64,000 nt of DNA from Candidatus Woesearchaeota archaeon (GTDB lineage: Archaea > Nanobdellota > Nanobdellia > Woesearchaeales > JAFGLG01). Below are positions 1-64,000 of this stretch, piece after piece. Positions within the stretch are counted from its first letter, which is position 1; the number at the start of each line of letters is the position of its first letter. The notes beneath the pieces were generated by a model. It did no database searches and was not told where the DNA came from. It saw only the letters and a list, made by a program, of their open reading frames with translations. Location of the stretch: the NCBI GenBank assembly GCA_016928155.1, contig JAFGLG010000002.1, positions 62,001-126,000 of the forward strand, in the 5' to 3' direction. The position numbers and the translations under genes are program-made.

Positions 1-2
1 CT

Positions 3-560
3 GATATCGACGAACTGAAAGGAGGAGTGCTCGGCGGAGCCCTCAGGCAAGGCATCCTGAAAACCGGGGAAGAGATAGAGATCAGGCCCGGACAGAGGAT
101 ACAGGAAGCAAACAAGTCTGTATTCCGGCCCATCAAGACCAAGGTAGTCGGGCTTATGTCAGGATCAGATCCCATGGAAAAGGTGGGGCCCGGGGGATCC
201 ATAGGAGCATCTACGACACTCGACCCCTCGATAGTGAAATCTGACTCGCTCGCAGGATCTGTCGTCGGACACCCCGGAAAGCTTCCTCCGGTATGGGAAG
301 ACCTCGAGCTTGAAGTGCACCTCCTCGATAGGCATGTCGGAACAAAAGAGGACCTTGAGATAGAGCCCATAAAGATGCAAGAAGTCCTAATGCTCAATGT
401 GAATTCAGCCGCAACAGTTGGGATTGTCAATCAGCTCGGCAAGAACAGGTTCAAATGCAAGCTCAAGCTTCCGGTCTGCACTGAAAAAGGGAGCCGGGTC
501 ACGATATCCAGAAGGATAGGGACAAGGTTCAGGCTGATCGGCTATGGTGTGATCATCTGA
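3..560 (+). CDS. eif2g: Translation initiation factor aIF2 subunit gamma, C-terminal part
   Basis: The reading frame is open from base 3, so the N-terminal GTPase domain lies outside the window. The 185 residues present match domains II and III of aIF2 gamma, the subunit that delivers Met-tRNAi to the small ribosomal subunit as GTP-bound ternary complex. Seen are the beta-barrel text GGVLGGALRQG near the start, VVGHPGKLPP in the middle and the family ending RLIGYGVI. The gene ends 8 bases before the convergent TrmB-like gene. Identity is strong from the C-terminal domain alone; the GTP-binding motifs cannot be checked here. Confidence 0.95.
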   Translation, partial: DIDELKGGVLGGALRQGILKTGEEIEIRPGQRIQEANKSVFRPIKTKVVGLMSGSDPMEKVGPGGSIGASTTLDPSIVKSDSLAGSVVGHPGKLPPVWEDLELEVHLLDRHVGTKEDLEIEPIKMQEVLMLNVNSAATVGIVNQLGKNRFKCKLKLPVCTEKGSRVTISRRIGTRFRLIGYGVII

Positions 561-568
561 CCAAAACA

Positions 569-1480
569 CTATTCTCTCCTGACAAATTCAATATTCTCGA
601 TCGCTTGCCTCAGATCAACTGCACGATTGCAGTTCTGGGATATGACTGTGTTATAGAATTTTGTCACTTCTTTGCTGACTATCACAACACCCGTCGTCAC
701 ACCAAGGTGCCTCAGAGAGATGTTGACCCGCTTGTCATTAACATCTATCTGCATGGGGATATAATCATCAAGAACAAATCCCTTCAGTTTATATCTCTCA
801 AAATTCTTCAACAGAGAGGATTTCCAATGCTCAAAGAATTTTGGACCCAGCTTCATAATGATATCAAGGTGAAAATCCAGTGCGGATCTCTCAAGGACCG
901 CCTCAATTGACTTACCTCTCTTCAATGCATCATTGTAGGTCTTATGAACAAGAAAAGTCATCTGTGGATCAAAATGGGTTATCGTCGGCCTTGATGCGAC
1001 AATCGCTCTCCTGAGCTTCACAAATCTCTTGAAATCCATCGGATAGAAAGCATAGGGGAAAGACTGGTGGAGCGACATATACCTGAAACTATTTGATTCC
1101 ACAATCATCTGCAGATGCATCTGGGTGAACTGCTTGCTGTTGTTTACAATATCTATATGCTCAGCTCCAGGACCTCGCATCTGATCAATAATGTCCGCTT
1201 GTGCAATCACCATCCGGTCGATATTGTGCTTCATGAAGTTGATAATGCGTTTGTTAAGATTGCCGACTGAATACAAAAAAGGCCTTTTAGGAGATTTCTC
1301 TATCAGACCACTGGTGATGAGGCCGTTCAGATAATCATATATCCTACCCTTTGGGATGCCAGTCTTGGCACAAACATCTTTGGCATCTAAGCCCTTGTCC
1401 CTTAGCACTTCGATAATGACAACCTGGCTGTCACTAAGGGCAAAGTTCTCCTGCAACTTTTCAAGAAGCTTATCCATCAT
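569..1480 (-). CDS. TrmB-like winged-helix transcriptional regulator
   Basis: A 303-residue protein with a TrmB-type winged helix in the first 75 residues (FALSDSQVVIIEVLRDKG, then TGIPKGRIYDYLNGLITSGL) and a long C-terminal region of unknown ligand. TrmB proteins sense sugars or other small molecules and repress or activate neighbouring genes. The ATG at 1480 was preferred over the TTG at 1492 because a TATA-like box (about 1500-1509 on the minus strand) would start the transcript close to 1480, giving a leaderless mRNA. It is divergent from the deoxyribosyltransferase-like gene, with a 14-base palindrome between them, so it may control that gene. The family call is good; the ligand is unknown. 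Confidence 0.75.
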   Translation of the reverse strand: MMDKLLEKLQENFALSDSQVVIIEVLRDKGLDAKDVCAKTGIPKGRIYDYLNGLITSGLIEKSPKRPFLYSVGNLNKRIINFMKHNIDRMVIAQADIIDQMRGPGAEHIDIVNNSKQFTQMHLQMIVESNSFRYMSLHQSFPYAFYPMDFKRFVKLRRAIVASRPTITHFDPQMTFLVHKTYNDALKRGKSIEAVLERSALDFHLDIIMKLGPKFFEHWKSSLLKNFERYKLKGFVLDDYIPMQIDVNDKRVNISLRHLGVTTGVVIVSKEVTKFYNTVISQNCNRAVDLRQAIENIEFVRRE

Positions 1481-1525
1481 AAGATATAACAAATACTTAT
1501 TTATAAATATTGTCAGAAAAACACG

Positions 1526-1539
1526 AAAAAACGTTTTTT
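1526..1539. promoter_or_regulatory. Palindrome in divergent promoter region
   Basis: A perfect 14-base palindrome, AAAAAACGTTTTTT, lies between the TATA box of the minus-strand TrmB-like gene and the TATA-like TTTAAATAAT at 1551-1560 of the plus-strand gene. Its position upstream of both TATA boxes fits a regulator site. The A and T runs could also be chance in AT-rich DNA. Confidence 0.35.
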
Positions 1540-1600
1540 AGTAGGAAATGTTTAAATAATCAACCCACTTACCTTTACGCATCAAGCGGGGTGACAATGA

Positions 1601-2485
1601 GTGGTATGCAACATAACTGAGATAGTACTCAATCAGGCTAATAGAACTGACCATATCAAGAGAATGCTCACTCTAGATGGATTAACTGATGAAAGGATCA
1701 GGGAGCATATCACCAAATACCGTTCTATGGTCCAAGAAAGGATACCTGATATTTCTGAAGAAGACCTGGAAACAGCAAACCTATACATAATTGATGGCCA
1801 CAATCCCGGCTTTGACCCATGTGAGGTACAGGCCACAATAGACAAATACAAAGGCATAACCTCATTCCTTGATGATATTCTCCAACATCTGGGGGATACT
1901 GGCTTTCTAGAGGCTGAAGATGCCTGTTATTCTGGATTGGCATTAACTGGAGTTGCAAAGGATAAGATGCCAAATCTTCTAGCTGACCATGAGAGGATAA
2001 AGGCTGCAGTTGTATCAGCTGGACTGAGAAGATATGATCCCGCTGAAGCTCCGTTTAATCCGCAGCACAAACTGGTAGGCCTTCCGCAGGAGGTTTTTGA
2101 TATTGACAATCTGATGGTCGCTGCGTCAAGATTCTTCACATTCACAAATCTGGCTGCGTCAAGCGGGGGAGGCATGGAAGAGAGGACCGCTATCGCATAC
2201 AACAAAATGCCTATCATAATCATGAAGAAGGGTGAATATACGAGCAGAATGACTACTGGAGCCAGACGAGTGCTCCTATTCGAGTATTCTGACATAAAAG
2301 CACAGTTCAATGAGCTTGTAGATTTCATCAGCGAAGCAAGATCATACAGCCCTGGAATCGGGACCTGTTCGGAGCATGGAAACACCTTGGTAGGATTCCG
2401 CGAAGGTGATCATCTTTGCTTACCTGCACATATGGAGAGGAAATTCCCATCTGTGAAGTATGATTTTTCACAATACCAGAAATGA
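1601..2485 (+). CDS. Putative nucleoside 2-deoxyribosyltransferase-like protein
   Basis: A 294-residue protein starting at GTG 1601, with a GGGGTG ribosome site at about 1588-1593; an in-frame stop just upstream rules out an earlier start. It is not confidently recognised. Residues 170-230 (vFDIDNLMVAASRFFTF, ASSGGGMEERTAIAYNKMP, then IIIMKKG) resemble the Ser-Gly-x-x-x-Glu and hydrophobic-strand pattern of the nucleoside 2-deoxyribosyltransferase/TIR-like Rossmann group, where the Glu is catalytic. It has its own promoter 98 bases ahead of the radical SAM cassette and points the same way, so it may supply or cleave a nucleoside for that cassette, but this is inference. Confidence 0.4.
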   Translation: MVCNITEIVLNQANRTDHIKRMLTLDGLTDERIREHITKYRSMVQERIPDISEEDLETANLYIIDGHNPGFDPCEVQATIDKYKGITSFLDDILQHLGDTGFLEAEDACYSGLALTGVAKDKMPNLLADHERIKAAVVSAGLRRYDPAEAPFNPQHKLVGLPQEVFDIDNLMVAASRFFTFTNLAASSGGGMEERTAIAYNKMPIIIMKKGEYTSRMTTGARRVLLFEYSDIKAQFNELVDFISEARSYSPGIGTCSEHGNTLVGFREGDHLCLPAHMERKFPSVKYDFSQYQK

Positions 2486-2542
2486 ATAGCAGAGTTTGAA
2501 TGCTTTTTTCTTAGATTTTCCTATATGGCATTCAGCTTCAGC

Positions 2543-2550
2543 TATAAAAT
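2543..2550 (+). promoter_or_regulatory. TATA box of the radical SAM/E1 cassette
   Basis: TATAAAAT sits about 36 bases before the ATG at 2583. Archaeal transcription starts about 25-27 bases after the TATA centre, so the transcript should begin near 2572-2577, only a few bases before that ATG. This is the only clear promoter before the chain of overlapping genes ending at 6797. Confidence 0.6.
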
Positions 2551-2582
2551 TTTTCCGAAACATTCAGAAAAATTCCAAGAGA

Positions 2583-2684
2583 ATGAAAAAACAAAAGGGG
2601 GACGGAAAGCTTAATCCATATTGGGCAATGTACGACAAAGAGAAAATTATGGAACAGATGAACCAAACCCACGAGGAAAAATGA
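2583..2684 (+). CDS. Possible 33-residue peptide, candidate precursor
   Basis: An open frame from ATG 2583 gives a 33-residue charged peptide beginning MKKQKGDGKLNPYWAMYDKE, with a YWAMY aromatic patch. Its TGA stop overlaps the ATG of the next gene (ATGA at 2681-2684), the same coupling used between later genes of the operon, and its ATG is the first one after the predicted transcription start. Both points favour translation. It could be the substrate of the two radical SAM proteins and the E1 enzyme downstream, or a leader peptide that only couples translation. No known precursor family is recognised, and a longer frame upstream to 2496 begins before the TATA box and is unlikely. Confidence 0.45.
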   Translation: MKKQKGDGKLNPYWAMYDKEKIMEQMNQTHEEK

Positions 2685-3127
2685 TCAATGAAACTGACAT
2701 AGCAATCATACAGATGCTACGACAGAACTCAAGAGAATCCCTGGCAAAGATGGGAAAAAAGATAGGAATACCCATGTCAACAACATATGATAAGCTCAAG
2801 AAACTCGAAGAGAACGCGATCCTGAGGCATTCCACAATCGTGGACTTCCGGCAATTAGGGTTCTCCCACAGGATACATCTCAGCCTGAAGTTTGAAAACA
2901 ATACCAAACACAGCTTCAGGCTATTTGCCTGCTCAAATCCAAATGTGAACAACATACTGGAATGCGTAGGCGAATATGATTTCATAATGGACTGTCTATT
3001 CAGGGACCTGAAAGAGATGCACGCCTTCATAGAAGACATCAAATCAGGCTTCAATCCCACAAACATGAAAAGACTGGACATCGTGGGGGACATAAAACAA
3101 GAGGGGCTGAAGTTTTGGAATGATTGA
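2681..3127 (+). CDS. Lrp/AsnC-type HTH protein
   Basis: A 148-residue protein starting at ATG 2681 after GAGG at 2673-2676. The N-terminal 60 residues carry an Lrp-like winged helix (INETDIAIIQMLRQNSRE, then GIPMSTTYDKLKKLE), followed by a ligand-binding RAM-like half with the pattern VGEYDFIMDCLFRDLKEMHAFIEDI. Lrp proteins regulate amino-acid related genes and often their own operon. Being the first full-length gene of the radical SAM/E1 cassette, it probably senses a substrate or product of that pathway. The frame upstream to 2621 is an artefact overlapping the preceding peptide. Confidence 0.75.
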   Translation: MINETDIAIIQMLRQNSRESLAKMGKKIGIPMSTTYDKLKKLEENAILRHSTIVDFRQLGFSHRIHLSLKFENNTKHSFRLFACSNPNVNNILECVGEYDFIMDCLFRDLKEMHAFIEDIKSGFNPTNMKRLDIVGDIKQEGLKFWND

Positions 3128-3156
3128 GCGACCTTGATGGTCAACAGGAAAGAAAA

Positions 3157-4326
3157 ATGCAAAAGAAGAATATCGCAAGGGCTGAGAATTTTGGTTACAC
3201 CTTGCTAGATAGAAGAAGCCTGATGCACAGATTTATCCACAAGGAAGAACCAGACCCGAATGGATATGAGGTATGGTCAGCGGATCTCTCCAATGCACCC
3301 AAGGATCTCCTATTCTCTCCAGTAAGGATGTATTTTGAAGTCACAAATATTTGCAACCTCAGATGCAAGACATGCTTCAACAATTCTGGACAGAAAAGAC
3401 CTGATGAGATGAACACTGAGCAGGTCTTGAGAACCCTTGATGGATTCAGGCGCAACAATGTGATGGACATAAGATTCACAGGTGGTGAAGTAACCTGCAG
3501 GCCGGATTGGTTCGAGATACTTAGGCATGCAAAGGACCTTGGATTCGCTGTATCAATAAACACCAATGGGGTCTACAGAAATGATGAAACACCCGAGAAT
3601 CTGGCATCCTTGGAACTGGAGCAGATCACATTAAGCGTCGACGGAGACCGACAAAGCCATGATATGATAAGAGGAGATGGGAATTATGAACGGACAGTAT
3701 CATCCATGCAGAGACTCCATGATCTGGGCGCCCATCTCAGAATAAACACAATCCTGACAAGATCATCTGCAGAAAGTATACCACATATATTGGATCTGGC
3801 CTCGAGATATGCAGAAGAGATCAACTTTTTCTATATGCGATTGATGGGAAGAGCGCTCAATCTATCCGACCAGATAGTGCCTTATGAGGACCTATGCAGA
3901 ATCGATGAAAAAATTGATGGATTAAGATCAAGATATCCAGGGCTTAATATACTGCATGGATCAAAAGTCATGGCAAGGACATCTGTGAATGCAGACCTAT
4001 CAAAGAAATTCGGACTTACAATTGGAGGACCGGAGGGTTTTACACGATTCAACATATTGCCGGATGGATCCCTGTGGCCAGGAGGATACACACCACATAT
4101 CAGACCAGAATTCATGCTTGGCAATATAATATCAGAAGGGTACGATCTCCTTAATATATGGAGACACTCTGAGAAACTGGCATCATATAGGAAAATTAGC
4201 CTGGAACTGCAGAAAACCTGTTCAGAATGTGATCAGAGAGCAACAAGATGCAACGGAGCAAGCATGGAGATGACATTCTTCAAGGAAAAAAACCCTCATA
4301 TCGGGAATCCATACTGTGCAAAATGA
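3157..4326 (+). CDS. Radical SAM protein with incomplete SPASM-like C-terminus (1)
   Basis: A 389-residue protein with the radical SAM cluster motif CNLRCKTC (Cys 66, 70, 73), the TGGE glycine motif near residue 110 and a Cys-rich tail (CSECDQRATRC, then a last Cys near the end). Radical SAM/SPASM enzymes cut SAM to a 5'-deoxyadenosyl radical and often modify peptides. The first SPASM cysteine expected after the DGSLWPG segment is missing, so the auxiliary cluster is incomplete. ATG 3157 follows AGGAAAG; a TTG at 3124 overlapping the upstream stop is the alternative. The next gene is a close paralog joined by an ATGA overlap. Confidence 0.85.
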   Translation: MQKKNIARAENFGYTLLDRRSLMHRFIHKEEPDPNGYEVWSADLSNAPKDLLFSPVRMYFEVTNICNLRCKTCFNNSGQKRPDEMNTEQVLRTLDGFRRNNVMDIRFTGGEVTCRPDWFEILRHAKDLGFAVSINTNGVYRNDETPENLASLELEQITLSVDGDRQSHDMIRGDGNYERTVSSMQRLHDLGAHLRINTILTRSSAESIPHILDLASRYAEEINFFYMRLMGRALNLSDQIVPYEDLCRIDEKIDGLRSRYPGLNILHGSKVMARTSVNADLSKKFGLTIGGPEGFTRFNILPDGSLWPGGYTPHIRPEFMLGNIISEGYDLLNIWRHSEKLASYRKISLELQKTCSECDQRATRCNGASMEMTFFKEKNPHIGNPYCAK

Positions 4327-5504
4327 GATACATCTCAAGACATGAAAGATTTGGAAGGACAGTATTCAATCCTGCAGACTTCACCCATGCTTATACCAGC
4401 GAAGAGCAGCATAGTGATCTCAAAGTCAAACATCAGGTCGAAGAGAAAAACAATCCTGTAACCGGCACTGAAGGAATACTTGAAGCCCCCATAAGAGTCT
4501 ATTATGATATCACAATGGCATGCAACCTAAGATGCAAAACATGCCTAAACAGCTCAGGAGAACCAGATAAAGATGAGCTTGACACTGAACAAAGCCTGAG
4601 AACAATAGATGGCCTAACTTCAGCAGGAGTATTTGAAGTCAGGTTGAGCGGCGGAGAGCCAACTTTCAGAGATGACTGGGGCCTTATTCTGAATCATGCA
4701 AAGGAAAGAGGGCTTATAATATCATTGAATACAAATGGCGTCTTCTCAGACAGAACACTGAAAAAACTGATAGAATTAAAACCAGATGAAACAACAGTCA
4801 GCCTTGATGGAGCAAGAGATCTTCATGATAGGATCCGTGGACCTGGAAAATATGATAGGTCCTGCGCTGCAATACAAGCCATGAACGAAGCAGGACTCAG
4901 GGTCACAATAAACTCAGTGATGACTGCCAGCACTTCAATGGCAGATATTGAGGAACTCACTGCAGTAGCCGATAGGTACTGTCAGGATATCAGTTTCTTT
5001 CATGCCAGACCATTAGGTAGAGCACAGAACATCCCTGAGGAGATATTGCAATACAAGAATCTTGATGACAAGATGGCATGGGCTGAATCGATAAGATCAA
5101 AGTATCCGCATCTCATAATACGTACCAGAAGCTCAAGCATAAAGAAGAGCGGGATATCCCCATCTATAGGATTAGGATTGGTAAGAGGAGGGAGTGATGG
5201 CTTCACACGACTGAACATAATGTCCAATGGGGACATCTATGCAGGCGGATGTGTAAGATATGTCAACGAAAATGTCAGGGAAGAACAGAAACTCGGGAAC
5301 ATAGTGGATGAATCATTCTGCATCAAGAGAGTATGGCATCATAGTGCTAGGCTCTGGGCCATAAGAGAAACGAGCAGAAGACTGCAAGAGCAATGTGATC
5401 AGTGCCCTGAATATCAAGGAAAATGCCACGGCTTCACGCCAGAGATGTACCAGTATGGCCTGGCCAATTCTGGTGATCCTTTCTGCATAATGAGGACAAA
5501 ATGA
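4323..5504 (+). CDS. Radical SAM/SPASM-like protein (2)
   Basis: A 393-residue paralog of the preceding protein, starting at the ATGA overlap 4323-4326. It has CNLRCKTC (Cys 67, 71, 74), SGGEPTFRDDWG, and a C-terminal Cys set (Cys in NGDIYAGGCVRY, CDQCPEYQGKC, and a final Cys near residue 389), so it keeps a SPASM-type auxiliary site better than its neighbour. Tandem radical SAM paralogs in one operon may modify one substrate in two steps or act as a heterodimer. An in-frame ATG at 4248 lies inside the upstream gene and is less likely. The substrate is unknown. Confidence 0.87.
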   Translation: MRYISRHERFGRTVFNPADFTHAYTSEEQHSDLKVKHQVEEKNNPVTGTEGILEAPIRVYYDITMACNLRCKTCLNSSGEPDKDELDTEQSLRTIDGLTSAGVFEVRLSGGEPTFRDDWGLILNHAKERGLIISLNTNGVFSDRTLKKLIELKPDETTVSLDGARDLHDRIRGPGKYDRSCAAIQAMNEAGLRVTINSVMTASTSMADIEELTAVADRYCQDISFFHARPLGRAQNIPEEILQYKNLDDKMAWAESIRSKYPHLIIRTRSSSIKKSGISPSIGLGLVRGGSDGFTRLNIMSNGDIYAGGCVRYVNENVREEQKLGNIVDESFCIKRVWHHSARLWAIRETSRRLQEQCDQCPEYQGKCHGFTPEMYQYGLANSGDPFCIMRTK

Positions 5505-5914
5505 GATCCGTGCTTTTCCACTGCAGGAGATATGCAACAAGAATTACACGACTCGCGAATAGACCATCCGACATCAATCCTGAAACAGTCAGAGAACATA
5601 AACAACAGATAGACAATTGCATCGTGGCCATGATCTCTATAGAGATGAGAGACAAAAATGAATACGTTGAGAAGATGGCAACAGAAATCTCCCATATGGC
5701 AAAAGAAACCAAGAATAATAGGGTAGTCATACTCCCTTTTGCACACTTATCCAATCGGTTAGCTGAACCAAAAAAAGGACTTGATTACCTTAAGAAGCTA
5801 GAAGAATCACTTTCAAAAGATCACGATGTCTCAAGAGCTCATTTCGGCTCCCATAAAGAACTGATGCTGGACCTCTATGGCCACCCTGGAAATGCAAGGT
5901 ACAGGGAGTTCTGA
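5501..5914 (+). CDS. Free-standing threonyl-tRNA synthetase editing domain
   Basis: A 137-residue protein matching along its whole length the N-terminal editing domain of archaeal threonyl-tRNA synthetase, a D-tyrosyl-tRNA deacylase-like fold that removes serine from tRNA-Thr. Seen are the MRSVLFH start, the AMISIE strand, LPFAHLSNRLAEP with His 82, and FGSHKELMLDLYGHP with Lys 119, matching the active-site His and Lys of the family. No catalytic synthetase core follows. It begins at an ATGA overlap with the second radical SAM gene, so it belongs to that pathway rather than sitting beside thrS. It may hydrolyse an aminoacyl-tRNA or aminoacyl-adenylate-like product, or serve as a trans-editing partner of ThrRS. 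Confidence 0.82.
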   Translation: MRSVLFHCRRYATRITRLANRPSDINPETVREHKQQIDNCIVAMISIEMRDKNEYVEKMATEISHMAKETKNNRVVILPFAHLSNRLAEPKKGLDYLKKLEESLSKDHDVSRAHFGSHKELMLDLYGHPGNARYREF

Positions 5915-5924
5915 CAAGGTGAAA

Positions 5925-6797
5925 ATGATGTATTATGCAGAAGAGTTCAGGCAACTGATGTCAGGCATATATCGGCAAGAGGAACTTCAAAAGATAAAAG
6001 ACGCCAGCATCTCAATATCTGGTGTGGGTGGATCAGCCGGCAGCTACCTCCTGGATATACTTGTTAGGAAAGGCTTCGAGACATTCAACCTTGCAGAACC
6101 TGACATCTATGATCTTAGGAACCTTTCAAGACAGCTTTTCGCAAATACACAAACAATTGGAAGACCAAAACTGGACATCGCCGTTGAACACGCACTAAGA
6201 ATAAACCCACAGTTGACAATAAACTGTTATGCGAGCGTAGATGCTGAGAATGCAGAAGATTTCACTAGAAGTTGCACAGTCATGGCGTATCAGGCAGAAG
6301 GATTCTCGGCCTGGGCACTGACCAGATACATGTGCTCAAGATATAAGATACCATTCGTCAATGTATCAAGAAAAAGGAAAGGAAACCTCCGTAGCGTCAT
6401 CGCAACAACAGTGTTTGATTATCGAGATGGAGAACCATTCACGGCGGATGAGCTAGAGTTCGACTCATTCGGAATCCAAGGAGACCTTGCCAGAATTGTC
6501 AAAGAGATGTTCATACAAGGAAGAATCAGGCAGGATTTATTGGACGAGTGTGACAGAGTACATAATGAATTCAAGAAAAAAAGGAGATTCACAAACCTTG
6601 GAGATCTTTACCCTGAGGTTGGTCCAATTACCGACCGATACCCTGATGATTATTTCAAGAGGTACTCTGACCCTGAAATATGCCTAATAGCGGGTGCCCT
6701 TGCAGCACGCACCATAACCGATCTTGTTGTCAATAGAATCACAGAAGTCAGGGAACTGGACATATTCTCCAGAAAGTCCGCAGGACAGAAGCAATAA
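5925..6797 (+). CDS. ThiF/MoeB/MccB-like E1 adenylating protein
   Basis: A 290-residue E1-superfamily protein. Seen are the nucleotide loop GVGGSAGS (33-40), the strand ending in Asp 60, NLSRQ (66-70) with the arginine finger, and the catalytic-type Lys 82 in RPKLD. E1 enzymes adenylate a carboxyl end of a protein or peptide. The usual Asp after the next strand is replaced by Glu 125 (YQAEGF), and there are no zinc CxxC pairs, so activity may differ from MoeB. ATG 5925 or 5928 follows AAGGTGA at 5916-5922; the earlier ATG at 5877 overlaps the editing-domain gene by 38 bases. It is the last gene of the overlapping chain. Confidence 0.8.
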   Translation: MMYYAEEFRQLMSGIYRQEELQKIKDASISISGVGGSAGSYLLDILVRKGFETFNLAEPDIYDLRNLSRQLFANTQTIGRPKLDIAVEHALRINPQLTINCYASVDAENAEDFTRSCTVMAYQAEGFSAWALTRYMCSRYKIPFVNVSRKRKGNLRSVIATTVFDYRDGEPFTADELEFDSFGIQGDLARIVKEMFIQGRIRQDLLDECDRVHNEFKKKRRFTNLGDLYPEVGPITDRYPDDYFKRYSDPEICLIAGALAARTITDLVVNRITEVRELDIFSRKSAGQKQ

Positions 6798-6828
6798 ATA
6801 TTAAAACAAAAAAGGATATATCTCACTC

Positions 6829-7272
6829 ATGACTCAACAGATACAAGGCATTGCATATAGAAAGATAGGGGATAAACACCAATTCCTTCTCTTGAAAAGG
6901 ATTCCTGAAAAAGGTGGTTTCTGGCAACCAATAAGCGGGAAAGTGGAACATAATGAAGGTCTGCAAGAAGCCCTCTTCAGGGAATTGATGGAAGAAGCTA
7001 ACATACACAAAATGGATATTCTAAGATTGGTACCTGATGTCCACAAATACAAGATATCCAGGCATTACCTAACAGATGAACCAATAGAGCCAATCACTGA
7101 GACAGTATTTGGTGTTGAGATAAAACCTGAGACAAAGATATCCATCCATGGTAACACTTCAAAAGAACATAGTCGATTCATCTGGGCTGAATTTGAAGAT
7201 GCTGTCAAGATGCTGAAATGGGAAGACAACATCAAAGCCATACATTTATTACTTAAGAAGATAAAGAATTAA
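6829..7272 (+). CDS. Nudix hydrolase
   Basis: A 147-residue protein with a Nudix box at about residues 37-59: GKVEHNEGLQEALFRELMEE followed by ANI, which keeps all the Glu ligands but has Asn where Gly is usual. Nudix enzymes hydrolyse nucleoside diphosphates linked to another group. The body resembles the dATP/diadenosine-tetraphosphate pyrophosphohydrolase branch. It lies 31 bases after the E1 gene, with AT-rich promoter-like sequence in the gap, so it may be the last member of the cassette or a separate housekeeping gene. Its stop overlaps the convergent DUF655 gene by 4 bases. The substrate is unknown. Confidence 0.85.
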   Translation: MTQQIQGIAYRKIGDKHQFLLLKRIPEKGGFWQPISGKVEHNEGLQEALFRELMEEANIHKMDILRLVPDVHKYKISRHYLTDEPIEPITETVFGVEIKPETKISIHGNTSKEHSRFIWAEFEDAVKMLKWEDNIKAIHLLLKKIKN

Positions 7273-7823
7273 ATCTCAACAAATATCCTGTGCTTCTCAG
7301 TGCCGTCAATCTCCTTGAGAATCCTCTTGATGATGGCCTTCTGCGGATCAGGCATGAGCTTGACACGCTTCTTCAGGTCGTCAAAAGACTCGAAAGGCTT
7401 CTCCTTGCGCTGCTCGATTATCTCCCACATGTGCTTCTTGCCGAGACCCGGCAACAGCTCAAGCTGATGCATCCTCGTGGTCAGAGGCCTTGCATTGTTG
7501 AAGAAATCCACGAACATCTTCTCATTCTTGGTGACGATATCCTTGACCACAAAATCAAGCTCTGTCTTCCCTGTTCCGGTGAGGCGCGACATCGGCAGGC
7601 GCCCCATTATGTGATGGATCTGCTCCCTCTTGCCCTCTCCGATATAGACCTCCTCAAGAGGCTGGAGAAAAACATCCTTCTTGGGGACAAGCTCCAGAAG
7701 AGTGAAATGCTCTTTCCCGAGAGCCTGCGCAATAGCTGATTTCTTGTAGGTCGGCCTGTCATCAAAAGGATACCCATTAGGCAGGAAATCTAGAATTATC
7801 GCTTTTTCTTCCTTGATGCCCAT
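7269..7823 (-). CDS. DUF655 RNA-binding protein
   Basis: A 184-residue archaeal DUF655 protein: an N-terminal OB-like half (KAIILDFLPNGYPFDDRP) and a C-terminal helix-hairpin-helix segment (LELLPGLGKKHMWEIIEQR). Members are conserved next to rpoF and the L21e gene in many archaea, as here, and are thought to act on nucleic acid, probably rRNA. It is the last gene of the L21e-Rpo4-DUF655 run, 15 bases after Rpo4. Family assignment is firm; molecular function is not established from the sequence. Confidence 0.9.
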   Translation of the reverse strand: MGIKEEKAIILDFLPNGYPFDDRPTYKKSAIAQALGKEHFTLLELVPKKDVFLQPLEEVYIGEGKREQIHHIMGRLPMSRLTGTGKTELDFVVKDIVTKNEKMFVDFFNNARPLTTRMHQLELLPGLGKKHMWEIIEQRKEKPFESFDDLKKRVKLMPDPQKAIIKRILKEIDGTEKHRIFVEI

Positions 7824-7838
7824 GATCCCCCACCCTCT

Positions 7839-8267
7839 TTATTCAGACTCCGCTTGGTCAGGCTGCTCAGACTCTTCAGCCTGCACTTCATCCTTCTTCT
7901 CCTTCAGGCGCGTCCTGTAATCATCCATGAACTTCTTCGTGACATCGACAATCTTCTTGATATTATCATTCGTGACAGAAATAGGATAACCCTGAAGGAT
8001 GGACTTGAGCTCGTCAACCGAGGTCGGCATCATGTCAATTATCTTCTTGATATGGAGCTCCTTCAGCCTCGGGATATTCAGGTCCTCGATGGCCTTAGAG
8101 ATATCCTTCGCCTCCTTCTGCTTCAGAATCAGGAAAGTGTTGACATATTCCTCCACTTTCTGGGCCCTGGCATTCAGTTCAGTGTCCCTCTTCTTGATTG
8201 CCTTGATCTCTGACCTGACATCATTAAGGCTGAGCGGCGCCTCATTGATGATAGTTATTTTGGGCAT
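7839..8267 (-). CDS. rpoF: DNA-directed RNA polymerase subunit Rpo4 (RpoF)
   Basis: A 142-residue homolog of archaeal Rpo4/eukaryotic Rpb4, which with Rpo7 forms the stalk of RNA polymerase and helps open complex formation and RNA binding. The start PKITIINEAPLSLNDVRSEI, the central LILKQKEAKDISKAIEDL helices and the repeated lysine helices fit the family. The C-terminus adds an acidic, probably unstructured tail (QAEESEQPDQAESE). Its start overlaps the end of the L21e gene by 13 bases, indicating cotranslation in the conserved L21e-rpoF-DUF655 order. Confidence 0.9.
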   Translation of the reverse strand: MPKITIINEAPLSLNDVRSEIKAIKKRDTELNARAQKVEEYVNTFLILKQKEAKDISKAIEDLNIPRLKELHIKKIIDMMPTSVDELKSILQGYPISVTNDNIKKIVDVTKKFMDDYRTRLKEKKDEVQAEESEQPDQAESE

Positions 8268-8572
8268 TTTTTCACCTCAGGACAATGTCTCTTAAGATGC
8301 ACAGGGTGCACAATCGTCTTCTTGAGCTTTGAACCCTGCCTATAAGAGACAATGTAACAGTCCCCTCTCATGCCTACTATCTTGCCGCTCTTGCCATGCA
8401 ATTTCAGACTATAAATCCCTTTGTGAACAGACGGCTCTGCCTTGAAAACAACGAGCTCATCCTCCTTGAACGACTGATAGTAATTCCTGATACTCATCTT
8501 GCCCTTCCTGGATGAAGGCTTCATGAGCTTGTGCCTTGTCTTCCTTCTTGATCCACCGATTCTCTTGACCAT
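8255..8572 (-). CDS. rpl21e: Ribosomal protein L21e
   Basis: A 105-residue basic protein of the large ribosomal subunit, archaeal/eukaryotic L21e. Key text is RIGGSRRKTRHKLMK at the start and YSLKLHGKSGKIVGMRGDCY in the SH3-like core. The start at 8572 is chosen because the family begins M(V)KR-x-GG-x-R-x-KTR; the frame extends 10 residues further upstream to 8602 without matching the family. It heads the Rpo4-DUF655 run. The C-terminal CPEVKKCPK adds two cysteines that are not typical. Confidence 0.93.
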   Translation of the reverse strand: MVKRIGGSRRKTRHKLMKPSSRKGKMSIRNYYQSFKEDELVVFKAEPSVHKGIYSLKLHGKSGKIVGMRGDCYIVSYRQGSKLKKTIVHPVHLKRHCPEVKKCPK

Positions 8573-8730
8573 TATCCCACTCCTTATATTTATAATTATC
8601 AAAATCTTACTGAATCAGCTGAAAACCCATGTTATTTAAAAAGATTTTGCTTAATAACCAGAATATGCAATAAAGGCTCAGACTGCGAAAAAAAGAGGTA
8701 TTAAGTATTGAGCAGTCAAGAAACCCAACG

Positions 8731-8742
8731 AAAGATTTATAT
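8731..8742 (+). promoter_or_regulatory. TATA box and upstream region of sepF
   Basis: TTTATATATATG in the 240-base gap between the divergent L21e and SepF genes gives a strong archaeal TATA element. The distance to the SepF ATG (about 80 bases) leaves a 5' leader of roughly 55 bases ending in the strong ribosome site AAGGAGGGG at 8802-8810. Confidence 0.5.
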
Positions 8743-8816
8743 ATATGTAATTCAAAGGTTTTCCTGAGCTCTCTAAGGGGGAGATTACACTCGCTGATAA
8801 AAAGGAGGGGTTCTTG

Positions 8817-9233
8817 ATGCGATCAATGATAATGAAGATCAAAAAGAGTTTCGGGGGAAAAAGGTTTGACCCTGATGATGCAGAAGAAAGCTATGTTGAA
8901 CTGACAACTGACAGTGAATTAGGCGCAAAATCCAAAATCGTGGTGAGACCATTTGTTCTTGATGATTTCGCTTCACTGAAGCCAATACTCGATGTCCTGA
9001 GAGAAGGCTACACAATCGCCCTCATAAACATCAAACCGCTCAAGGACAAGGATCTTGTTGAACTGAAAAGAGCCATAAGCAAGCTCAAGAAGACAACAGA
9101 TGCAATCGAAGGGGACATCGCAGGATTCGGAGATGATTGGATAGCAGTCGTGCCAAGCTTCGCGACAATCTTCAGGGAGAAGCCTTCCACAAAAGAGAAG
9201 GAAGCGCCTGAGGAGCTGGGAGAATTCGACTGA
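8817..9233 (+). CDS. sepF: Archaeal SepF cell-division protein
   Basis: A 138-residue SepF homolog: a short amphipathic N-terminus (MRSMIMKIKKSFGGK) that can bind membrane, an acidic linker, and a core with IVVRPFVLDDFASLKPILDVL and the strand-helix LINIKPLKDKDLVELKRAI. In archaea SepF anchors the FtsZ ring to the membrane. ATG 8817 was preferred to TTG 8814 because the strong ribosome site AAGGAGGGG ends 6 bases before it. The C-terminus is acidic. Family assignment is good from length and core pattern. Confidence 0.87.
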   Translation: MRSMIMKIKKSFGGKRFDPDDAEESYVELTTDSELGAKSKIVVRPFVLDDFASLKPILDVLREGYTIALINIKPLKDKDLVELKRAISKLKKTTDAIEGDIAGFGDDWIAVVPSFATIFREKPSTKEKEAPEELGEFD

Positions 9234-9249
9234 ACTGATTAATCTTATT

Positions 9250-9780
9250 TCAATTATTCAATTTTGTTTTCACTGCTTTTTCTGATATTATTGCACTGTT
9301 ACCGGAGGGATCCTCAAGGATTATCTTCAGCTTCTCCCTGCCCCACATCACATCCATCAGCTTCTTGACGAGATTCTTCGCTTTCCTGCGCTCCTCATCA
9401 TCCTCTGCGTTATCCCTCAGGCTCTCGGTCTGGACCTTTATCCTGTTTAGGATGCCCTCGATGTTCGTGACATATCCATTGGAGGCTGTGCCGGGAGTGA
9501 TGGTGGCTACATGAGGTATCTTGATGGTAGCCTGCGAAGACTTGACGACACGGATCTTCATGTCCTCCTCACAATCCACTTCAATTGTGAATCTCACAGG
9601 CTCGTTCTGCTCAGCAGACTCTACATCAGCCATGTGATAATTGCACGAAGAGCAGCTCATGGAAAATATGTAGACCTTGCCGAAATAGGGTATCTCGCGC
9701 TCTGCCTCAGTCAATGTGAGGGTGTCCTTGTTGCACATAGAACATTTCTGGTTTTCCAGGACGCTGATTTCATCTGCCAT
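9250..9780 (-). CDS. ZPR1-type zinc-finger protein
   Basis: A 176-residue archaeal ZPR1-domain protein. The zinc site is CSMC (residues 13-16) and CSSC (43-46), followed by the beta-rich domain with TIKIPHVATITPG and NIEGILNRI. Eukaryotic ZPR1 is a folding chaperone for elongation factor eEF1A; a similar role is plausible in archaea but not shown by sequence alone. It is convergent with SepF (16 bases apart) and has a TTTAAA element upstream at about 9805-9810. Confidence 0.88.
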   Translation of the reverse strand: MADEISVLENQKCSMCNKDTLTLTEAEREIPYFGKVYIFSMSCSSCNYHMADVESAEQNEPVRFTIEVDCEEDMKIRVVKSSQATIKIPHVATITPGTASNGYVTNIEGILNRIKVQTESLRDNAEDDEERRKAKNLVKKLMDVMWGREKLKIILEDPSGNSAIISEKAVKTKLNN

Positions 9781-9862
9781 GCATCAAGAAATAAAAAACT
9801 GGTTTAAATAACTTTTGATTCAAGCAAAACAAATAAAAAAGATAGCAGATTGATGAAACAAG

Positions 9863-10285
9863 ATGGAAGCACTTGAGAAGAAAATCAAAAAAGAAGAGGC
9901 CAAATCAGAAAACCTCGCTGACCCGAAGCAGACAGAGATACAGCAGGAGATCATGAATGTCAAAGAAGAGATCGGGACCAATGAGAAGACACCTGAACCC
10001 CAACAGGCAATGACAAAGAAGTACCTGGATAATCCGCAAGAGCCAGAATACAAGGAGACCCTGAACACAGGAGACGCACTTCCTGAAGTCCATTACCCTG
10101 AAGGGAATGAATCAGCATACAGACAGATAATGAGCTTCCTTGACCCAAGAAGAAGACTAAAAGATATCACACAGGCATTCAAGAAAGAGGACCATCTTGC
10201 TGCCTATGAAGAGAAGATAGACAAGAAAGTCAAGGAAAGCGAAGATAAGGAATACAAAAAGATAAAGAAAGGATCAGAGTCCTGA
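9863..10285 (+). CDS. Hypothetical charged, low-complexity protein
   Basis: A 140-residue protein of no recognised family. It is rich in Lys and Glu, begins with a helix ([13 protein letters not shown]), has a Pro/Gln-rich middle and a central motif [21 protein letters not shown] that looks like the only ordered part, and ends in a Lys/Glu coil. No signal peptide or membrane segment is seen. Its 3' end overlaps the convergent metK gene by 12 bases. The frame is likely real because of its length, composition and clean start after a TATA-containing gap. Confidence 0.6.
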
Positions 10286-11434
10286 ATCCTTTCTCAAAGC
10301 AGCAGCCTTGTCTGTCTTCTCCCAGGTGAAATCAGGATCAGACCTGCCGAAATGACCATAAGCTGCAGTCTTCCTGTAGATAGGGCGCTTAAGCTTCAGA
10401 TGGGCAATCATATCTGCCGGCTTGAGCGGGAAGTGCTTGCGTATCAGCTTCTCGATCTGCATCTCTGGGATCTTATTGGTCCCATAGCAGAGCACATTGA
10501 CTGATGTAGGCTCAGCGATGCCGATGCAATAAGAGAGCTGGACCTCTGCCTCATCAGCGATGCCTGCAGCGACAATGTTCTTCGCTATGTATCTTGCCAT
10601 GTAAGCGCCTGACCTGTCTACCTTGCTGGGATCCTTGCCGGAGAAACAGCCCCCTCCATGCGTGCCGACTCCACCATAAGTGTCCACGATTATCTTCCTG
10701 CCTGTAAGACCAGTATCGCCATGCGGGCCGCCGATGACAAACTTACCGGTGCCATTGATGAATATCTTTGTCTTACTGTCAAGATATCTGCCGCAGACCT
10801 TCTTTATGACCTTGTCATAAACCTCTTTCCTCAATCTGCTTACAGACACATCAGGATGATGCTGGGCTGCGATCACAACTGCATCGACCCTGACAGGGAC
10901 ATTATCATGATACTCCACAGTGACCTGAGACTTGCCATCAGGCCTGAGATAAGGCAATATCCTCTTCTTCCTGACCTCAGCAAGCCTCCTGGTGAGGCCA
11001 TGAGCCAATGCAATAGGAAGAGGCATGAGACTCTTGGTCTCCTTGCAGGCAAATCCGAACATCATGCCCTGATCGCCGGCACCCTGCTCCTTCTTCTTCT
11101 TTGCATCAACGCCCTGGGCAATGTCAGAGCTCTGCTCATGTATAGCAGAAAGGACTCCCGCGTTCTCAGCACCGATGCCGAAAGCAGGATCAGTATATCC
11201 TATCTCTCTCAAAGTCTTTCTTACAACAGTCTGGACATCGACATAGCCCTTGGTCCTGACTTCACCGCCGACAACAACAAGCCCTGTGGTGGTGAAACAC
11301 TCGACAGCAACCCTTGAATCAGGATCCTGCCTGAAAAGCTCGTCAAGGACAGCATCTGATATCTGGTCAGCCACCTTATCAGGGTGACCCTCGGTCACAC
11401 TCTCAGATGTAAAGAAATGAATTCGTTTTACCAT
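10274..11434 (-). CDS. metK: S-adenosylmethionine synthetase, bacterial type
   Basis: A 386-residue MetK making SAM from ATP and methionine. Diagnostic motifs are [20 protein letters not shown] at the start, [12 protein letters not shown] (ATP), and [21 protein letters not shown] with the substrate loop. This is the bacterial/eukaryotic family and not the separate archaeal MAT found in most Euryarchaeota, so an old transfer is likely. The start at 11434 follows GGAGG; nine more upstream codons are open but do not match. SAM demand here is obvious from three radical SAM enzymes, Taw1, Dph2 and two methyltransferases. Confidence 0.97.
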
Positions 11435-11499
11435 ATTTCGCGGCCTCCATTGCTTTTTCATATTGAAGAAACTTCCTTTTTAAATAAATATCTGGTTTT

Positions 11500-11513
11500 G
11501 AGTATATATACTC
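11500..11513. promoter_or_regulatory. Palindrome upstream of metK
   Basis: GAGTATATATACTC is a perfect 14-base palindrome about 15 bases upstream of the metK TATA-like element (TTTAAA around 11479-11484 on the minus strand). Position fits a regulator site or an alternative TATA box. No SAM riboswitch is seen. Confidence 0.3.
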
Positions 11514-11621
11514 TGCTAATTTCATGCCTTTTGAACAAGAATATTCTTTTCTGAGATCAATATCAAATTTATCCATATCATGTCAAGATAAACTACACAA
11601 TAAAAAACCACGTTCGGGGAA

Positions 11622-12329
11622 TCAGGAAATGTTCCGGACCTTTCCAAAATCATAGACCTTGTCCTCAACAACGAAGACCCTGAAATCACCAAGACGCTGA
11701 CTGAGGAAAGGACTCAACAGCTTCTCCTTCAGGATGTCAGTGCCCTCAACAAAAAGATTCATTGATGGCAGAACGATCAAATTCTTTCTCCTGAATTTTC
11801 CCAGAAGAAAGCACTTGAACTTCTCCTGCCTGGCGCCATCCTCCAGTGTTATTGCAGGATGCTCGTGGCCGATGATAATAATCTCGGCTTTCTTGAAATC
11901 TGAATCTTCTGGAATCTTGTGGCCGTGGCAGATGTAGATGTCTTCAATCATCATGTAATCCTTGACATCGACATCGCGCTTCTTCGCTATCGGACCAAGG
12001 ATCTTATCATGATTGCCTCTTATGAGGATGAGCTTTGATGACTTTGTGATGAGGTCGATTATCTTCAGCGTATCACGCCATTCCTGGTCAGAGATCTCAC
12101 CGAACTCATGCTTGATATCGCCGTTGATGACCACAGTCTTTGGATCAGCCTGCTTCATGATCTTCTGCAACCTGTCAAGAAGCTGATTGAATGAGAATCT
12201 AGGAACAAGGATACCCTGCTTGTTCAGGGCCTCTTCATATCCTATGTGCAGATCCCCGATAATCAAAGTCTTGCGGCTCTTGACAAGAAGGCCGAGGTCG
12301 ATGAGCTCCAAACCAGGTTGTATCTCCAT
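11622..12329 (-). CDS. Metallophosphoesterase (MJ0037/ligase-associated type)
   Basis: A 235-residue calcineurin-like phosphoesterase with all metal motifs: GDLHIGYE (25-32), NGDIKHEF, RGNHD, HGHKIP and GHEHP. The family is close to the SbcD/Mre11-like phosphoesterases sometimes found with helicases or DNA ligase, but no such partner is adjacent here. The transcript should be leaderless, since a TTTAAA element lies about 25-30 bases upstream on the minus strand. Substrate could be a nucleic acid or nucleotide. Confidence 0.85.
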   Translation of the reverse strand: MEIQPGLELIDLGLLVKSRKTLIIGDLHIGYEEALNKQGILVPRFSFNQLLDRLQKIMKQADPKTVVINGDIKHEFGEISDQEWRDTLKIIDLITKSSKLILIRGNHDKILGPIAKKRDVDVKDYMMIEDIYICHGHKIPEDSDFKKAEIIIIGHEHPAITLEDGARQEKFKCFLLGKFRRKNLIVLPSMNLFVEGTDILKEKLLSPFLSQRLGDFRVFVVEDKVYDFGKVRNIS

Positions 12330-12407
12330 ATAAAGGCCTAATCCTTGATCATTTAAAAATATTTCAGGGTGTTCGCCAAATCATGTGCCAAGCCTGTCCG
12401 GGTGCTT

Positions 12408-12480
12408 GAAAAATCCAAAGGAGAAGGCCAAATCCGCCTTGCGGATTTGGATCTGACAGGATTTGATCTTTGGATTTTTC
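12408..12480. repeat. Nested inverted repeat in divergent intergenic region
   Basis: GAAAAATCCAAAG (12408-12420) and its exact complement (12468-12480) flank an inner perfect hairpin CCAAATCCGC/GCGGATTTGG (12428-12437 and 12441-12450, three-base loop). It lies upstream of both neighbouring TATA boxes, so it is probably not in either mRNA. It could be a cruciform, a small structured RNA or a remnant of a mobile element. Confidence 0.7.
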
Positions 12481-12572
12481 CCTGAATCAGACATAGCAGG
12501 GCAATGGAGCATCAGGACAAGTACAAATTCCTATCAGTTAAATATTTAAATAGGTCAAAATTTCGAGGCAGC

Positions 12573-12830
12573 ATGAAAGGGATAATCAACAATTTCAGGA
12601 TGCATAGGCACACGCAGTACAAGAACCACATGATAATAGTGGTCAAAAATGTCGATAATAGGGAAAAGGCGACCAAATTAGTCGGCAAATCAGTAACATG
12701 GAAGAGTCCTGCTGGCAAAGAGATAAAAGGAGAGATAAAATCAGCACATGGCAACAAAGGAGCTCTTAGAGCCATTTTTGAAAAAGGCATGCCTGGTCAA
12801 AGTGTACATAAAGAAGTAGAGATAAAATAA
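12573..12830 (+). CDS. rpl35ae: Ribosomal protein L35Ae
   Basis: An 85-residue L35Ae protein of the large ribosomal subunit. The C-terminal family signature HGNKGALRAIFEKGMPGQSV is clear, and the N-terminus reads GIINNFRMHRHTQYKNHMI. The ATG at 12573 is chosen because the AT-rich TATA element AAATATTTAAATA at 12540-12552 would start the transcript almost at this codon; the longer frame from 12504 begins upstream of the TATA box. The gene ends 3 bases before a convergent hypothetical gene. Confidence 0.9.
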   Translation: MKGIINNFRMHRHTQYKNHMIIVVKNVDNREKATKLVGKSVTWKSPAGKEIKGEIKSAHGNKGALRAIFEKGMPGQSVHKEVEIK

Positions 12831-12833
12831 AAA

Positions 12834-13301
12834 TTAAAGAGATTCTGATTTTTCTGTACCAATAAGACGCTGAACCATTTCTTCAATCCACTTGTTGATT
12901 ACCTCTTCTCTATGTTCATTACTCAATTCAAGATCAGCGAGTTCACTTTTGTTTAATCCAAGTTTTGCCATTAGCATATTATCAGCGTGAATCCTCAACA
13001 TTACTTGCTTTAAAGAAACAATCTGCACAGATATTATTCTAATTGTATTATATAAATTATGCATCACTGCTTCCACTAGTTCATCCTCGTGTTTCATACT
13101 TTTCTTAATTTTATTCAATTTACCTTTTCTAATCAGAACAGGAAGACTATGTTCTTCTTCAGCGGCATCATGAACTTCCTTGTACACTTGTTTAATATTT
13201 GAGATAGCTTCATATCGAGTGACAATTGCGGGTTCAACATGGTTTTTAACAGCATCAATTAAAGCACCGGCATGACCCCATGATTTCATTATTCCCATCA
13301 T
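12834..13301 (-). CDS. Hypothetical helical protein
   Basis: A 155-residue mostly helical protein of unknown family with no membrane segment. It has a basic middle (RKGKLNKIKKSMKHED) and two long helices. The start is placed at the double ATG 13301/13298 next to AAGGTGAT; a third ATG at 13289 is possible. A TATA-like TTTTATAAAA lies about 40 bases upstream, so it has its own promoter although it follows the 40-residue membrane peptide gene. Base composition is more AT-rich than the ribosomal neighbours. Confidence 0.6.
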   Translation of the reverse strand: MMGIMKSWGHAGALIDAVKNHVEPAIVTRYEAISNIKQVYKEVHDAAEEEHSLPVLIRKGKLNKIKKSMKHEDELVEAVMHNLYNTIRIISVQIVSLKQVMLRIHADNMLMAKLGLNKSELADLELSNEHREEVINKWIEEMVQRLIGTEKSESL

Positions 13302-13354
13302 ATCACCTTTTGATCATTAATGAAATATCAAATAAGCATATTTTATAAAAAAGT

Positions 13355-13477
13355 TTATGGCAACCCAATAGGGATGATTCCCTTAGCCATCAGATAAATC
13401 AGAACAGCGCCGATGATGAAACCAAACACCAGACCTTTCATAAGATCAGCCGGACTTGTGATGAAACCCTTATCCAT
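13355..13477 (-). CDS. Small single-span membrane peptide, 40 residues
   Basis: The frame from ATG 13477 to TAA 13355 encodes 40 residues: MDKGFITSPADLMKGLVFGF followed by a hydrophobic stretch and an IPIGLP end. One transmembrane segment (about residues 15-36) with a positively charged N-terminal side is predicted by eye. The AGGTGAT ribosome site precedes the ATG, and a TATA-like TTATAAA lies about 45 bases upstream, which supports a real gene despite its size. Its function is unknown; it sits next to a locus of membrane proteins. Confidence 0.6.
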   Translation of the reverse strand: MDKGFITSPADLMKGLVFGFIIGAVLIYLMAKGIIPIGLP

Positions 13478-13553
13478 AATATCACCTTTTTTTGTTGATA
13501 ATGATTATAACTGATTTATAAGAGCTGAGTATATAAATTTAACTATATCCGGA

Positions 13554-14105
13554 CTATTTCTTTGCCGGAATGAACCCTCTTCTCTCAAGCAAAAGCTTGG
13601 AGTGGCTCTTGAGATTGTTCCGGATGTTCTCGACTGAAGCTGAAAAGGCCTTGTTGAGATCAGATATCCTCTGGACCTGGGCAAGCTTCTGCTGATATTC
13701 CAGCACAGCCTTCTGGACATTCTTCGGATTGGCAGGCATCGCTGGCTTATATCCGGAGATGATCTTGTTGTTGAGACTGATGAGGGTGCTGTATCTGCTT
13801 GCTAGACCAGAATATAATGCAGCTGCGCCGCTCATCACAGAAGGGAAAACTGCTTCGAGATTCTTCATTATCACGACAGAATCCTTCTGAGAATTCAGGA
13901 AATCAGCAAGGTCCTTATCTGAAACATTTGATTTGCCGGCAATAGAGTCTAGCTTTTGTATCTGGCTCTCAAGCTGGAAAAGACTGCCCCTTGCTTTTGT
14001 GACATCAATCTGGAGGGCGCGCAAGGTATCATGGGATGTTGTCATCTTCGCCCTGCTCTTAAACTTTATCGCAGTTATCTTCCTGAAAATATCGAAAAAA
14101 CCCAT
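13554..14105 (-). CDS. Hypothetical coiled-coil protein
   Basis: A 183-residue soluble helical protein beginning MGFFDIFRKITAIKF, an amphipathic start that could touch membrane. Three heptad-rich stretches follow (about 30-75, 85-120, 140-170), and the end is basic. No family is recognised. ATG 14105 follows AGAGGTGA and the upstream frame to 14204 crosses the promoter, so it is not used. It is divergent from the membrane-protein operon at 14224 and shares its 120-base control region, which suggests a common system. Confidence 0.65.
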   Translation of the reverse strand: MGFFDIFRKITAIKFKSRAKMTTSHDTLRALQIDVTKARGSLFQLESQIQKLDSIAGKSNVSDKDLADFLNSQKDSVVIMKNLEAVFPSVMSGAAALYSGLASRYSTLISLNNKIISGYKPAMPANPKNVQKAVLEYQQKLAQVQRISDLNKAFSASVENIRNNLKSHSKLLLERRGFIPAKK

Positions 14106-14223
14106 GCTTGCATTCACCTCTTGGATGTTTTCAGACAAAATCCCTTTATAAAATTTTCCAATATAGAAAAGTATATAAATAATATTGATATTTTTAAAGC
14201 CCATAGGCGCTTATGGTGAATAT

Positions 14224-15690
14224 ATGAAAAAAGGGATGGTGCTGACACTTACAACTGTACTCACATTCTTGACTATCCCAAGTGTAAATGCCCAAACCGG
14301 CAACAATATCCTTGAACCGATATACAAGGTGTTCGGATTCGTGTTCGATCTCATAAGAGATAATAATATTTCAGGAGAAAAAGAGGTATTCTACGCAAAA
14401 TTCATGCTGTGGATCATATTGTTCTCCATACTTCTCTATGCATCAAAATTTGTCTTTCCAAACCAGAAAGGCGTGGGAGGCACAATAGCAGCAGTGATAT
14501 CAATCATAGCATTGATACCATTGAAAGGGGATCTGCTAACAAGCATATTCGAAGTGTATGGTGTTGTTGCAGCATTCCTTTTCTTCATGATACCCATAGT
14601 CGGGCTGATGTTCATCAATCATAAACTGTTCCATGACAACACACCAACACATGCAATCGGAAGATTCCTTGTATACATGCTCGTGCTCTTCACATTCCTG
14701 AGAATGAAAGGGGCATTCGACAACCAGACAGGATGGTTCTCACAATCAATGGCATCCATGACAGACTACATGAATCTCTTTGTGGGAGTGATGGTGCTTC
14801 TCCTGATATGGAGCTTCATACAGATATTCAGCGCATTCAGCGGAGGAGGCTCGACAACATTCTCTGGAGGAAGCGGAGGAGGAGGTTTCTTCAGCGGAGC
14901 AAATGAAGTGCTGAATCCATGGAATGCAGACAGGAGAGCAAGAAGACATGAGCTGAAGGACCTGAGACATCGGGCAAAGCTTGAAGGAAGAGAAAAGAAA
15001 CTTGAAGATGAAAGAGCAAAACAAGAGGCGATAAACAGCGCAATAAGGAGACTTGACAGCCTCGAAACAAGAGATGTCGATACCATCATCACAGAGCTCG
15101 AGACCATTGCCAGACTCGTAGAAAATTTCGGGGGAATGGTAAAGGGAAGAGCAGATTTCCATGATCTTGTCCATAAGATATTCATACAGGACAGGGAGAC
15201 AAAGAAACTCATCGAAGAGCTGAAGACGTTGCTCGGCAAAGAAGAGTCCCTGAATGACATCGAAAGAAGGATTGAGGAGTTCATAAGAAAGGCAGATGAG
15301 AAGGCTCAGGAAAGATTCAAGGAACTGGGAGTAGAAGATACAAAGATAATAAACCTGAGCAATAGACTGAAAGCAAGCCTGCAAGAAGAGCTAAAGGCGA
15401 CCAAGATAATCGAACAATATGTCAGGGATATGGAGAGGAACGAGAGCTCATTCTCAGAAATGATGAGGATAATCCTCACAGCAATCAAGAAGAACAACAC
15501 GCCTGCAGCATTATCCAATATCGCAACAGCCAGAAACCTCATGATAGCACAGAAGAACCTGGCCAAAAACACTGCAATTGTCGAAACCAGGATCCAACAG
15601 ATAATCCAGAACAACAGAACCCTTGAGACAGCAATAGAATACGCGATAAGGAGAGAAGTGGCAAAGGAAAAAAGAGCTGTCGGCGGATAA
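14224..15690 (+). CDS. Membrane protein with C-terminal coiled coil (paralog A)
   Basis: A 488-residue protein with a signal-like N-terminus ending near SVNAQTG, then about five hydrophobic segments to residue 210, a Gly/Ser linker (GGGSTTFSGGSGGGGFF) and a long charged coiled coil to the end. Its N-terminal half is clearly related to the next gene: FMLWIILFSILLYASKFVF and EVYGVVAAFLFFMIPIVG align with matching segments there. ATG 14224 follows GGTGA. No known family is recognised. It may be an envelope scaffold: the coiled-coil end would be cytoplasmic or extracellular depending on the number of spans. Confidence 0.7.
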   Translation: MKKGMVLTLTTVLTFLTIPSVNAQTGNNILEPIYKVFGFVFDLIRDNNISGEKEVFYAKFMLWIILFSILLYASKFVFPNQKGVGGTIAAVISIIALIPLKGDLLTSIFEVYGVVAAFLFFMIPIVGLMFINHKLFHDNTPTHAIGRFLVYMLVLFTFLRMKGAFDNQTGWFSQSMASMTDYMNLFVGVMVLLLIWSFIQIFSAFSGGGSTTFSGGSGGGGFFSGANEVLNPWNADRRARRHELKDLRHRAKLEGREKKLEDERAKQEAINSAIRRLDSLETRDVDTIITELETIARLVENFGGMVKGRADFHDLVHKIFIQDRETKKLIEELKTLLGKEESLNDIERRIEEFIRKADEKAQERFKELGVEDTKIINLSNRLKASLQEELKATKIIEQYVRDMERNESSFSEMMRIILTAIKKNNTPAALSNIATARNLMIAQKNLAKNTAIVETRIQQIIQNNRTLETAIEYAIRREVAKEKRAVGG

Positions 15691-15723
15691 TATTTATAAA
15701 TAACATATAATTAAGGCAACACA

Positions 15724-16890
15724 ATGAAAAAGCTGGGATGGTTAAGCGGAATCGGACTCCTTCTGATGCCGGCTCTGGCTGCAGCACAGACAAGCGCAGT
15801 CCAGAAGATACTTGATGTGCTCAACACACAAGTCGGATTCCTGTTCTACAACTTCAATCTCGGCGACAGGATGTACCTGTTCTACATCAAGTTCTGCCTT
15901 TGGATAATAATATTCTCAATCCTGTTCTATGCAGGAGGATTTGTCTTCAGGGATTCAGGCAGAAGGCAGAGGAACAGAGGGATCAGGGTCACATTAGCAA
16001 TTGTGATTGCGCTGATATCAGCCATTGCAATACCTGATGAGATGGTAAGGCCGATAGTAGAATCATACGGCATAGTCGCGATAGCGCTTCTTGTGGGAAT
16101 GCCTCTATTCGGAATCGTATATTTCAACCATGTAGTGCTGCCAAGGCAGGGAGGGGCATTCCACGGATTCAGGGCAGCGATATACTATATCCTTGCTTTG
16201 CTCATCACAAATATTGTAGAAGGTGTCAGGTCAGCAGAACTGTTCGCATGGGTCGATGATCTTTATTTCTGGGGATCACTGGCAAGGGATATATGCCTGA
16301 TATTGATGATCTTCTACCTAATAGCTGCAATTGCCAGCGCATTCAGGAGAGATGATGCGCAGCCAGATGCAGCAGGAGGAGAGACTATATGGGACAGGCT
16401 GAGAGGAACAGCTCCCAGAAGAGCTGCTGACGGACAGCCTTATCCTGCAGACCTCAGAGGAGAAATAACCAATCTCAGGAATGACATAACAGCAGTGCAG
16501 GCCTATCTGAATGGATCATTAGCGCCATCATCAACAGGGCTGATGAACTGGAGGCAGACATTGGCACCAGCGCCGCCTGCTCTGTCCGGAGCACCAGGTG
16601 CAGGCATTTATACATTGCCTCCGGGAGCTGCAGGATCATGCTGGACCTTCCCTATGGGAGCATTCAATCCGATGGCAGAACTTGCAGCCTGGCAGGGCCA
16701 CTGGGCACATCTCCAGACCCTGCTCGCAAATGCAAACAACCTGCTCAGACAGATAGCAACAGACCCTAATGTAGCAAGACTGAACAATGCAGATTCAAGA
16801 GCACTGGCCACAGAAGGAGCCAGACTGGCCACAATCGCAGGGCAGATAAGGGTACATAGAAATCAATTCCATCATGACATGAGGATCTAA
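15724..16890 (+). CDS. Membrane protein (paralog B)
   Basis: A 388-residue protein with a signal peptide (LLLMPALAAAQT) and about five membrane segments (FCLWIIIFSILFYAGGFVF, ESYGIVAIALLVGMPLFGIV and others) matching paralog A, followed by an Ala/Pro-rich soluble region with a single Cys. In contrast to paralog A the C-terminus is not a lysine-rich coiled coil. It starts 34 bases after paralog A and ends one base before the next gene, so the three are one operon. Function unknown; tandem paralogs with different soluble ends suggest a hetero-oligomer. Confidence 0.7.
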   Translation: MKKLGWLSGIGLLLMPALAAAQTSAVQKILDVLNTQVGFLFYNFNLGDRMYLFYIKFCLWIIIFSILFYAGGFVFRDSGRRQRNRGIRVTLAIVIALISAIAIPDEMVRPIVESYGIVAIALLVGMPLFGIVYFNHVVLPRQGGAFHGFRAAIYYILALLITNIVEGVRSAELFAWVDDLYFWGSLARDICLILMIFYLIAAIASAFRRDDAQPDAAGGETIWDRLRGTAPRRAADGQPYPADLRGEITNLRNDITAVQAYLNGSLAPSSTGLMNWRQTLAPAPPALSGAPGAGIYTLPPGAAGSCWTFPMGAFNPMAELAAWQGHWAHLQTLLANANNLLRQIATDPNVARLNNADSRALATEGARLATIAGQIRVHRNQFHHDMRI

Positions 16891-16891
16891 A

Positions 16892-17830
16892 ATGAGCCAA
16901 GGAATAACAATACAGGAGGCAATAAGCCATACAGATGCGAGATTCGACACAGAACTGAAGAGACTGTTCGAAATACTCAAGCATCTCCAGACAGCCCTGC
17001 ATGAGAAAGGAGTGAGCAGCATCATCCATAAAGCCATGTCAATCACGCTTACCTCAATCAAGGAGATATCACACCTTACAGCGCAAGAAAAACAGGAGAT
17101 TGCACAGGAAGCAGATGGAGAGAGAAGGCAGAAGGGAGAGCTGACTGATCTCAACACAATCTATAATCTCATCAATGAAGCTGAGAATAACAACAAGCAG
17201 GCTATTGAGATTTGGATGGATATGGAAAACATTGAAAAATCTGAACTGAAAAAAATATTTGATATAGAAAAACAGATAAACGCACATTTTAGTGAGGGTA
17301 TACTTTCTGATCCAACACAATTAGAGAAGAAAATCAAGGAATTCCTTGAAATGTATGGTGAGAAGGGAAAAGCATCCATGAGGCATGATCAGCTGATAAG
17401 AATATTAACTGAACTTTCAACAAGAAACAAAAATATTGCGCTACACATTGAAGCACTAAAAGAACATGAAAAAAGACTGGAAGGAGAGGATAAAACGAGG
17501 ATAAATCAATATTTAGGATTACTAACAAAATTAGAGGACAGATTCAATGAAGCAAACAAACATACAAAGGAATTCAATGCATTAAGCAGGGATTTAAACG
17601 GCATCCAAGGCAGGATCCAAGAAATTTTCAAAGAGATGCTGGATAATAAGGATAATTCAAGTATAGTTAATGAAAAAATAAATATACTACGAGAACTCGC
17701 AAGAGGAGCAAAAGCATTCATAACAAAAATGATCAAATTTGAAGAAAACCTGGTAAAATATCTTAATGAGAATGAAAAGCTTGTCTTAGAACTCAAGGAG
17801 AAGTTTGAGCAGCTTATCCACAGAGGATAG
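16892..17830 (+). CDS. Coiled-coil protein of the membrane operon
   Basis: A 312-residue almost fully helical protein without membrane segments, with repeated heptads throughout. The ATG follows the stop of paralog B by one base, so translation is coupled. From about 17180 onward the codons are noticeably more AT-rich than in the first part, which may mark a join of two sources or relaxed constraint in the coil. No family is recognised. It may pair with the coiled-coil tail of paralog A. Confidence 0.65.
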   Translation: MSQGITIQEAISHTDARFDTELKRLFEILKHLQTALHEKGVSSIIHKAMSITLTSIKEISHLTAQEKQEIAQEADGERRQKGELTDLNTIYNLINEAENNNKQAIEIWMDMENIEKSELKKIFDIEKQINAHFSEGILSDPTQLEKKIKEFLEMYGEKGKASMRHDQLIRILTELSTRNKNIALHIEALKEHEKRLEGEDKTRINQYLGLLTKLEDRFNEANKHTKEFNALSRDLNGIQGRIQEIFKEMLDNKDNSSIVNEKINILRELARGAKAFITKMIKFEENLVKYLNENEKLVLELKEKFEQLIHRG

Positions 17831-17889
17831 AATTTTCAACAATATTTATATACTAAGTTCTTATTAATGCAGCAAAAGAGGTGCACATC

Positions 17890-18600
17890 ATGGAGATAAA
17901 CCTTATCAAGAAGCCGAAGAACCCCACCATACTGGAAGGATTTCCCGGCTTCGGACTCATAGGCACAATAACAACTGAATATCTGATAGACCATCTCAAG
18001 ACAGAGCTCATAGGCACGATCTGGATACCTGAGATGCCTGCACTGGCAGCAATACATGAGAACAAGCTCATACAGCCGATAGGGCTGTTCTACTCAAAAG
18101 AACACAACATCGTGATAGTCCATGTCATAACAAGCGCAACAGGCTTTGAATGGAAGCTATGCAAGGCAGTCAGGGATGTGGCAGAGATGCTGCAGGCAAA
18201 AGAGATACTGTCACTTGAAGGGGTCGGAAGCGCGATGCCAGTCGAGAACCCGGCAGTGTTCTACTTCACCACAGAGAAGAACAGGGAGAAAGACTTCAAG
18301 AAACTGAAGATAAGCCCCCTCGGCGAGGGTATCATAATGGGTGTGACAGCAAGCATCCTCCTGAGAGAGGACAAGCTGCCTGTCAGTGCGCTCTTTGTCG
18401 AGGCGCAGAGCAATCTTCCGGATTCCAAAGCAGCAGCGAAGATCATTGAGACCCTCGACAAGCTGTTTGGCCTAGACGTGGATCCGAAGCCGCTGCTCGA
18501 GCAGGCAGAGAAATTCGAGGGCAAGATAAAGAACCTCCTTGACCAGGCAAAGTTCGCGACACAGGAACAGAAGAAAAAGATGCTAAGCTATGTAGGATAA
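17890..18600 (+). CDS. PAC2 family protein (proteasome assembly chaperone-like)
   Basis: A 236-residue PAC2 protein. The family start PTILEGFPGFGLIGTITTEYLI and the core EILSLEGVGSAMP and PLGEGIIMGVTASILL are clear. Archaeal PAC2 proteins (PbaA/PbaB group) are related to the eukaryotic proteasome assembly chaperones, though several bind other partners. ATG 17890 follows GAGGTG with good spacing and is preferred over GTG 17881. The C-terminus is a helical lysine-rich extension. It has its own TATA-like region (17845-17855) after the membrane operon. Confidence 0.88.
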   Translation: MEINLIKKPKNPTILEGFPGFGLIGTITTEYLIDHLKTELIGTIWIPEMPALAAIHENKLIQPIGLFYSKEHNIVIVHVITSATGFEWKLCKAVRDVAEMLQAKEILSLEGVGSAMPVENPAVFYFTTEKNREKDFKKLKISPLGEGIIMGVTASILLREDKLPVSALFVEAQSNLPDSKAAAKIIETLDKLFGLDVDPKPLLEQAEKFEGKIKNLLDQAKFATQEQKKKMLSYVG

Positions 18601-19113
18601 GCTTTTTTCTTATAATTTTTAGTGTTATGCTCACTTTCTTGATCTGTATATAAAGGAAAGCCTTATATTGGCTTAAAACCATGCCTGGGTATACCAGAAT
18701 AGGCTGGCTAGTTGCTCCGGAATCCATATTCTTACAAGCTCAATTTCTCAGGAAAACCTAAACCTTCGAATTCTGTGTCCTGGGGCTTTTTGGCCTTTGG
18801 ATCCTATACAAAATACCCCATCTCCCACTAGTGCCTAACTAATTAAAATACACTACCCAGATTTAGATGTGACATTTTAATCATGTTATCCTCACTTTAC
18901 ACTGATTTTTGATAGTTTTTTAATTAATTTCAATATTAACAATTATTAATATATATATTCTTTAAAATATATATTATGATTTATTTTTTAATAAGGGGCT
19001 ATTTTTTTAGTTATAATAAATTGTATATATTTTATAACACTAATATTTATATATTTATCTTATTAGTACTACTTAGTGATTACATTAAAAAAACAAAGCT
19101 GGGAGGTGTTTTT
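18601..19113. other. Gene-free AT-rich stretch with possible small RNA
   Basis: This 513-base stretch contains no credible protein frame. A strong TATA box (TATATAAA, 18647-18654) is followed about 26 bases later by a less AT-rich block (18681-18820) with short complementary segments: GGGTAT 18687-18692 with ATACCC 18813-18818, and CAGAAT 18695-18700 with ATTCTG 18770-18775. That arrangement would suit a small non-coding RNA. It was compared by eye with tRNA, 5S, SRP and RNase P RNA and matched none. Bases 18880-19080 are extremely AT-rich and hold the promoter of the next small gene. Confidence 0.3.
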
Positions 19114-19314
19114 GTGAAATTCAAAGAACTCGTTAAAAGGTCTTTTTCAAAGGTTAGAGCCGAAATAGAGACATTCAAAGGTTCCATGAATGAGTGGATC
19201 ATTTTCCTGGATGGGGGGCAAAGAGACCTCTCGCTTAGGGTCAGAGCAATGGAGAATAAAATAGAAGAATTAGAGCTTCTTTTGAAAGAATCAGGCATTA
19301 TACAATCAAAATAA
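19114..19314 (+). CDS. Small conserved-looking helical protein, 66 residues
   Basis: Starts at GTG 19114, 5 bases after the strong ribosome site GGGAGGTG (19101-19108). The product starts KFKELVKRSFSKVRAEIETF and ends in a coiled coil (RVRAMENKIEELELLLKE), with WIIFLDGG in the middle. No membrane segment once this start is used; the longer frame from 18976 would add a hydrophobic AT-derived stretch that is probably not translated. Small proteins of this shape are common in DPANN-like genomes, but the function is not known. Confidence 0.65.
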   Translation: MKFKELVKRSFSKVRAEIETFKGSMNEWIIFLDGGQRDLSLRVRAMENKIEELELLLKESGIIQSK

Positions 19315-19315
19315 C

Positions 19316-19597
19316 TTAATGCTTTTTTTGTTTTCCTTTGATAATCAATAAATCTTCTTTTTGCTCAACTTCAATTGATTCAAGGTCATTTATCACTATA
19401 TCTGACCCAAATGGCCAATATTCAACACAAAGACCGCATAACTCAACTTTTTGTATATTATCATACTCAAGCATCTCAAAAGGTACTTTATCTGTCAAAT
19501 GCGGGTCATTAATCTCGAATAAATGGATAAAAACTGGATAGTGATCTTCTACACGCTTTTTACGCCCAATAACAATGCTTTTTGTCTTGTAGTTCAT
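19316..19597 (-). CDS. Hypothetical small beta-rich protein
   Basis: A 93-residue protein starting at ATG 19597 (preceded by GCAGGGGATT); a longer form would start at 19675. Alternating hydrophobic residues (KSIVIGRKK, DHYPVFIHLFEI, DLLIIKG) suggest a small beta sheet. Two cysteines lie in ELCGLCVEYW. No family is recognised. It is convergent with the 66-residue gene, one base apart. Composition is AT-rich like the surrounding island. Confidence 0.5.
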   Translation of the reverse strand: MNYKTKSIVIGRKKRVEDHYPVFIHLFEINDPHLTDKVPFEMLEYDNIQKVELCGLCVEYWPFGSDIVINDLESIEVEQKEDLLIIKGKQKKH

Positions 19598-20293
19598 TTT
19601 TAATCCCCTGCAAAATGGCCTTAATCTTTGCTTTACCAAGGCAATTAACCCACAATCGGTTAATATCTGACCCAATATTTAAATTTTCTCTATATAAGAC
19701 ATATCCACTGAGATCTAAAAGCTTTAATCATGATTTATCTTAGTTTGATATAATATTTTAATTAATAATTATAAATTATTATCTTTTTTTGACAGATTGC
19801 AGATTCCAGGAAACAGGCAAAAAAACAGGGGATTTTGATCTGGCCATATCTATTCGGGATAATATCTTAACCAGGCTGTAAAACCCCTGAATAGTGCGAC
19901 TTTGGGCATATTTCTGCTCAGGAAGCCCCCTTCCTGAAGCAAGAGGGCTTGAAGTTATCTGTCGGAATGATGTATTAAAGGTATGGGAAAAGGTATATCA
20001 GACAGAGAAGATTCCTTAATTTAGGTGTCTAGAGGCAGTTCTTAATATCGGGATAATACCGAATATTCTAAAAAGTCAGAAAATCCGAGTTTAATCTGAT
20101 TTTAATCAGGATTTTTGGACTATTAGGACCTGTTAAAGCAGGTTTAATGCGAGATTTGAATGTATAGTGTAATTTTGATAATATATTATTATCAAAAACT
20201 AAATTTTTTTATCTAATAACTAATATTATTTTATCGATTAAATTCGGGATAATCCAAACATTTAAATAAAACTAAATCCTGAAGATCCATGAG
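19598..20293. other. Gene-free stretch upstream of HTH regulator
   Basis: Almost 700 bases without a supported protein. It holds the candidate structured RNA at 19791-19963, a possible terminator hairpin CTGAT/ATCAG at 20096-20109 followed by GATTTTT, three of the ATTATCCCGAAT-type sites, and the TATA-like TTTAAATAA (20260-20268) of the HTH gene. Confidence 0.6.
19791..19963 (+). ncRNA. Candidate structured RNA of unknown class
   Basis: A TATA element (TTATAAAT, 19769-19776) precedes a less AT-rich block with nested complementary segments: GACAGAT 19791-19797 with ATCTGTC 19957-19963 closes the fold, CAGGGG 19826-19831 pairs with CCCCTG 19884-19889, CTGG 19840-19843 with CCAG 19871-19874, and an 8-pair hairpin lies at 19918-19937 (loop CCCC). 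AAGCCC 19924-19929 can pair instead with GGGCTT 19945-19950, giving a switch-like alternative. It matches no RNA family I can recognise. Each pairing is short, so a chance origin remains possible. Confidence 0.4.
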
Positions 20294-20930
20294 GTGATCA
20301 AAATCTCAAAGATTGTACTGACAAATTCGAGCCCTGGGCTCAATGCAAATTCAGAGGAACTGGCAAAGATAATCATTGACCGGATAGGCCTAATGCCGCG
20401 AAAGAAAGGCTCCACAGACAAGATGCACAATGTGCTGATAGAGCTGTATGAGCGGAGCAAGGACGCATACAGGGAGAAGAAACCAGAATCTGCCGTCGTC
20501 ACAGTGGAAAACATGGCACTCCTGGCAGGCATCACAAGGCAGACAATGTATGAATACCTGAACAGATGGATAGATCTCAACCTGATATCAAAGACAAGCT
20601 ATATCAAAGACGGCAAGGTGATAATAGGCTATAAGCTGAATGGCAACACATTGGAGAATGCCTTTGAAAAAGTCAGGCAGAGAGTTGCTGACAACCTTGA
20701 CCAGACAGCTGAGTACATAGGGGAAGTTCAGAAATTGCTGAAAAATGAAAAGATAAGTGAGTCTCAAAAGGCAAAACTTTCTGGAAATGATTAATTATTA
20801 TTATCATTTTTTATAGTTTATATTAAACATTTTTTAGTTTGATGAATTTGTCGAAATTATATAGAATATATTAATATATAATGTTTTACTATTACAATCC
20901 CGAATTAATTCTTTATTATTCCGAATAATA
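19852..20930. promoter_or_regulatory. Repeated ATTAT(C/T)CCGAAT sites around the HTH gene
   Basis: Copies or near copies on either strand occur at 19852-19863, 20046-20057 (overlapping a second half, ACCGAATAT), 20242-20253 just before the TATA-like box, 20896-20906 (partial), and 20916-20930 as a palindrome ATTATTC-C-GAATAAT. They flank and precede the HTH gene at 20294-20794, the pattern of an autoregulated repressor or a replicon-type binding array. Confidence 0.55.
20294..20794 (+). CDS. HTH DNA-binding regulator
   Basis: A 166-residue protein with a helix-turn-helix at about residues 77-105 (VENMALLAGITRQTMYEYLNRW) followed by a wing-like segment (SYIKDGKVIIGYKLNG) and a helical C-terminus that could dimerise. 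It starts at GTG 20294 in the text GAGGTGATC; with the TATA-like box at 20260-20268 the mRNA would be almost leaderless. Repeated palindromic sites surround it. It may repress itself and neighbours, or bind an origin or centromere-like region. The family is not named with certainty. Confidence 0.7.
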   Translation: MIKISKIVLTNSSPGLNANSEELAKIIIDRIGLMPRKKGSTDKMHNVLIELYERSKDAYREKKPESAVVTVENMALLAGITRQTMYEYLNRWIDLNLISKTSYIKDGKVIIGYKLNGNTLENAFEKVRQRVADNLDQTAEYIGEVQKLLKNEKISESQKAKLSGND

Positions 20931-21313
20931 AAGGAGAGGAAAAGAAGAGTTATATATAGATTTTCAATATTGAAAATAAAAAAAGTGAGAGTTAAACCAT
21001 AAAAAGGGGAATATGGGATTAAGACAATTATTAATTTCCATATTGAAATATATTAAGGTGATTGCGGGCTTTAGTGATTATAAATTTCTATATTGAAAAA
21101 AATTAAAACAATATAAGAGTTAGGCATTAGGGACTGAGTGGCATTTTGATTAATGGGAGGATAGGGTCAGGTGATGAAAGAGATGAAATCCTGCCAGATC
21201 CCTATCAGGGCAGAAGAAGGCATTAAACAGGCAGAAATACCCTAATGACAAATGTTTGTATAGGCTGTTTTTTAAATGAAATGAGAAAAGTGAGGAAAAA
21301 GTGAGGATAAACC
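20795..21313. other. Gene-free AT-rich stretch with repeated palindromes
   Basis: No protein frame is supported. Besides two ATTAT(C/T)CCGAAT-type sites it holds three copies of a second palindrome, TTTCNATATTGAAA, at 20963-20976, 21035-21048 and 21085-21098. The last 150 bases before 21313 have normal composition and lie beyond the 3' end of the minus-strand gene; no terminator is evident. Confidence 0.6.
20962..21099. repeat. Three copies of TTTCNATATTGAAA palindrome
   Basis: TTTTCAATATTGAAAA (20962-20977, perfect), ATTTCCATATTGAAAT (21034-21049) and ATTTCTATATTGAAAA (21084-21099). Related copies occur near promoters elsewhere in the window, for example ATTTTCAATATGGAAT at 28495-28510 and TTTTCCAATATAGAAAA at 14154-14170. 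Likely a binding site of a widely used regulator. Confidence 0.5.
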
Positions 21314-21610
21314 CTATAAATCCGGCAGATTGGCAAAATGCTGAGCCTTGAATATGGCCAAGAGCATCTCCTGGACATCATCCTTCTTGAACCTCCTTGT
21401 ATCAAGCTGACTGACCAGGATATGGTCTGTGCCTGAATAATCAACACTGGCAATTGGAATAAAATCAACCCGTCCTGGAACAAACCATTTCGCCTCGACA
21501 TACTTGACCTGAGGATCCTTAGGATCAGGCATGATACGATACTGCCCGATAGACTCAATCTCACGAATGACCAATTCTATTGATTCACGTTCTATGTAGA
21601 GCCTTGCCAT
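21314..21610 (-). CDS. Hypothetical protein, 98 residues
   Basis: A compact alpha/beta protein (ARLYIERESIELVIREIESI at the start, YVEAKWFVPGRVDFIPI in the middle) with no recognised family, no cysteines and no membrane segment. GC content is like the normal genome, in contrast to the AT-rich DNA at its 3' side, which supports coding. An overlapping frame at 21223-21564 on the same strand was judged a shadow. Confidence 0.6.
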   Translation of the reverse strand: MARLYIERESIELVIREIESIGQYRIMPDPKDPQVKYVEAKWFVPGRVDFIPIASVDYSGTDHILVSQLDTRRFKKDDVQEMLLAIFKAQHFANLPDL

Positions 21611-21692
21611 AACAAGAGTATAGGCATTCAGTATAAATAATTTTTCTCGTCGTCACTAATCCAGACAAAGATGGCCGGACCGAAGAGACAAG

Positions 21693-22208
21693 CTAGACAG
21701 CGTTCAGGGAAACAGACTCCATCCTGACAATGCTGTGCTTGGCATGCCTGGCTGCAAAAGCATCATCGAGCTCATAGAACAGAGTATTGTCGACTTCATT
21801 GGTCCTGACAATAATCCCCTTCTCCATTATGGACCTGAGTATCTGCCTCACCTTCAGCTCAGTGAGGTTAGCCCTGCGGGCGATATCCTGCAGACTCAGC
21901 GGAGAACCGATGCTGAAGGTATAGAGCACAAGGAACACCTTCGCCTCCACCTCATCAAGAAAAATCTCCTCCTTAGCCTTCGGAAGGCTGTGGATCATGA
22001 GCTGGAGCTCATCCATCCTCTCCTCAAGCTTAGCGAGGCGAGCATCAAAATCAGAGAAAACAACTGAATTCTCCTGGATCTCCCGTGTATTCTCATTGAT
22101 GGCTTCCCTGTGGTCATCCATCTCCTCTCGGATCGCATGGAAAGACCTCTTCAGAACCATATGCAAAGCTTCAAAATCCCCCGGAACATTCGCATCCCTT
22201 TTTTCCAA
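21693..22208 (-). CDS. Coiled-coil winged-helix DNA-binding protein
   Basis: About 171 residues (183 if TTG 22244 is used). The first half is a charged coiled coil (REEMDDHREAINENTREIQE and onward); the second half is a winged helix (EVEAKVFLVLYTFSIG, then QDIARRANLTELKVRQILRSI). The TATA element TTTATAAAT at 22249-22257 would start the mRNA near 22226, so the TTG at 22208 is proposed; this start is uncertain. Possibly a chromatin or cell-cycle regulator; no ligand domain is seen. Confidence 0.7.
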   Translation of the reverse strand: MEKRDANVPGDFEALHMVLKRSFHAIREEMDDHREAINENTREIQENSVVFSDFDARLAKLEERMDELQLMIHSLPKAKEEIFLDEVEAKVFLVLYTFSIGSPLSLQDIARRANLTELKVRQILRSIMEKGIIVRTNEVDNTLFYELDDAFAARHAKHSIVRMESVSLNAV

Positions 22209-22310
22209 ATCAATGACCCCGACGCCGGACAGCTTACCGGGCAAGGATTTATAAATATTTCCAATATGTTATCCTTATCAGCAGTGACTATATGAAAAGA
22301 TTTTAAGACA

Positions 22311-22931
22311 ATGAAACTGAGCAAATCCGGGCTCGCAATCGAGCTCTCAAAGCTGAAAGCCTTCGAGGATCCCTCAGCCAAGCAAGAGCAATACCCCACA
22401 GATTCCGAGATTGCAGCAGAAGTGCTGTGGCAGGCAAAAATGCTCGGAGATGTCGACGACAAAAAAATCTCGGACCTCGGGGCAGGCACAGGCATATTGG
22501 GGATAGGGGCACTGCTCCTCGGTGCAGAGGAATGCATATTTGTCGAGAAGGATGCAGATGCAGTCAAGATATGCAAAGAGAACATTGAAGGATATGATAT
22601 AAATGCTGAAGTGATACAAGGGGATATCAATGATCTCAATGAGAAATGCGATGTCATCATAATGAATCCCCCGTTCGGCACAAAGAAGGAGCATGCAGAC
22701 AAGAGATTCTTAGAGCAGGCATTCAGGACAGCAGACATAATATATTCATTCCACAAGACCAGCACTGAAAAATTTGTCAAGGCGATCGCAAAAGACCATG
22801 GATTCGATGTGACCAACAGATGGGATTTCTCATTCCCCTTGAAAAAAACACATAAGTTCCATAAGCGAAAGATACACAGGATAGAAGTCAGCTGCTTCAG
22901 GATGCAGAGGATGCAAGGCAAACATTTATAA
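22311..22931 (+). CDS. METTL5-like adenine N6-methyltransferase
   Basis: A 206-residue class I SAM-dependent methyltransferase with LGAGTGILGIGALLLGA (motif I, about 62-78), an acidic loop VEKDADA and the catalytic IMNPPFG motif near 120. The N-terminal LEDPSAKQEQYPTDSEIA-like region (KAFEDPSAKQEQYPT) is typical of the METTL5/archaeal group that methylates adenine in small-subunit rRNA. It is divergent from the coiled-coil wHTH gene and 24 bases upstream of Rpo11, which has its own TATA box. Confidence 0.88.
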   Translation: MKLSKSGLAIELSKLKAFEDPSAKQEQYPTDSEIAAEVLWQAKMLGDVDDKKISDLGAGTGILGIGALLLGAEECIFVEKDADAVKICKENIEGYDINAEVIQGDINDLNEKCDVIIMNPPFGTKKEHADKRFLEQAFRTADIIYSFHKTSTEKFVKAIAKDHGFDVTNRWDFSFPLKKTHKFHKRKIHRIEVSCFRMQRMQGKHL

Positions 22932-22955
22932 ATAAACCGAAGTTTTCCGGGTGCT

Positions 22956-23228
22956 ATGGAGATCAAGGTTCTAGAGAACAAGAAGACAAGATTTGTGGCA
23001 GAGATTTCAGGAGTCGGCCACACATTCTGCAACGCCCTAGTCTCTGAACTGTGGAATGACAAGGACGTGACAGCAGCAGCCTACAGCATAGACCACCCGT
23101 TTGTGGGGGTGCCTAAGCTTGTGCTAGAGACAAAATCCAAGAGCCCGAAAGATGTCCTGAAAGATGCCTCGAAAAGGATCCAAAAGAATTCTGAAAGCTT
23201 TGCAAAAACATTCGCAAAGATGAAGTGA
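22956..23228 (+). CDS. rpoL: DNA-directed RNA polymerase subunit Rpo11 (RpoL)
   Basis: A 90-residue homolog of archaeal Rpo11/eukaryotic Rpb11, which pairs with Rpo3 in the alpha-like platform of RNA polymerase. The core GVGHTFCNALVSELWND and AAYSIDHPFVGVPKL is diagnostic. The TATA element TTTATAAATA at 22926-22935 lies about 26 bases before the ATG, so the transcript is leaderless and independent of the upstream gene despite the short gap. Confidence 0.95.
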   Translation: MEIKVLENKKTRFVAEISGVGHTFCNALVSELWNDKDVTAAAYSIDHPFVGVPKLVLETKSKSPKDVLKDASKRIQKNSESFAKTFAKMK

Positions 23229-23265
23229 AGCAACACTTATTAACAAGTTCTAATCCCACCTCTCA

Positions 23266-23907
23266 ATGATAAGAGAGTATAACATACGGCATATCAGGAC
23301 ATATGAGAATGCTATGAAGCTTATTTCTGGGCAGTCAGACGGCACCATGCTGACCGGTGATGATTACAGGGAAGCCAGGAGAATCATCGAAAGGCAAGCA
23401 AAATACCTGGCAGAATTAAAATATCCAATTGATGTCATACTGCATAGCCCTCAAGGAAGAACAACACATACAGTAGAGATCATAAAAGAATTCCTGCCGG
23501 ATGTTCCAACTGATTCATTAGAGTACATGACTGAATATAATTGGGGGCCTTATGAGGCCCAACCAAAAACCGTCCTCGGAATGCCTACAAGGATATATGC
23601 AATAACACAAGATGATCCAAGAACCGAAAACATGAAACACTTCATCGACAGGGTGAATGAGTATCATGAAACACTGTTCGAAAGATACAAAGGCCTCAGC
23701 ATACTGTCTGTCGGACATGGATTCTGGTTTGCAGTAAGAAGAAATCTTGCTTTAGGACAAGAACCATCTCCAGAGAACACCAGGATCCTCCATAATGGAC
23801 AGTTCCACATATATGAATGGAAGGATAATGGAGAACTAATGGCCTGCAGATTCGGGAAAATGAAATCAAAGAAGCACTCACTTGCCGAAACGCCTTTGCC
23901 TGAGTGA
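23266..23907 (+). CDS. Histidine phosphatase superfamily protein
   Basis: A 213-residue member of the phosphoglycerate mutase-like group. The catalytic IRHIRTYEN (His 8, Arg 10) takes the place of the usual RHGET, with the second Arg in HSPQGRTTHTVEII, a Glu in EYNWGPYEAQ and the second His in VGHGFWFAVRRN. The set is complete enough for a phosphatase acting on a small phosphoester. Its 3' end overlaps the convergent uppS gene by 30 bases. Substrate unknown. Confidence 0.78.
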   Translation: MIREYNIRHIRTYENAMKLISGQSDGTMLTGDDYREARRIIERQAKYLAELKYPIDVILHSPQGRTTHTVEIIKEFLPDVPTDSLEYMTEYNWGPYEAQPKTVLGMPTRIYAITQDDPRTENMKHFIDRVNEYHETLFERYKGLSILSVGHGFWFAVRRNLALGQEPSPENTRILHNGQFHIYEWKDNGELMACRFGKMKSKKHSLAETPLPE

Positions 23908-24582
23908 GTATTCTTCCAGGCACTTGATGAAATCCTCTTCCTCAAAATCCGGCCAGAACTTGTCCAGAAAGATATATTCTGAATAGTCAGACTGCCAGAG
24001 CAGGAAACCTGAAGTCCTTTTTGCACCACCAGTCCTTATGATGAGGTCAGGAGCATCCTTCATATAAAGGTAATTCTCGAAGATCTTATTGGTTATCTGA
24101 CCTGGCTTCAGCTTGCTGTCCTTGATATCTTTTGCCAGACTGTTGACAGCATCAATGATCTCGCCCCTGCCACCATAAGCCATTGCAAAATTTATAATAA
24201 ACTTATCATGATGCTTTGTGAGCTCCATGATATCTCTCATTGCCTTTTCGATGTCATCAGGGAACATGCCAATCCTCCCTATGACCCTTATCCTTATCCG
24301 ATTCTCAAAGATCCTCTTATCATCCTTCAATCTCTCAAAATTCTCCTTGAAGACCCTCATGAGATACTCAAACTCATCCTTCGGCCTGCCAAAATTCTCC
24401 AAGGAAAAAGCCCAGAGTGTGAGCTCCCTGATGCCAGACTCGTGAGCCCAGTCAACAAGAGCCTCAATCTTCTTGGCACCCCACTCATGACCCTTGAATG
24501 GATGATTTAGGAGCCTCTTTGCAAAACGCCTGTTGCCATCAAGTATTATAGCTACATGCTTCGGGGTGTTCTTAATCTTCAT
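23878..24582 (-). CDS. uppS: Cis-prenyltransferase (undecaprenyl/polyprenyl diphosphate synthase)
   Basis: A 234-residue enzyme that elongates prenyl diphosphates in cis to make the lipid carrier used in glycosylation. Motifs: HVAIILDGNRRFAKR with the catalytic Asp near 15, LTLWAFSLENFGRP, and DLIIRTGGAKRTSGFLLWQS near the end. The product would feed the polyprenol kinase, PAP2 phosphatase and sugar nucleotidyltransferase at 57.8-60.2 kb. It starts at ATG 24582, leaderless from a shared TATA box with the divergent gene. Confidence 0.95.
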   Translation of the reverse strand: MKIKNTPKHVAIILDGNRRFAKRLLNHPFKGHEWGAKKIEALVDWAHESGIRELTLWAFSLENFGRPKDEFEYLMRVFKENFERLKDDKRIFENRIRIRVIGRIGMFPDDIEKAMRDIMELTKHHDKFIINFAMAYGGRGEIIDAVNSLAKDIKDSKLKPGQITNKIFENYLYMKDAPDLIIRTGGAKRTSGFLLWQSDYSEYIFLDKFWPDFEEEDFIKCLEEYSLRQRRFGK

Positions 24583-24604
24583 GGGTTCAGCAAAATGAGA
24601 ATAA

Positions 24605-24612
24605 TTTATAAA
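24605..24612. promoter_or_regulatory. Bidirectional TATA box for uppS and transglutaminase-like gene
   Basis: The palindromic TTTATAAA is centred about 26 bases from the uppS ATG (24582) on one side and 27 bases from the ATG at 24636 on the other. No other TATA-like element is placed correctly for either gene, so one element may drive two leaderless divergent transcripts. Confidence 0.55.
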
Positions 24613-24635
24613 GGTTTTTGGGCATAAGATGAAAA

Positions 24636-25337
24636 ATGAGCAGAATACATGAGGATGATATCAGGAAATTCCACCCAGATCCAGAAGGAATGGAAAGGGA
24701 GATAGGACTTATTGAGGAGAAAGAAAAAAGAGGACCTCTCCTAGCAATAATAGCTGTGTTCATCCTCATGCTCTTTGTGCTGATGATAATACCCCATTAT
24801 TCAGTCAAAATGAATCCAGAGCCGCAGAAAATCCCAAAGCTGGATGAGGTGCTGACCGACAGGAACTTCAGCTTCAACACATATGAATATGAGAATCCCT
24901 ATGATATGCCCCAATTCGTGGAATCAAAAGACCCGACTGTAAAAGGTGTAGCAGACAGGATTGCGACACAGAGCTGCCCTGAAGGAGGAAGGATATGCCA
25001 TGCAAAAGCCATGTTCTACTTTGTGCGCGACAATTTCGAATATGTCAATGACCCTGCCAGGTATGAATATGTCAAGACAGCAAAAGAATCATTCCTGAAC
25101 CATGGCGGGGACTGCGATGACGCATCAGTCCTTCTGGCGACACTTGAAGAGGCTGTCGGCGTGCCGGCACGGTTCATCTTCATACCTGGGCATGTCTATG
25201 TACAGATATTCCTGCCAGAAGCGCCTGCCAGATACAAGCAAGAAGGATGGATAAGCCTGGACCCCACCTGCCAAAGCTGCGGGTTCGGAGAAGTGCCGTA
25301 CAAGAACATAGGTGCAGACAATAGAGTGGTCGGATAA
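24636..25337 (+). CDS. Membrane-anchored transglutaminase-like protein
   Basis: A 233-residue protein with a cytoplasmic N-terminus, one membrane span (about 34-54, LLAIIAVFILMLFVLMIIP) and an external transglutaminase/protease fold: HGGDCDDASVLLATL (catalytic Cys), PGHVYVQIF (His) and SLDPTC (Asp). Four further cysteines (SCPEGGRIC, CQSC) may form disulfides outside the cell. The domain could cleave or crosslink surface proteins. The start is leaderless from the shared TATA box. Confidence 0.82.
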   Translation: MSRIHEDDIRKFHPDPEGMEREIGLIEEKEKRGPLLAIIAVFILMLFVLMIIPHYSVKMNPEPQKIPKLDEVLTDRNFSFNTYEYENPYDMPQFVESKDPTVKGVADRIATQSCPEGGRICHAKAMFYFVRDNFEYVNDPARYEYVKTAKESFLNHGGDCDDASVLLATLEEAVGVPARFIFIPGHVYVQIFLPEAPARYKQEGWISLDPTCQSCGFGEVPYKNIGADNRVVG

Positions 25338-25442
25338 GCCAATAAAGTCTGAAAGGCCTGAATCCTTTGTTTATAACCAATCTGATGCATTCAGTAACAT
25401 TTAAATAAGACCTGTTTTCCATGAACAGCTTGGCATCCCGTA

Positions 25443-25476
25443 TACTATAGCCACCTTTTGGACTATAGTAGGGTGG
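25443..25476 (+). promoter_or_regulatory. Leader hairpin before ribosomal protein L1 gene
   Basis: TACTATAG (25443-25450) and CTATAGTA (25463-25470) form a perfect 8-pair stem ending one base before the ribosome site GGTGG (25472-25476). The loop begins CCACC (25451-25455), which is complementary to that site, so the loop could mask it in an alternative fold. Archaeal L1 represses its own mRNA by binding an rRNA-like structure near the start, so this is a good candidate regulatory site. Confidence 0.55.
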
Positions 25477-25480
25477 AACA

Positions 25481-26128
25481 ATGGAACAGAAAGATATCAT
25501 AAAGGCCGTGAAACAGGCCAGGGAATCTAAGAAAAGGAATTTCAAACAGGGCTTTGACCTAATCATAAACCTGAAGAACATAGACCTCAAGAAACAGGAC
25601 AACCAGATAGACCTCTATGTCATGGTCAAGCACCCTCCGAAGAAGAAAAAGATATGCGCACTCATCGGCGCAGAGCTGAAAGATGAGGCTTCAAAAGTCT
25701 GCGATCTGGCGATACTGTCAGACAGCTTCCCTGAATATTCTGAAAAGAAGAAAGCAAGGCAGCTTGCGCAGGATCATGATTACTTCATAGCACAGGCGAA
25801 TGTGATGCCAAAGGTGGCCAACATATTCGGCCGAGTGTTCGGCGTCAGGGGAAAGATGCCCAACCCGAAAGCAGGATGCGTAGTGCCCCCGAAAGCAAAC
25901 CTCGGCCCGCTCTATGAAAAGCTCCAGAACACGATAAGGGTCACTGCAAAATCAGCTCCCATAGTGCAATGCGGGCTCGGCAATGAGGAGATGAAGGACG
26001 AGGACCTCGCAGACAATGTGCACACGATCTACAATGCAGTCCTCCATAAGCTCCCCAACGAGAGGAACAACATAAAATCAGTCTTTGTCAAGTTCACAAT
26101 GGGAAAACCTGCACCAGTGAAATTTTAG
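25481..26128 (+). CDS. rpl1: Ribosomal protein L1
   Basis: A 215-residue uL1 protein of the ribosomal stalk base that binds 23S rRNA and its own mRNA. The family text RVFGVRGKMPNPKAGCVVPP and the end SVFVKFTMGKPAPVKF are clear. It leads the L1-L10-P1 operon, with L10 10 bases downstream. L11, which often precedes L1 in archaea, is absent here; instead a transglutaminase-like gene is upstream. A TATA-like TTTAAATAA at 25400-25408 precedes a leader of roughly 50 bases with a hairpin. Confidence 0.97.
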   Translation: MEQKDIIKAVKQARESKKRNFKQGFDLIINLKNIDLKKQDNQIDLYVMVKHPPKKKKICALIGAELKDEASKVCDLAILSDSFPEYSEKKKARQLAQDHDYFIAQANVMPKVANIFGRVFGVRGKMPNPKAGCVVPPKANLGPLYEKLQNTIRVTAKSAPIVQCGLGNEEMKDEDLADNVHTIYNAVLHKLPNERNNIKSVFVKFTMGKPAPVKF

Positions 26129-26137
26129 GATGACCAA

Positions 26138-26989
26138 ATGAAAGCGCATGTAGCACAATACAAGAAGGACAATGTGAAGGAATTCACAAAGCTCCTGAAA
26201 GACTATCCAATAATCGGGACTGTGAATCTCGAAAACCTTCCGACTGCACAGCTGCAGCAGATGAGAGGGCAGCTGCGAAATGCGATGGTCCTGAAGGTCA
26301 CGAAAAGAAGGTTCATAAATATCGCGATCGACAATGCAGCAAAGGACAAACCAGGGCTTGAGAAGCTCAAAGAGCATCTTCCCGGGATGCCTGCGCTGTT
26401 CTTCACCAAGGAGAACCCTTTCAAGCTCTACAAAATCATACAGAAAAGCAAGTCAAATGCCCCTGCCAAGGCCGGCCAGACAGCGCCAAGAGACATCACA
26501 GTCCAGCCAGGCCCGACAAACTTCGCTCCGGGGCCGATCATCTCAGACCTTGCAGGTGTAGGGATCAAGGCGGGTATAGAGAACGGCAAAGTGGCTATAA
26601 AAGCAGAATCCACCATAGTCAAGAAAGGCGCCATCATCAATGAGAAGCAGGCAGGCATAATGGCGAAGCTCGGCATAGAGCCGATGGAGATAGGACTCAA
26701 TGTCGTCGCTGTATACGAGAACGGGATCATATTCACATCTGACATCATGGGAGTCGATGAGACAGAATACATCAACAAGATATCACAGGCTGCAAGCTGG
26801 GCATTCAACCTCGCAGTCGAAGCAGGCATCATGACAAAAGAGACAACAGAGCATCTCATAGTCAAGGCCTTCACAGAGGCCAAGGCACTGGCAATAAGCC
26901 AGAACATCTATGGAAAAGATGTGATCGACCAGATAGTTGCAAAAGCGAACAACCAAATGTTGGCGCTGAAGACACAATTGAACTTATAA
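26138..26989 (+). CDS. rpl10: Ribosomal protein L10 (P0), shortened C-terminus
   Basis: A 283-residue uL10/P0 that anchors P1 dimers at the GTPase centre. Seen are the N-terminal rRNA-binding part ([16 protein letters not shown]), the [20 protein letters not shown] insert typical of archaeal P0, and the helical spine with P1-binding segments ([41 protein letters not shown]). Most archaeal P0 proteins run on for about 50 more residues with the acidic GLGALFG end; here the protein stops after the spine. The P1 gene with that tail follows 16 bases later. Confidence 0.95.
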
Positions 26990-27005
26990 TTCAGGAGGGA
27001 TTAAG

Positions 27006-27311
27006 ATGGAATACGTATATGCTGCAATGTTGTTGCACAAAGCCGGCCAGAAGATAGATGAAGCCAATGTCAAGAAAGTGCTAGAAGCTGCAGGAGCAAA
27101 GGCTGATGAAGCCAAGACAAAAGCTCTCGTCGCTGCCCTAGACGGCGTAAATATCGACGAGGCCATCAAGAAGGCAGCAGTAGTCGCTGCACCAGCCGCA
27201 GCACCGGCCGCAGGAGGAGCTGCACCGGCAGAGAAGAAGGAAGAGAAGCCCAAGGAAGAGAAGAAATCGGCTGAAGAAGCTGCAGCAGGACTGGGCGCCC
27301 TGTTCGGATAA
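27006..27311 (+). CDS. rpl12: Ribosomal protein P1 (L12)
   Basis: A 101-residue archaeal P1 stalk protein: N-terminal dimerising helices ([19 protein letters not shown]), an Ala/Pro/Gly hinge, a Lys/Glu-rich stretch and the conserved [10 protein letters not shown] end that recruits elongation factors. It is the third gene of the L1-L10-P1 operon and follows GGAGGG. The only carrier of the acidic tail in this operon, since L10 lacks it. Confidence 0.97.
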
Positions 27312-27359
27312 TATTTTCCCTTTTCATTTTTGAGGGATCAATGCTAAATGTGGTAATCA

Positions 27360-28256
27360 ATGATAAGCGATGAAGAGAAGCAGGAAATATACGGGAAACT
27401 AAAGGATTTCCGCAGCGAGATTTCTAGACTGAAGAATGAGCTGAACCAGGTCAATGACGAGAAAGAAGCATGGTTCGCCAAGAAGCAGGAATACGGCAAG
27501 CAGATCAAGACACTCATCTCTGACATAACAGCCTCAAGGAAGAAAAGAGACGAGCTCACCAGAAACGTCAAGGAGCTCAAGAAAGAGAGAGGCCAAGTGG
27601 CAGAGGGCATAAAGAAGAGCATAGAAGAAGTCAAGAAAGTGAATGCCGAGAAGGACAAGGCGGCACAGGACCAGCAGGCCAGGGTCAATCCGAAGAGGCT
27701 GATGGAAGACATAGAGAAGCTCGAGATGCAGATCGAAACAAATGTCATGAGCTTTGACAAGGAGAAGAAGCTCATGAAAGAGATAAAATCCATGAAGAAG
27801 CAGCTCGGCGAAGCGAAAGGCGCCTCCAACATATGGCAGAAGTCAAGGGACCTGTCCAAGACGATAAACGAGATGAAGAAGAAAGCGGATGCTGTGCATA
27901 ACCAGATACAGACCATGGCAAAGCAATCACAGGTGCTCCATGAGGAGCTCATAACAAAGTCAAAGGAAGTGGATGAGCTCAAGAAGAAAGAGGAAGAAGC
28001 ATACAAGAAATTCTCAGAACTCAAAGAAAAGTTCAATTCTGTCAATGAGCAGCTCAAGAAGAAGCTCGAAGAAGCAGGCATGGCGCATGAAAAGGTCAAG
28101 GAAGCCAAAGAGGACAGCTTCAAGGAGAAGAAGAAAAGAGAGACAGCGACATTGAAAGACAAACAGGACGCGATAAATGAGAAGATAGCCCGCGGAGAGA
28201 AATTGACTACAGAAGACCTTCTAGTGCTGCAGTCGTTCGATGATGAAGGCAATTAA
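27360..28256 (+). CDS. Archaeal coiled-coil protein (COG1340-like)
   Basis: A 298-residue protein that is a nearly uninterrupted charged coiled coil, ending in a short conserved tail (EKIARGEKLTTEDLLVLQSF). This matches the uncharacterised archaeal coiled-coil family placed after stalk protein genes in several archaea, so a ribosome-related role is possible. It is 49 bases after P1 and likely cotranscribed with the stalk operon. No catalytic motif is visible. Confidence 0.75.
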   Translation: MISDEEKQEIYGKLKDFRSEISRLKNELNQVNDEKEAWFAKKQEYGKQIKTLISDITASRKKRDELTRNVKELKKERGQVAEGIKKSIEEVKKVNAEKDKAAQDQQARVNPKRLMEDIEKLEMQIETNVMSFDKEKKLMKEIKSMKKQLGEAKGASNIWQKSRDLSKTINEMKKKADAVHNQIQTMAKQSQVLHEELITKSKEVDELKKKEEEAYKKFSELKEKFNSVNEQLKKKLEEAGMAHEKVKEAKEDSFKEKKKRETATLKDKQDAINEKIARGEKLTTEDLLVLQSFDDEGN

Positions 28257-28258
28257 TT

Positions 28259-28456
28259 CTAAGAATTCATCAAGTCATAGATGAAACCAAGATAATAACA
28301 GAAGCCCATGAGCACTGAGGATATCAGGGCCCAGACAACAATCATGTTGAGCTGCTGCAGAATAAGCGCATTCTTGAAGTTGGGCATGAAGAACAATGCT
28401 CCAACGCAGATGACAAAGCCGATGAATCCTGCAAGTGATTTCCCTGTGTGATACAT
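28259..28456 (-). CDS. Small membrane protein, 65 residues, two spans
   Basis: Two hydrophobic segments (about 8-24 and 38-58) separated by a short polar loop, with ends rich in Tyr and Ser; no family is recognised. The TATA-like TTTAAATA (28481-28488) and one copy of the TTTCNATATNGAAA palindrome (28495-28510) lie upstream, which supports an expressed, regulated gene. It is convergent with the coiled-coil gene, 3 bases apart. Confidence 0.6.
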   Translation of the reverse strand: MYHTGKSLAGFIGFVICVGALFFMPNFKNALILQQLNMIVVWALISSVLMGFCYYLGFIYDLMNS

Positions 28457-28593
28457 GATAATGATTTTTTGAGATATTATTTAAATAGTTTTTTATTTTC
28501 AATATGGAATAATTAAATTTCTTTATCAATGAGTGATAAATTATTAATATGAGTGGGTTGCCAGCTGCCTGGTGAGGGCGAGGGTGATCCACT

Positions 28594-28770
28594 ATGAATG
28601 AAGAACCAAATAAGATGCAAAGACCAGAAACACCGATCAAAACACAAGAGCAATATTTTCGTTCTAACATTGTTGAATGGTGCAAAGATGGAACAGTTGT
28701 CCACCTCATAGATGGAAGATACTGCATGAGCCACATGGGAGAGTACATGAAGAGGGATTATTATTTGTAA
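28594..28770 (+). CDS. Small protein, 58 residues
   Basis: ATG 28594 to TAA 28768-28770 encodes a 58-residue soluble protein ([20 protein letters not shown] at the start, then [20 protein letters not shown] with CMSHMGEYM). A GGGTGATC ribosome site precedes the ATG. It overlaps the convergent copper ATPase gene by 10 bases. The Cys, His and Met content is high, which is suggestive beside a copper operon but unproven. No family recognised. Confidence 0.55.
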
Positions 28771-30977
28771 TCTTTTCCGGTATACCTCTTCATCATCAAT
28801 GAATTTGTGACCACACTCACACTGGAAAATGCCATGGCTCCGCCAGCAATTATCGGTGACAAGAGCCAGCCTGTGACATGGTACAAGATACCTGCAGCAA
28901 CAGGGATGCTGATGATGTTATAGAAGAAAGCCCAGAAGAGGTTCTGCCTTATCTTTCTCATCGCATACCTGCTCAGATCCATTGCCCTGACAACATCCAT
29001 CATGTCGTTCCTCACAAGCACAATATCACCTGACTCAATAGCGACATCTGTACCTGAACCAATAGCAATGCCAATATCTGCCTGAGCCAAAGCAGGGGCA
29101 TCATTTATCCCATCGCCGACCATTGCGACTAAACCTCTCTTCTGCAGCTTCCTGACCTCTCTAGCCTTGTCCTGGGGGAGAACTTCAGCAAGGACATGAT
29201 CAATGCCAAGCTGGGCAGCTATTGCTTCACCAGTGCGCCTGTTGTCGCCAGTCATCATCACAACTTTCTTGCCCATCATCCTGAGCTTCTTGACAGCAGC
29301 AACAGAACTTCTCTTGGGGGTGTCAGCGACAGCTATCAGGCCGAGAGCCTTCGTATCAGCAAGAACCATCACAGTCTTGCCCTGCTTCTCCAGGTCCTGA
29401 ATCTTTCTCTCAGCTTTGGATATTGAGATCTTTCTTGACTTCATGAGTTTCCTGTTGCCAAGATAATATGCCTTTCGATTGTAAGATGCCTTTATCCCGC
29501 TGCCGACAAAAGCCTTGAAGGAATCTGCATCAGGAAGCTTCATCCTTTTCTGCTTAGCAGCACCAACAATTGCATCTCCCAGAGGATGCTCTGAACCCTT
29601 CTCTAGAACAGCAGCAATCCTGAGCAATGAATCCTGCTTCTCTTTCCCAAGAGAAACAATGTCTGTGACAACAGGCTTACCCTCTGTCAGGGTGCCAGTC
29701 TTGTCAAATACAATTGTGTCCATCTTATGGGCCTGCTGAAGTGCAGAAGCGCTCTTTATCAGGATACCATGCTGAGCAGCCAGACCTGTGCCTACCATTA
29801 CAGCAGTCGGTGTGGCAAGACCAAGCGCACATGGACAGGCAATGATCATCACAGCAACAAAAATAGTAAGTGCAAAAGCAAAGCCGAAACCGAGGAAATA
29901 CCATATCAATGCTGATATAATCGCGATCAAAACAACAACCGGGACAAAATAAGCTGAGATGATGTCAGCAAGCTTCTGGATAGGGGCTTTGGAGCCCTGT
30001 GCATCCTCGACAAGCTGTATGATCTGAGCAAGGAAAGTATCAGAGCCTATCTTCGTTGCCCTGAACCTGAAAGATCCTGATTTGTTTATAGTGGCTCCGA
30101 TAACCTTGGCCCCTTTAGATTTCTCCACTGGAATTGATTCTCCTGTGATCATTGACTCATCAACAGAAGAATGGCCCTGAGTCACAATGCCATCAACAGG
30201 GATCTTCTGGCCTGGCTTCACAACAACAGTATCCCCTACAACAACCTGGTTGATCGGTATGATTAACTCCTTCCCTTTCCTGAAAACTGCAGCGGTCTTA
30301 GGCTGCAGTCCCATCAGATTCTTGATCGCTTCAGATGTCTTGCCCTTGGCAACAGCCTCAAGATACCTGCCAAGCATGATGAAGACGACAAGAAGACCGG
30401 CAACCTCAAAATACAAATCATTAGAACCGTAATTTTGACTGCCAGACCAAATCATGATCGCTATGAACAAGCTGTAGAGGTATGCAGATCCAGTGCCCAG
30501 GGCAACAAGAGTATCCATGGTAGCTGTGCCAGATTTGAATATCGTCGATATGCCCCTTGTGTAGAAATGATAATTAGCAATCAGTATTGGTGTTGTGAGA
30601 ATAATCTGGATCAGTGCCATGTTCCGTAATATGAAATCCGGGAGAGCTATGCCAATATGAGGGGCCATTGCAAAGACCAACAATGGAAAGCCCAAGACTA
30701 CAGAGAAGATAAGCTGCTTCTTTATTGTCAGAATCTCTTTCTGCCTGGCCTTCTTCTCATGATCAACAGAAGCTGAAGCCAGAGAATAACCAATACCCCC
30801 GATAGTCTTCTTTATGAGCTTCATATCCAGCTCATCCTTGTGGGACACTGTAGCCTTATGAGTAGCGTAGTTGACAGTGGCATTGTCTATACCGGGAACC
30901 TTCTTCAGCTTGCGTTCAATCCGTGCAGCGCAGGAAGCGCAATGCATCCCTCCTATCGGCAGATCTGTCTTCTTCAT
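28761..30977 (-). CDS. copA: Copper-translocating P-type ATPase
   Basis: A 738-residue CPx-type ATPase exporting Cu(I). In order: one HMA metal-binding domain with CASC (13-16), membrane helices, the actuator domain with [15 protein letters not shown], the transport motif CPC (381-383), the phosphorylation site [11 protein letters not shown] (425-435), the SEHPLG nucleotide-binding motif and [20 protein letters not shown]. It begins at an ATGA overlap with the small HMA protein gene upstream, and follows DUF2318 and HMA-membrane genes, forming a copper-handling operon. Confidence 0.95.
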
Positions 30978-31180
30978 TGTATTCTTACCTTATAATCCCC
31001 TTCTGACTCTATCGAACTGATGATATTCTTGCTTGATCTTTCTGTCTTAATGGTGAGGACTCCTATCTTAGATTTCTCATCAACCTTGAATGATGAGATC
31101 TTCGCTCCCTGCTCTTCCATGATATCCTCAATAAGACCTTTGCATGCTTTGCAATGCAATCCTTTAATCTCTAATTCCAT
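30974..31180 (-). CDS. Small HMA-domain metal chaperone
   Basis: A 68-residue protein consisting of a single heavy-metal-associated domain with CKAC (residues 10-13) after the LEIKGLH strand. Such proteins carry Cu(I) to CopA. Its stop overlaps the CopA start (ATGA), which should keep their synthesis in proportion. The ribosome site GGAGGTC precedes the ATG. The fold is that of CopZ/Atx1. Confidence 0.87.
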
Positions 31181-31204
31181 CTTAAGACCTCCAGAAAAGA
31201 AAGG

Positions 31205-31651
31205 TTATGCAAACCTTCTCTTGCCTGCTGCAAGATCTGCCTTGTTGATGACTAGACTATCACCTTGGACCTTGCTTGGCAGAAAACCAGGCCAGCAACC
31301 ACCACCCATGGTGTTCTCAGTGCCTAAACCGCTTAGGGGATACTTGTTGCCACAATTATTGCAGACCATCTGATCACCTTCCTGTCTATAACCCTTTTTC
31401 TGTGCACCACAGACATCACAGGCATCAAAAGCGGTCTTGATAGAGCCGTCACTGTCTTTCACTGCAAAGAACCTGACAGCAACACCATTTACAGCATATT
31501 CATAAAACTGAGCTGTCGATGAGATCTGCGATGTTGGAATGCTCATGACCCCTGTCGCAGCAATAGCATTGCCTGCAACACCTGATGGCTTCAGCACATA
31601 ACCTAAAGCAATGACGACAAACAATATCAAAACAGCATATCCTTTCTTCAT
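31205..31651 (-). CDS. DUF2318 membrane-anchored Cys-rich protein
   Basis: A 148-residue protein with one N-terminal membrane anchor (4-21) and an external DUF2318 domain: FFAVKDSDGSIKTAFDACDV, two CxxC pairs (Cys 78/81 and 97/100) and a GGGCWPGFLP end (Cys 119). DUF2318 proteins occur with iron or copper transport proteins and probably bind metal or redox cofactors. ATG 31651 follows GAGGGGGT. It lies between the HMA-membrane protein gene and the small HMA gene in the copper operon. Confidence 0.87.
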   Translation of the reverse strand: MKKGYAVLILFVVIALGYVLKPSGVAGNAIAATGVMSIPTSQISSTAQFYEYAVNGVAVRFFAVKDSDGSIKTAFDACDVCGAQKKGYRQEGDQMVCNNCGNKYPLSGLGTENTMGGGCWPGFLPSKVQGDSLVINKADLAAGKRRFA

Positions 31652-31664
31652 CTTAGATACCCCC

Positions 31665-32642
31665 TCAGCCGCCAGTGCAACCGGCACCTGAACTATCATA
31701 ATCACCATAGCCACCACAACCGCCACCACAACCAGTTTTGCCACAACCTCCAGCCCCGCCGCACCCTATTGATCCTGCTTCAGCAGTATTTGCACTAACT
31801 GCTTTGAGGCCATCCTGGGCAACAGCTCCTGTTGAATCATCAAGGACTGTAGCAGGATACTCGCTGAAAACCTCCAATTGCAGCATCTGCTCTTTTGATG
31901 TCTGAGATGAATCATAAGATACATCAAAATCATTGGGGAAGCTGAATCTGACAGATTCAACTCCGGCCACAGTCTTAAGCTCATTTGAGATAAGAGGGGC
32001 GTGACCAGGGCAGGGTATATCAACACTTATCTTGAGCAGTGAATCAGGTGAACCGGGGATCCCTGCAGATGATGCTGAAGGGGAAGCTATTGAGATATTG
32101 GCCATCAGAGGGAATATCAGGAAAAAGAGCACAATATTTATCCCAACTGTAGAGCCATACATTGAAGCCAAGTACTTCCATTTCTTCCTGACACCCTCAA
32201 AAGAGAGGAGGGAATTCCTCCTCAGATAGAGGGCACTCGAGAGGGTTGCGAAAAGAATCGAAATGCCAATCAGGAAATGGAAAAAGTAACGGTTCATCAG
32301 CAAGGGCTTGAAGAACTGCATCAGCACAGTGACTCCCAGCACAGAACCGATTATGAAAGCTATACAGCCAATGTGCGGGATAAGACCATATCCAAGACCC
32401 TGCCAAAAAGTATGCTTCCTCTTCTCTCCATTTACACCATCAATAGCGTAACCAAGATCCAAGACCTTGCTCTTGATCTCATCCAGACTAATAATATCCT
32501 GGTCATACTTAATATCTGCAGTGCCCTTATCCAAAAATACCTCAATCCTCTGCACACCTTCCAGCTTTATCAGGCGCTTCTCAATAGTCCTGACACAGCT
32601 CTGGCATGTCATACCATCAATCCTAAATGTCTCATCCTTCAT
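31665..32642 (-). CDS. HMA-domain membrane protein with Gly/Cys tail
   Basis: A 325-residue protein with an N-terminal HMA domain (MTCQSC, Cys 13 and 16), a membrane region of four spans (about 90-215), an external domain resembling a second HMA fold with IPCPGHAPLI in place of CxxC, and a C-terminal run of Gly with five Cys (residues 294-325, for example GCGGAGGCGKTGCGGGCGG). It is probably a copper sensor, carrier or insertion factor. ATG 32642 follows GGAGGT; the frame opens 5 codons earlier. It leads the copper operon. I know no family with this exact architecture. Confidence 0.8.
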   Translation of the reverse strand: MKDETFRIDGMTCQSCVRTIEKRLIKLEGVQRIEVFLDKGTADIKYDQDIISLDEIKSKVLDLGYAIDGVNGEKRKHTFWQGLGYGLIPHIGCIAFIIGSVLGVTVLMQFFKPLLMNRYFFHFLIGISILFATLSSALYLRRNSLLSFEGVRKKWKYLASMYGSTVGINIVLFFLIFPLMANISIASPSASSAGIPGSPDSLLKISVDIPCPGHAPLISNELKTVAGVESVRFSFPNDFDVSYDSSQTSKEQMLQLEVFSEYPATVLDDSTGAVAQDGLKAVSANTAEAGSIGCGGAGGCGKTGCGGGCGGYGDYDSSGAGCTGG

Positions 32643-32706
32643 GTCAAAAACCTCCATAATGAGTTTGATGACAATACAAAAGTTGAAACAGCATATTATA
32701 TATTGT

Positions 32707-32722
32707 ATGAAACCAGTTTCAT
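32707..32722. promoter_or_regulatory. Palindrome upstream of the copper operon TATA box
   Basis: ATGAAAC-CA-GTTTCAT, with 7-base arms, lies just upstream (in minus-strand sense) of the TATA element around 32694-32702 that serves the HMA-membrane gene. That position suits an activator site. Confidence 0.4.
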
Positions 32723-32738
32723 TGCCATAAGAACAGAT

Positions 32739-33197
32739 TCAGTGCTTGAGAACAACCACATTGGTCATGCCGCGCCTCTTGCGCTCTATCAGACCTTTAC
32801 CTTCAAGCCTGTCAAGAAGCCTAGTGACCTTGACCTTGCTCATATTAGTCTTCTCGACCAGGTCTGACTGGAAAATGGTGCCATCAGAAGATGCCAGGGC
32901 AGCCATGATGAGCTTCTCATCATTGCTGAGATCCTTTGGAAGGGCTTTCCGGGGCTTTTTATCGAATGATTCCTTGTCACCCCATAACACCAGATAGATA
33001 CCTCCGATAATAACAAAGACCATGATCACAATACCTATATTTGTCTGGACATCAAGGGTCTGCCACATGGGACATTCTGATCCATGGGTACAGGATGCAT
33101 TGACAATATCAGTCAAGGCCCTGTTGAATAGGTATACAATAAATCCTATCAAAACTGCAATGCCTATAATCAACAATCCCACTGTGCGGTTCTTCAT
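32739..33197 (-). CDS. Membrane-bound winged-helix regulator, putative metal sensor
   Basis: A 152-residue protein with two membrane spans (about 5-24 and 53-72) joined by an external loop holding Cys 36, His 38, Cys 42 and Met 44, and a cytoplasmic winged helix (EKLIMAALASSDGTIFQSDL, then TNMSKVKVTRLLDRLEGKGL). The loop ligands fit Cu(I) sensing. It lies 96 bases upstream of the copper operon on the same strand and is divergent from superoxide dismutase. ATG 33197 is the first after a TATA-like TTTATAAATAA; the frame to 33404 crosses that promoter. Confidence 0.8.
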   Translation of the reverse strand: MKNRTVGLLIIGIAVLIGFIVYLFNRALTDIVNASCTHGSECPMWQTLDVQTNIGIVIMVFVIIGGIYLVLWGDKESFDKKPRKALPKDLSNDEKLIMAALASSDGTIFQSDLVEKTNMSKVKVTRLLDRLEGKGLIERKRRGMTNVVVLKH

Positions 33198-33202
33198 TTT
33201 AC

Positions 33203-33216
33203 TTAACAATAGTTTA
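33203..33216. promoter_or_regulatory. Degenerate TTAACAATTGTTAA site at the regulator promoter
   Basis: TTAACAATAGTTTA lies at the expected transcription start of the membrane-bound regulator gene, and is a degenerate copy of the perfect palindrome near superoxide dismutase. Confidence 0.45.
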
Positions 33217-33277
33217 TTATTTATAAATGTTTCCATATGCACGGCCTTGAAAAGGGAAATCCATTTATACCAGGATA

Positions 33278-33295
33278 TATTAACAATTGTTAATA
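33278..33295. promoter_or_regulatory. Perfect 18-base palindrome in the sod promoter
   Basis: TATTAACAATTGTTAATA lies between the TATA-like TTTATACC (33264-33271) and the superoxide dismutase ATG, at the predicted transcription start. Binding there would block RNA polymerase, so it is a likely repressor site. Confidence 0.55.
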
Positions 33296-33319
33296 AATCC
33301 ATGAAAGGGGGTGAATGAG

Positions 33320-33922
33320 ATGCATGAACTGCCAAAACTGGATTATGGATATGATGCACTTGAGCCGCATATCGATGAAAAGACAATGAGGATCCACCAC
33401 ACAAAGCACCATCAGGGATATGTAGACAAATTGAATGAAGCAGTCAAAGGCACAGAGTTCGAGAGCATGACTGCAGAAGGGCTGCTGATGCACCTGGAAA
33501 AGGTGCCGGAGAGGATCAGGACTGCTGTAAGAAACAATGGAGGGGGGCATTATAACCACTCCCTTTTTTGGAAAGTGATAGGACCTGACTGTGGGGGAAA
33601 ACCCGGCGGAAAGCTAGGAGACGACATCCAGAAGAAATGGGGAAGCTTCGAGAAATTCAAAGAAGAATTCTCAAATGCAGCAGCAATAATATTCGGCAGC
33701 GGATGGGCGTGGTTAGTTGCGGACAAAGGGAAACTCGAGATAACCATCACAGCAAACCAAGACAGTCCTATAAGCAAGGGAAAGATGCCTCTCATAGGGT
33801 TAGATATCTGGGAGCACGCATACTACCTCAGATATCAGAACAAGAGGCCGGAGTATATCAAAGCCTGGTGGAATATGGTTGATTGGAAGCGAGCAGATGA
33901 AAGATATAGAAGGGCTTTATAA
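33320..33922 (+). CDS. sod: Fe/Mn superoxide dismutase
   Basis: A 200-residue enzyme converting superoxide to oxygen and hydrogen peroxide. Metal ligands are visible in [21 protein letters not shown], and [12 protein letters not shown], and FGSGWAWL is typical of the family. Metal choice between Fe and Mn cannot be settled by eye. ATG 33320 was preferred over GTG 33311 because GGGGGTGA precedes it with better spacing. Its promoter is divergent from the putative copper regulator and carries a palindromic site, which links oxidative stress to copper handling here. Confidence 0.95.
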
Positions 33923-33961
33923 ACCACAATATATAAAAGGGGCGAGCTTTCACTTTAAGGC

Positions 33962-34996
33962 ATGCTGAATGATGAAACAAGAAAGGAGCTTGAAAAGCAG
34001 CAATACCGCCTTGTAGGGAACCACAGCGCTGTGAAGATATGTGGCTGGACAAAGAAGATGATAAAAGGGGAAGGATGCTGCTACAAGGAGAGATTCTACG
34101 GCATAATGAGCAACCAGTGCCTGCAGATGACCACAGCATTATCATGCGCCAACAGATGCCAATTCTGCTGGAGAGGATACAAAGCACCAGTATCAATAAA
34201 ATGGGAAGGACCTATAGATGAACCCAACACCATCATTGATGGATGCATGGAAGAGCATCACGACCTGCTCGCAGGACTGAAAGGATACAAGAAGGTGAAT
34301 ATGGGAGCTTATGAGAGATCCAAAAATATCAGGCATGTCGCCCTGTCCTTGACCGGAGAGCCGATAATATACCCGAAGATCAATGAGATAATATCAGAAT
34401 TCCACAGACGCAAGATATCGACATTCCTCGTGACAAACGCACAATACCATGAAGAGATAAACAACCTGGGACCTGTGACACAGCTCTACCTGAGCATCGG
34501 GGCGCCGAACAAGGAACTCCTGAAAGAGATCGAAAAGCCGCTGTTCCCTGACTATTGGGAGAGACTGCACAAAAGCCTTGAAAATCTGGCCAAAAAAAAG
34601 CACAGGACATGCATAAGGCTCACGATGGTAAAGGACATGAACATGACAGAACCGCAAGGATATGCAGAGCTGATAAAGAAAGGGGACCCTGACTTTGTAG
34701 AGGCCAAGGCATACATGTTTGTCGGAGCGTCAAGGCAGAGGCTGAAGCTCGAGAACATGCCATACCATCATGAGGTCATGGAATTCACCAAGAAGCTGAT
34801 CGAATACCTGCCGGATTATGAGATAGCATCAGAGCATGAGCCATCAAGGGTCGTGTGCCTGGCAAAGAAAAAATTTAAGAAGGATGGCAGATGGCACACG
34901 TGGATAGACTTCAAGAGGTTCTTCCATCTTATTGAAGCAGGAGAAGAAGCCGCAGATTACAACAGACTGATGCCAGAGGCATTCGAATATGTATGA
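33962..34996 (+). CDS. taw1: tRNA 4-demethylwyosine synthase
   Basis: A 344-residue radical SAM enzyme building the tricyclic base of wyosine at position 37 of tRNA-Phe from N1-methylguanosine and pyruvate. The radical SAM cysteines are 62, 66 and 69 (CANRCQFC); a second cluster is expected from Cys 27, Cys 39 or 40 and Cys 53. VALSLTGEPIIYPKINEII and LVTNAQYHEEI are family motifs. It overlaps the Dph2 N-terminal gene by 8 bases, pairing two archaeal translation-related radical enzymes. Confidence 0.95.
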   Translation: MLNDETRKELEKQQYRLVGNHSAVKICGWTKKMIKGEGCCYKERFYGIMSNQCLQMTTALSCANRCQFCWRGYKAPVSIKWEGPIDEPNTIIDGCMEEHHDLLAGLKGYKKVNMGAYERSKNIRHVALSLTGEPIIYPKINEIISEFHRRKISTFLVTNAQYHEEINNLGPVTQLYLSIGAPNKELLKEIEKPLFPDYWERLHKSLENLAKKKHRTCIRLTMVKDMNMTEPQGYAELIKKGDPDFVEAKAYMFVGASRQRLKLENMPYHHEVMEFTKKLIEYLPDYEIASEHEPSRVVCLAKKKFKKDGRWHTWIDFKRFFHLIEAGEEAADYNRLMPEAFEYV

Positions 34997-35246
34997 TCTT
35001 GAGATCAACAGGCTGAAAGAGGAGATCAGGAAAAGGAATGCGAAGAGAGTGCTGCTGCAGCTGCCTGACGGGCTCAAGCCAAAGGCGAAGGAGATAGTCG
35101 ATGAGCTGCAGAAATATTCAGCGGTCGAAGTGTTTGTGTGGCTAGGGAGCTGCTATGGCGGATGCGACATACCAGATGTAAAAGCCCTGGGTGTCGACCT
35201 GATAGTGCAATACGGCCACAGTATATTCCATAAGGAGGAATGGTGA
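34989..35246 (+). CDS. dph2: Diphthamide synthase Dph2, N-terminal piece
   Basis: An 85-residue frame equal to the first domain of archaeal Dph2, with LLQLPDGLKPKAKEIVDEL and the first cluster cysteine in LGSCYGGCDIPDVKALGVD. Archaeal Dph2 is normally one protein of about 330-340 residues with a non-canonical radical SAM 4Fe-4S cluster that adds the 3-amino-3-carboxypropyl group to EF2. This piece stops at TGA 35244-35246, which overlaps the start of the next frame. The two frames together cover the complete protein. Confidence 0.88.
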   Translation: MYDLEINRLKEEIRKRNAKRVLLQLPDGLKPKAKEIVDELQKYSAVEVFVWLGSCYGGCDIPDVKALGVDLIVQYGHSIFHKEEW

Positions 35247-35980
35247 TGGGCATAATCTTCATGGATGCAAAGTGGGACAAGGAGATCAAGCTAGGGGAAG
35301 AAGTGATTGAATACCTCGAAGAGTATGCAAACTCAGTGGCGCTGTTCGCTTCAGTGCAGTTCCTGAACCTTGACACTGTGAAGCAGCAGCTGCGCTCCCG
35401 GGGGATAGAGATAAGGACAACAAAAGCAAAAAGGACAGATGAAGAAGAGCAGATACTAGGATGCGACTGCTACCCTGATTCATTTGCAAAAGGCATAATC
35501 CCAGAAGCTGATGCAATCCTCTATATAGGGGACGGCATGTTCCACCCCCAGGCGCTACTGCTAGCACAGATGCATACAGATAAGAAAAAAGAGATAATCA
35601 CATGGAATCCTGCAGCAGAGAAGATGAGGATAATCAAGCCTCTGGAAGTCAAGAAAAATCTTGCAAAATACAAGGCGAACGTAATGAGATTCATGTCTGC
35701 AAAGAACATCGGCATCATGGTGACGACAAAACCGGGCCAGCAGTTCCTGGAGAAAGCGATAGAGCTCAAGGATGGCATCGCTGCCAAAGGAAAGAAAGCA
35801 TACATATTCCTGGATGATTCAGTAAGCCTTAATCAGACAGAGAACTTCAACTTCATAGAGTGCTGGGTCAACACAGCATGTCCCAGGATAGGTCTTGACG
35901 ACATACTGCATCTTGAAAGGCCTATGATAAACATCAAAGAAGCCTTTGAGCCAGAGAAAGCACTGGAGCAGATAAAATGA
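35246..35980 (+). CDS. dph2: Diphthamide synthase Dph2, C-terminal piece
   Basis: A 244-residue frame holding domains two and three of Dph2, with the second cluster cysteine in QILGCDCYPD and the third in VNTACPRIGLDD. It has its own ribosome site (AAGGAGG, 35232-35238) and starts at ATG 35246 (or 35240), one base into the upstream TGA. A real two-subunit enzyme is likely because all three Cys are kept and the ribosome site is good; a frameshift or an assembly error by one base is the alternative. Confidence 0.87.
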   Translation: MGIIFMDAKWDKEIKLGEEVIEYLEEYANSVALFASVQFLNLDTVKQQLRSRGIEIRTTKAKRTDEEEQILGCDCYPDSFAKGIIPEADAILYIGDGMFHPQALLLAQMHTDKKKEIITWNPAAEKMRIIKPLEVKKNLAKYKANVMRFMSAKNIGIMVTTKPGQQFLEKAIELKDGIAAKGKKAYIFLDDSVSLNQTENFNFIECWVNTACPRIGLDDILHLERPMINIKEAFEPEKALEQIK

Positions 35981-37053
35981 ACAGGATGCTTGAATTCATA
36001 ATATTCTTCAGCTTCTTCCTGGGGGTCTATGCTGCAATGAACTATTATGCCTATCTAAGGCTTGACATCATACTCGGAAGCAGACCCTGGCTCATGCCAT
36101 TGATCATATTATTGGGGCTGAGCTTCCCATTGCTCAGCGTGACCGAGCGGTTCATGCATCATAATACAGTGAGATATGCTTACATAATGTCCACAATATA
36201 CCTAGGGGTATTGTTCTTCATGATAGTGGCATTCGCATTATTGGATCTTGCCCATCTGGGTTCACTCATAGCAAAATCAAGCTTCAACTACCAACTAATC
36301 GGCCTGATAGCCCTGATAATAGTGATACTGGTGTCAGGATATTCAATGTTCAATGCCACACAGCTGAACATCAAGAAAATAAGCGTGCCAGGGGATGATG
36401 AGCTGAAGATAGTGCAGCTATCAGACATACATGTCGGCACAATACACACATCAAGATACCTGAAGAAGATTGTCAGAATCTCGAATGAACAAGAACCTGA
36501 TATTGTGGCAATAACAGGAGACCTGTTCGACGGAAGCGACGGAGTCAATAAGGAACTGATAATGCCCCTGAAAGACCTGAAGGCACGCCTTGGAGTGTAC
36601 TTTGTGACTGGAAACCATGAGACCTACCTTGAGACAGACAAGATAGTGGAAATGGTGAGATCACTGAATGTGACAGTACTCAGGAATGAGATGACAGAAG
36701 CCGGCGGGGTGCAGATCATAGGGATAGACAACCCTACAAATGACCTCAAGAACAACATCCATCATCTCAAGAATATGGATATAGACAAGAAAAAGACCAC
36801 AATACTGCTATATCATACGCCGATAGGGGTGAAAGAGGCATCAGAAGCAGGAGTTGACCTGATGCTCTCCGGCCACACGCACAATGGCCAGATATGGCCA
36901 TTCGACATCATGGTGAGGCTGTTCTTCAGATATGTGAAAGGCCTGTATGAGGTCGGGGACATGCACCTCTATCTCTCTCCGGGGGCAGGGACTTGGGGAC
37001 CGCCGATGAGACTTGGATCAAGATCAGAGATATCCGTCATAGAGATGAAATAG
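35977..37053 (+). CDS. Membrane-anchored metallophosphoesterase
   Basis: A 358-residue protein with four N-terminal membrane spans (to about residue 120) and a cytoplasmic or external calcineurin-like domain: LSDIHVGT, ITGDLFDGSD, VTGNHETY, LYHTP and SGHTHNGQIWP. The group includes YaeI-like UDP-diacylglucosamine and phospholipid phosphoesterases, but the substrate is unknown in archaea. It starts at an ATGA overlap with Dph2, so it is translated with it. Confidence 0.88.
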   Translation: MNRMLEFIIFFSFFLGVYAAMNYYAYLRLDIILGSRPWLMPLIILLGLSFPLLSVTERFMHHNTVRYAYIMSTIYLGVLFFMIVAFALLDLAHLGSLIAKSSFNYQLIGLIALIIVILVSGYSMFNATQLNIKKISVPGDDELKIVQLSDIHVGTIHTSRYLKKIVRISNEQEPDIVAITGDLFDGSDGVNKELIMPLKDLKARLGVYFVTGNHETYLETDKIVEMVRSLNVTVLRNEMTEAGGVQIIGIDNPTNDLKNNIHHLKNMDIDKKKTTILLYHTPIGVKEASEAGVDLMLSGHTHNGQIWPFDIMVRLFFRYVKGLYEVGDMHLYLSPGAGTWGPPMRLGSRSEISVIEMK

Positions 37054-37077
37054 AGAAAAATAGAGAAAATAAATGTC

Positions 37078-37503
37078 TTACTGCAATTCTCCGATATAGA
37101 ATTCATCAAGCTTCAGAAGAGCCTTGCCAGAATGGGGCTGACCATCACCGGGCTTTGCCTCGAAAAGCGTGGTCGCATCAGTCCCGCAGCCTTCAAGGAT
37201 AGCATCCCCTCCAGGATGAGCACCGCTTGAGATGAAACCAGTTACATCAAATACCTCACCATTGACAGCCATCCAGCAATCATCAGCAGAATCGTGCTCT
37301 GCAATCTGATACATAGCAATCCCTCCAATGACCATCGCAGGGTCAAGACCTGACTCGTTGTCAGGATAAAAAGTAGTCTTCAGCTCCTGCTTCTTATCCT
37401 TGGCAGGGTCAGAAATATCCTGAGCTGTATTCTCATCAGGCAATCCCGCAGGAGAACATGCAACAATGAAAATCAAGAATATCAGCAAAGCAACATACCG
37501 CAT
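37078..37503 (-). CDS. Cytochrome b5-like heme-binding lipoprotein
   Basis: A 141-residue secreted lipoprotein with a lipobox ending FIVAC at about residue 16, a Ser/Asp-rich linker and a cytochrome b5 heme domain: DCWMAVNGEVFDVTGFISSG, AHPGGD with the first axial His, and QPHSGKAL with the second. It would sit on the outer face of the membrane and carry electrons or bind heme. The ATG at 37503 lies one base after the stop of the Cys-rich HTH gene, so the two are coexpressed. Confidence 0.85.
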   Translation of the reverse strand: MRYVALLIFLIFIVACSPAGLPDENTAQDISDPAKDKKQELKTTFYPDNESGLDPAMVIGGIAMYQIAEHDSADDCWMAVNGEVFDVTGFISSGAHPGGDAILEGCGTDATTLFEAKPGDGQPHSGKALLKLDEFYIGELQ

Positions 37504-37504
37504 A

Positions 37505-37873
37505 TCAACCACCCAGGCATATCCTGCAATTCTTAGGCAAGGACTTATCATGCTTCCTATGGATGCAGCACAAAGTCTTTGAGCCCCTGAAACTGGCACA
37601 CAGATCATAGATGAGCTTCATCACATTCTTCCCATCATCAATGATGCTGCGGGCTGTCTTCCTTATCCTATCTTTCTCGGCAATCGTAAAATTAATCTCC
37701 GCGCCCCTTTTGTCCTTCAGATACTGCGAGACAGCAGCCTCTGTGATGCCAAGCAATCGGGCTGCGTCCTTCTGCTTGAGCTGGAAATCATGCACAAATG
37801 ACTTGGCAAGGGCTTTCCTGATAGAAGGAAGAAGATACCAGACTTCAATCTCCTGAGGCATGACATGAGTCAT
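37505..37873 (-). CDS. Cys-rich HTH regulator (COG2522-like)
   Basis: A 122-residue protein starting MTHVMPQEIEVWYLLPSIRK, as in the archaeal COG2522 regulator family, with an HTH (KQKDAARLLGITEAAVSQYL) and a C-terminal metal-site candidate made of Cys 92, 102, 103, His 105, 108, Cys 116 and 119. An Fe-S cluster or heme could be sensed there. It is cotranslated with the cytochrome b5 lipoprotein. The ATG at 37873 fits the family; the frame to 37951 would pass the AT-rich promoter. Confidence 0.8.
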   Translation of the reverse strand: MTHVMPQEIEVWYLLPSIRKALAKSFVHDFQLKQKDAARLLGITEAAVSQYLKDKRGAEINFTIAEKDRIRKTARSIIDDGKNVMKLIYDLCASFRGSKTLCCIHRKHDKSLPKNCRICLGG

Positions 37874-38003
37874 TTTACAATCGTTAAGTATGAGGTCATT
37901 TAAATAATTTACCATAGTTAAGCAACATATTTTACAATATTCAGGCAGCATATGCGCCTACGGAGGAGGAAAATTTTTATAGACATATACAATCCAGTGA
38001 AAC

Positions 38004-39242
38004 ATGCTAAAAATAAAAGATATTAAGTTCATAGAGCAGGATGGAAAAGTGAAAGTGACAGTGTATAACCTGTTCTACAAAGAATTCAACAAAGAAGAGC
38101 TGGATGAGATAGGTGATTACCAAATAAAAGAGAACAGGATAAGCATAGGAAATCTTGATGATGATGCAGCCTCGAAAAGATTCATGCGATTCTTCCGCAG
38201 GCATAAGACAGAACTTCAGTTTTCTCTGAATGGGAATAAAGCAGTATATGTCGATGAGGATCTTGGCTTGCCTTTGATTGGACTTAATTTCCTGGGCATT
38301 GTTGACAAGGGAAGCGAGATGATAGAGGTCAAGCCCATCACGAACTGCAATGCAGACTGCAGTTTTTGCTCAGTGAATGAAGGCTGTTCCTCCAATAAGC
38401 AAGCTGATTTTGTTGTTGATGTTGATTATCTGATTGCTGAGACTGTCAAGCTGCTTGAATTCAAGGGAACACCGGTGAGCATATGGATAAACCCCCACGG
38501 AGAGCCCACACTATATGCAAAACTGGCGCTTTATTGCGATGAGATGCTCTCACATGAGCTTGTCTCTGATATACACATCGTGACAAATGGAGTATTGTTC
38601 AACTCTCCGCTGACAGACTGCTTATCTGACATTGCAGAGAGATACGGCAAAGAGATAAAGATCTCGGTTTCTATGTCAGGTGTCGGTGTGGAGAGACAGG
38701 AGAAGAGCAAGCATAACAAGAACGGCTTCATGACATCAAAACTGATGATGGGCTCTGGCTATAATATTGATGTGGTCCTCAAGAATCTCAATTATGCAAA
38801 GGAAAGGCTTCCGGTCATGATAACACCAGTATGGGTCAATGGGATGAATGATGACGACATCAAGAAACTTGCGCTGTTAGGCAAGAAACTCGGCCTTGAG
38901 GTGTCTATCCAGAAATTCTGCAAGAACAAACGCGGCAGGAATCCTGCTCCGGAGATCAGCTGGGATGAATTCTTTGAAAACATGAAAAAGCTTGAGGAGG
39001 AGACTGGAGTCAAGCTCTTGAAGCCTCTTGGCAAAATAAAGGAGACAAAAGAGCTCCCGATGGTCTGCAGGAAAGGTGATAAGGTGCAGGTGCAGGTCCT
39101 GTGCGGGGGGAGATATCTGAATGAGAGAATCGGTGCTCTTGATGGGAGAGCCATCTCTTTGATCGGATGTTCAAAAGACAAAGGGACAATTAAGGCAACA
39201 ATACTGCAGGCAAAGCATAATCTCTATCTAGGGAAGTGCTAG
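38004..39242 (+). CDS. Radical SAM protein (COG2100-like)
   Basis: A 412-residue archaeal radical SAM protein of unknown reaction. After an N-terminal 110 residues that may be an independent fold, the cluster motif CNADCSFC (Cys near 115, 119 and 122) is followed by SVNEGCSSNK, which matches the COG2100 group, then SIWINPHGEPTLY and HIVTNGV. Further cysteines lie near 308, 353 and 366, and the C-terminal part resembles a small beta domain. Its 3' end overlaps convergent aIF5B by 4 bases. No partner gene suggests the substrate. Confidence 0.83.
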   Translation: MLKIKDIKFIEQDGKVKVTVYNLFYKEFNKEELDEIGDYQIKENRISIGNLDDDAASKRFMRFFRRHKTELQFSLNGNKAVYVDEDLGLPLIGLNFLGIVDKGSEMIEVKPITNCNADCSFCSVNEGCSSNKQADFVVDVDYLIAETVKLLEFKGTPVSIWINPHGEPTLYAKLALYCDEMLSHELVSDIHIVTNGVLFNSPLTDCLSDIAERYGKEIKISVSMSGVGVERQEKSKHNKNGFMTSKLMMGSGYNIDVVLKNLNYAKERLPVMITPVWVNGMNDDDIKKLALLGKKLGLEVSIQKFCKNKRGRNPAPEISWDEFFENMKKLEEETGVKLLKPLGKIKETKELPMVCRKGDKVQVQVLCGGRYLNERIGALDGRAISLIGCSKDKGTIKATILQAKHNLYLGKC

Positions 39243-41008
39243 ACACCCCATAAAGGGTTTGATTTCCTCATGATATCAGCAATCTCTTTGAGAAGCGCTA
39301 TCTCAGCGGGCTTCAGGAGCGATTTGAGGTCCTTCAGCTTCCTGAAATCCTCCTCTGGGATGAAAGAATAAAGTATATCTCGTTCATTTATCTGCCTTCC
39401 CACTGTGACGCCTTCATAGGCGACTGCGACCTGCTTGCCCCTGTCAGCAGAAGAGATTGTCTTGGATTCTAATTGCAGTGATTTTATTGTTGTGAATGGC
39501 TTTCCATCAGGCTTCATCAATTGCATGCCTGACTTCACAGTGCCTTCAGTGACTTCAGTGCCGACAATCGCAGGATTGTTCTGGCGGAACACATAACCTG
39601 CCATCAGCATCAGCTTGCAAGGCCTGACAAGACCTTCAAGCTGAGACTTCTCCATGGCACCTGACCTCTCCTGCTTCCACTTCTCATAATCCTCAAGCAG
39701 ACGATAGATGACATCATTCAGCAATATCTTACAATGATCAGTCTCCTTGACATCAAGGTCCATGCAGATATTGAAACCAAGAATCACTGCAGTGAGGGGA
39801 TCCTCCTCAAAATTCGATTCTGCCTCAGAGACATCCTTCTTGGATATATGGCCGATAGCAGCTTTCCTTATAGGGATGCCTTTCTCCTTGAGCAGATGAT
39901 GCATAGCCTCAAGGCTGCCGAGAGTATCAGCCTTGATGATGATGCCATTCTTCTCAGTGCTCAACAAAGCCTCATCAACCTCCTGCCTGATATCCTCCTT
40001 GACCCTGTCAACATCCTCAGGATTGCAGGAGACAATCGGCATGCCAGAGATCGCAGCCTCTATATTAGGCGCAGAAATCTTCACACCGATAGCTGCGCTC
40101 ACTGATTTCACAGGAGAGAACTTCGACTTCCTGTCGCGCATCTCAGCAAGAGGTGCTGGCTGGAAAAGAGCCCTGACTTTCGTCACAATGGGCTCTCCAA
40201 GAGTCCCTATGACAATAGTGTCATTGACCTTCAGAGCACCATCATATATTATGACATCAAGAGTCTTGCCCATGCCCTTTGACTCCTTGACTTCCATTAT
40301 TGTGCCTTTTGCAGCGCCATCCACATCAATCTTCAGGGATTTCTCAAGGTATCTCTGGGCCAACCCTGCAATGACCATCAACAATTCAGGGATACCAGAA
40401 CCGGTCTTGGCAGAGCAAGGGACAATCGCAATCTGGGAAGTGTAATCCTCGACGCGATCAAAGCGTTCAGAATTCATGCCGAACCTCTCATTGATCTGGC
40501 CGACAAGCTCATACAGCTTGGTATCTACCTTTGTCCTGGCATCATCAGACTGCTGGGCAATCTGAGCCAGGAGAGGACCTTCATATGACCTCCACCCAGG
40601 CACGAGATCAATCTTATTTGCGGCAATTATGAAAGGGGTCTTTGAAGCCCTGAGAATCTCAATGGCCTCAACTGTCTGGGGCTTGAAACCCTCATTCATG
40701 TCAATCACGACAATCGCGATGTCTGACAATGAACCGCCACGCTTCCTCAGTGTGGTGAATGCAGCATGACCAGGTGTGTCGATGAACAGCAGGCCCTGGA
40801 TCGTGAAATCCATCTTCAAGGCCTTGAGAAGAGAACCGCACTTCTGCCTTATGACATCCAAAGGTATTATGGATGCACCAATGGATTGGGTGATCTTACC
40901 AGCCTCTGCATCAACAATACAGGAACCTCTAACCTTATCAAGTATTGAAGACTTTCCATGGTCCACATGCCCCAAAAATGCACAAATAGGGCTTCTGATG
41001 ACTGCCAT
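39239..41008 (-). CDS. infB: Translation initiation factor aIF5B
   Basis: A 589-residue GTPase that promotes subunit joining and is the archaeal version of bacterial IF2. G motifs are GHVDHGKSSILDKVRGSC (G1), DTPGHAAF (G3) and ANKIDLVPGW (G4); RGSCIV and TQSIGAS form switch I. Domains II to IV follow to the end. It lacks the long charged N-terminal extension of eukaryotes, as usual in archaea. The gene stands alone between convergent and same-strand neighbours. Confidence 0.97.
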   Translation of the reverse strand: MAVIRSPICAFLGHVDHGKSSILDKVRGSCIVDAEAGKITQSIGASIIPLDVIRQKCGSLLKALKMDFTIQGLLFIDTPGHAAFTTLRKRGGSLSDIAIVVIDMNEGFKPQTVEAIEILRASKTPFIIAANKIDLVPGWRSYEGPLLAQIAQQSDDARTKVDTKLYELVGQINERFGMNSERFDRVEDYTSQIAIVPCSAKTGSGIPELLMVIAGLAQRYLEKSLKIDVDGAAKGTIMEVKESKGMGKTLDVIIYDGALKVNDTIVIGTLGEPIVTKVRALFQPAPLAEMRDRKSKFSPVKSVSAAIGVKISAPNIEAAISGMPIVSCNPEDVDRVKEDIRQEVDEALLSTEKNGIIIKADTLGSLEAMHHLLKEKGIPIRKAAIGHISKKDVSEAESNFEEDPLTAVILGFNICMDLDVKETDHCKILLNDVIYRLLEDYEKWKQERSGAMEKSQLEGLVRPCKLMLMAGYVFRQNNPAIVGTEVTEGTVKSGMQLMKPDGKPFTTIKSLQLESKTISSADRGKQVAVAYEGVTVGRQINERDILYSFIPEEDFRKLKDLKSLLKPAEIALLKEIADIMRKSNPLWGV

Positions 41009-41054
41009 GAGACAGAAAAATAAGAAAGACCTTTTTAAAGGTAGCGAAATATCA

Positions 41055-41741
41055 TCATCCCTTATTAAAAAGCTTCGGATTCACCTTCGCAAACTTCTCC
41101 AGGAGCAGATTGAAGCCTTTGAGATGACCTGACTTCACATAAAAATAGCCCGCTGTCGAAACCACCAGGGCGCCGCAGGCATCGATGATCAGGTCCCACA
41201 TGGTGTCAACAAGGCCGGACTTCTGCATATTAAACCCGAGAGTCGAGTCGACAGTGAACTCGACAATCTCCCAAAGAGCACCGATGCTTAGAGCGAAAGA
41301 GAAAGAAAACAATGCTACAAAGAATGGGTCTAATATAATCTTCCTGGAGATGTACAAGGAATAAACTATCATGAAACCCAGGAAAGCAAGCACAATTGCA
41401 GATGAGCAGTGGAGGACCAGGTCCCACCACCAGAACTTCGTATAATAACCATGGACCTCTCCGAGGAATATCGAAGAGAAAAGGAATATGATGACAACCA
41501 GCTCAAGCTCAATGGGCAGGGTTATGTAATAATTCCTCTTGATAAGAGCAGGCAGGAAAGTCAGGACAAAAGTGGAGAAAGAGAGAAAAAGAGTGAACCA
41601 TTCCCTCTGCCAGACAGAACTGACAACTGCAACAACCAATATCATCCTTATGATGGTGGTCACAAGGAATGCAGTCCTGACATAAAGCCTGTCAGCTTTA
41701 GGAAGCCGGGGAAATCTTAAAAATCCTATCATCAGAATCAT
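41055..41741 (-). CDS. YjdF/DUF2238-like membrane protein
   Basis: A 228-residue integral membrane protein with about six spans. The conserved group WWWDLVLHCSS, GALWEIVEFTVD and GLVDTMWDLIIDACGALV matches the DUF2238/YjdF family, whose function is not known but may involve lipid or small-molecule handling. The start at 41741 may shift by three codons to the next ATG. It is followed downstream by aIF5B on the same strand, 46 bases apart. Confidence 0.8.
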   Translation of the reverse strand: MILMIGFLRFPRLPKADRLYVRTAFLVTTIIRMILVVAVVSSVWQREWFTLFLSFSTFVLTFLPALIKRNYYITLPIELELVVIIFLFSSIFLGEVHGYYTKFWWWDLVLHCSSAIVLAFLGFMIVYSLYISRKIILDPFFVALFSFSFALSIGALWEIVEFTVDSTLGFNMQKSGLVDTMWDLIIDACGALVVSTAGYFYVKSGHLKGFNLLLEKFAKVNPKLFNKG

Positions 41742-41794
41742 AATCCAGAATCAATTTATATATTTTGTCAAGAAAAAAGAGCAAAAAAAAATTA

Positions 41795-44431
41795 TTACTT
41801 CTTCTTGCCTGGCTTCTCATCCTCAGGTGTCTTCAGGGACAGATAACCGACAACAGCTATGACAAGCACACCAAGGACCACAAGCAATGCAGTGATCTTC
41901 CTGGAAGCTGAGTCATCGATCTCCTCGACAACCTGAACATCCTCGACCTGAGGCTCTGGTTCAGCTACGGGCTCTGGAGCCGGAGCAGGGGCTTTCTTCC
42001 CTGCAATGGCGAACTCTGAGAGACCAGGAGCATCAGCCCAGAACATAGTGTAATCTGAGTTGCTTCCCTGAGATTGGGTCTCGAGCTCTGTCCAAGAGTC
42101 TGTATACCTATAAAGCCTTATGTCCTCAGCCTTGAAGCCATTCTGCTGCATCCAGGCATTGTCCACCCTGAACCTGAACCTTGCTCCCTGTACGGCGGAG
42201 TCATCAAGATTCTCGTGCTCAACAATAAGATACCTGTAGACATTGCCTAATTCTGAGGCTTTCAATGGCTTGGCAGGAACACCTACAACCATATCAACCC
42301 TCTGGCTGGCCTTCTGGACCGAGACCTCGAGCTGAGTGACAGGAATGTCTGCCTTGTCGATGCTCATAGTAAGGAGGGACGGCGCACTGACCTCAGGATA
42401 ATAGTGCTTTGCATTCGGATAGGTTGGCAGGAAATCTGTCTTAGGCCCTGTCCATCCTCCCTTCATGACCAAAGGAGATCCCCCTTTCATGACCAAAGGC
42501 GAACTGCCGCCTGATGAACATTTCTTGTCAGCACCATTGCAGTCCTCGTCAATGCCATTCCCGCAGATCTCATTCTGAGGCATCACGGCATCGCAGTCAT
42601 TGTTCCATGCGCCTGCTGTGCAGGTCTGAGTGCCGAGAGTGCAGATGCCTATGTTGCCGACTCCGCAGTCCCTTGTGGCTGTTGATCCTACCGAGGCATT
42701 ATCATCGTCGCAATCTGAAGCCAATACCAGACCATCCTGATCAAGGTCATCGTCCAATGTCGCAGGATTGCAGTCATCATCCAAACCATTGTATGGAGTC
42801 TCTGACTTCCCTGGATTTATGTTCGGATTGTCATCGTTGCAGTCAATGAGCACAGGCTCGCAGAATCCTGGAACAAATTGGTCATAACCATCACTGTCCC
42901 TATCGCATTCTGTATCCGATGTTGCAGGATTGCAGTCATCGTCAATGCCGTTGAAAGGGATCTCTGCTGCTCCTGGATTTACATCCGGATCTGTGTCATC
43001 GCAATCATAGACGCTCAGACCAGAGCATGCAGCTTCAGGGACATAATTATCGCCATCAGCATCAAAGCCCTCATCAGTCTGGCCGTCGCAATCATTGTCC
43101 TTGCCGTCGCAGACGGACTCATCAGCCTGATAATCAACGCTGTGGGCTGCATAAGTGGCCTGTGTGCAGGCATCCCACTCACCATCTGTGCAAACATCCT
43201 TGACAGATCCTGCGCAGACACCGACCTGGTTGTCGCAAAGAGGAGCGACATCGCAGGAATTCACGACAGTGAACTGGACTGGATCGCTTGTTGTCTTGTA
43301 TATGGATTGGGCTGAATCAGCAATCTCAACCCTGTACGAAACAACATCCTGAGGCAGGAACTTGCCGATATTTGCTGTGAAGTCAAACATGCTCTTTGTC
43401 ATTGCCACAACCTGCTGTGCACCGCCATTTACTGTGTACTTGACCACGCCAGACAGGGTGTCATGATAGCCGAAAGCAGATGCTCCGACAATCACATCAT
43501 CATTATGGCCTGGCTCCAGAGGTGTGTGGGAAACTGAATTTATTATGGGCTTGAAGTGGCCATAAGCAAAGAATGCAGATACAGTCTTTGACTCAGAGCT
43601 TCCTGTCACAGTGGCCTGAAGCCTGAATTTACCTGCAGGCGTATCAGGTGTATCCTTCACCCAAATAGTTGCAGTGCAGTCAGGCTGGACAAGACCATTG
43701 ATCTCCCAGCCTGTCCCTCTGGTAACTTCAGCACCGCTCGGATTGAAAAGCTTCAGTGCACAGGAAACCAAACCACCCTCATCTTCCCTAGCATCGCTTG
43801 CAATATTTATATTCTGGGCAGGATCTGAACATGCAGGACCTGGCCAGCAAGTAGCTGGATCCACAGAATAATCATTCAATGTAAGCTGTGTGAAAAAAAG
43901 ACCTGCCGGCGGATCATCACTGTCAGGAGTAGAAGGATCGCAATCATCATCCTTGCCGTTACCCATTATCTCGGTCTCACCCGGATTGACATCCGGATCA
44001 TTGTCATTGCAGTCATCGCCACCATAAGCGACTGCATCATATCCGTCGCTGTCAGCATCAGTTATCTGGCCTGTGTTGATGGTGAAAGTGACGCTGTCAC
44101 ATGCATCTGGGTACTGGTCAAGAGTGCAGTAATTGGTGCCGCCTGATGAAGCCATCCAGACATTAACTGTGTGCTGACCATCAGCAAATGTCCCGGGAAA
44201 AACATATGTCTCAGTCAAACCATCAGCAAATGGTGTGGCTAGAAATACAGACGGATTACCATCCATCTGCACATACACCCGCGGAACATTGAAATCTCCT
44301 GTAAACTGGATTGTGACAGTATCGATATCAAGAACCTCTCCCTGAGCAGGTGAGTCTATCGTGATGACAGCACCCAAGGCTGAGAAGCTCATGATTAACA
44401 ATACACACAAAAACAATGCTAGTTTCCTCAT
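41795..44431 (-). CDS. Surface protein with MopE metal-binding repeats and PGF-pre-PGF domain
   Basis: An 878-residue secreted, membrane-anchored protein. In order: signal peptide (1-20), beta domains, five or so MopE-type motifs of the form DSDGYD..DCNDNDPDVNPG..E..NGKDDDC (about 130-170 and 445-670) that can bind calcium or metals, two exact SPLVMKGG repeats, a PGF-pre-PGF domain (ITQLEVSVQKASQRVDMVV region to about 830), an acidic/Pro linker and a C-terminal span (SITALLVVLGVLVIAVVGYL-like) with a Lys-rich tail. It likely decorates the cell surface. It is divergent from the small HTH gene and the second surface protein. Confidence 0.85.
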   Translation of the reverse strand: MRKLALFLCVLLIMSFSALGAVITIDSPAQGEVLDIDTVTIQFTGDFNVPRVYVQMDGNPSVFLATPFADGLTETYVFPGTFADGQHTVNVWMASSGGTNYCTLDQYPDACDSVTFTINTGQITDADSDGYDAVAYGGDDCNDNDPDVNPGETEIMGNGKDDDCDPSTPDSDDPPAGLFFTQLTLNDYSVDPATCWPGPACSDPAQNINIASDAREDEGGLVSCALKLFNPSGAEVTRGTGWEINGLVQPDCTATIWVKDTPDTPAGKFRLQATVTGSSESKTVSAFFAYGHFKPIINSVSHTPLEPGHNDDVIVGASAFGYHDTLSGVVKYTVNGGAQQVVAMTKSMFDFTANIGKFLPQDVVSYRVEIADSAQSIYKTTSDPVQFTVVNSCDVAPLCDNQVGVCAGSVKDVCTDGEWDACTQATYAAHSVDYQADESVCDGKDNDCDGQTDEGFDADGDNYVPEAACSGLSVYDCDDTDPDVNPGAAEIPFNGIDDDCNPATSDTECDRDSDGYDQFVPGFCEPVLIDCNDDNPNINPGKSETPYNGLDDDCNPATLDDDLDQDGLVLASDCDDDNASVGSTATRDCGVGNIGICTLGTQTCTAGAWNNDCDAVMPQNEICGNGIDEDCNGADKKCSSGGSSPLVMKGGSPLVMKGGWTGPKTDFLPTYPNAKHYYPEVSAPSLLTMSIDKADIPVTQLEVSVQKASQRVDMVVGVPAKPLKASELGNVYRYLIVEHENLDDSAVQGARFRFRVDNAWMQQNGFKAEDIRLYRYTDSWTELETQSQGSNSDYTMFWADAPGLSEFAIAGKKAPAPAPEPVAEPEPQVEDVQVVEEIDDSASRKITALLVVLGVLVIAVVGYLSLKTPEDEKPGKKK

Positions 44432-44731
44432 TTTCTACCCCCCAAAATCCCCCTAAAAGGGCCATATTGATTATTATTAAATAGTATCTCGATGGCTTTA
44501 CTTGCTCATAATAAAGCACGTTGAGTACTAGTGAGGAAGGAATAAGTTGGCATATATAAAGATTGTTGAATTACAGGCTAGAAAGCCAAAATTCTGGGGT
44601 TTTACCACTTGTTAGGGAATATGAATTTTTCAAAACTTGACAAGCCATGATAACCCTGAAATCTGACTCCTAAAAGGAAATCAAGAAAAATATACATTAA
44701 TATTAAATATTAGTGTATACTTTTTTGTGGC
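44432..44731. other. Divergent control region of the two surface proteins
   Basis: 300 bases without a gene. It contains the minus-strand TATA region of the MopE protein (about 44471-44486) with a G-rich ribosome site, a plus-strand TATATAAA at 44555-44562 with no coding frame after it (a possible small RNA with a GGCT-AGAA-AGCC hairpin at 44578-44589), and the large palindrome at 44691-44719. Confidence 0.45.
44691..44719. promoter_or_regulatory. 29-base palindrome overlapping the TATA box of the HTH gene
   Basis: Arms of 14 bases (TATACATTAATATT and AATATTAGTGTATA) differ at one position and surround a central A. The TTAAATAT within it is the TATA box at the right distance from ATG 44732, so a bound repressor would exclude TBP. 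Most simply it is the operator of the HTH protein encoded just downstream. Confidence 0.6.
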
Positions 44732-44941
44732 ATGAAAATTGAGAAAGTCATCAAAGAAATCCAACAGATACTTGCAAAAGATACCAGAGGATTGACAATC
44801 CAAGAACTTTCTGAGATAACCAAAGTGTCAAGGATAACAACATCCATGGCACTGATGAAGCTAGAAGGGGCAGAAACCATAGTTGTCCGCCCAGTCGGAA
44901 ACTGCAAACTCCACTATCTAAAGGAGAAATACCCGAAATGA
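44732..44941 (+). CDS. Small winged-helix regulator
   Basis: A 69-residue protein made up of a single winged helix: GLTIQELSEITKVSRITTSMALMKLEGAET followed by a short wing VVRPVGNCKLHYL. Predicted leaderless start at ATG 44732. Its TGA overlaps the ATG of the 1314-residue surface protein (ATGA, 44938-44941), so regulator and surface protein are made together, and it probably controls them through the 29-base palindrome. Confidence 0.75.
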   Translation: MKIEKVIKEIQQILAKDTRGLTIQELSEITKVSRITTSMALMKLEGAETIVVRPVGNCKLHYLKEKYPK

Positions 44942-47900
44942 GCAGAAAAAAAATCATGGAAATTGCATTATTTATTATAATAATACACTTAATAATATAT
45001 TCATCTGCAGCATTGCACCCTAATGATTACTGGACAGAATCAAACAATGGCATTGTGAGCTGGAATGTGAGAAGCATAGCAGTTGACCATCAGAATTCTT
45101 CAATAATATATGCATTGACACAGGCCAATGGAGTATATAAATCAGTGGATGGAGGAGAGACATGGAACCCAAAAACAAATGGGATCCCCGCTGATCCGAG
45201 CGTCACATGGGGCCACCTGTTCGGCAACCAGCTGACAATGGATCCGAGCAACAGCTCGATATTATACACGAACTTCGGAGGCATGCCTTTCAGGACAGCA
45301 GATGGAGGAGAGAGCTGGCAGAACATCACAGAAGGGATAGACACATGCCTGCCGCAGCATGCAATAGCTGGTGTTGCAGTGGATCCACAGAACAGCAGCC
45401 ACATATTCGCAGCATTCACAGTATCAAGCTGTCCGGGGGGGATATATGAATCAGATGACAGCGGTGCGACATGGACACATATCGCGTCATATTCTGGATC
45501 AGGGGACCTCAACAATGATGCATGGGCATTGACTGTTGATCCTACAAACAGCTCAAGATTATACAGCGCACCGCAATACCTGGGATTCCTGTACTCGACC
45601 GATGGAGGGCATCACTGGACAAGGAATTCTCCAACAGGAGCAACATTGATACCTGGAATGGAAGTCGAGGTGCATCCAGAGAATACAAGCAGAATAATTT
45701 TGGGACAGGACACAGGCCTCTATGTATCACAAGATCATGGCATCAGCTGGACAGATAAGACTGATGTCATGGGCGGAGCAGTCTATGACATCGACTTTGC
45801 ACCATCAGACCCCAGCATAGGATATGCAGTCGGTATGGGTGGAATAGCAAAATCAACAGATGGAGGTCTCAGCTGGTCAAAGATGAATGATGATGAAAGC
45901 CTTTCACTGAGAAGCGTCGCAATCGATCCAGATGACCCAGAAAGGATATACCTCGCTGACCTTGGAAAGGGAGTATTCATGTCGACAAATTCAGGAGAAG
46001 ACATCGAGCAGAAGAATTCCGGGCTGCCAATCTCACGCGATATAAGAGCAACAGCGATAGCGCCTAGCGACCCGACAATATATTACATATCTGTGATCGG
46101 GAATGGATTCTACAGGAGTGAGGACAAAGGGGAGAGCTGGACACTCATGAGCGTGCATGGAGATGTGATAAACACAATCGACATAGAAGTTGACAACAAT
46201 GACCCAGAAATCGTATTTGCAGGAATCACTAACATATACAAATCGACTGACGGTGGCATCACATGGAATGAAACACTTGAATCTGGAGATGATACAATAA
46301 CAGACATTCAAATGGACCCAAATGACAATTCCATCATATTTGCCACGAGCTCAAGATGGCCCTCTTCATCCTTGATATATAAATCAGAAGACAATGGGGA
46401 TACATGGGGGACAAAAACCGGATTCAGCCTTGTAACAAGAAGCGTTACACCGATAGTCATAGATGAGAGCAACAGCTCAAGGATATATGTAGGGACATAC
46501 AATGGTCTCCGCAGAAGCATGGATGGGGGAGAGACATGGAGCCTGATAACCAACGGACTAACAGGCTATGGAACATGGATAGATGGAATTGGGATATACC
46601 CTGAAAATCCAAGCAGGCTATACCTCACTGCAAGAGACCATAACCTCCATTATTCAGATGATTATGGAAGCAGCTGGGCCACAAAAACCAATACTGCATC
46701 CTACCCCGGCAGGATAATAATCGATTGGCATAACCCTGATGATTTCTATGTCTTCACGCTCTATTCCTGGATGAAGTTCCTTGCAAATGCATCATCAAAA
46801 ATATATATGCCCACAACAGGAATCAAAGGTGATGCCAAACGCTTCAGGGAATCTGCACTGCAAGACCCATTGAACCCGAACAGATTCATAAGCGGAGACT
46901 TCAACCAGGGATTCATGGTATACAATAGGTATGAAGACAGAAAAGTCTCATATATGCTCCCAAAAAGGGTGATCCAGAACCATACACTCTATATCTCAGG
47001 GACAGTTGAGGACAAACTGGATGGTGATGTGGACCTGATGGTCAATGACAGCGGGACAATCCTGCTCAACAAAACTGTTCCTGCTGAAAACGGTCACTTC
47101 GAATATCAATTCCTTGTCAATGCCAGTATCCCTATAGGGCAGAAGAAAATAACGTTCTATTTCCACAATCTCAGCGCAGGAGCCGACGGGTATAATGAGG
47201 CATATTTCACAGTGGATGATCTCAACATCCCCACCAATCACATGCCGCAGACATCTGGCTTCAACATGAGCTATGACTATACCTTAGACTGGGTGCGAGC
47301 AGGAGATTTCAATTATTATGATGAAGACGATGATGAAGAAACTGGCTCCATAAAGGATATCTACATAAACAATGCGTTCCTGAAATCAGAGAGCTCCAGC
47401 CAGACTGCACTCATCCACTTTGATGGGAGCCCGAATACAACAGAAAACGACCCTTATGACTACAATGTGGATGGAGAATTTGATTATGCAACAGGAAAAT
47501 TCGGACAGGCCATCCATTTCGGAAACTACAGCTGGGTCAACTATGACTCCAGAGATGTCATGGATCTCCATCAAGGAACCATCGAGTTCTGGGTGAATAC
47601 AGACTGGGATTGGGACAACCTGACAGAAGATGTATGGTTCATATGGTTCTCAGGATACTACGGGGACTATATCTATCTCCTGTGCAATGCAACAACAGAC
47701 ACCTTGGACTATATCCTATATTCCAACAGCACAAAAAGTAACATCAGCATAGACACGTCAGACTGGACCAAAGACGAATGGCACCATATCGCAATCACAT
47801 ATAACCTATCCGGCAGCCATGAAAATAATTCCATGGAGATATTTGCAGACGAGAGATACAGTTCAGAATCAGGCATATACCCTATCAGGACAATAGGATT

Positions 47901-48882
47901 ATATGACGCGATCGGATTCGGCCATCATCACTATTCAATGGATGAACTCAGGATATCAGATGCAGTGCTTGATCCCACAGTAATAAACTACAGCAGGCAC
48001 AGGGACACAACATTCTATGATGATGAGATTCTCGTCGACAATAGTCATTATGGTGGATTGGACAACATCACGCTCAAATACTGCCCTTATGATGGAACGA
48101 TGTATGGGGAATGCTTGAACAGGACTGTGCTTATCAACCAGCCGCCGATTGCGGAAAGCATACTCCTGAATCCCGAAACTGTTCTGCCAGATGGGACACT
48201 GACCTGCTATGGGGCTGCATCTGATCCTGAAGGACAGCCAATGACATATTATTACCAATTCTACATCAATTCAATCGGACAAGGATGGAGCCTTAGCAGT
48301 CAATTCGACTGCGATGGTGTATGCAACGAGCTCGATGATATATACTGCGAATTCTACGCGAATGACAACGAGTGGAACACATCCATACTGCAGAGCAATA
48401 ATGCCACAGTGGTCAGTGACTCAGATGGAGACACCGGCGGAGACACCGGCGGAGGCTCTCCGCTCGCGCTCAAGGGAGGAGGGGGCGGAGCGTATTATGC
48501 CGCCGAAGCTGCAACAAACGAGACCTGCACTGAAGACTGGAGCTGTGGAGAATGGAGCGAATGCATGGAGGGTATCAGAATCAGGGAATGCTTTGATACA
48601 AATGACTGCAAGACAAGTGTTAATATCCCGGCGACACAAACTGCATGCGAAGGAGAACCTCCTATATTCATAGAAAAGGCAAAAGGGACAACAGAAGAAT
48701 TTGAGACAATAATGGGACTGAAAGAGATAAATTACCACAACCTTATAATGTGGACAGCATCAATGGCAACAAGCGCCCTGATAATAATATTCATAATACT
48801 GGCACATGCAAGACCGCCGAAGAACAAAATCGATGAGATAAAGAAAGAGATGGAAGAATTTGGAATAAAATCAGCCAAATAA
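44938..48882 (+). CDS. Giant surface protein with BNR/sortilin-like propeller, LamG and TSP1-like domains
   Basis: 1314 residues: signal peptide (about 1-25), a beta propeller to about 640 with some 12 Asp-box repeats such as STDGGLSW, SEDNGDTW and SMDGGETW, beta domains, a LamG/concanavalin-like domain (about 820-1010, TGKFGQAIHFGN and GTIEFWVNT), a Gly-rich linker with SPLALKGG and a GDTGGDTGG repeat, a TSP1-like Cys motif (CTEDWSCGEWSECMEG), one membrane span near 1275 and a short Lys-rich cytoplasmic end. Probably an adhesin or host-contact protein. Many Asn-x-Ser/Thr sites suggest N-glycosylation. Confidence 0.85.
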   Translation: MSRKKIMEIALFIIIIHLIIYSSAALHPNDYWTESNNGIVSWNVRSIAVDHQNSSIIYALTQANGVYKSVDGGETWNPKTNGIPADPSVTWGHLFGNQLTMDPSNSSILYTNFGGMPFRTADGGESWQNITEGIDTCLPQHAIAGVAVDPQNSSHIFAAFTVSSCPGGIYESDDSGATWTHIASYSGSGDLNNDAWALTVDPTNSSRLYSAPQYLGFLYSTDGGHHWTRNSPTGATLIPGMEVEVHPENTSRIILGQDTGLYVSQDHGISWTDKTDVMGGAVYDIDFAPSDPSIGYAVGMGGIAKSTDGGLSWSKMNDDESLSLRSVAIDPDDPERIYLADLGKGVFMSTNSGEDIEQKNSGLPISRDIRATAIAPSDPTIYYISVIGNGFYRSEDKGESWTLMSVHGDVINTIDIEVDNNDPEIVFAGITNIYKSTDGGITWNETLESGDDTITDIQMDPNDNSIIFATSSRWPSSSLIYKSEDNGDTWGTKTGFSLVTRSVTPIVIDESNSSRIYVGTYNGLRRSMDGGETWSLITNGLTGYGTWIDGIGIYPENPSRLYLTARDHNLHYSDDYGSSWATKTNTASYPGRIIIDWHNPDDFYVFTLYSWMKFLANASSKIYMPTTGIKGDAKRFRESALQDPLNPNRFISGDFNQGFMVYNRYEDRKVSYMLPKRVIQNHTLYISGTVEDKLDGDVDLMVNDSGTILLNKTVPAENGHFEYQFLVNASIPIGQKKITFYFHNLSAGADGYNEAYFTVDDLNIPTNHMPQTSGFNMSYDYTLDWVRAGDFNYYDEDDDEETGSIKDIYINNAFLKSESSSQTALIHFDGSPNTTENDPYDYNVDGEFDYATGKFGQAIHFGNYSWVNYDSRDVMDLHQGTIEFWVNTDWDWDNLTEDVWFIWFSGYYGDYIYLLCNATTDTLDYILYSNSTKSNISIDTSDWTKDEWHHIAITYNLSGSHENNSMEIFADERYSSESGIYPIRTIGLYDAIGFGHHHYSMDELRISDAVLDPTVINYSRHRDTTFYDDEILVDNSHYGGLDNITLKYCPYDGTMYGECLNRTVLINQPPIAESILLNPETVLPDGTLTCYGAASDPEGQPMTYYYQFYINSIGQGWSLSSQFDCDGVCNELDDIYCEFYANDNEWNTSILQSNNATVVSDSDGDTGGDTGGGSPLALKGGGGGAYYAAEAATNETCTEDWSCGEWSECMEGIRIRECFDTNDCKTSVNIPATQTACEGEPPIFIEKAKGTTEEFETIMGLKEINYHNLIMWTASMATSALIIIFIILAHARPPKNKIDEIKKEMEEFGIKSAK

Positions 48883-49533
48883 TATCAAGACAAGCGTATA
48901 GAAGACAGCACCTGCAAGGAACCAAAGCGGCCTGCCATGCCTGCCATGGGGTATAGAATGCCTGATGACAGAGAAAGCTATTATACCGATCACCAGGCCA
49001 AGTATTATGGTCTCAGTCAGAAGAGACATATGATGAACATAAGTCCTGTAAATTATGCCCAGCAAAGTGGATGATGAAAGGATGATCTTGACCCAGACAT
49101 GCCTCGAGGCCTCGACAGGCAGGGTATCCAAAGTCGTGTAAAGCAGGACAGGGATGAAGAAAAGGAAAGCCCGGGTGAAACTGAAAAAAGTGAAGCTGGC
49201 AATTATGATGCCAATGGCAAAATGATATATGAAGGATATCACAGAATCCTCAATAGCCAATTCCTTTTTCCTGAGCCTCCTAGGAGCCCTTGTGTAGATA
49301 TATTTCTCCACAAGATGGATCATGATGAAACCTACAAGCAGCGAGAGGAAAAGGAAGCGGTTCTGCACAGAAAGAGCAAAATTAGGGAGGAGCTCAAGGA
49401 AAAGATAAGTGATCGACACTCCGGCTGAGAAAGAGACAAGATGCACATAATACCTTGTCCTGTTAGCTGAAAAGGTCTGGCCAAAATACAAGGCCAAAGC
49501 CATCACGAGTCCGAAAAATATTGGCTGGATCAT
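48871..49533 (-). CDS. ZIP-like integral membrane protein
   Basis: A 220-residue protein with about seven spans. The segments FSAGVSITYLFLELLPNF and MIHLVEKYIY resemble the first and second motifs of ZIP metal transporters, but the usual His-rich transport motif is weakly kept (YHFAIGIIIASFTFF). It may transport a metal or be a diverged relative. Its 3' end overlaps the convergent giant surface protein gene by 12 bases, and its start overlaps the stop of the upstream swivelling-domain gene by 4 bases. Confidence 0.6.
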   Translation of the reverse strand: MIQPIFFGLVMALALYFGQTFSANRTRYYVHLVSFSAGVSITYLFLELLPNFALSVQNRFLFLSLLVGFIMIHLVEKYIYTRAPRRLRKKELAIEDSVISFIYHFAIGIIIASFTFFSFTRAFLFFIPVLLYTTLDTLPVEASRHVWVKIILSSSTLLGIIYRTYVHHMSLLTETIILGLVIGIIAFSVIRHSIPHGRHGRPLWFLAGAVFYTLVLILFG

Positions 49534-51029
49534 AATTTCCTCACAATGCCTTTCACTGCATCCACCTCAACAAGATCCTCATCTTTTAAAACTTTTGTGG
49601 CAATCTTGGTGCCGATAATGCAAGGGACATTCAGTTCTCTTGAAACAATTGCTGCATGGGATGTTACACCTCCAGCATCAGTTATTATCGCAGCCGCCTT
49701 CTTCATGGCAGGCACAACATCAGGATTAGTGGCAGGAGAGACAAGTATATTTCCCTGCTCCATCTTTGACATATCTTCTGGGAAGAAGATGAGCTTGACA
49801 ATGCCAGTTGCTATTCCCGGGCAGGCGCACATGCCCTTTATCTCATCAGAATCCGGCATTTCATGCTGCTCAATCTGAATAATATATGCCTTTGCTTGCT
49901 TGCCATACTCAAAACTGTTCTTCCCATTCCTGCTTACCATGACACAGCCCATGTTACGCTTCTCCAACTCCATCTTGTCAACCATCTTGTTATTTAGGAA
50001 GAGCTCTCTTCTCTCTTCGGGAAGCATCCACCTTGACTGATCAAGAGAATAATCATATCTGCGGCAGATCTCCTTATATATCTTATAGATATAATAAAAA
50101 GAATGAGTGAATCTCTCTTTCCTATATGGTTTTGTATAGAGAAATCCTTGAGCAATCTTGAAAAGCTTCTGATGCTTCTCATCAATAATATATTTCTCTA
50201 TGCATTCTCTCTTCTTTTTCTCAACCTGTTCATCTTTTTTCCTAATCTCTGCCAAAAACTGTTCAGGCTTCTGGGAACTTGAGGCCAATGTGAGCAGCTT
50301 CTCATAAAAATATTCCATACCCCATAATGCACCGAGGAAATCATGAGGTATCCAGTGATATTCCGCATGATGTGCCTCAAGAAGCTTGAATTCTTCAGGG
50401 AAACTCTCCTTGAAATGCCCGATCTTTGGGTTATCCTTCAGGAATTTTGTTGATTCTGGTGAAAATATCTTCTTGCACATCTCTAGGAAAGCAATCTCCT
50501 CTTCTGCAACAACAGTCTTTCCTTCGGGTGTGCAAAGTACAGAGAAGACCTCGCCTGCGTTATCACCTGCAACGCTCTTAAGATAGTCAAGCAGATAATT
50601 GGAGAAAAAAGGCTCCCAAGCATCAAGAATCATAGGGATATTCCCTGAAATGAACATCTCGATACCAAGCTGGTAAAACTCATTGAAACATCGCCAGAGC
50701 TCTTCTCCTGAAGCCTTCTCAACATCCAAATCCTTTAGGTTCTTCTCTGTTGTTGCAAAGATATTGTCTGCGTGCTTCATTATGTCTTTGATCACCCGCA
50801 TACCATAATCTGGATCATCAATGAGTCTCTTTAGAATATCCTTAGCTGCCTTCTCCAGTTCATCCTTCAAATAACATACCTGGCCGGTCTGCAGGTCCTT
50901 GAAATTGACTAGAGTTTCAGAGAAATTCTTGCCTAAGCTCTTTGTGATATGCTCTGTGTTGCACTCACCATACATCATGACAACATCCGGGACCATATTT
51001 ATCTCATCGAACATAACAACAAAAGTCAT
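49530..51029 (-). CDS. PEP-utilising enzyme swivelling-domain protein (1)
   Basis: A 499-residue protein whose C-terminal 90 residues are the swivelling phosphohistidine domain of PEP synthase/PPDK: VSPATNPDVVPAMKKAAAII, then DAGGVTSHAAIVSREL with the phosphoryl-accepting His near 458. The N-terminal 400 residues are helical and unrelated to the ATP-grasp or PEP-binding barrel of known members. It is one of two tandem paralogs joined by an ATGA overlap. Possibly transfers a phosphoryl group to an unknown acceptor. Confidence 0.75.
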   Translation of the reverse strand: MTFVVMFDEINMVPDVVMMYGECNTEHITKSLGKNFSETLVNFKDLQTGQVCYLKDELEKAAKDILKRLIDDPDYGMRVIKDIMKHADNIFATTEKNLKDLDVEKASGEELWRCFNEFYQLGIEMFISGNIPMILDAWEPFFSNYLLDYLKSVAGDNAGEVFSVLCTPEGKTVVAEEEIAFLEMCKKIFSPESTKFLKDNPKIGHFKESFPEEFKLLEAHHAEYHWIPHDFLGALWGMEYFYEKLLTLASSSQKPEQFLAEIRKKDEQVEKKKRECIEKYIIDEKHQKLFKIAQGFLYTKPYRKERFTHSFYYIYKIYKEICRRYDYSLDQSRWMLPEERRELFLNNKMVDKMELEKRNMGCVMVSRNGKNSFEYGKQAKAYIIQIEQHEMPDSDEIKGMCACPGIATGIVKLIFFPEDMSKMEQGNILVSPATNPDVVPAMKKAAAIITDAGGVTSHAAIVSRELNVPCIIGTKIATKVLKDEDLVEVDAVKGIVRKL

Positions 51030-52108
51030 CTTATCTTCCTCACAATACCCTCATCAGCATCCACTTCAACCTCATCACCATCATTCAGGACCTTGGTGGC
51101 TACTTTTGTGCCTACAATGCATGGGATGCCGAGCTCTCTTGCCACTATGGCAGCATGGGAGGTGAGGCCACCTTCATCTGTTACAATGGCACCAGCCTTC
51201 TCAATAGCAAGCATCATCTCGGGGCCTGTAGTCTCAGCAACCAAAACATCACCATCCATCACTTTTTTGATCTCCTCCTTGAAATTATCACTGAAAACTG
51301 TCCTTACTACTTTGACAATCCCAGAATAAATACCCTTATTTGCTATTGTGCCTGGAATCTCGTCCAAATTCTCACTGAAGAAATAATTTTCAAACTTATC
51401 CATCAAATCCTTCACTTCTCTGCCTTGTATAATATTCCAGTCATTATGTCTTGAGAGCATCCAATAAGTCTTGTCCCTGTCTGATAGAGGAATCTCTTTG
51501 TTATCCAGAATGTCTACTATCTCCTGGAAACTGAGCCACTGGAGATCAGATCTTTCCTTTCTTTTCTGGATCTCATCAATATACTTCTTCCACATGATAT
51601 TGTGATTATAGAACTTATTCAGGAGCTTCCTTGCTTCAAGCTTCAACCCACCCATCCTGTTCAGATTATGCGCAAGACCGCTCTTTGGATCCTCTTTAGC
51701 AATCATCTCCACCTTTTCCAGGAAAAAGAACTCAGTATAGAAATAATTTCCACCTAAATCCTGAAACAGACCTGCTCTTGCTCCAATCCTTTGCTTCAAC
51801 TCATCATCATTCAGCTTTGCCACATCATCTTTCTCTGTCTCTTTGACAAGCTCTTCTCCTTTTCTGATGCTATTCTTGATGTCCTTCTCCCAATCTGCAA
51901 TATCTGAATAGAAATCAACAGCAGAAGCTGAGAATCTCTTAATATCTTTCTTTGAGAGATAGAACCTGAGCCCCTTATCCTTGTGATCATAGAAGAAAAC
52001 CATGTCTGATTCTCGGATCTCCTTGAAAAGATAGCAAGAAGTGAAGATGAAATTCACATCATGGTCTGTCCAAAGATAGGTGTAATCCTGCGGGTTTGGG
52101 ACTTTCAT
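51026..52108 (-). CDS. PEP-utilising enzyme swivelling-domain protein (2)
   Basis: A 360-residue paralog of the downstream protein: a helical N-terminal 270 residues (with KVPNPQDYTYLWTDHDVNF at the start) and a C-terminal swivelling domain, GDVLVAETTGPEMMLAIEKA and DEGGLTSHAAIVARELGIPC (His near 318). It too lacks ATP-grasp and TIM-barrel domains. The start is an ATGA overlap with the phosphoesterase gene upstream, so phosphoesterase and both swivel proteins form one operon. Confidence 0.77.
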   Translation of the reverse strand: MKVPNPQDYTYLWTDHDVNFIFTSCYLFKEIRESDMVFFYDHKDKGLRFYLSKKDIKRFSASAVDFYSDIADWEKDIKNSIRKGEELVKETEKDDVAKLNDDELKQRIGARAGLFQDLGGNYFYTEFFFLEKVEMIAKEDPKSGLAHNLNRMGGLKLEARKLLNKFYNHNIMWKKYIDEIQKRKERSDLQWLSFQEIVDILDNKEIPLSDRDKTYWMLSRHNDWNIIQGREVKDLMDKFENYFFSENLDEIPGTIANKGIYSGIVKVVRTVFSDNFKEEIKKVMDGDVLVAETTGPEMMLAIEKAGAIVTDEGGLTSHAAIVARELGIPCIVGTKVATKVLNDGDEVEVDADEGIVRKIR

Positions 52109-52704
52109 TTTATTCTAATTAGCTTACCTTTCGGGCCTGGATTGATTATTGTTGTCTTCTTTATCCTATCCTGCTTGCCTGCATTCTCATGGATGTGGCC
52201 GCAGATGACAAGATTGAGGTCGACTTCCTCGATGAAATCCCTCAAGGTCCTGTTGCCTACACAATCCCCATTCAGAACATCAAGCGTTGTCTGGAAAGGC
52301 GGGGGATGGATGATGAAGACTTTCTTAAGATTCCTGTGCTCATCCATGAGGATCTTGAATGCCTTTGCAGTCTTCCTCAATCCAGGCTCATCCATGACAA
52401 ACCCATTTCCTGCAAAACCCATGAAAAGATGATCCTTCACTATTATAGCATGCTTGTGCAGATAGATTATCTTATCAAATCCCTTGCAGGCGATCTTCAA
52501 AGACCTCGGGCTCTCATGATTGCCAGGGATTATGAGGACTTTCTTCTTCAGCCTGCTGAGCCTGCGAAGCCACTGCTCCAAGTCCTGCTCAAAAATAGTG
52601 AGATCACCGGCACAGATGATGATATCTGCCTTCGGCGCCTTCTTTGCCAGGGAGGCCCAGGCAGTCTCGCTGCCATGCAAATCAGTGAATGCGAGGATGT
52701 TCAT
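52105..52704 (-). CDS. Small metallophosphoesterase
   Basis: A 199-residue calcineurin-like phosphoesterase with FTDLHGSE, CAGDLTIFE, IPGNHESP, IIHPPPF and CGHIHENAG, as in the YfcE/MJ0936-like archaeal group acting on small phosphodiesters or nucleotides. It leads an operon with the two swivelling-domain proteins, which suggests that this operon handles a phosphorylated small molecule. A start TATA-like AT-rich segment lies within the 41-base gap to the double Lrp gene. Confidence 0.88.
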   Translation of the reverse strand: MNILAFTDLHGSETAWASLAKKAPKADIIICAGDLTIFEQDLEQWLRRLSRLKKKVLIIPGNHESPRSLKIACKGFDKIIYLHKHAIIVKDHLFMGFAGNGFVMDEPGLRKTAKAFKILMDEHRNLKKVFIIHPPPFQTTLDVLNGDCVGNRTLRDFIEEVDLNLVICGHIHENAGKQDRIKKTTIINPGPKGKLIRIK

Positions 52705-52745
52705 CTTATATCCCGGTTCTCATTCTGTTTATATAATTATTGTGC

Positions 52746-53714
52746 CTAAAAAGGCAAATATCTTATCTTAACAGTCTCATAAAACATGAAAGTCCTGTAA
52801 TCGCCTATCATCTCAGGGAACTTAAGCCTGAGATCGCTCACAAAATCAAAAAGCTCCTGGTTGTTCTTGACCATGATCTCAACATCAAGGTCTTCAGGAA
52901 GGCCAACACCCTTGACTATGTAAAGGATTATAGGATTCATCTTGATATACTGATAAATCCTGTTCATCTTCTCCTTTGAGATGTTGTTGAGATTGATCCA
53001 GAGTTTGTAATAAGTATAACCCAGCTTATTATGATCAAGATCGGGCCTGTAGCCTTCAATGAGCTTGTTCTTCTCCATGCCCCTTATCCTGTTAGCGATG
53101 GTTTTTGGAGATAGATCAATCCTTCTTGACATATCAGTCAGGGACATCCTTGCATCTTCACAAAGAAGAGAGAGAATCCTCTTGTCATCATCATCAATCT
53201 CAATCCTTTCGGGGGTCTCCTGGATATGAATCTCCTTTGTCCTGGATTCCTTAAGGAGCCAGCGATGCTGGAAATGCACAACATCAGTTGTGATAGATTC
53301 ATTCTTGTATTTTATGTAAGCGCTGAATCTTGAGAAGATGTCAAGCACAGCCTCTTTATATTCAGTGATGCTCTTAGCCCACATCACAAACAACAGATCA
53401 TAGACTCCTTGCGTCGTGAAGACCCAGAACCATCTTGGGTCATGCTTGATGTAATCAAGAATCTCCTGCTCTTTCTCTGGGGTAATGTTGCTCAATGTGA
53501 GCGAGAGGCGACAATAGATGTAGCCAAGCTTGGGGACATTGATGATCGGAACAAAACCCTTAATGACACCGAGCCTCATAAGACGATTCATCTTATATTT
53601 GGTGCCTTGCTTGCTGAGACCAATCCTCTTTGCCAACCGTGAAAGCGGAGCTCTCGCATCAAAATCCAGCAGGTGGATGAGCTTCCGGTCCTTCAGATCC
53701 AGCTTGATAGTCAT
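52746..53714 (-). CDS. Double-domain Lrp/AsnC-type regulator
   Basis: A 322-residue protein with two Lrp modules in tandem: an HTH at about 10-55 (DLKDRKLIHLLDFDARAPLS) followed by a RAM-like domain, then a second HTH at about 178-225 (DDDDKRILSLLCEDARMSLT) with its own RAM-like domain. Such fused Lrp proteins occur in archaea and may act without forming classical dimers. The neighbours are the phosphoesterase/swivel operon on the same strand and a methyltransferase divergent from it; either could be a target. Confidence 0.85.
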   Translation of the reverse strand: MTIKLDLKDRKLIHLLDFDARAPLSRLAKRIGLSKQGTKYKMNRLMRLGVIKGFVPIINVPKLGYIYCRLSLTLSNITPEKEQEILDYIKHDPRWFWVFTTQGVYDLLFVMWAKSITEYKEAVLDIFSRFSAYIKYKNESITTDVVHFQHRWLLKESRTKEIHIQETPERIEIDDDDKRILSLLCEDARMSLTDMSRRIDLSPKTIANRIRGMEKNKLIEGYRPDLDHNKLGYTYYKLWINLNNISKEKMNRIYQYIKMNPIILYIVKGVGLPEDLDVEIMVKNNQELFDFVSDLRLKFPEMIGDYRTFMFYETVKIRYLPF

Positions 53715-53826
53715 TTTATATCTTTTCTTAATTCCTTTACTTTAAGACATCATTATATATAAATTATTTCATTTTGTCAAATTTTTTCTTAAATATTTTA
53801 TTATATTTCATCACTTACCAATAGTC

Positions 53827-54567
53827 ATGGACAATATATTAGCAAGCATGTGGGAAGAGTTTGTAGGAAAAAGGAGCGAGATGGAGAAAGAGTTCTATCG
53901 CTCAATCCTGTGTGCGCATGACTGCAACAGAATTTTTGACGCGGCAACAGGGACAGGAGATGATTCGATAGACCTGATCCTAGCGGGATTTGATGTGACA
54001 AGCAATGAGATAAATGAAGACCTAAGAATAAAATCACATAAGAAAGCAGGGGAATCTGGAGTGGAACTGGTATTCACATCATATGACTGGAGAAAACTAC
54101 CAGGTGACATGATACATCAATATGATGGCATGATCTGCCTGGGTAACTCACTGACGATACTGCGACATCCAGGTGAGCAAGCAAAAGCATTGAGGAAAAT
54201 GAGAAGGAGCCTGAGAGATGGTGGGGTGCTGATAGTTGATCAGAGAAATTATGATTATATATTGGATTCAAGAGAAGATATCATAAACAATGGGTTGAGA
54301 TTCAAATATGAGATAAGATATTGCGGCAAGACAATCAGGGCAAGGCCATGCAGTATCCGCGATAATCTTGTTGTGATGGAATATGTGGACAACAAAGCAA
54401 GACAAGGACCTGCATTCCCACCAATCCTGAAGATGTACCCATTCAGGTTCCATGAACTCAGAGCACAGATAATAAATTCCGGGTTCAGGGATGTGACAAG
54501 CTACAGCGACCTAGAACTTGGATACAATAGAGATGCTGACTTCCATCAGCATGTATGTGTTAAATAA
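53827..54567 (+). CDS. SAM-dependent methyltransferase, glycine N-methyltransferase-like
   Basis: A 246-residue class I methyltransferase with motif I DAATGTGDDSIDLILAGF (about 38-55). CLGNSLTIL and especially VDQRNYDYILD resemble the hallmark loop of glycine/sarcosine N-methyltransferases. It could make sarcosine or betaine as compatible solutes, or tune SAM levels, but a different acceptor is possible since several catalytic positions cannot be checked. It starts at ATG 53827, about 60 bases after an AT-rich TATA-like region. Confidence 0.7.
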   Translation: MDNILASMWEEFVGKRSEMEKEFYRSILCAHDCNRIFDAATGTGDDSIDLILAGFDVTSNEINEDLRIKSHKKAGESGVELVFTSYDWRKLPGDMIHQYDGMICLGNSLTILRHPGEQAKALRKMRRSLRDGGVLIVDQRNYDYILDSREDIINNGLRFKYEIRYCGKTIRARPCSIRDNLVVMEYVDNKARQGPAFPPILKMYPFRFHELRAQIINSGFRDVTSYSDLELGYNRDADFHQHVCVK

Positions 54568-54611
54568 AATTTATAAATACAATAACAATTAAATTATTAA
54601 GAGGTGATCAT

Positions 54612-55013
54612 ATGAAAAAAATCATGATTGCAATATTCACTATTTCTTTACTATTAGTGCTCGGCTGCACCAAACCTGCTCCGCTCGTGGGTGGGGACAG
54701 GGATGAGCATGGATGCATAGGTAGCGCAGGATATTCCTGGTGCGAGAGGCTTGATAAGTGCGTCAGGATATGGGAAGAGCCTTGCACAGTAGAGGACCTT
54801 GCCAGGACGCATTGCAATGAAGAGAATGTGGATTCGTTGTACACGTGCGGAGAATACGCGAAAGTCATCAGCACACTGCTCGGCGGAGGAGCGACATACT
54901 ACAAACTTGGTGGCAGCTCATTTCAGTGCCCAGTTGTCGGACCTGACTCAATGACAGAAGAATGCAAGCAGATGATGGATGCAGAGTGCGAAGAGGTCAG
55001 CTGCCAAAGCTGA
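54612..55013 (+). CDS. Cys-rich lipoprotein
   Basis: A 133-residue lipoprotein with lipobox LVLGC (Cys 19), then a conserved-looking external segment DEHGCIGSAGYSWCERLDKC and VRIWEEPC with many cysteines likely forming disulfides, and a Cys-rich end (CKQMMDAECEEVSC). The motif is known from small bacterial and archaeal surface proteins without an assigned function. Its ribosome site is GAGGTGATC before ATG 54612. It overlaps the convergent ProX gene by 17 bases. Confidence 0.75.
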   Translation: MKKIMIAIFTISLLLVLGCTKPAPLVGGDRDEHGCIGSAGYSWCERLDKCVRIWEEPCTVEDLARTHCNEENVDSLYTCGEYAKVISTLLGGGATYYKLGGSSFQCPVVGPDSMTEECKQMMDAECEEVSCQS

Positions 55014-55488
55014 TTACCTCTTTCTTCTGTTCCAGCAGATCCATAAACCTGTGAAACATCTCTCTTGACAATTCAAGCGATTCTGTATTAATATTAGGAT
55101 GGAAGCTGACAATATCTGCATCCCAGACATCATGGTCTATGTAAACAATCACCTTCCCCTCCTTATCATTCAACAGGCCAAATGGGGAGACTGAACCTTT
55201 TGTCAGGCCTAATAAATCCATGAGCTCCCTATCATCCCCGAACCTGATATGCTTGGACCCTATAATCCCAGAAAACCACCTAAGATCAATCTTCTTATCT
55301 GCAGCCATTATGACCAGGAAAAAACGACCTGATATCTTATCCTTAAGGAATAGGTTCTTGCATGCAAGACCAGGAATATGACTGCAATGCTTCTCTGCCT
55401 CCTCCACTGTAAAAACCGCAGGATGGGTGTGAAGCCTGTAAACAATATGGTTCTCTTCCAGGAATCTCTTGACTTCGGACCTCATCAT
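54997..55488 (-). CDS. YbaK/ProX-type aminoacyl-tRNA deacylase
   Basis: A 163-residue free-standing editing protein of the ProRS INS-domain superfamily that removes mischarged Ala (or similar) from tRNA-Pro. Diagnostic text: ACKNLFLKDKISGRFFLVIM, LGLTKGSVSPFGLLND and SFHPNINTESLEL. It is the second free-standing tRNA editing domain in this window, next to the ThrRS-type one at 5.5 kb. Its start overlaps the stop of the VWA gene by 4 bases, so it is in an operon with the MoxR/VWA pair. Confidence 0.9.
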   Translation of the reverse strand: MMRSEVKRFLEENHIVYRLHTHPAVFTVEEAEKHCSHIPGLACKNLFLKDKISGRFFLVIMAADKKIDLRWFSGIIGSKHIRFGDDRELMDLLGLTKGSVSPFGLLNDKEGKVIVYIDHDVWDADIVSFHPNINTESLELSREMFHRFMDLLEQKKEVISFGS

Positions 55489-56678
55489 GGACCCTTTGTC
55501 GCATAATAATCCTGCAAGATAATGGAATCCATCTCTTCCAGGTCCTTGACAATGTATAATCTGCCTTCGCCGAGCTGGGTTATCTCCTCAGCAAGCTTCT
55601 TCCCTTTCTTATCAAGGCTGATGCCGATCAGCGAGATAGTGATACCATTGGCCCTGGCAAGAGAGACAGCTTCCAAGGTCACTCTATGCGGATCCTCCCC
55701 TATTGTAGGAAGGGCATCAGTTAAGAAGATAAGATGCTTTGTGCAGGTCTCAGAAGGGAAGAGCTCGACAGCCTTCCTTATTGTGGAGACAAGATCAGTC
55801 TCGCTTGCCGGTCTTATCGAGGTAATTGAATCCAAAATCTTGCCAAAATCATCAGTGGGCTGGACAAAATCCTTCACCTCCTTGCCAAAAACAATAAGAC
55901 CTACCTTGTCGCCCTCATCAATGGCCTTGAAGGCGAGCGCAATCCCAGCCTTCTTGGCATGCTCAATCTTCCGGCCCTTCATGGAACCTGATGAGTCCAG
56001 GGCATAGATGATATAAGAATGGCCTTTTGACTGGCGTTCATAGGATTTCATATCATCTTTCTCAAGCCGGGGATGGGATCTCCTTATAGCCTGCCTGATT
56101 GATGCCTTTATTGCAATATCACGATAACGATCACCTTTATGATAAGACTTGATGGCATCCTTCTCACCATACAAATCCTTCTCCTTATTGTATCTCTCGC
56201 CGACAATGCCTTTCGGGATGAGATTCTCAATCTCCTCAATATACATGACAATGGAAGCAAGCTCCAGTGCTTTCCTTGTCAAGGAGTTATCCTTTGTTAT
56301 GATCCCTTCCTTCTTGAGCCTCCTCAGGGACTCATTGATCCTCTGCTTCATCTCCTTCTGGAACTCCGGAAGCCGTATATTCCTCTCGACATAATCTGGG
56401 TCAAAGCCAGAAAGAATCCTCAGAATGCGCTTGCCATAAAGCTTCTCTGCATACTTGTAATTCGAGACAAGACCCTGCATCATGATATCAGGAGTGAAAG
56501 AAGAGATGTTGAAATTGATCGCATCAGAGACAAGCTTGCCATCATCAATCTTGTCCTTATCCCCCTCAAGAACAGAATGCATCAGCTTGTCCTCAATGAA
56601 CTGTGTTGACAGTTTCCCCTGGATCTCATCAATAGGAGTCAGCTCAGCAACCTGCTTATCGCTGCTAAAGTGAATCAC
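55485..56678 (-). CDS. VWA-domain protein, partner of MoxR ATPase
   Basis: A 397-residue protein with a helical N-terminal half and a C-terminal von Willebrand A domain: IIYALDSSGSMKGRKIEHAK (MIDAS), a conserved Thr-containing loop ASETDLVSTIRKA and LIFLTDALPTIGEDP. It pairs with the AAA+ protein immediately upstream, as in MoxR/CoxE or magnesium-chelatase-like systems that insert metals or remodel proteins. GTG 56678 is preferred (GAGGAGAGG 7 bases before); a TTG at 56726 would overlap the ATPase by 62 bases. Confidence 0.85.
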   Translation of the reverse strand: MIHFSSDKQVAELTPIDEIQGKLSTQFIEDKLMHSVLEGDKDKIDDGKLVSDAINFNISSFTPDIMMQGLVSNYKYAEKLYGKRILRILSGFDPDYVERNIRLPEFQKEMKQRINESLRRLKKEGIITKDNSLTRKALELASIVMYIEEIENLIPKGIVGERYNKEKDLYGEKDAIKSYHKGDRYRDIAIKASIRQAIRRSHPRLEKDDMKSYERQSKGHSYIIYALDSSGSMKGRKIEHAKKAGIALAFKAIDEGDKVGLIVFGKEVKDFVQPTDDFGKILDSITSIRPASETDLVSTIRKAVELFPSETCTKHLIFLTDALPTIGEDPHRVTLEAVSLARANGITISLIGISLDKKGKKLAEEITQLGEGRLYIVKDLEEMDSIILQDYYATKGP

Positions 56679-57684
56679 CTTGATCCTCTCCTCTGGAGAA
56701 TTTATTAGAATCAAAGAACTTGGCAAACTCCTCCTGTATGAACTGGCGATTCTCTTTCAGATACCTTATGGACGGCTTGAGCTTGATCCTGTGCGAGATG
56801 ACAGAGAGGATAGCCTCCTGCACATCAGCAAAAGCAACCTCATCCCTGCCGGAGATCAGGGCATTGGATTGGGCGCGCTCGTAGAGACCTATTGATGCTC
56901 TTACGCTCGGAAAACGCTCAAGATTCGGGCTTTCCCTCAGATCCCTCACAAAACCTATGGCCTTGTCCAAGATAGGTTCTGGAAATTTCACAAGAGGCTC
57001 AGAGTTGCATTTCACAATATCCTTCTCCACCTTCAATGATTCGGGATAGGACATGTAAACAACATCAAACCTGTCCATGAGGACAGTGGAAAGCCTCTCA
57101 GTGCCGGAGAAATCCTCAGGGTTCATGGTAGCAATAAAGATGAAATTGGCAGGGATGTCAATATCATAGCTGCCGATAGTTGCATAACCCTCCTGCAAGA
57201 CCTGGAGCAGGGCATTCTGGAGCTTCTCAGGGCAACGGTTCAGCTCATCAAAGAAAAGGATTCCATTATTCGCGCGAAATATCTTGCCTGGAGTGAAAGC
57301 CTCGATGCTGAGAGGCCCGAACTTCAATGCCTTGATGGGATCAATATCACCCAGTATATCCTCAACAGTAAGGTCTGGAGAACCCTGAATCCTGACAAAA
57401 CGATCCTCCCCTGAAATCCTCTTTGTCTTAGGCTTCTTGTTCCTGCACTCAGGGCATAATGGTGATCCGGGATCACAATGATAAGAGCAGTCATTCACTT
57501 CTATCTCTGGAAGAAGCTTGGCGACACCCTTTGCCAATGTGGTCTTGCCTATGCCAGGAGGACCGGCAATGATAAGATGCCTTCCGACTAACAGTGCAGA
57601 CGCCAATTCCTTCTTTGTCCTCGCCTGGCCCTTGACATCAGGGAAAGGATCAGAGACAAGCAAATTATCCTTGAGTTTTTCCAT
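56665..57684 (-). CDS. MoxR/ChlI-like AAA+ ATPase with zinc-ribbon insert
   Basis: A 339-residue AAA+ protein with Walker A GPPGIGKT (41-48), Walker B ILFFDELNRC (about 150), sensor text ATMNPEDFSG and an arginine finger region MDRFDVVYM. Between Walker A and B it carries a small insert with Cys 66, 70, 77 and 80 that should bind zinc, as in magnesium chelatase-like archaeal proteins. It works with the VWA protein that overlaps its 3' end by 14 bases. ATG 57684 fits the family; ten more upstream codons are open. Confidence 0.9.
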   Translation of the reverse strand: MEKLKDNLLVSDPFPDVKGQARTKKELASALLVGRHLIIAGPPGIGKTTLAKGVAKLLPEIEVNDCSYHCDPGSPLCPECRNKKPKTKRISGEDRFVRIQGSPDLTVEDILGDIDPIKALKFGPLSIEAFTPGKIFRANNGILFFDELNRCPEKLQNALLQVLQEGYATIGSYDIDIPANFIFIATMNPEDFSGTERLSTVLMDRFDVVYMSYPESLKVEKDIVKCNSEPLVKFPEPILDKAIGFVRDLRESPNLERFPSVRASIGLYERAQSNALISGRDEVAFADVQEAILSVISHRIKLKPSIRYLKENRQFIQEEFAKFFDSNKFSRGEDQGDSL

Positions 57685-57775
57685 AATCACCACAAAGGCG
57701 CGCTGATTCTGCAATTTAAATAGGTTTTGGAAAAAATCAGGGCGCGTAGACGTCGGAGTTTAAATATTTTTTGGG

Positions 57776-58372
57776 TCAGAAGAGAATGCGTATGAGCAGT
57801 ATGACAAGGCCGGCAGCCATCGGAATAGTGAGGTTGTCATCAAGGATCACCTTGAACCTTCTTGATTCAACAGCCTCTATCAGCATACCGACAATGGAAG
57901 CGAACAGGGCTTCGGGAACAGAGACAAAAAGCAATGCAACAATAAAGGCAGCTGCACCGCCCGCTATATTACCCTCTGCAAATTTCTTCCTAGAGAGGGG
58001 ATGCTGGACTCTGCCGAAGGCAATGCCATAAAGAGCTGAGACTGAATCACCGAATGTAAGAACAGCAATCGATGCAAGCGCTATGTCCTTTGGAAAAATG
58101 ATGATTGCCAAGATGGTGCCGAACAGGAACATCAAGGCGCCCCTTCCGGGAAAGACCTTAAGATGCTCTTCTTTCTCAAAGATATCCAACAGATAGGATA
58201 TAAGAGGAACCCTTGAAAACCTGCACCAGACAGAAAGGAAAATGCCTGCGATGAGAAGAGCCATCAACTGCAGCAAGGAGACCATATCAGCCCATATCAG
58301 GAATAGCATCACAGAGCCAAAGACAATATGAAAAATTTTCCTCCTGAAATGAAATTCAAACTGCCTGTTCAA
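57776..58372 (-). CDS. Polyprenol/phytol kinase-like membrane protein
   Basis: A 198-residue membrane protein of the CTP-dependent dolichol/phytol kinase (Sec59/Dgk1/VTE5) group: FRRKIFHIVFGSVML near the start, TFGDSVSALYGIAFGR, and KFAEGNIAGGAAAFI. It would phosphorylate a polyprenol or geranylgeraniol for lipid-carrier recycling. TTG 58372 is proposed since it overlaps the TGA of the PAP2 gene (TTGA) and follows AAGGGGTGG; the frame extends upstream inside that gene to 58459. Confidence 0.8.
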   Translation of the reverse strand: MNRQFEFHFRRKIFHIVFGSVMLFLIWADMVSLLQLMALLIAGIFLSVWCRFSRVPLISYLLDIFEKEEHLKVFPGRGALMFLFGTILAIIIFPKDIALASIAVLTFGDSVSALYGIAFGRVQHPLSRKKFAEGNIAGGAAAFIVALLFVSVPEALFASIVGMLIEAVESRRFKVILDDNLTIPMAAGLVILLIRILF

Positions 58373-58956
58373 ATGCGCCACCCCTTCTTCATAGACACAA
58401 TTATGAAATGGCCGAAGAGATACCCTAACACAGACCCGCCGACAATATCTGAAAACCAATGGACCCCAAGATACAGCCTGCTCAGAAGAACAATCGAGAC
58501 AAACACAATCCAGAATATCCTTATCTTAGGGAACTCCTTCTCAAGGAAAGGCAGGACTGCAAAACACATGGCAGCATGGGCGCTGGGAAAGGCAAAATCA
58601 GGAAAACCAAAATGATACATTGGGAAGGGTCTTGGACGCTGGATCAGGAACTTCAGGACATAGCTTGAAAACATCGCAAGCGCGAAGCTGACCCACATGG
58701 GGAGTATATACCTTGTCTTGCGCTCCTCATACATGAAAAGCGAAGAGAGGACAAGAAGAACAAGGATTATTGTTATCATCGAGCTGAACCATGAAAAGAA
58801 GATATCCAGATAATGATACTTCACAGCCGAGAAAAAGCTGTGGATCATGCTGTCCAGCAGGAAAGACATGCCCAGCACAAGAAGCAATGCTATCACCAGG
58901 CATGGCCTACAGTCCCATACACTGTCTTTTGTCTTCATCCATCCCACATCATTCAT
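58369..58956 (-). CDS. PAP2-family lipid phosphatase
   Basis: A 195-residue integral membrane PAP2 phosphatase with the three signature motifs KFLIQRPRP, PSAHAAM and SRLYLGVHWFSDIVGG. It probably removes a phosphate from polyprenyl diphosphate, recycling the carrier made by cis-prenyltransferase. The start is ATG 58956; ATG 58938 is an alternative. It overlaps the polyprenol kinase-like gene by 4 bases in the conserved order of an envelope cassette. Confidence 0.9.
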   Translation of the reverse strand: MNDVGWMKTKDSVWDCRPCLVIALLLVLGMSFLLDSMIHSFFSAVKYHYLDIFFSWFSSMITIILVLLVLSSLFMYEERKTRYILPMWVSFALAMFSSYVLKFLIQRPRPFPMYHFGFPDFAFPSAHAAMCFAVLPFLEKEFPKIRIFWIVFVSIVLLSRLYLGVHWFSDIVGGSVLGYLFGHFIIVSMKKGWRI

Positions 58957-58963
58957 ATCGATT

Positions 58964-59443
58964 TCACAAAAATTTCACAAAAATGCTGAATGCCTGGCTC
59001 CCGGTCATCACGATCAGAGTTACAAGGATGCCTGCTATCAGCACACCAATAATATTTGCAATGATGAACTTCCTGTAACCCAGACCAAGAATGTAAGAGC
59101 CCAGAGCACCCGAATATGTCCCAGAGCCAGGCAAAGGGACTGCGATGAACAGAGCGACACCCAGCCAGCCGAACCTCTCCATGAACTTATGTATCCTCCT
59201 CTGGGTCCTCTCCACTGACTTATGCCAGCACTTCTCGATCCACCTTATCTTCAAAAAAACATGAATTATCCTATCAAGGAAAAAATAGACAATAGGCCCG
59301 AGCAGGATATTCGAAAGCACGCAGACAATGAACACAACCTGCCAGGCCAGGTCAGTCGCGAGCATACCATAAGGGATAGATGCCCTCAGCTCCAGAAAAG
59401 GGAGCAAAGTCAAGCCAATGAGGATAAGAATCTCATACATCAT
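58964..59443 (-). CDS. Small multidrug-export-like membrane protein (COG2426)
   Basis: A 159-residue membrane protein of the COG2426 family (described as small multidrug export, distantly like DedA proteins): LIGLTLLPFLELRASIPYGM, RFGWLGVALFIAVPLPGSGT and YSGALGSYILGLGYRKFI. A role in moving or flipping polyprenyl phosphate is possible by analogy to DedA proteins, but unproven. It overlaps the nucleotidyltransferase gene by 4 bases and precedes the PAP2 gene by 7. Confidence 0.85.
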   Translation of the reverse strand: MMYEILILIGLTLLPFLELRASIPYGMLATDLAWQVVFIVCVLSNILLGPIVYFFLDRIIHVFLKIRWIEKCWHKSVERTQRRIHKFMERFGWLGVALFIAVPLPGSGTYSGALGSYILGLGYRKFIIANIIGVLIAGILVTLIVMTGSQAFSIFVKFL

Positions 59444-60204
59444 TTTCTGTCCCTGTAAAGCTTCCTGACATGCTCAAGCTGCTCCTTGCTTCCGATGTCA
59501 AACCACCTGCCCCTGAAACTGTATCCATATACTGGCTTCTTTGATGACAGGTACCTGACAAAATCACCTGTGTTGTCAGGCTTCTTGTGCTCGGCAATGC
59601 ACCTCTCCAGCTCGGCCATATCATCCTTTGAGAACATATAGCAGGCAGTCGATGCCAGAGATGATTTCGGATTATCCGGCTTCTCCTCGAAACCGATTAT
59701 CCTCTGGTCCTTGTCCAATTCCACGACACCCAGCTTCCTGGCAAGCAATGACCTGTCCTGCATGTCATAAACTGCAATGACTGATGCCTGCTTCTTAATG
59801 AAGAATGAATGCATGTCAGCAAGAGAGAAATCAAAGAGATTGTCACCTGCAATGACCAATGCATCATCATCGATAGCCTCCTTCTTGATCACAAAATCCA
59901 TGTCGCCGATGGCTCCGAGGCGGTCCTCATTGCATGTGGTGCCATCATCAATGATCGCCAGCTCTATGGGGCAATCAAAACCACTGTTCCATGCATCGAA
60001 ATGCGGGAAGAACTTGGAGTTCGTGACTATTATTATCTTCTCGATGATCCTCCCAGCCTGGTTCATCTCGACAATCCTCTCGATGATATGCTCCACCATC
60101 AGCTTTTCCCCGACGTCAAGCAGGGGCTTAGGAGTATCAAGAGTCAATGGATAGAGCCTCGTGGCGTATCCGGCGCCAAGTATGATCGCTTTCAACATCA
60201 TCAC
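59440..60204 (-). CDS. Sugar-phosphate nucleotidyltransferase
   Basis: A 254-residue enzyme of the glucose-1-phosphate thymidylyltransferase-like family that activates sugars: KAIILGAGYATRLYPLTLDT with KPLLDVGEKLM, and VIAGDNLFDFSL with the metal-binding Asp, and GFEEKPDNPKS. It would supply NDP-sugar for surface glycans built on the polyprenyl carrier. It overlaps both the CCA gene upstream (4 bases) and the COG2426 gene downstream, so the cassette from 57.8 to 61.5 kb is one operon. Confidence 0.92.
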   Translation of the reverse strand: MMMLKAIILGAGYATRLYPLTLDTPKPLLDVGEKLMVEHIIERIVEMNQAGRIIEKIIIVTNSKFFPHFDAWNSGFDCPIELAIIDDGTTCNEDRLGAIGDMDFVIKKEAIDDDALVIAGDNLFDFSLADMHSFFIKKQASVIAVYDMQDRSLLARKLGVVELDKDQRIIGFEEKPDNPKSSLASTACYMFSKDDMAELERCIAEHKKPDNTGDFVRYLSSKKPVYGYSFRGRWFDIGSKEQLEHVRKLYRDRK

Positions 60205-61535
60205 CCGTGTTCCTGCACTGAAATCCTCTTTGTCCTTTCAGTGACATATGAATTCTTTATCGTATTCCTTATCAGAGAGCCCGGTGTTATGAACTCCCGC
60301 TCGACAAGAGCACAGACCCTGCCTTTATCCACAAAGGTCTCCTTGTGCTTCTTCATGAAAAGATCAGCATTCTTCTCGGCATTGAGCGGAGGACCGAGCC
60401 AGGTCTTCTTCCTGGCAAGAGGATCCCTGTCAAACACAAAAAAAGCAACAGCCGGATCATCCTTCCACTGCCAGCTGAAATCCAACAGCCTGAAATCATT
60501 CAGCTTCAGCACAGTCTTCAGGAAATCCAAGGATTTCAGCATCTTCGACCCGACCACATCATCCTTCCCATCCAGCGGCCATATCCTGAGCTCGATTATC
60601 TTCCTGCCCTTGTGCTTCCTGACAAAATCAGCATGGTTCAATACCTTCTTCTGGAAGAAATCCTGCGATGGAGCATCCAGGAAGGACGCAGCCGCCTGCC
60701 TGAACCTCATGAACCTCTCATCAGAAAGAGAGGCTGCCGCATTCCTCTCAGGCATTATTGGATCGACGACAATTATAGGGGACTGTGTCTTGGATGAATT
60801 CATCCTCTTGCCCGCATCACCTGCCTTATAATGATGCTCCACATCTATCACATCACCTTTCTTCCATGACTGTGAAGCCTTAAGCAGAGCGATGAAGCCA
60901 CCGTAATTCATTGTCAGAATGTCGAGTACATGACCAGAGAAACCCTTTATGTAAGACTCTGCGCCATAAAGGTCCTGGGCCTTGCAGAATATCTTGGAAA
61001 GAAGCATCTCATCTGTCAGCCCAGGGTCTTTCCTGACCCTAGACATCACCCAATCCACATGCAAAGGGCTCATATCAGTTACATTCACGGCCTGCTTTGA
61101 ATCCTTGACATCCAGCACAGGGATTATCTCATACTTGACGCCCTTGTGCATTATGCGGTAATAATCACGGGAGCCGTGCACTTCCTCGAACCTGAAGGAT
61201 TTCACAAGGTCAAAAAGAGTCTTGGAAAGATTATAATTCTTCATAGACAGGTCAAATGCAACAAAGATATCGCAGTCAAAATCCCCTTTGATGGTTGTGC
61301 CCTTGGCTGCACTGCCTCCGAGAATAACCTTTGCCTTAATCCTGGACTTGGCGATGTTCTGCTCAATCCTTGAGATGACTTCCTTTATCTTGCCATCCAG
61401 CAGCATCTTCTCTTTCTTCGGCAAGGAATGCTTTGCTATGGCCTCTGCAAGGATCTTATCCAACTCATCTGAACAAGACCCATAGCGGGTATCTGACCTG
61501 GGTCTAGGCATATTGTTAGGGATATGTTTAGGCAT
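60201..61535 (-). CDS. cca: Class I (archaeal) CCA-adding tRNA nucleotidyltransferase
   Basis: A 444-residue enzyme adding CCA to tRNA 3' ends without a nucleic acid template. The nucleotidyltransferase site is LGGSAAKGTTIKGDFDCDIF (two catalytic Asp), followed by the archaeal central and tail domains (GSRDYYRIMHKGVKYEIIPV and SQSWKKGDVIDVEHHYK). The ATG at 61535 is favoured because the TAAATATTTA element at 61561-61570 would start transcription there; the frame opens 6 codons earlier. It begins the envelope cassette operon. Confidence 0.95.
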   Translation of the reverse strand: MPKHIPNNMPRPRSDTRYGSCSDELDKILAEAIAKHSLPKKEKMLLDGKIKEVISRIEQNIAKSRIKAKVILGGSAAKGTTIKGDFDCDIFVAFDLSMKNYNLSKTLFDLVKSFRFEEVHGSRDYYRIMHKGVKYEIIPVLDVKDSKQAVNVTDMSPLHVDWVMSRVRKDPGLTDEMLLSKIFCKAQDLYGAESYIKGFSGHVLDILTMNYGGFIALLKASQSWKKGDVIDVEHHYKAGDAGKRMNSSKTQSPIIVVDPIMPERNAAASLSDERFMRFRQAAASFLDAPSQDFFQKKVLNHADFVRKHKGRKIIELRIWPLDGKDDVVGSKMLKSLDFLKTVLKLNDFRLLDFSWQWKDDPAVAFFVFDRDPLARKKTWLGPPLNAEKNADLFMKKHKETFVDKGRVCALVEREFITPGSLIRNTIKNSYVTERTKRISVQEHG

Positions 61536-61701
61536 ATATCCTGATAATTCCATATTTCTTTAAATATTTAGGGATTTAGGATTGTATTTTAATTTTTTTA
61601 ATATGTTTATTAAAATTAGATTTATATTTCCAATATATTGTAAAAAATCGGGTGAGAAATCCAAAATATTTAAAAAAGAATATCCAATAAATCAATGGAA
61701 G

Positions 61702-62184
61702 ATGCTGTCAAATTTTTTGAAGAAACTGATGTTCGCGAGGCAGTTCGAGATGAACGAGGGCAAGATAGAGATACTCGGCATCAGGCAGAACATGTTCAGC
61801 ACAGAATTCTTCGTCAACCTCCAGGAAAACCATGCAAAAGAGATAAGCAAGGCAATCATGGACAGCACAAGGAATGAGATGAGGATATACGCGAAGCAGC
61901 TTGACGTCGACAAGAAGAGCATCATAAAATATGTCCCTGAGCTCTTCAACCTGTTCGGCCTCGGCAAGATAGAGATAGTGGATGCAGATTTCGCAAAGAA
62001 AAAGGCCATAATCAAGGTGCACGAGAGCCCGCTTGTCCAGAGCTACAAGAAGATAAAGGAATGCGTCGTGACCGGATCAGTGCTTGCCGGGATGATGGGA
62101 TTCTGCTTTGACAAGGATCTTGAATATGAGGAAAAGAACTGCATGTCAAAAGGGGATACGTCCTGCCAGTTCATACTCAAATGA
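61702..62184 (+). CDS. V4R-domain protein
   Basis: A 160-residue protein with a 4-vinyl reductase-like (V4R) domain in the C-terminal half: VTGSVLAGMMGFCFDKDLEY, then EEKNCMSKGDTSCQFILK with the usual paired cysteines that may bind a small hydrophobic ligand or metal. ATG 61702 is preferred since a TATA-like AATATTTAAAAAA at 61665-61677 precedes it; the frame upstream to 61582 is AT-rich DNA. It is divergent from the CCA operon. Ligand unknown. Confidence 0.82.
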   Translation: MLSNFLKKLMFARQFEMNEGKIEILGIRQNMFSTEFFVNLQENHAKEISKAIMDSTRNEMRIYAKQLDVDKKSIIKYVPELFNLFGLGKIEIVDADFAKKKAIIKVHESPLVQSYKKIKECVVTGSVLAGMMGFCFDKDLEYEEKNCMSKGDTSCQFILK

Positions 62185-62309
62185 TAAGGAATTAGGTTTT
62201 ATAATGAACTATTAGGTTTGATAAGTGTCTGTTAGTCTTCTGGGGCAATACTTTATAAATGAAAACAAAGTATTTATAAATGAGTAAATGCTACAATCAC
62301 CACTAGATA

Positions 62310-63818
62310 GTGGTTTTATCTATCTATGATCAGGATGGGATTGGAATGGAATTTGACATATACAGGATTGAAGAGGGTATGCTGACAGCGCAAAATGCCT
62401 GGATAAAAGCCCTCGAGAGAATCAACAGGAAAAGAAGGGATAAGGATGCGATCAGGCCAATCAGCGAATGGCTGTTCAGCCTCGGCCCGGATGCACATTA
62501 TGAAAGAGTCAGTGTCCTGGACGAAAGGGGAGCATCAGCAAGGGTCTTCAGATCAAGGCTGGTGAACGGGACAGAATCACTGGAACAGATACAATTTGTC
62601 GAGAAACTATATACTTTCAACAAACTCAGGGAAATGGAAAGCCACTGGAAAAAATCCTTTGAGATGATCACCACACTTGATGACACCATCCAGAGCCTTG
62701 AAGGAGCGCAAGACCACGACTCAATAATAGAACTTGTCAGGAAAAAATACCAGCGGAGAGAACAGGCCCGCGAGAGGCAGGCGACAGAGAAAGACTTCAA
62801 TTTTCTGTGGAACTTATTTGTCCAGCAGCTTGGAGTCTTCCTGGGCACCTCAGTCGACCTCGGACTAAAGGGTATTGCAGTCCCTGCAGAGACATATGCC
62901 ATAAATGGAGAAACTCTCTCTGTGTACCAGAACATGTACAGCACGACATTCCAGGACTACATCGGCAGAATGGAGGATGACATGCAAGGCCTGACCCTCA
63001 AGCAATGGCTGAGGATGAAAGAGACAAGACAGACAGGAGACTACCAACTCATGCCGGTAAGAGGGGAACTTGATATGGACCCTTCGAGCGAGAGGGTATA
63101 TGAAATCGCACTGCTGACCCTGGGTGCAGCAGAGCTTGTAGCAGCAAGAGTCAGGGCAGGATGGAAAGACAGGGACTGGAAACTCCTGAACACGGTACTA
63201 ATACCACAGCATACTGGAGACAGATGGGAATACAGGATAGCACTGATAGACCAGGCATCATGGAGCCCTTACGGTGAACTCTACTCAATGCTCACACCAT
63301 CGGAGAAGTGCCTGATATACCCATCCGAGAGCCCGGATGTGGTGGAGATGACGATAAGAGCAGCACCTACAAGAAGAATCCTCGGAGCTGTCGGAACATT
63401 CTGGCATAACTGGGAACTGCCTAGGATCATGACTGAACACCTAAAGGACTGGCAAGAAAAGACAGGATACCACAGATGGACATTCGCGACTGAGCTTGAT
63501 GATCCGCAGATGCTGGCAAGCGAATTCCTCAGTATGCTCGGGCTGTATGAGGACATTTTCCAGCAGAACCCTGTGCTTCAGGCAAAGGAATACTGCACAA
63601 GGAGGGCCCAATTCATCATAGGGGAATATGCACTGGATGTACCTGAACCACTCCAGCCATTAATACCCCTCTTCAGGAAAGCCATCCTTGGCAGGCATGA
63701 CTACACTGCAGAGAAATTCCTTGCAGATATAAAGGACGCCTGCAACAAGATACTGCCAGACGGCATAAATGATGACAACTACTCATTCAGGGACGGAGTG
63801 CTCAGATATAACAAGTGA
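62310..63818 (+). CDS. Unknown protein with divergent kinase-like motifs
   Basis: A 502-residue soluble protein of no recognised family, from GTG 62310 (ATG 62346 is possible). Residues 285-317 read GWKDRDWKLLNTVL, then IALIDQAS: Asp 289 with Asn 294 five residues later matches the HRD..N loop of protein kinases and Asp 314 the DFG position. Residues 185-225 resemble an N-lobe and hinge. A coiled coil (105-165) precedes it. The spacing between the two Asp is longer than in PKA but allowed in APH/HipA-like kinases. Two TATA-like boxes (62251-62260 and 62271-62280) precede the gene. Confidence 0.55.
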   Translation: MVLSIYDQDGIGMEFDIYRIEEGMLTAQNAWIKALERINRKRRDKDAIRPISEWLFSLGPDAHYERVSVLDERGASARVFRSRLVNGTESLEQIQFVEKLYTFNKLREMESHWKKSFEMITTLDDTIQSLEGAQDHDSIIELVRKKYQRREQARERQATEKDFNFLWNLFVQQLGVFLGTSVDLGLKGIAVPAETYAINGETLSVYQNMYSTTFQDYIGRMEDDMQGLTLKQWLRMKETRQTGDYQLMPVRGELDMDPSSERVYEIALLTLGAAELVAARVRAGWKDRDWKLLNTVLIPQHTGDRWEYRIALIDQASWSPYGELYSMLTPSEKCLIYPSESPDVVEMTIRAAPTRRILGAVGTFWHNWELPRIMTEHLKDWQEKTGYHRWTFATELDDPQMLASEFLSMLGLYEDIFQQNPVLQAKEYCTRRAQFIIGEYALDVPEPLQPLIPLFRKAILGRHDYTAEKFLADIKDACNKILPDGINDDNYSFRDGVLRYNK

Positions 63819-63840
63819 TCTTCCCAGATATATCAAATTA

Positions 63841-64000
63841 TCATCTTGCAGATCTCTTCTGACTAACCAAAGTCTTCACAGATTTCACAGGCTTCATAGT
63901 CTTCACAGGCTTTGCCGGCTTCTTGGGCTCAACCTTGAGTATCACCTCAGCAGGATGAGGGGCAGTCCTGATGAAGAACTTGGAGAATCTCGATACAACA
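63841..64000 (-). CDS. C-terminal part of an unknown gene with basic tail
   Basis: On the minus strand a frame open to the window end stops at TGA (63841-63843). Its last 52 residues contain FSKFFIRTAPHPAEVILKVE and a Lys/Pro/Val-rich repetitive tail (KPVKTMKPVKSVKTLV) ending KRSAR. The codon use and clean stop support coding, and the tail could bind RNA or DNA. The rest lies outside the window, so the family is not known. Confidence 0.6.
   Translation of the reverse strand, partial: VVSRFSKFFIRTAPHPAEVILKVEPKKPAKPVKTMKPVKSVKTLVSQKRSAR

Follow-up and report, generated by a model that had tools for sequence, protein, structure and literature searches.

What would an archaeon make with two radical SAM enzymes, an adenylating enzyme of the E1 type and a stand-alone proofreading domain of threonyl-tRNA synthetase (ThrRS), all encoded side by side? 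This question is raised by a gene cassette in the 64,000-nucleotide stretch of DNA from a Candidatus Woesearchaeota archaeon that we analysed (hereafter, the window). An initial annotation had proposed that the cassette makes a modified peptide, perhaps joined to a nucleotide, and had listed an Lrp-type regulator, two radical SAM proteins, the editing domain (ED), an E1 protein and a Nudix hydrolase. This gene order is borne out by the sequence and by the Pfam and NCBIfam profiles with which we assigned the proteins to families, the Pfam scan covering the eight proteins from 569 to 7272. In the ORF list and on reading the sequence, all cassette genes lie on the + strand where that annotation had placed them.

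The genes are closely packed. A putative precursor peptide of 33 residues, MKKQKGDGKLNPYWAMYDKEKIMEQMNQTHEEK, is encoded at 2583 to 2684, and its ORF shares an ATGA overlap (2681-2684) with the gene for an Lrp/AsnC-type regulator of 148 amino acids (2681 to 3127; PF13404 at 7.1e-7, NCBIfam LysM-type regulator at 6.6e-11). After a gap of 29 bp come two genes for radical SAM/SPASM proteins, A (389 amino acids, 3157 to 4326; PF04055 at 1e-22, SPASM at 5.6e-5) and its paralogue B (393 amino acids, 4323 to 5504; PF04055 at 1.8e-24, SPASM at 4e-5), joined by a second ATGA at 4323-4326. A third ATGA (5501-5504) joins B to the gene for the ED, a free-standing domain of the archaeal ThrRS type with 137 amino acids (5501 to 5914; PF08915 at 2.1e-25). 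Only 10 bp separate the ED gene from that for a ThiF/E1-type adenylating enzyme, with the E1 start taken at 5925 (290 amino acids, 5925 to 6797; PF00899 at 5e-21, PRK08223 at 1.9e-19), and a further 31 bp lead to the gene for a Nudix hydrolase of 147 amino acids (6829 to 7272; PF00293 at 1.5e-12). The three ATGA junctions and the short gaps elsewhere are thus as they had been described. This arrangement supports the prediction that the cassette is a co-oriented, tightly packed operon, and the overlap of B with the ED gene together with the 10-base gap between the ED and E1 genes implies co-translation. The Nudix gene may be transcribed separately, because an AT-rich, TATA-like stretch lies ~25-30 bases 5' of its ATG and it has no clear ribosome-binding site.

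To the left, the cassette is bordered by an aIF2-gamma-like gene and a TrmB-type regulator, and to the right by a run of housekeeping-type genes, named from their translations alone. Its G+C content (0.43) is like that of the flanks (0.45 and 0.46). A protein of 294 amino acids encoded just upstream (1601 to 2485, + strand) has no Pfam or NCBIfam match and is probably not part of the cassette; two relatives were found in 279 genomes, and radical SAM genes were absent near them in the stretches seen. We considered this protein as a nucleoside enzyme and set the idea aside, the AlphaFold model being poor (pLDDT 50). No transporter was found among the eight proteins scanned with Pfam from 569 to 7272, the genes farther right being read from translations only. 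No peptidase was seen within the cassette, and no PqqD/RRE family matched any cassette protein in Pfam at E-values up to 1.

Proteins A and B are 37% identical. A carries the CxxxCxxC motif (residues 66, 70 and 73) and four further conserved cysteines (355, 358, 365 and 387), a pattern that suggests one auxiliary cluster, as judged from the cysteines. The best full-length NCBIfam match of both proteins is the mycofactocin maturase TIGR03962 (9.5e-40 for A and 4.6e-41 for B), at 136.8 and 141.1 bits, or about half of the curated cut-off of 265. The sactipeptide enzyme StsB, like the maturase from a peptide-modifying SPASM family, matches their radical SAM domains at 1e-28 to 1e-30. An alternative heme or d1 pathway, which would pair such radical SAM proteins with an Lrp-like decarboxylase, is rejected by the scores against the respective cut-offs (AhbC 77.5 against 650, AhbD 104 against 500 and NirJ 107 against 515 for the radical SAM members, AhbA 14 against 140 for the Lrp-like one). 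A and B are likewise rejected as prokaryotic viperins (67.1 against 180 for the NCBIfam viperin model), the pVip matches being confined to the radical SAM core.

Relatives of A and B were sought by a pattern scan of 84,980 GTDB species, from which the best 80 loci were kept. Two of these, besides the window, encode full-length members of the same subfamily. One, L083, is from Aenigmatarchaeota (QMZS01000012.1), and its protein is 54% identical to A over 398 residues (54-56% across comparisons); the other, L084 (also given as L037; its contig agrees with G071:C5 in length and content), is from Woesearchaeota (JAAOYA010000001.1), with 34% identity to A. In a maximum-likelihood tree, A groups with L083 (100/99) within a clade of A, B, L083 and L084 (99/98). 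A is nearer to a protein of another phylum than to its own tandem partner, which suggests horizontal transfer. Samples of 371 genomes of the window's phylum and 156 of that of L083 contained no further close members, and BLAST found no relatives of the E1, ED or Nudix proteins in the 14 kb around weaker radical SAM members in two genomes (G512 and G503).

These two relatives have similar neighbours. Immediately 3' of the radical SAM gene, L083 and L037/L084 each have a gene of the nucleoside diphosphate kinase (NDPK) family (PF00334, 62.7 and 35.7 bits, cut-off 27), in which the catalytic-histidine stretch NAIHR is kept, and after it a Nudix gene. The window's Nudix protein is 47% identical to that of L083 and 43% identical to that of L037/L084. 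Radical SAM and Nudix genes are thus together in all three subfamily loci, and NDPK in two of the three, while a profile search of ORFs around the best 80 loci found no Nudix protein of this type beside the 78 others. The radical SAM and Nudix genes are a conserved pair, and its recurrence in two other lineages indicates that part of the cassette is a real unit. The pair is not exclusive on the Nudix side, since this Nudix type also occurs alone: it is present in 13 of 279 genomes of the phylum, counting the window's and G071, and has other neighbours in the rest. The window's genome has a single NDPK match, a housekeeping gene that adjoins EF-2. We found no literature on an operon of radical SAM, NDPK and Nudix genes.

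The ED matches PF08915 with 89.9 bits (cut-off 30.2) and shares its fold family with the archaeal ThrRS editing domain, a Ser-tRNA(Thr) hydrolase (PRK14938). Aligned to archaeal ThrRS domains, it keeps His83 and Lys121 but has lost Tyr120 and Glu134 (Pyrococcus abyssi numbering), and it differs from them in being free-standing and in having no linkage to thrS. In P. abyssi, Lys121 positions the catalytic water, and removing Tyr120 and Glu134 costs no activity (PMC4491819). Because His83 and the functionally crucial Lys121 are kept and the lost residues are dispensable in that species, the ED is probably a working deacylase. It is the only PF08915 match in the genome. We rejected the ED as a trans-editing partner of ThrRS, because the ThrRS of this genome is a full-length bacterial-type enzyme of 653 amino acids on another contig (matching TIGR00418 from 1 to 561, the whole model, with 713 bits), and nothing in the genomic setting of the ED suggests that ThrRS depends on it.

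In the order to which the window's genome belongs, PF08915 occurs in 76 of 352 genomes, mostly within long frames of ThrRS size. We read the neighbours of four other short, divergent EDs (L079 to L082), leaving aside the short frames of G093, G241, G285, G256 and G254 and the second matches of G061 and G029, some of which may represent contig ends. These four are free-standing and divergent like the ED of the window, but their neighbours differ: the ED gene of L079 lies 3' of an ornithine carbamoyltransferase-like gene, that of L080, whose product is 33% identical to the window's ED over 138 residues, adjoins a DeoC-like gene, and those of L081 and L082 have a SAM methyltransferase gene on their 3' side. 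Over the stretches inspected, none has thrS, a radical SAM gene or an E1 gene beside it. The alternative that such an ED always neighbours thrS, which had been named as one that would count against the cassette, thus applies neither to the window nor to these four loci.

The ThiF domain of the E1 enzyme begins at residue 7-9, leaving no N-terminal RRE, and the protein has no CxxC zinc motif. When it is aligned to MoeB, R73 and K86 are kept and D130 is replaced by Glu. In NCBIfam the protein scores best, though below cut-off, with two uncharacterised groups, PRK08223 and PRK14851. The core is predicted with a pLDDT of ~70-93 over residues 21-120, the last 75 residues being unreliable in the model, and the structures nearest to this core in Foldseek are TcdA, ThiF, PaaA, MoeB and MccB. 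The sequence match to MccB is weak (E 0.003), and the description of this enzyme as MccB-like did not survive, given the missing peptide-recognition domain and the better-scoring PRK groups. As a TcdA it is rejected by its score (45.2 bits, cut-off 304). Searches in 145 relatives and in 245 genomes of the phylum returned generic ThiF matches only, the two best in the latter lying among unrelated genes.

The 33-codon ORF has gene-like codon use, with an in-frame score of 0.11 that is within the range of the neighbouring genes; its other frames score -0.48 and -0.31. As controls we took 416 short ORFs of the window that share no frame with a gene, and 4.6% of them reach a score at least as high. 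A TATA-like element (ctataaaattt, 2540 to 2550, + strand), recognised by eye, lies ~40 bases 5' of the ORF and would place the start of transcription shortly 5' of its ATG. Codon use and this element make the ORF a plausible but unproven gene. We saw no homologue of the peptide and no counterpart of the ORF beside the radical SAM genes of L083 and L037, each of which is preceded by a short gap.

Does the cassette recur as a whole? No complete set was found in the pattern scan of the 84,980 GTDB species, in the 371 and 156 genomes sampled from the two phyla, on plasmids, or in viral contigs, whose weak radical SAM matches were considered without their gene neighbours. Because these scans relied on samples or on short degenerate patterns, distant members may have escaped them. 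Among ORFs around the best 80 radical SAM loci there is no ED, and a single ThiF protein besides that of the window (L128, Bathyarchaeota). The ED, the E1 enzyme and a second radical SAM copy, with the regulator and the possible peptide, thus occur together only in the window, within the genomes searched, and the co-occurrence in other genomes that the initial annotation had looked to for support was not seen in a second one. The scattering of homologues that it had regarded as refuting is found for relatives of the ED and E1 enzyme; the radical SAM and Nudix genes stay together in two other lineages. On these searches the full set is a singular combination, of which the radical SAM and Nudix part alone recurs in other archaea.

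Several known systems share parts of this inventory. In GRC-type clusters (GrcA-F), which make ribosomally synthesised and post-translationally modified peptides (RiPPs), two radical SAM enzymes accompany a ThiF-like enzyme and a peptide of 39 residues (PMC12250964). The make-up of the cassette recalls theirs in these three enzymes, in a linked regulator and in the possible short peptide. However, GRC-type clusters include a transporter and an RRE, the latter both within GrcB and as GrcE, neither of which was found here, and the cassette is archaeal and adds an ED and a Nudix hydrolase. Because the RRE and transporter are missing, we do not file the cassette as GRC-type, and at most it resembles these clusters. 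The claim that no described system has such a combination must therefore be narrowed, since peptide, ThiF-like enzyme and paired radical SAM enzymes have a parallel, but for the ED we found no precedent. The Microcin C family resembles the cassette in having an E1-fold enzyme, which here stands beside a possible short peptide. Unlike Microcin C systems, the cassette has radical SAM enzymes, its E1 enzyme lacks the RRE clamp, and no transporter or immunity gene of known type was seen. The mycofactocin maturase MftC is the best full-length profile for A and B, yet with half the curated score; A and B have only the four C-terminal cysteines conserved, and no other Mft gene was recognised in the cassette.

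We tentatively favour, as a possibility held at well below even confidence, an operon that would modify a small peptide or amino-acid product by radical chemistry and activate its carboxyl group. We infer the substrate, the order of the steps and the roles of the ED and the Nudix enzyme. The Lrp-type protein would regulate the operon. A and B would act on a small substrate with a carboxyl group. The likeliest is a short peptide, for which the 33-residue product is the candidate, or a metabolite derived from a peptide or amino acid. The E1 enzyme would then adenylate the carboxylate of the product, leading to ring closure or conjugation, and the ED would serve in release or self-protection by hydrolysing an ester or aminoacyl-tRNA formed by the pathway, correctly or in error. 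The Nudix hydrolase would remove a nucleoside diphosphate-linked by-product. The ancestral substrate need not have been a peptide, since L083 and L037 have no peptide counterpart and have NDPK and Nudix neighbours; SPASM-type enzymes act on non-peptides too. Against this proposal, the E1 and ED genes were found with a subfamily radical SAM gene in one genome only, the E1 enzyme has Glu in place of the catalytic Asp and a C-terminal part beyond reliable modelling, and no RRE, peptidase or transporter came to light in the cassette. The modified-peptide cassette of the initial annotation keeps its operon, its independence from thrS and a radical SAM and Nudix core, and loses whole-set conservation and an MccB-like E1. 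The product may be a nucleotide-peptide, as that annotation had suggested, and the NDPK and Nudix genes beside the core would suit nucleotide chemistry. A more specific form, in which a radical-SAM-modified peptide or amino acid is joined to a nucleotide or tRNA and a recruited ED is the release or self-protection hydrolase, is rather unlikely; if it were true, this would be, to our knowledge, the first biosynthetic use of the ThrRS-type proofreading fold.

The NDPK and Nudix neighbours invite a different account, in which radical SAM protein A, NDPK and Nudix enzymes would make and police a modified nucleotide; in the window, the E1 enzyme would join an amino acid or peptide to it and the ED would take this off again. 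The NDPK-family genes with intact NAIHR that adjoin the radical SAM genes of both relatives are consistent with this, and substrates with an adenosine moiety are common to editing domains and ThiF enzymes. Nevertheless, this nucleotide chemistry seems doubtful: an NDPK of its own is missing from the window, Nudix genes of this subfamily are also found alone among various neighbours, and A and B are not viperins, as their pVip matches reflect the general radical SAM fold. It is also conceivable, if unlikely, that the radical SAM and Nudix genes are the sole functional unit and that the ED and E1 genes were caught by chance in the operon of one lineage. The scattered relatives of the ED and E1 enzyme would fit, as would the failure of our scans to recover a second full set; the co-translation implied at the B/ED and ED/E1 junctions argues against it, such tight coupling being rare between unrelated genes.

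Two further explanations relate the cassette to known cell processes. An intracellular redox cofactor derived from a peptide, of the mycofactocin or PQQ type, would explain the missing transporter, because such a cofactor is kept inside the cell; the best full-length match of A and B and the short peptide and regulator that precede their genes also suit it. We consider it quite improbable, given that the maturase scores are so far below the cut-off, that the profiles picked out no further mycofactocin protein among those of the cassette and that we know of no E1 enzyme or editing domain in mycofactocin pathways. Just as improbable is a role in translation quality control, in which the ED, a TcdA-like E1 that modifies tRNA and the radical SAM proteins would act on tRNA or aminoacyl-tRNA and yield no small-molecule product. 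Although the ED belongs to a deacylase family that acts on aminoacyl-tRNA and the solved folds nearest to the E1 enzyme are TcdA structures, the low TcdA score of the latter speaks against such a role, and the radical SAM relatives adjoin NDPK and Nudix genes rather than tRNA enzymes. SPASM-type radical SAM proteins are also, as far as we know, not among the known tRNA-modifying kinds.

Few natural-product pathways are known from DPANN-type archaea. If the proposed carboxyl-activating, peptide-modifying operon is real, an archaeon of this type with a small genome would have a pathway to a RiPP-like product or a nucleotide-peptide, and a domain of tRNA proofreading would have been recruited into biosynthesis. 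Even if the proposal fails, the analysis defines a radical SAM subfamily that is tied to a Nudix hydrolase, and usually to an NDPK as well, across two archaeal phyla, and the substrate of this subfamily is directly testable.

The 294-aa protein encoded at 1601-2485 of the window has neither a Pfam nor an NCBIfam match, and two relatives of it were found among 279 genomes (loci L193 and L194). Judged by eye only, its C-terminal half would somewhat resemble nucleoside deoxyribosyltransferase-type folds.

On a Bathyarchaeota contig (L128), a ThiF-family gene (13364-14101) and a radical SAM/SPASM gene are ~4 kb apart. In L202 (1489-3132), a single 547-aa frame carries a Nudix domain of the window's type joined to a longer C-terminal part. 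The 855-aa IMP dehydrogenase frame of L079 (751-3318) appears to contain an intein-like insert.

Free-standing editing domains of the archaeal ThrRS type have different neighbors in related archaea. In L080 (5532-6938), one that is 33% identical to the window's domain adjoins a gene for a 291-aa protein, which has no Pfam match at E-values up to 0.1 and whose sequence reads like that of a deoxyribose-phosphate aldolase. In L081 (215-1179) and L082 (6199-7174), the gene immediately after a short, divergent PF08915 domain (115-118 aa) encodes a SAM-dependent methyltransferase, and this order is identical in the two related genomes. The pair is possibly a separate system. Because the ThrRS of the window's archaeon is bacterial-type (contig C7 of its genome; L043, 1231-3192), the archaeal editing domain is left in this genome only as a free-standing gene.
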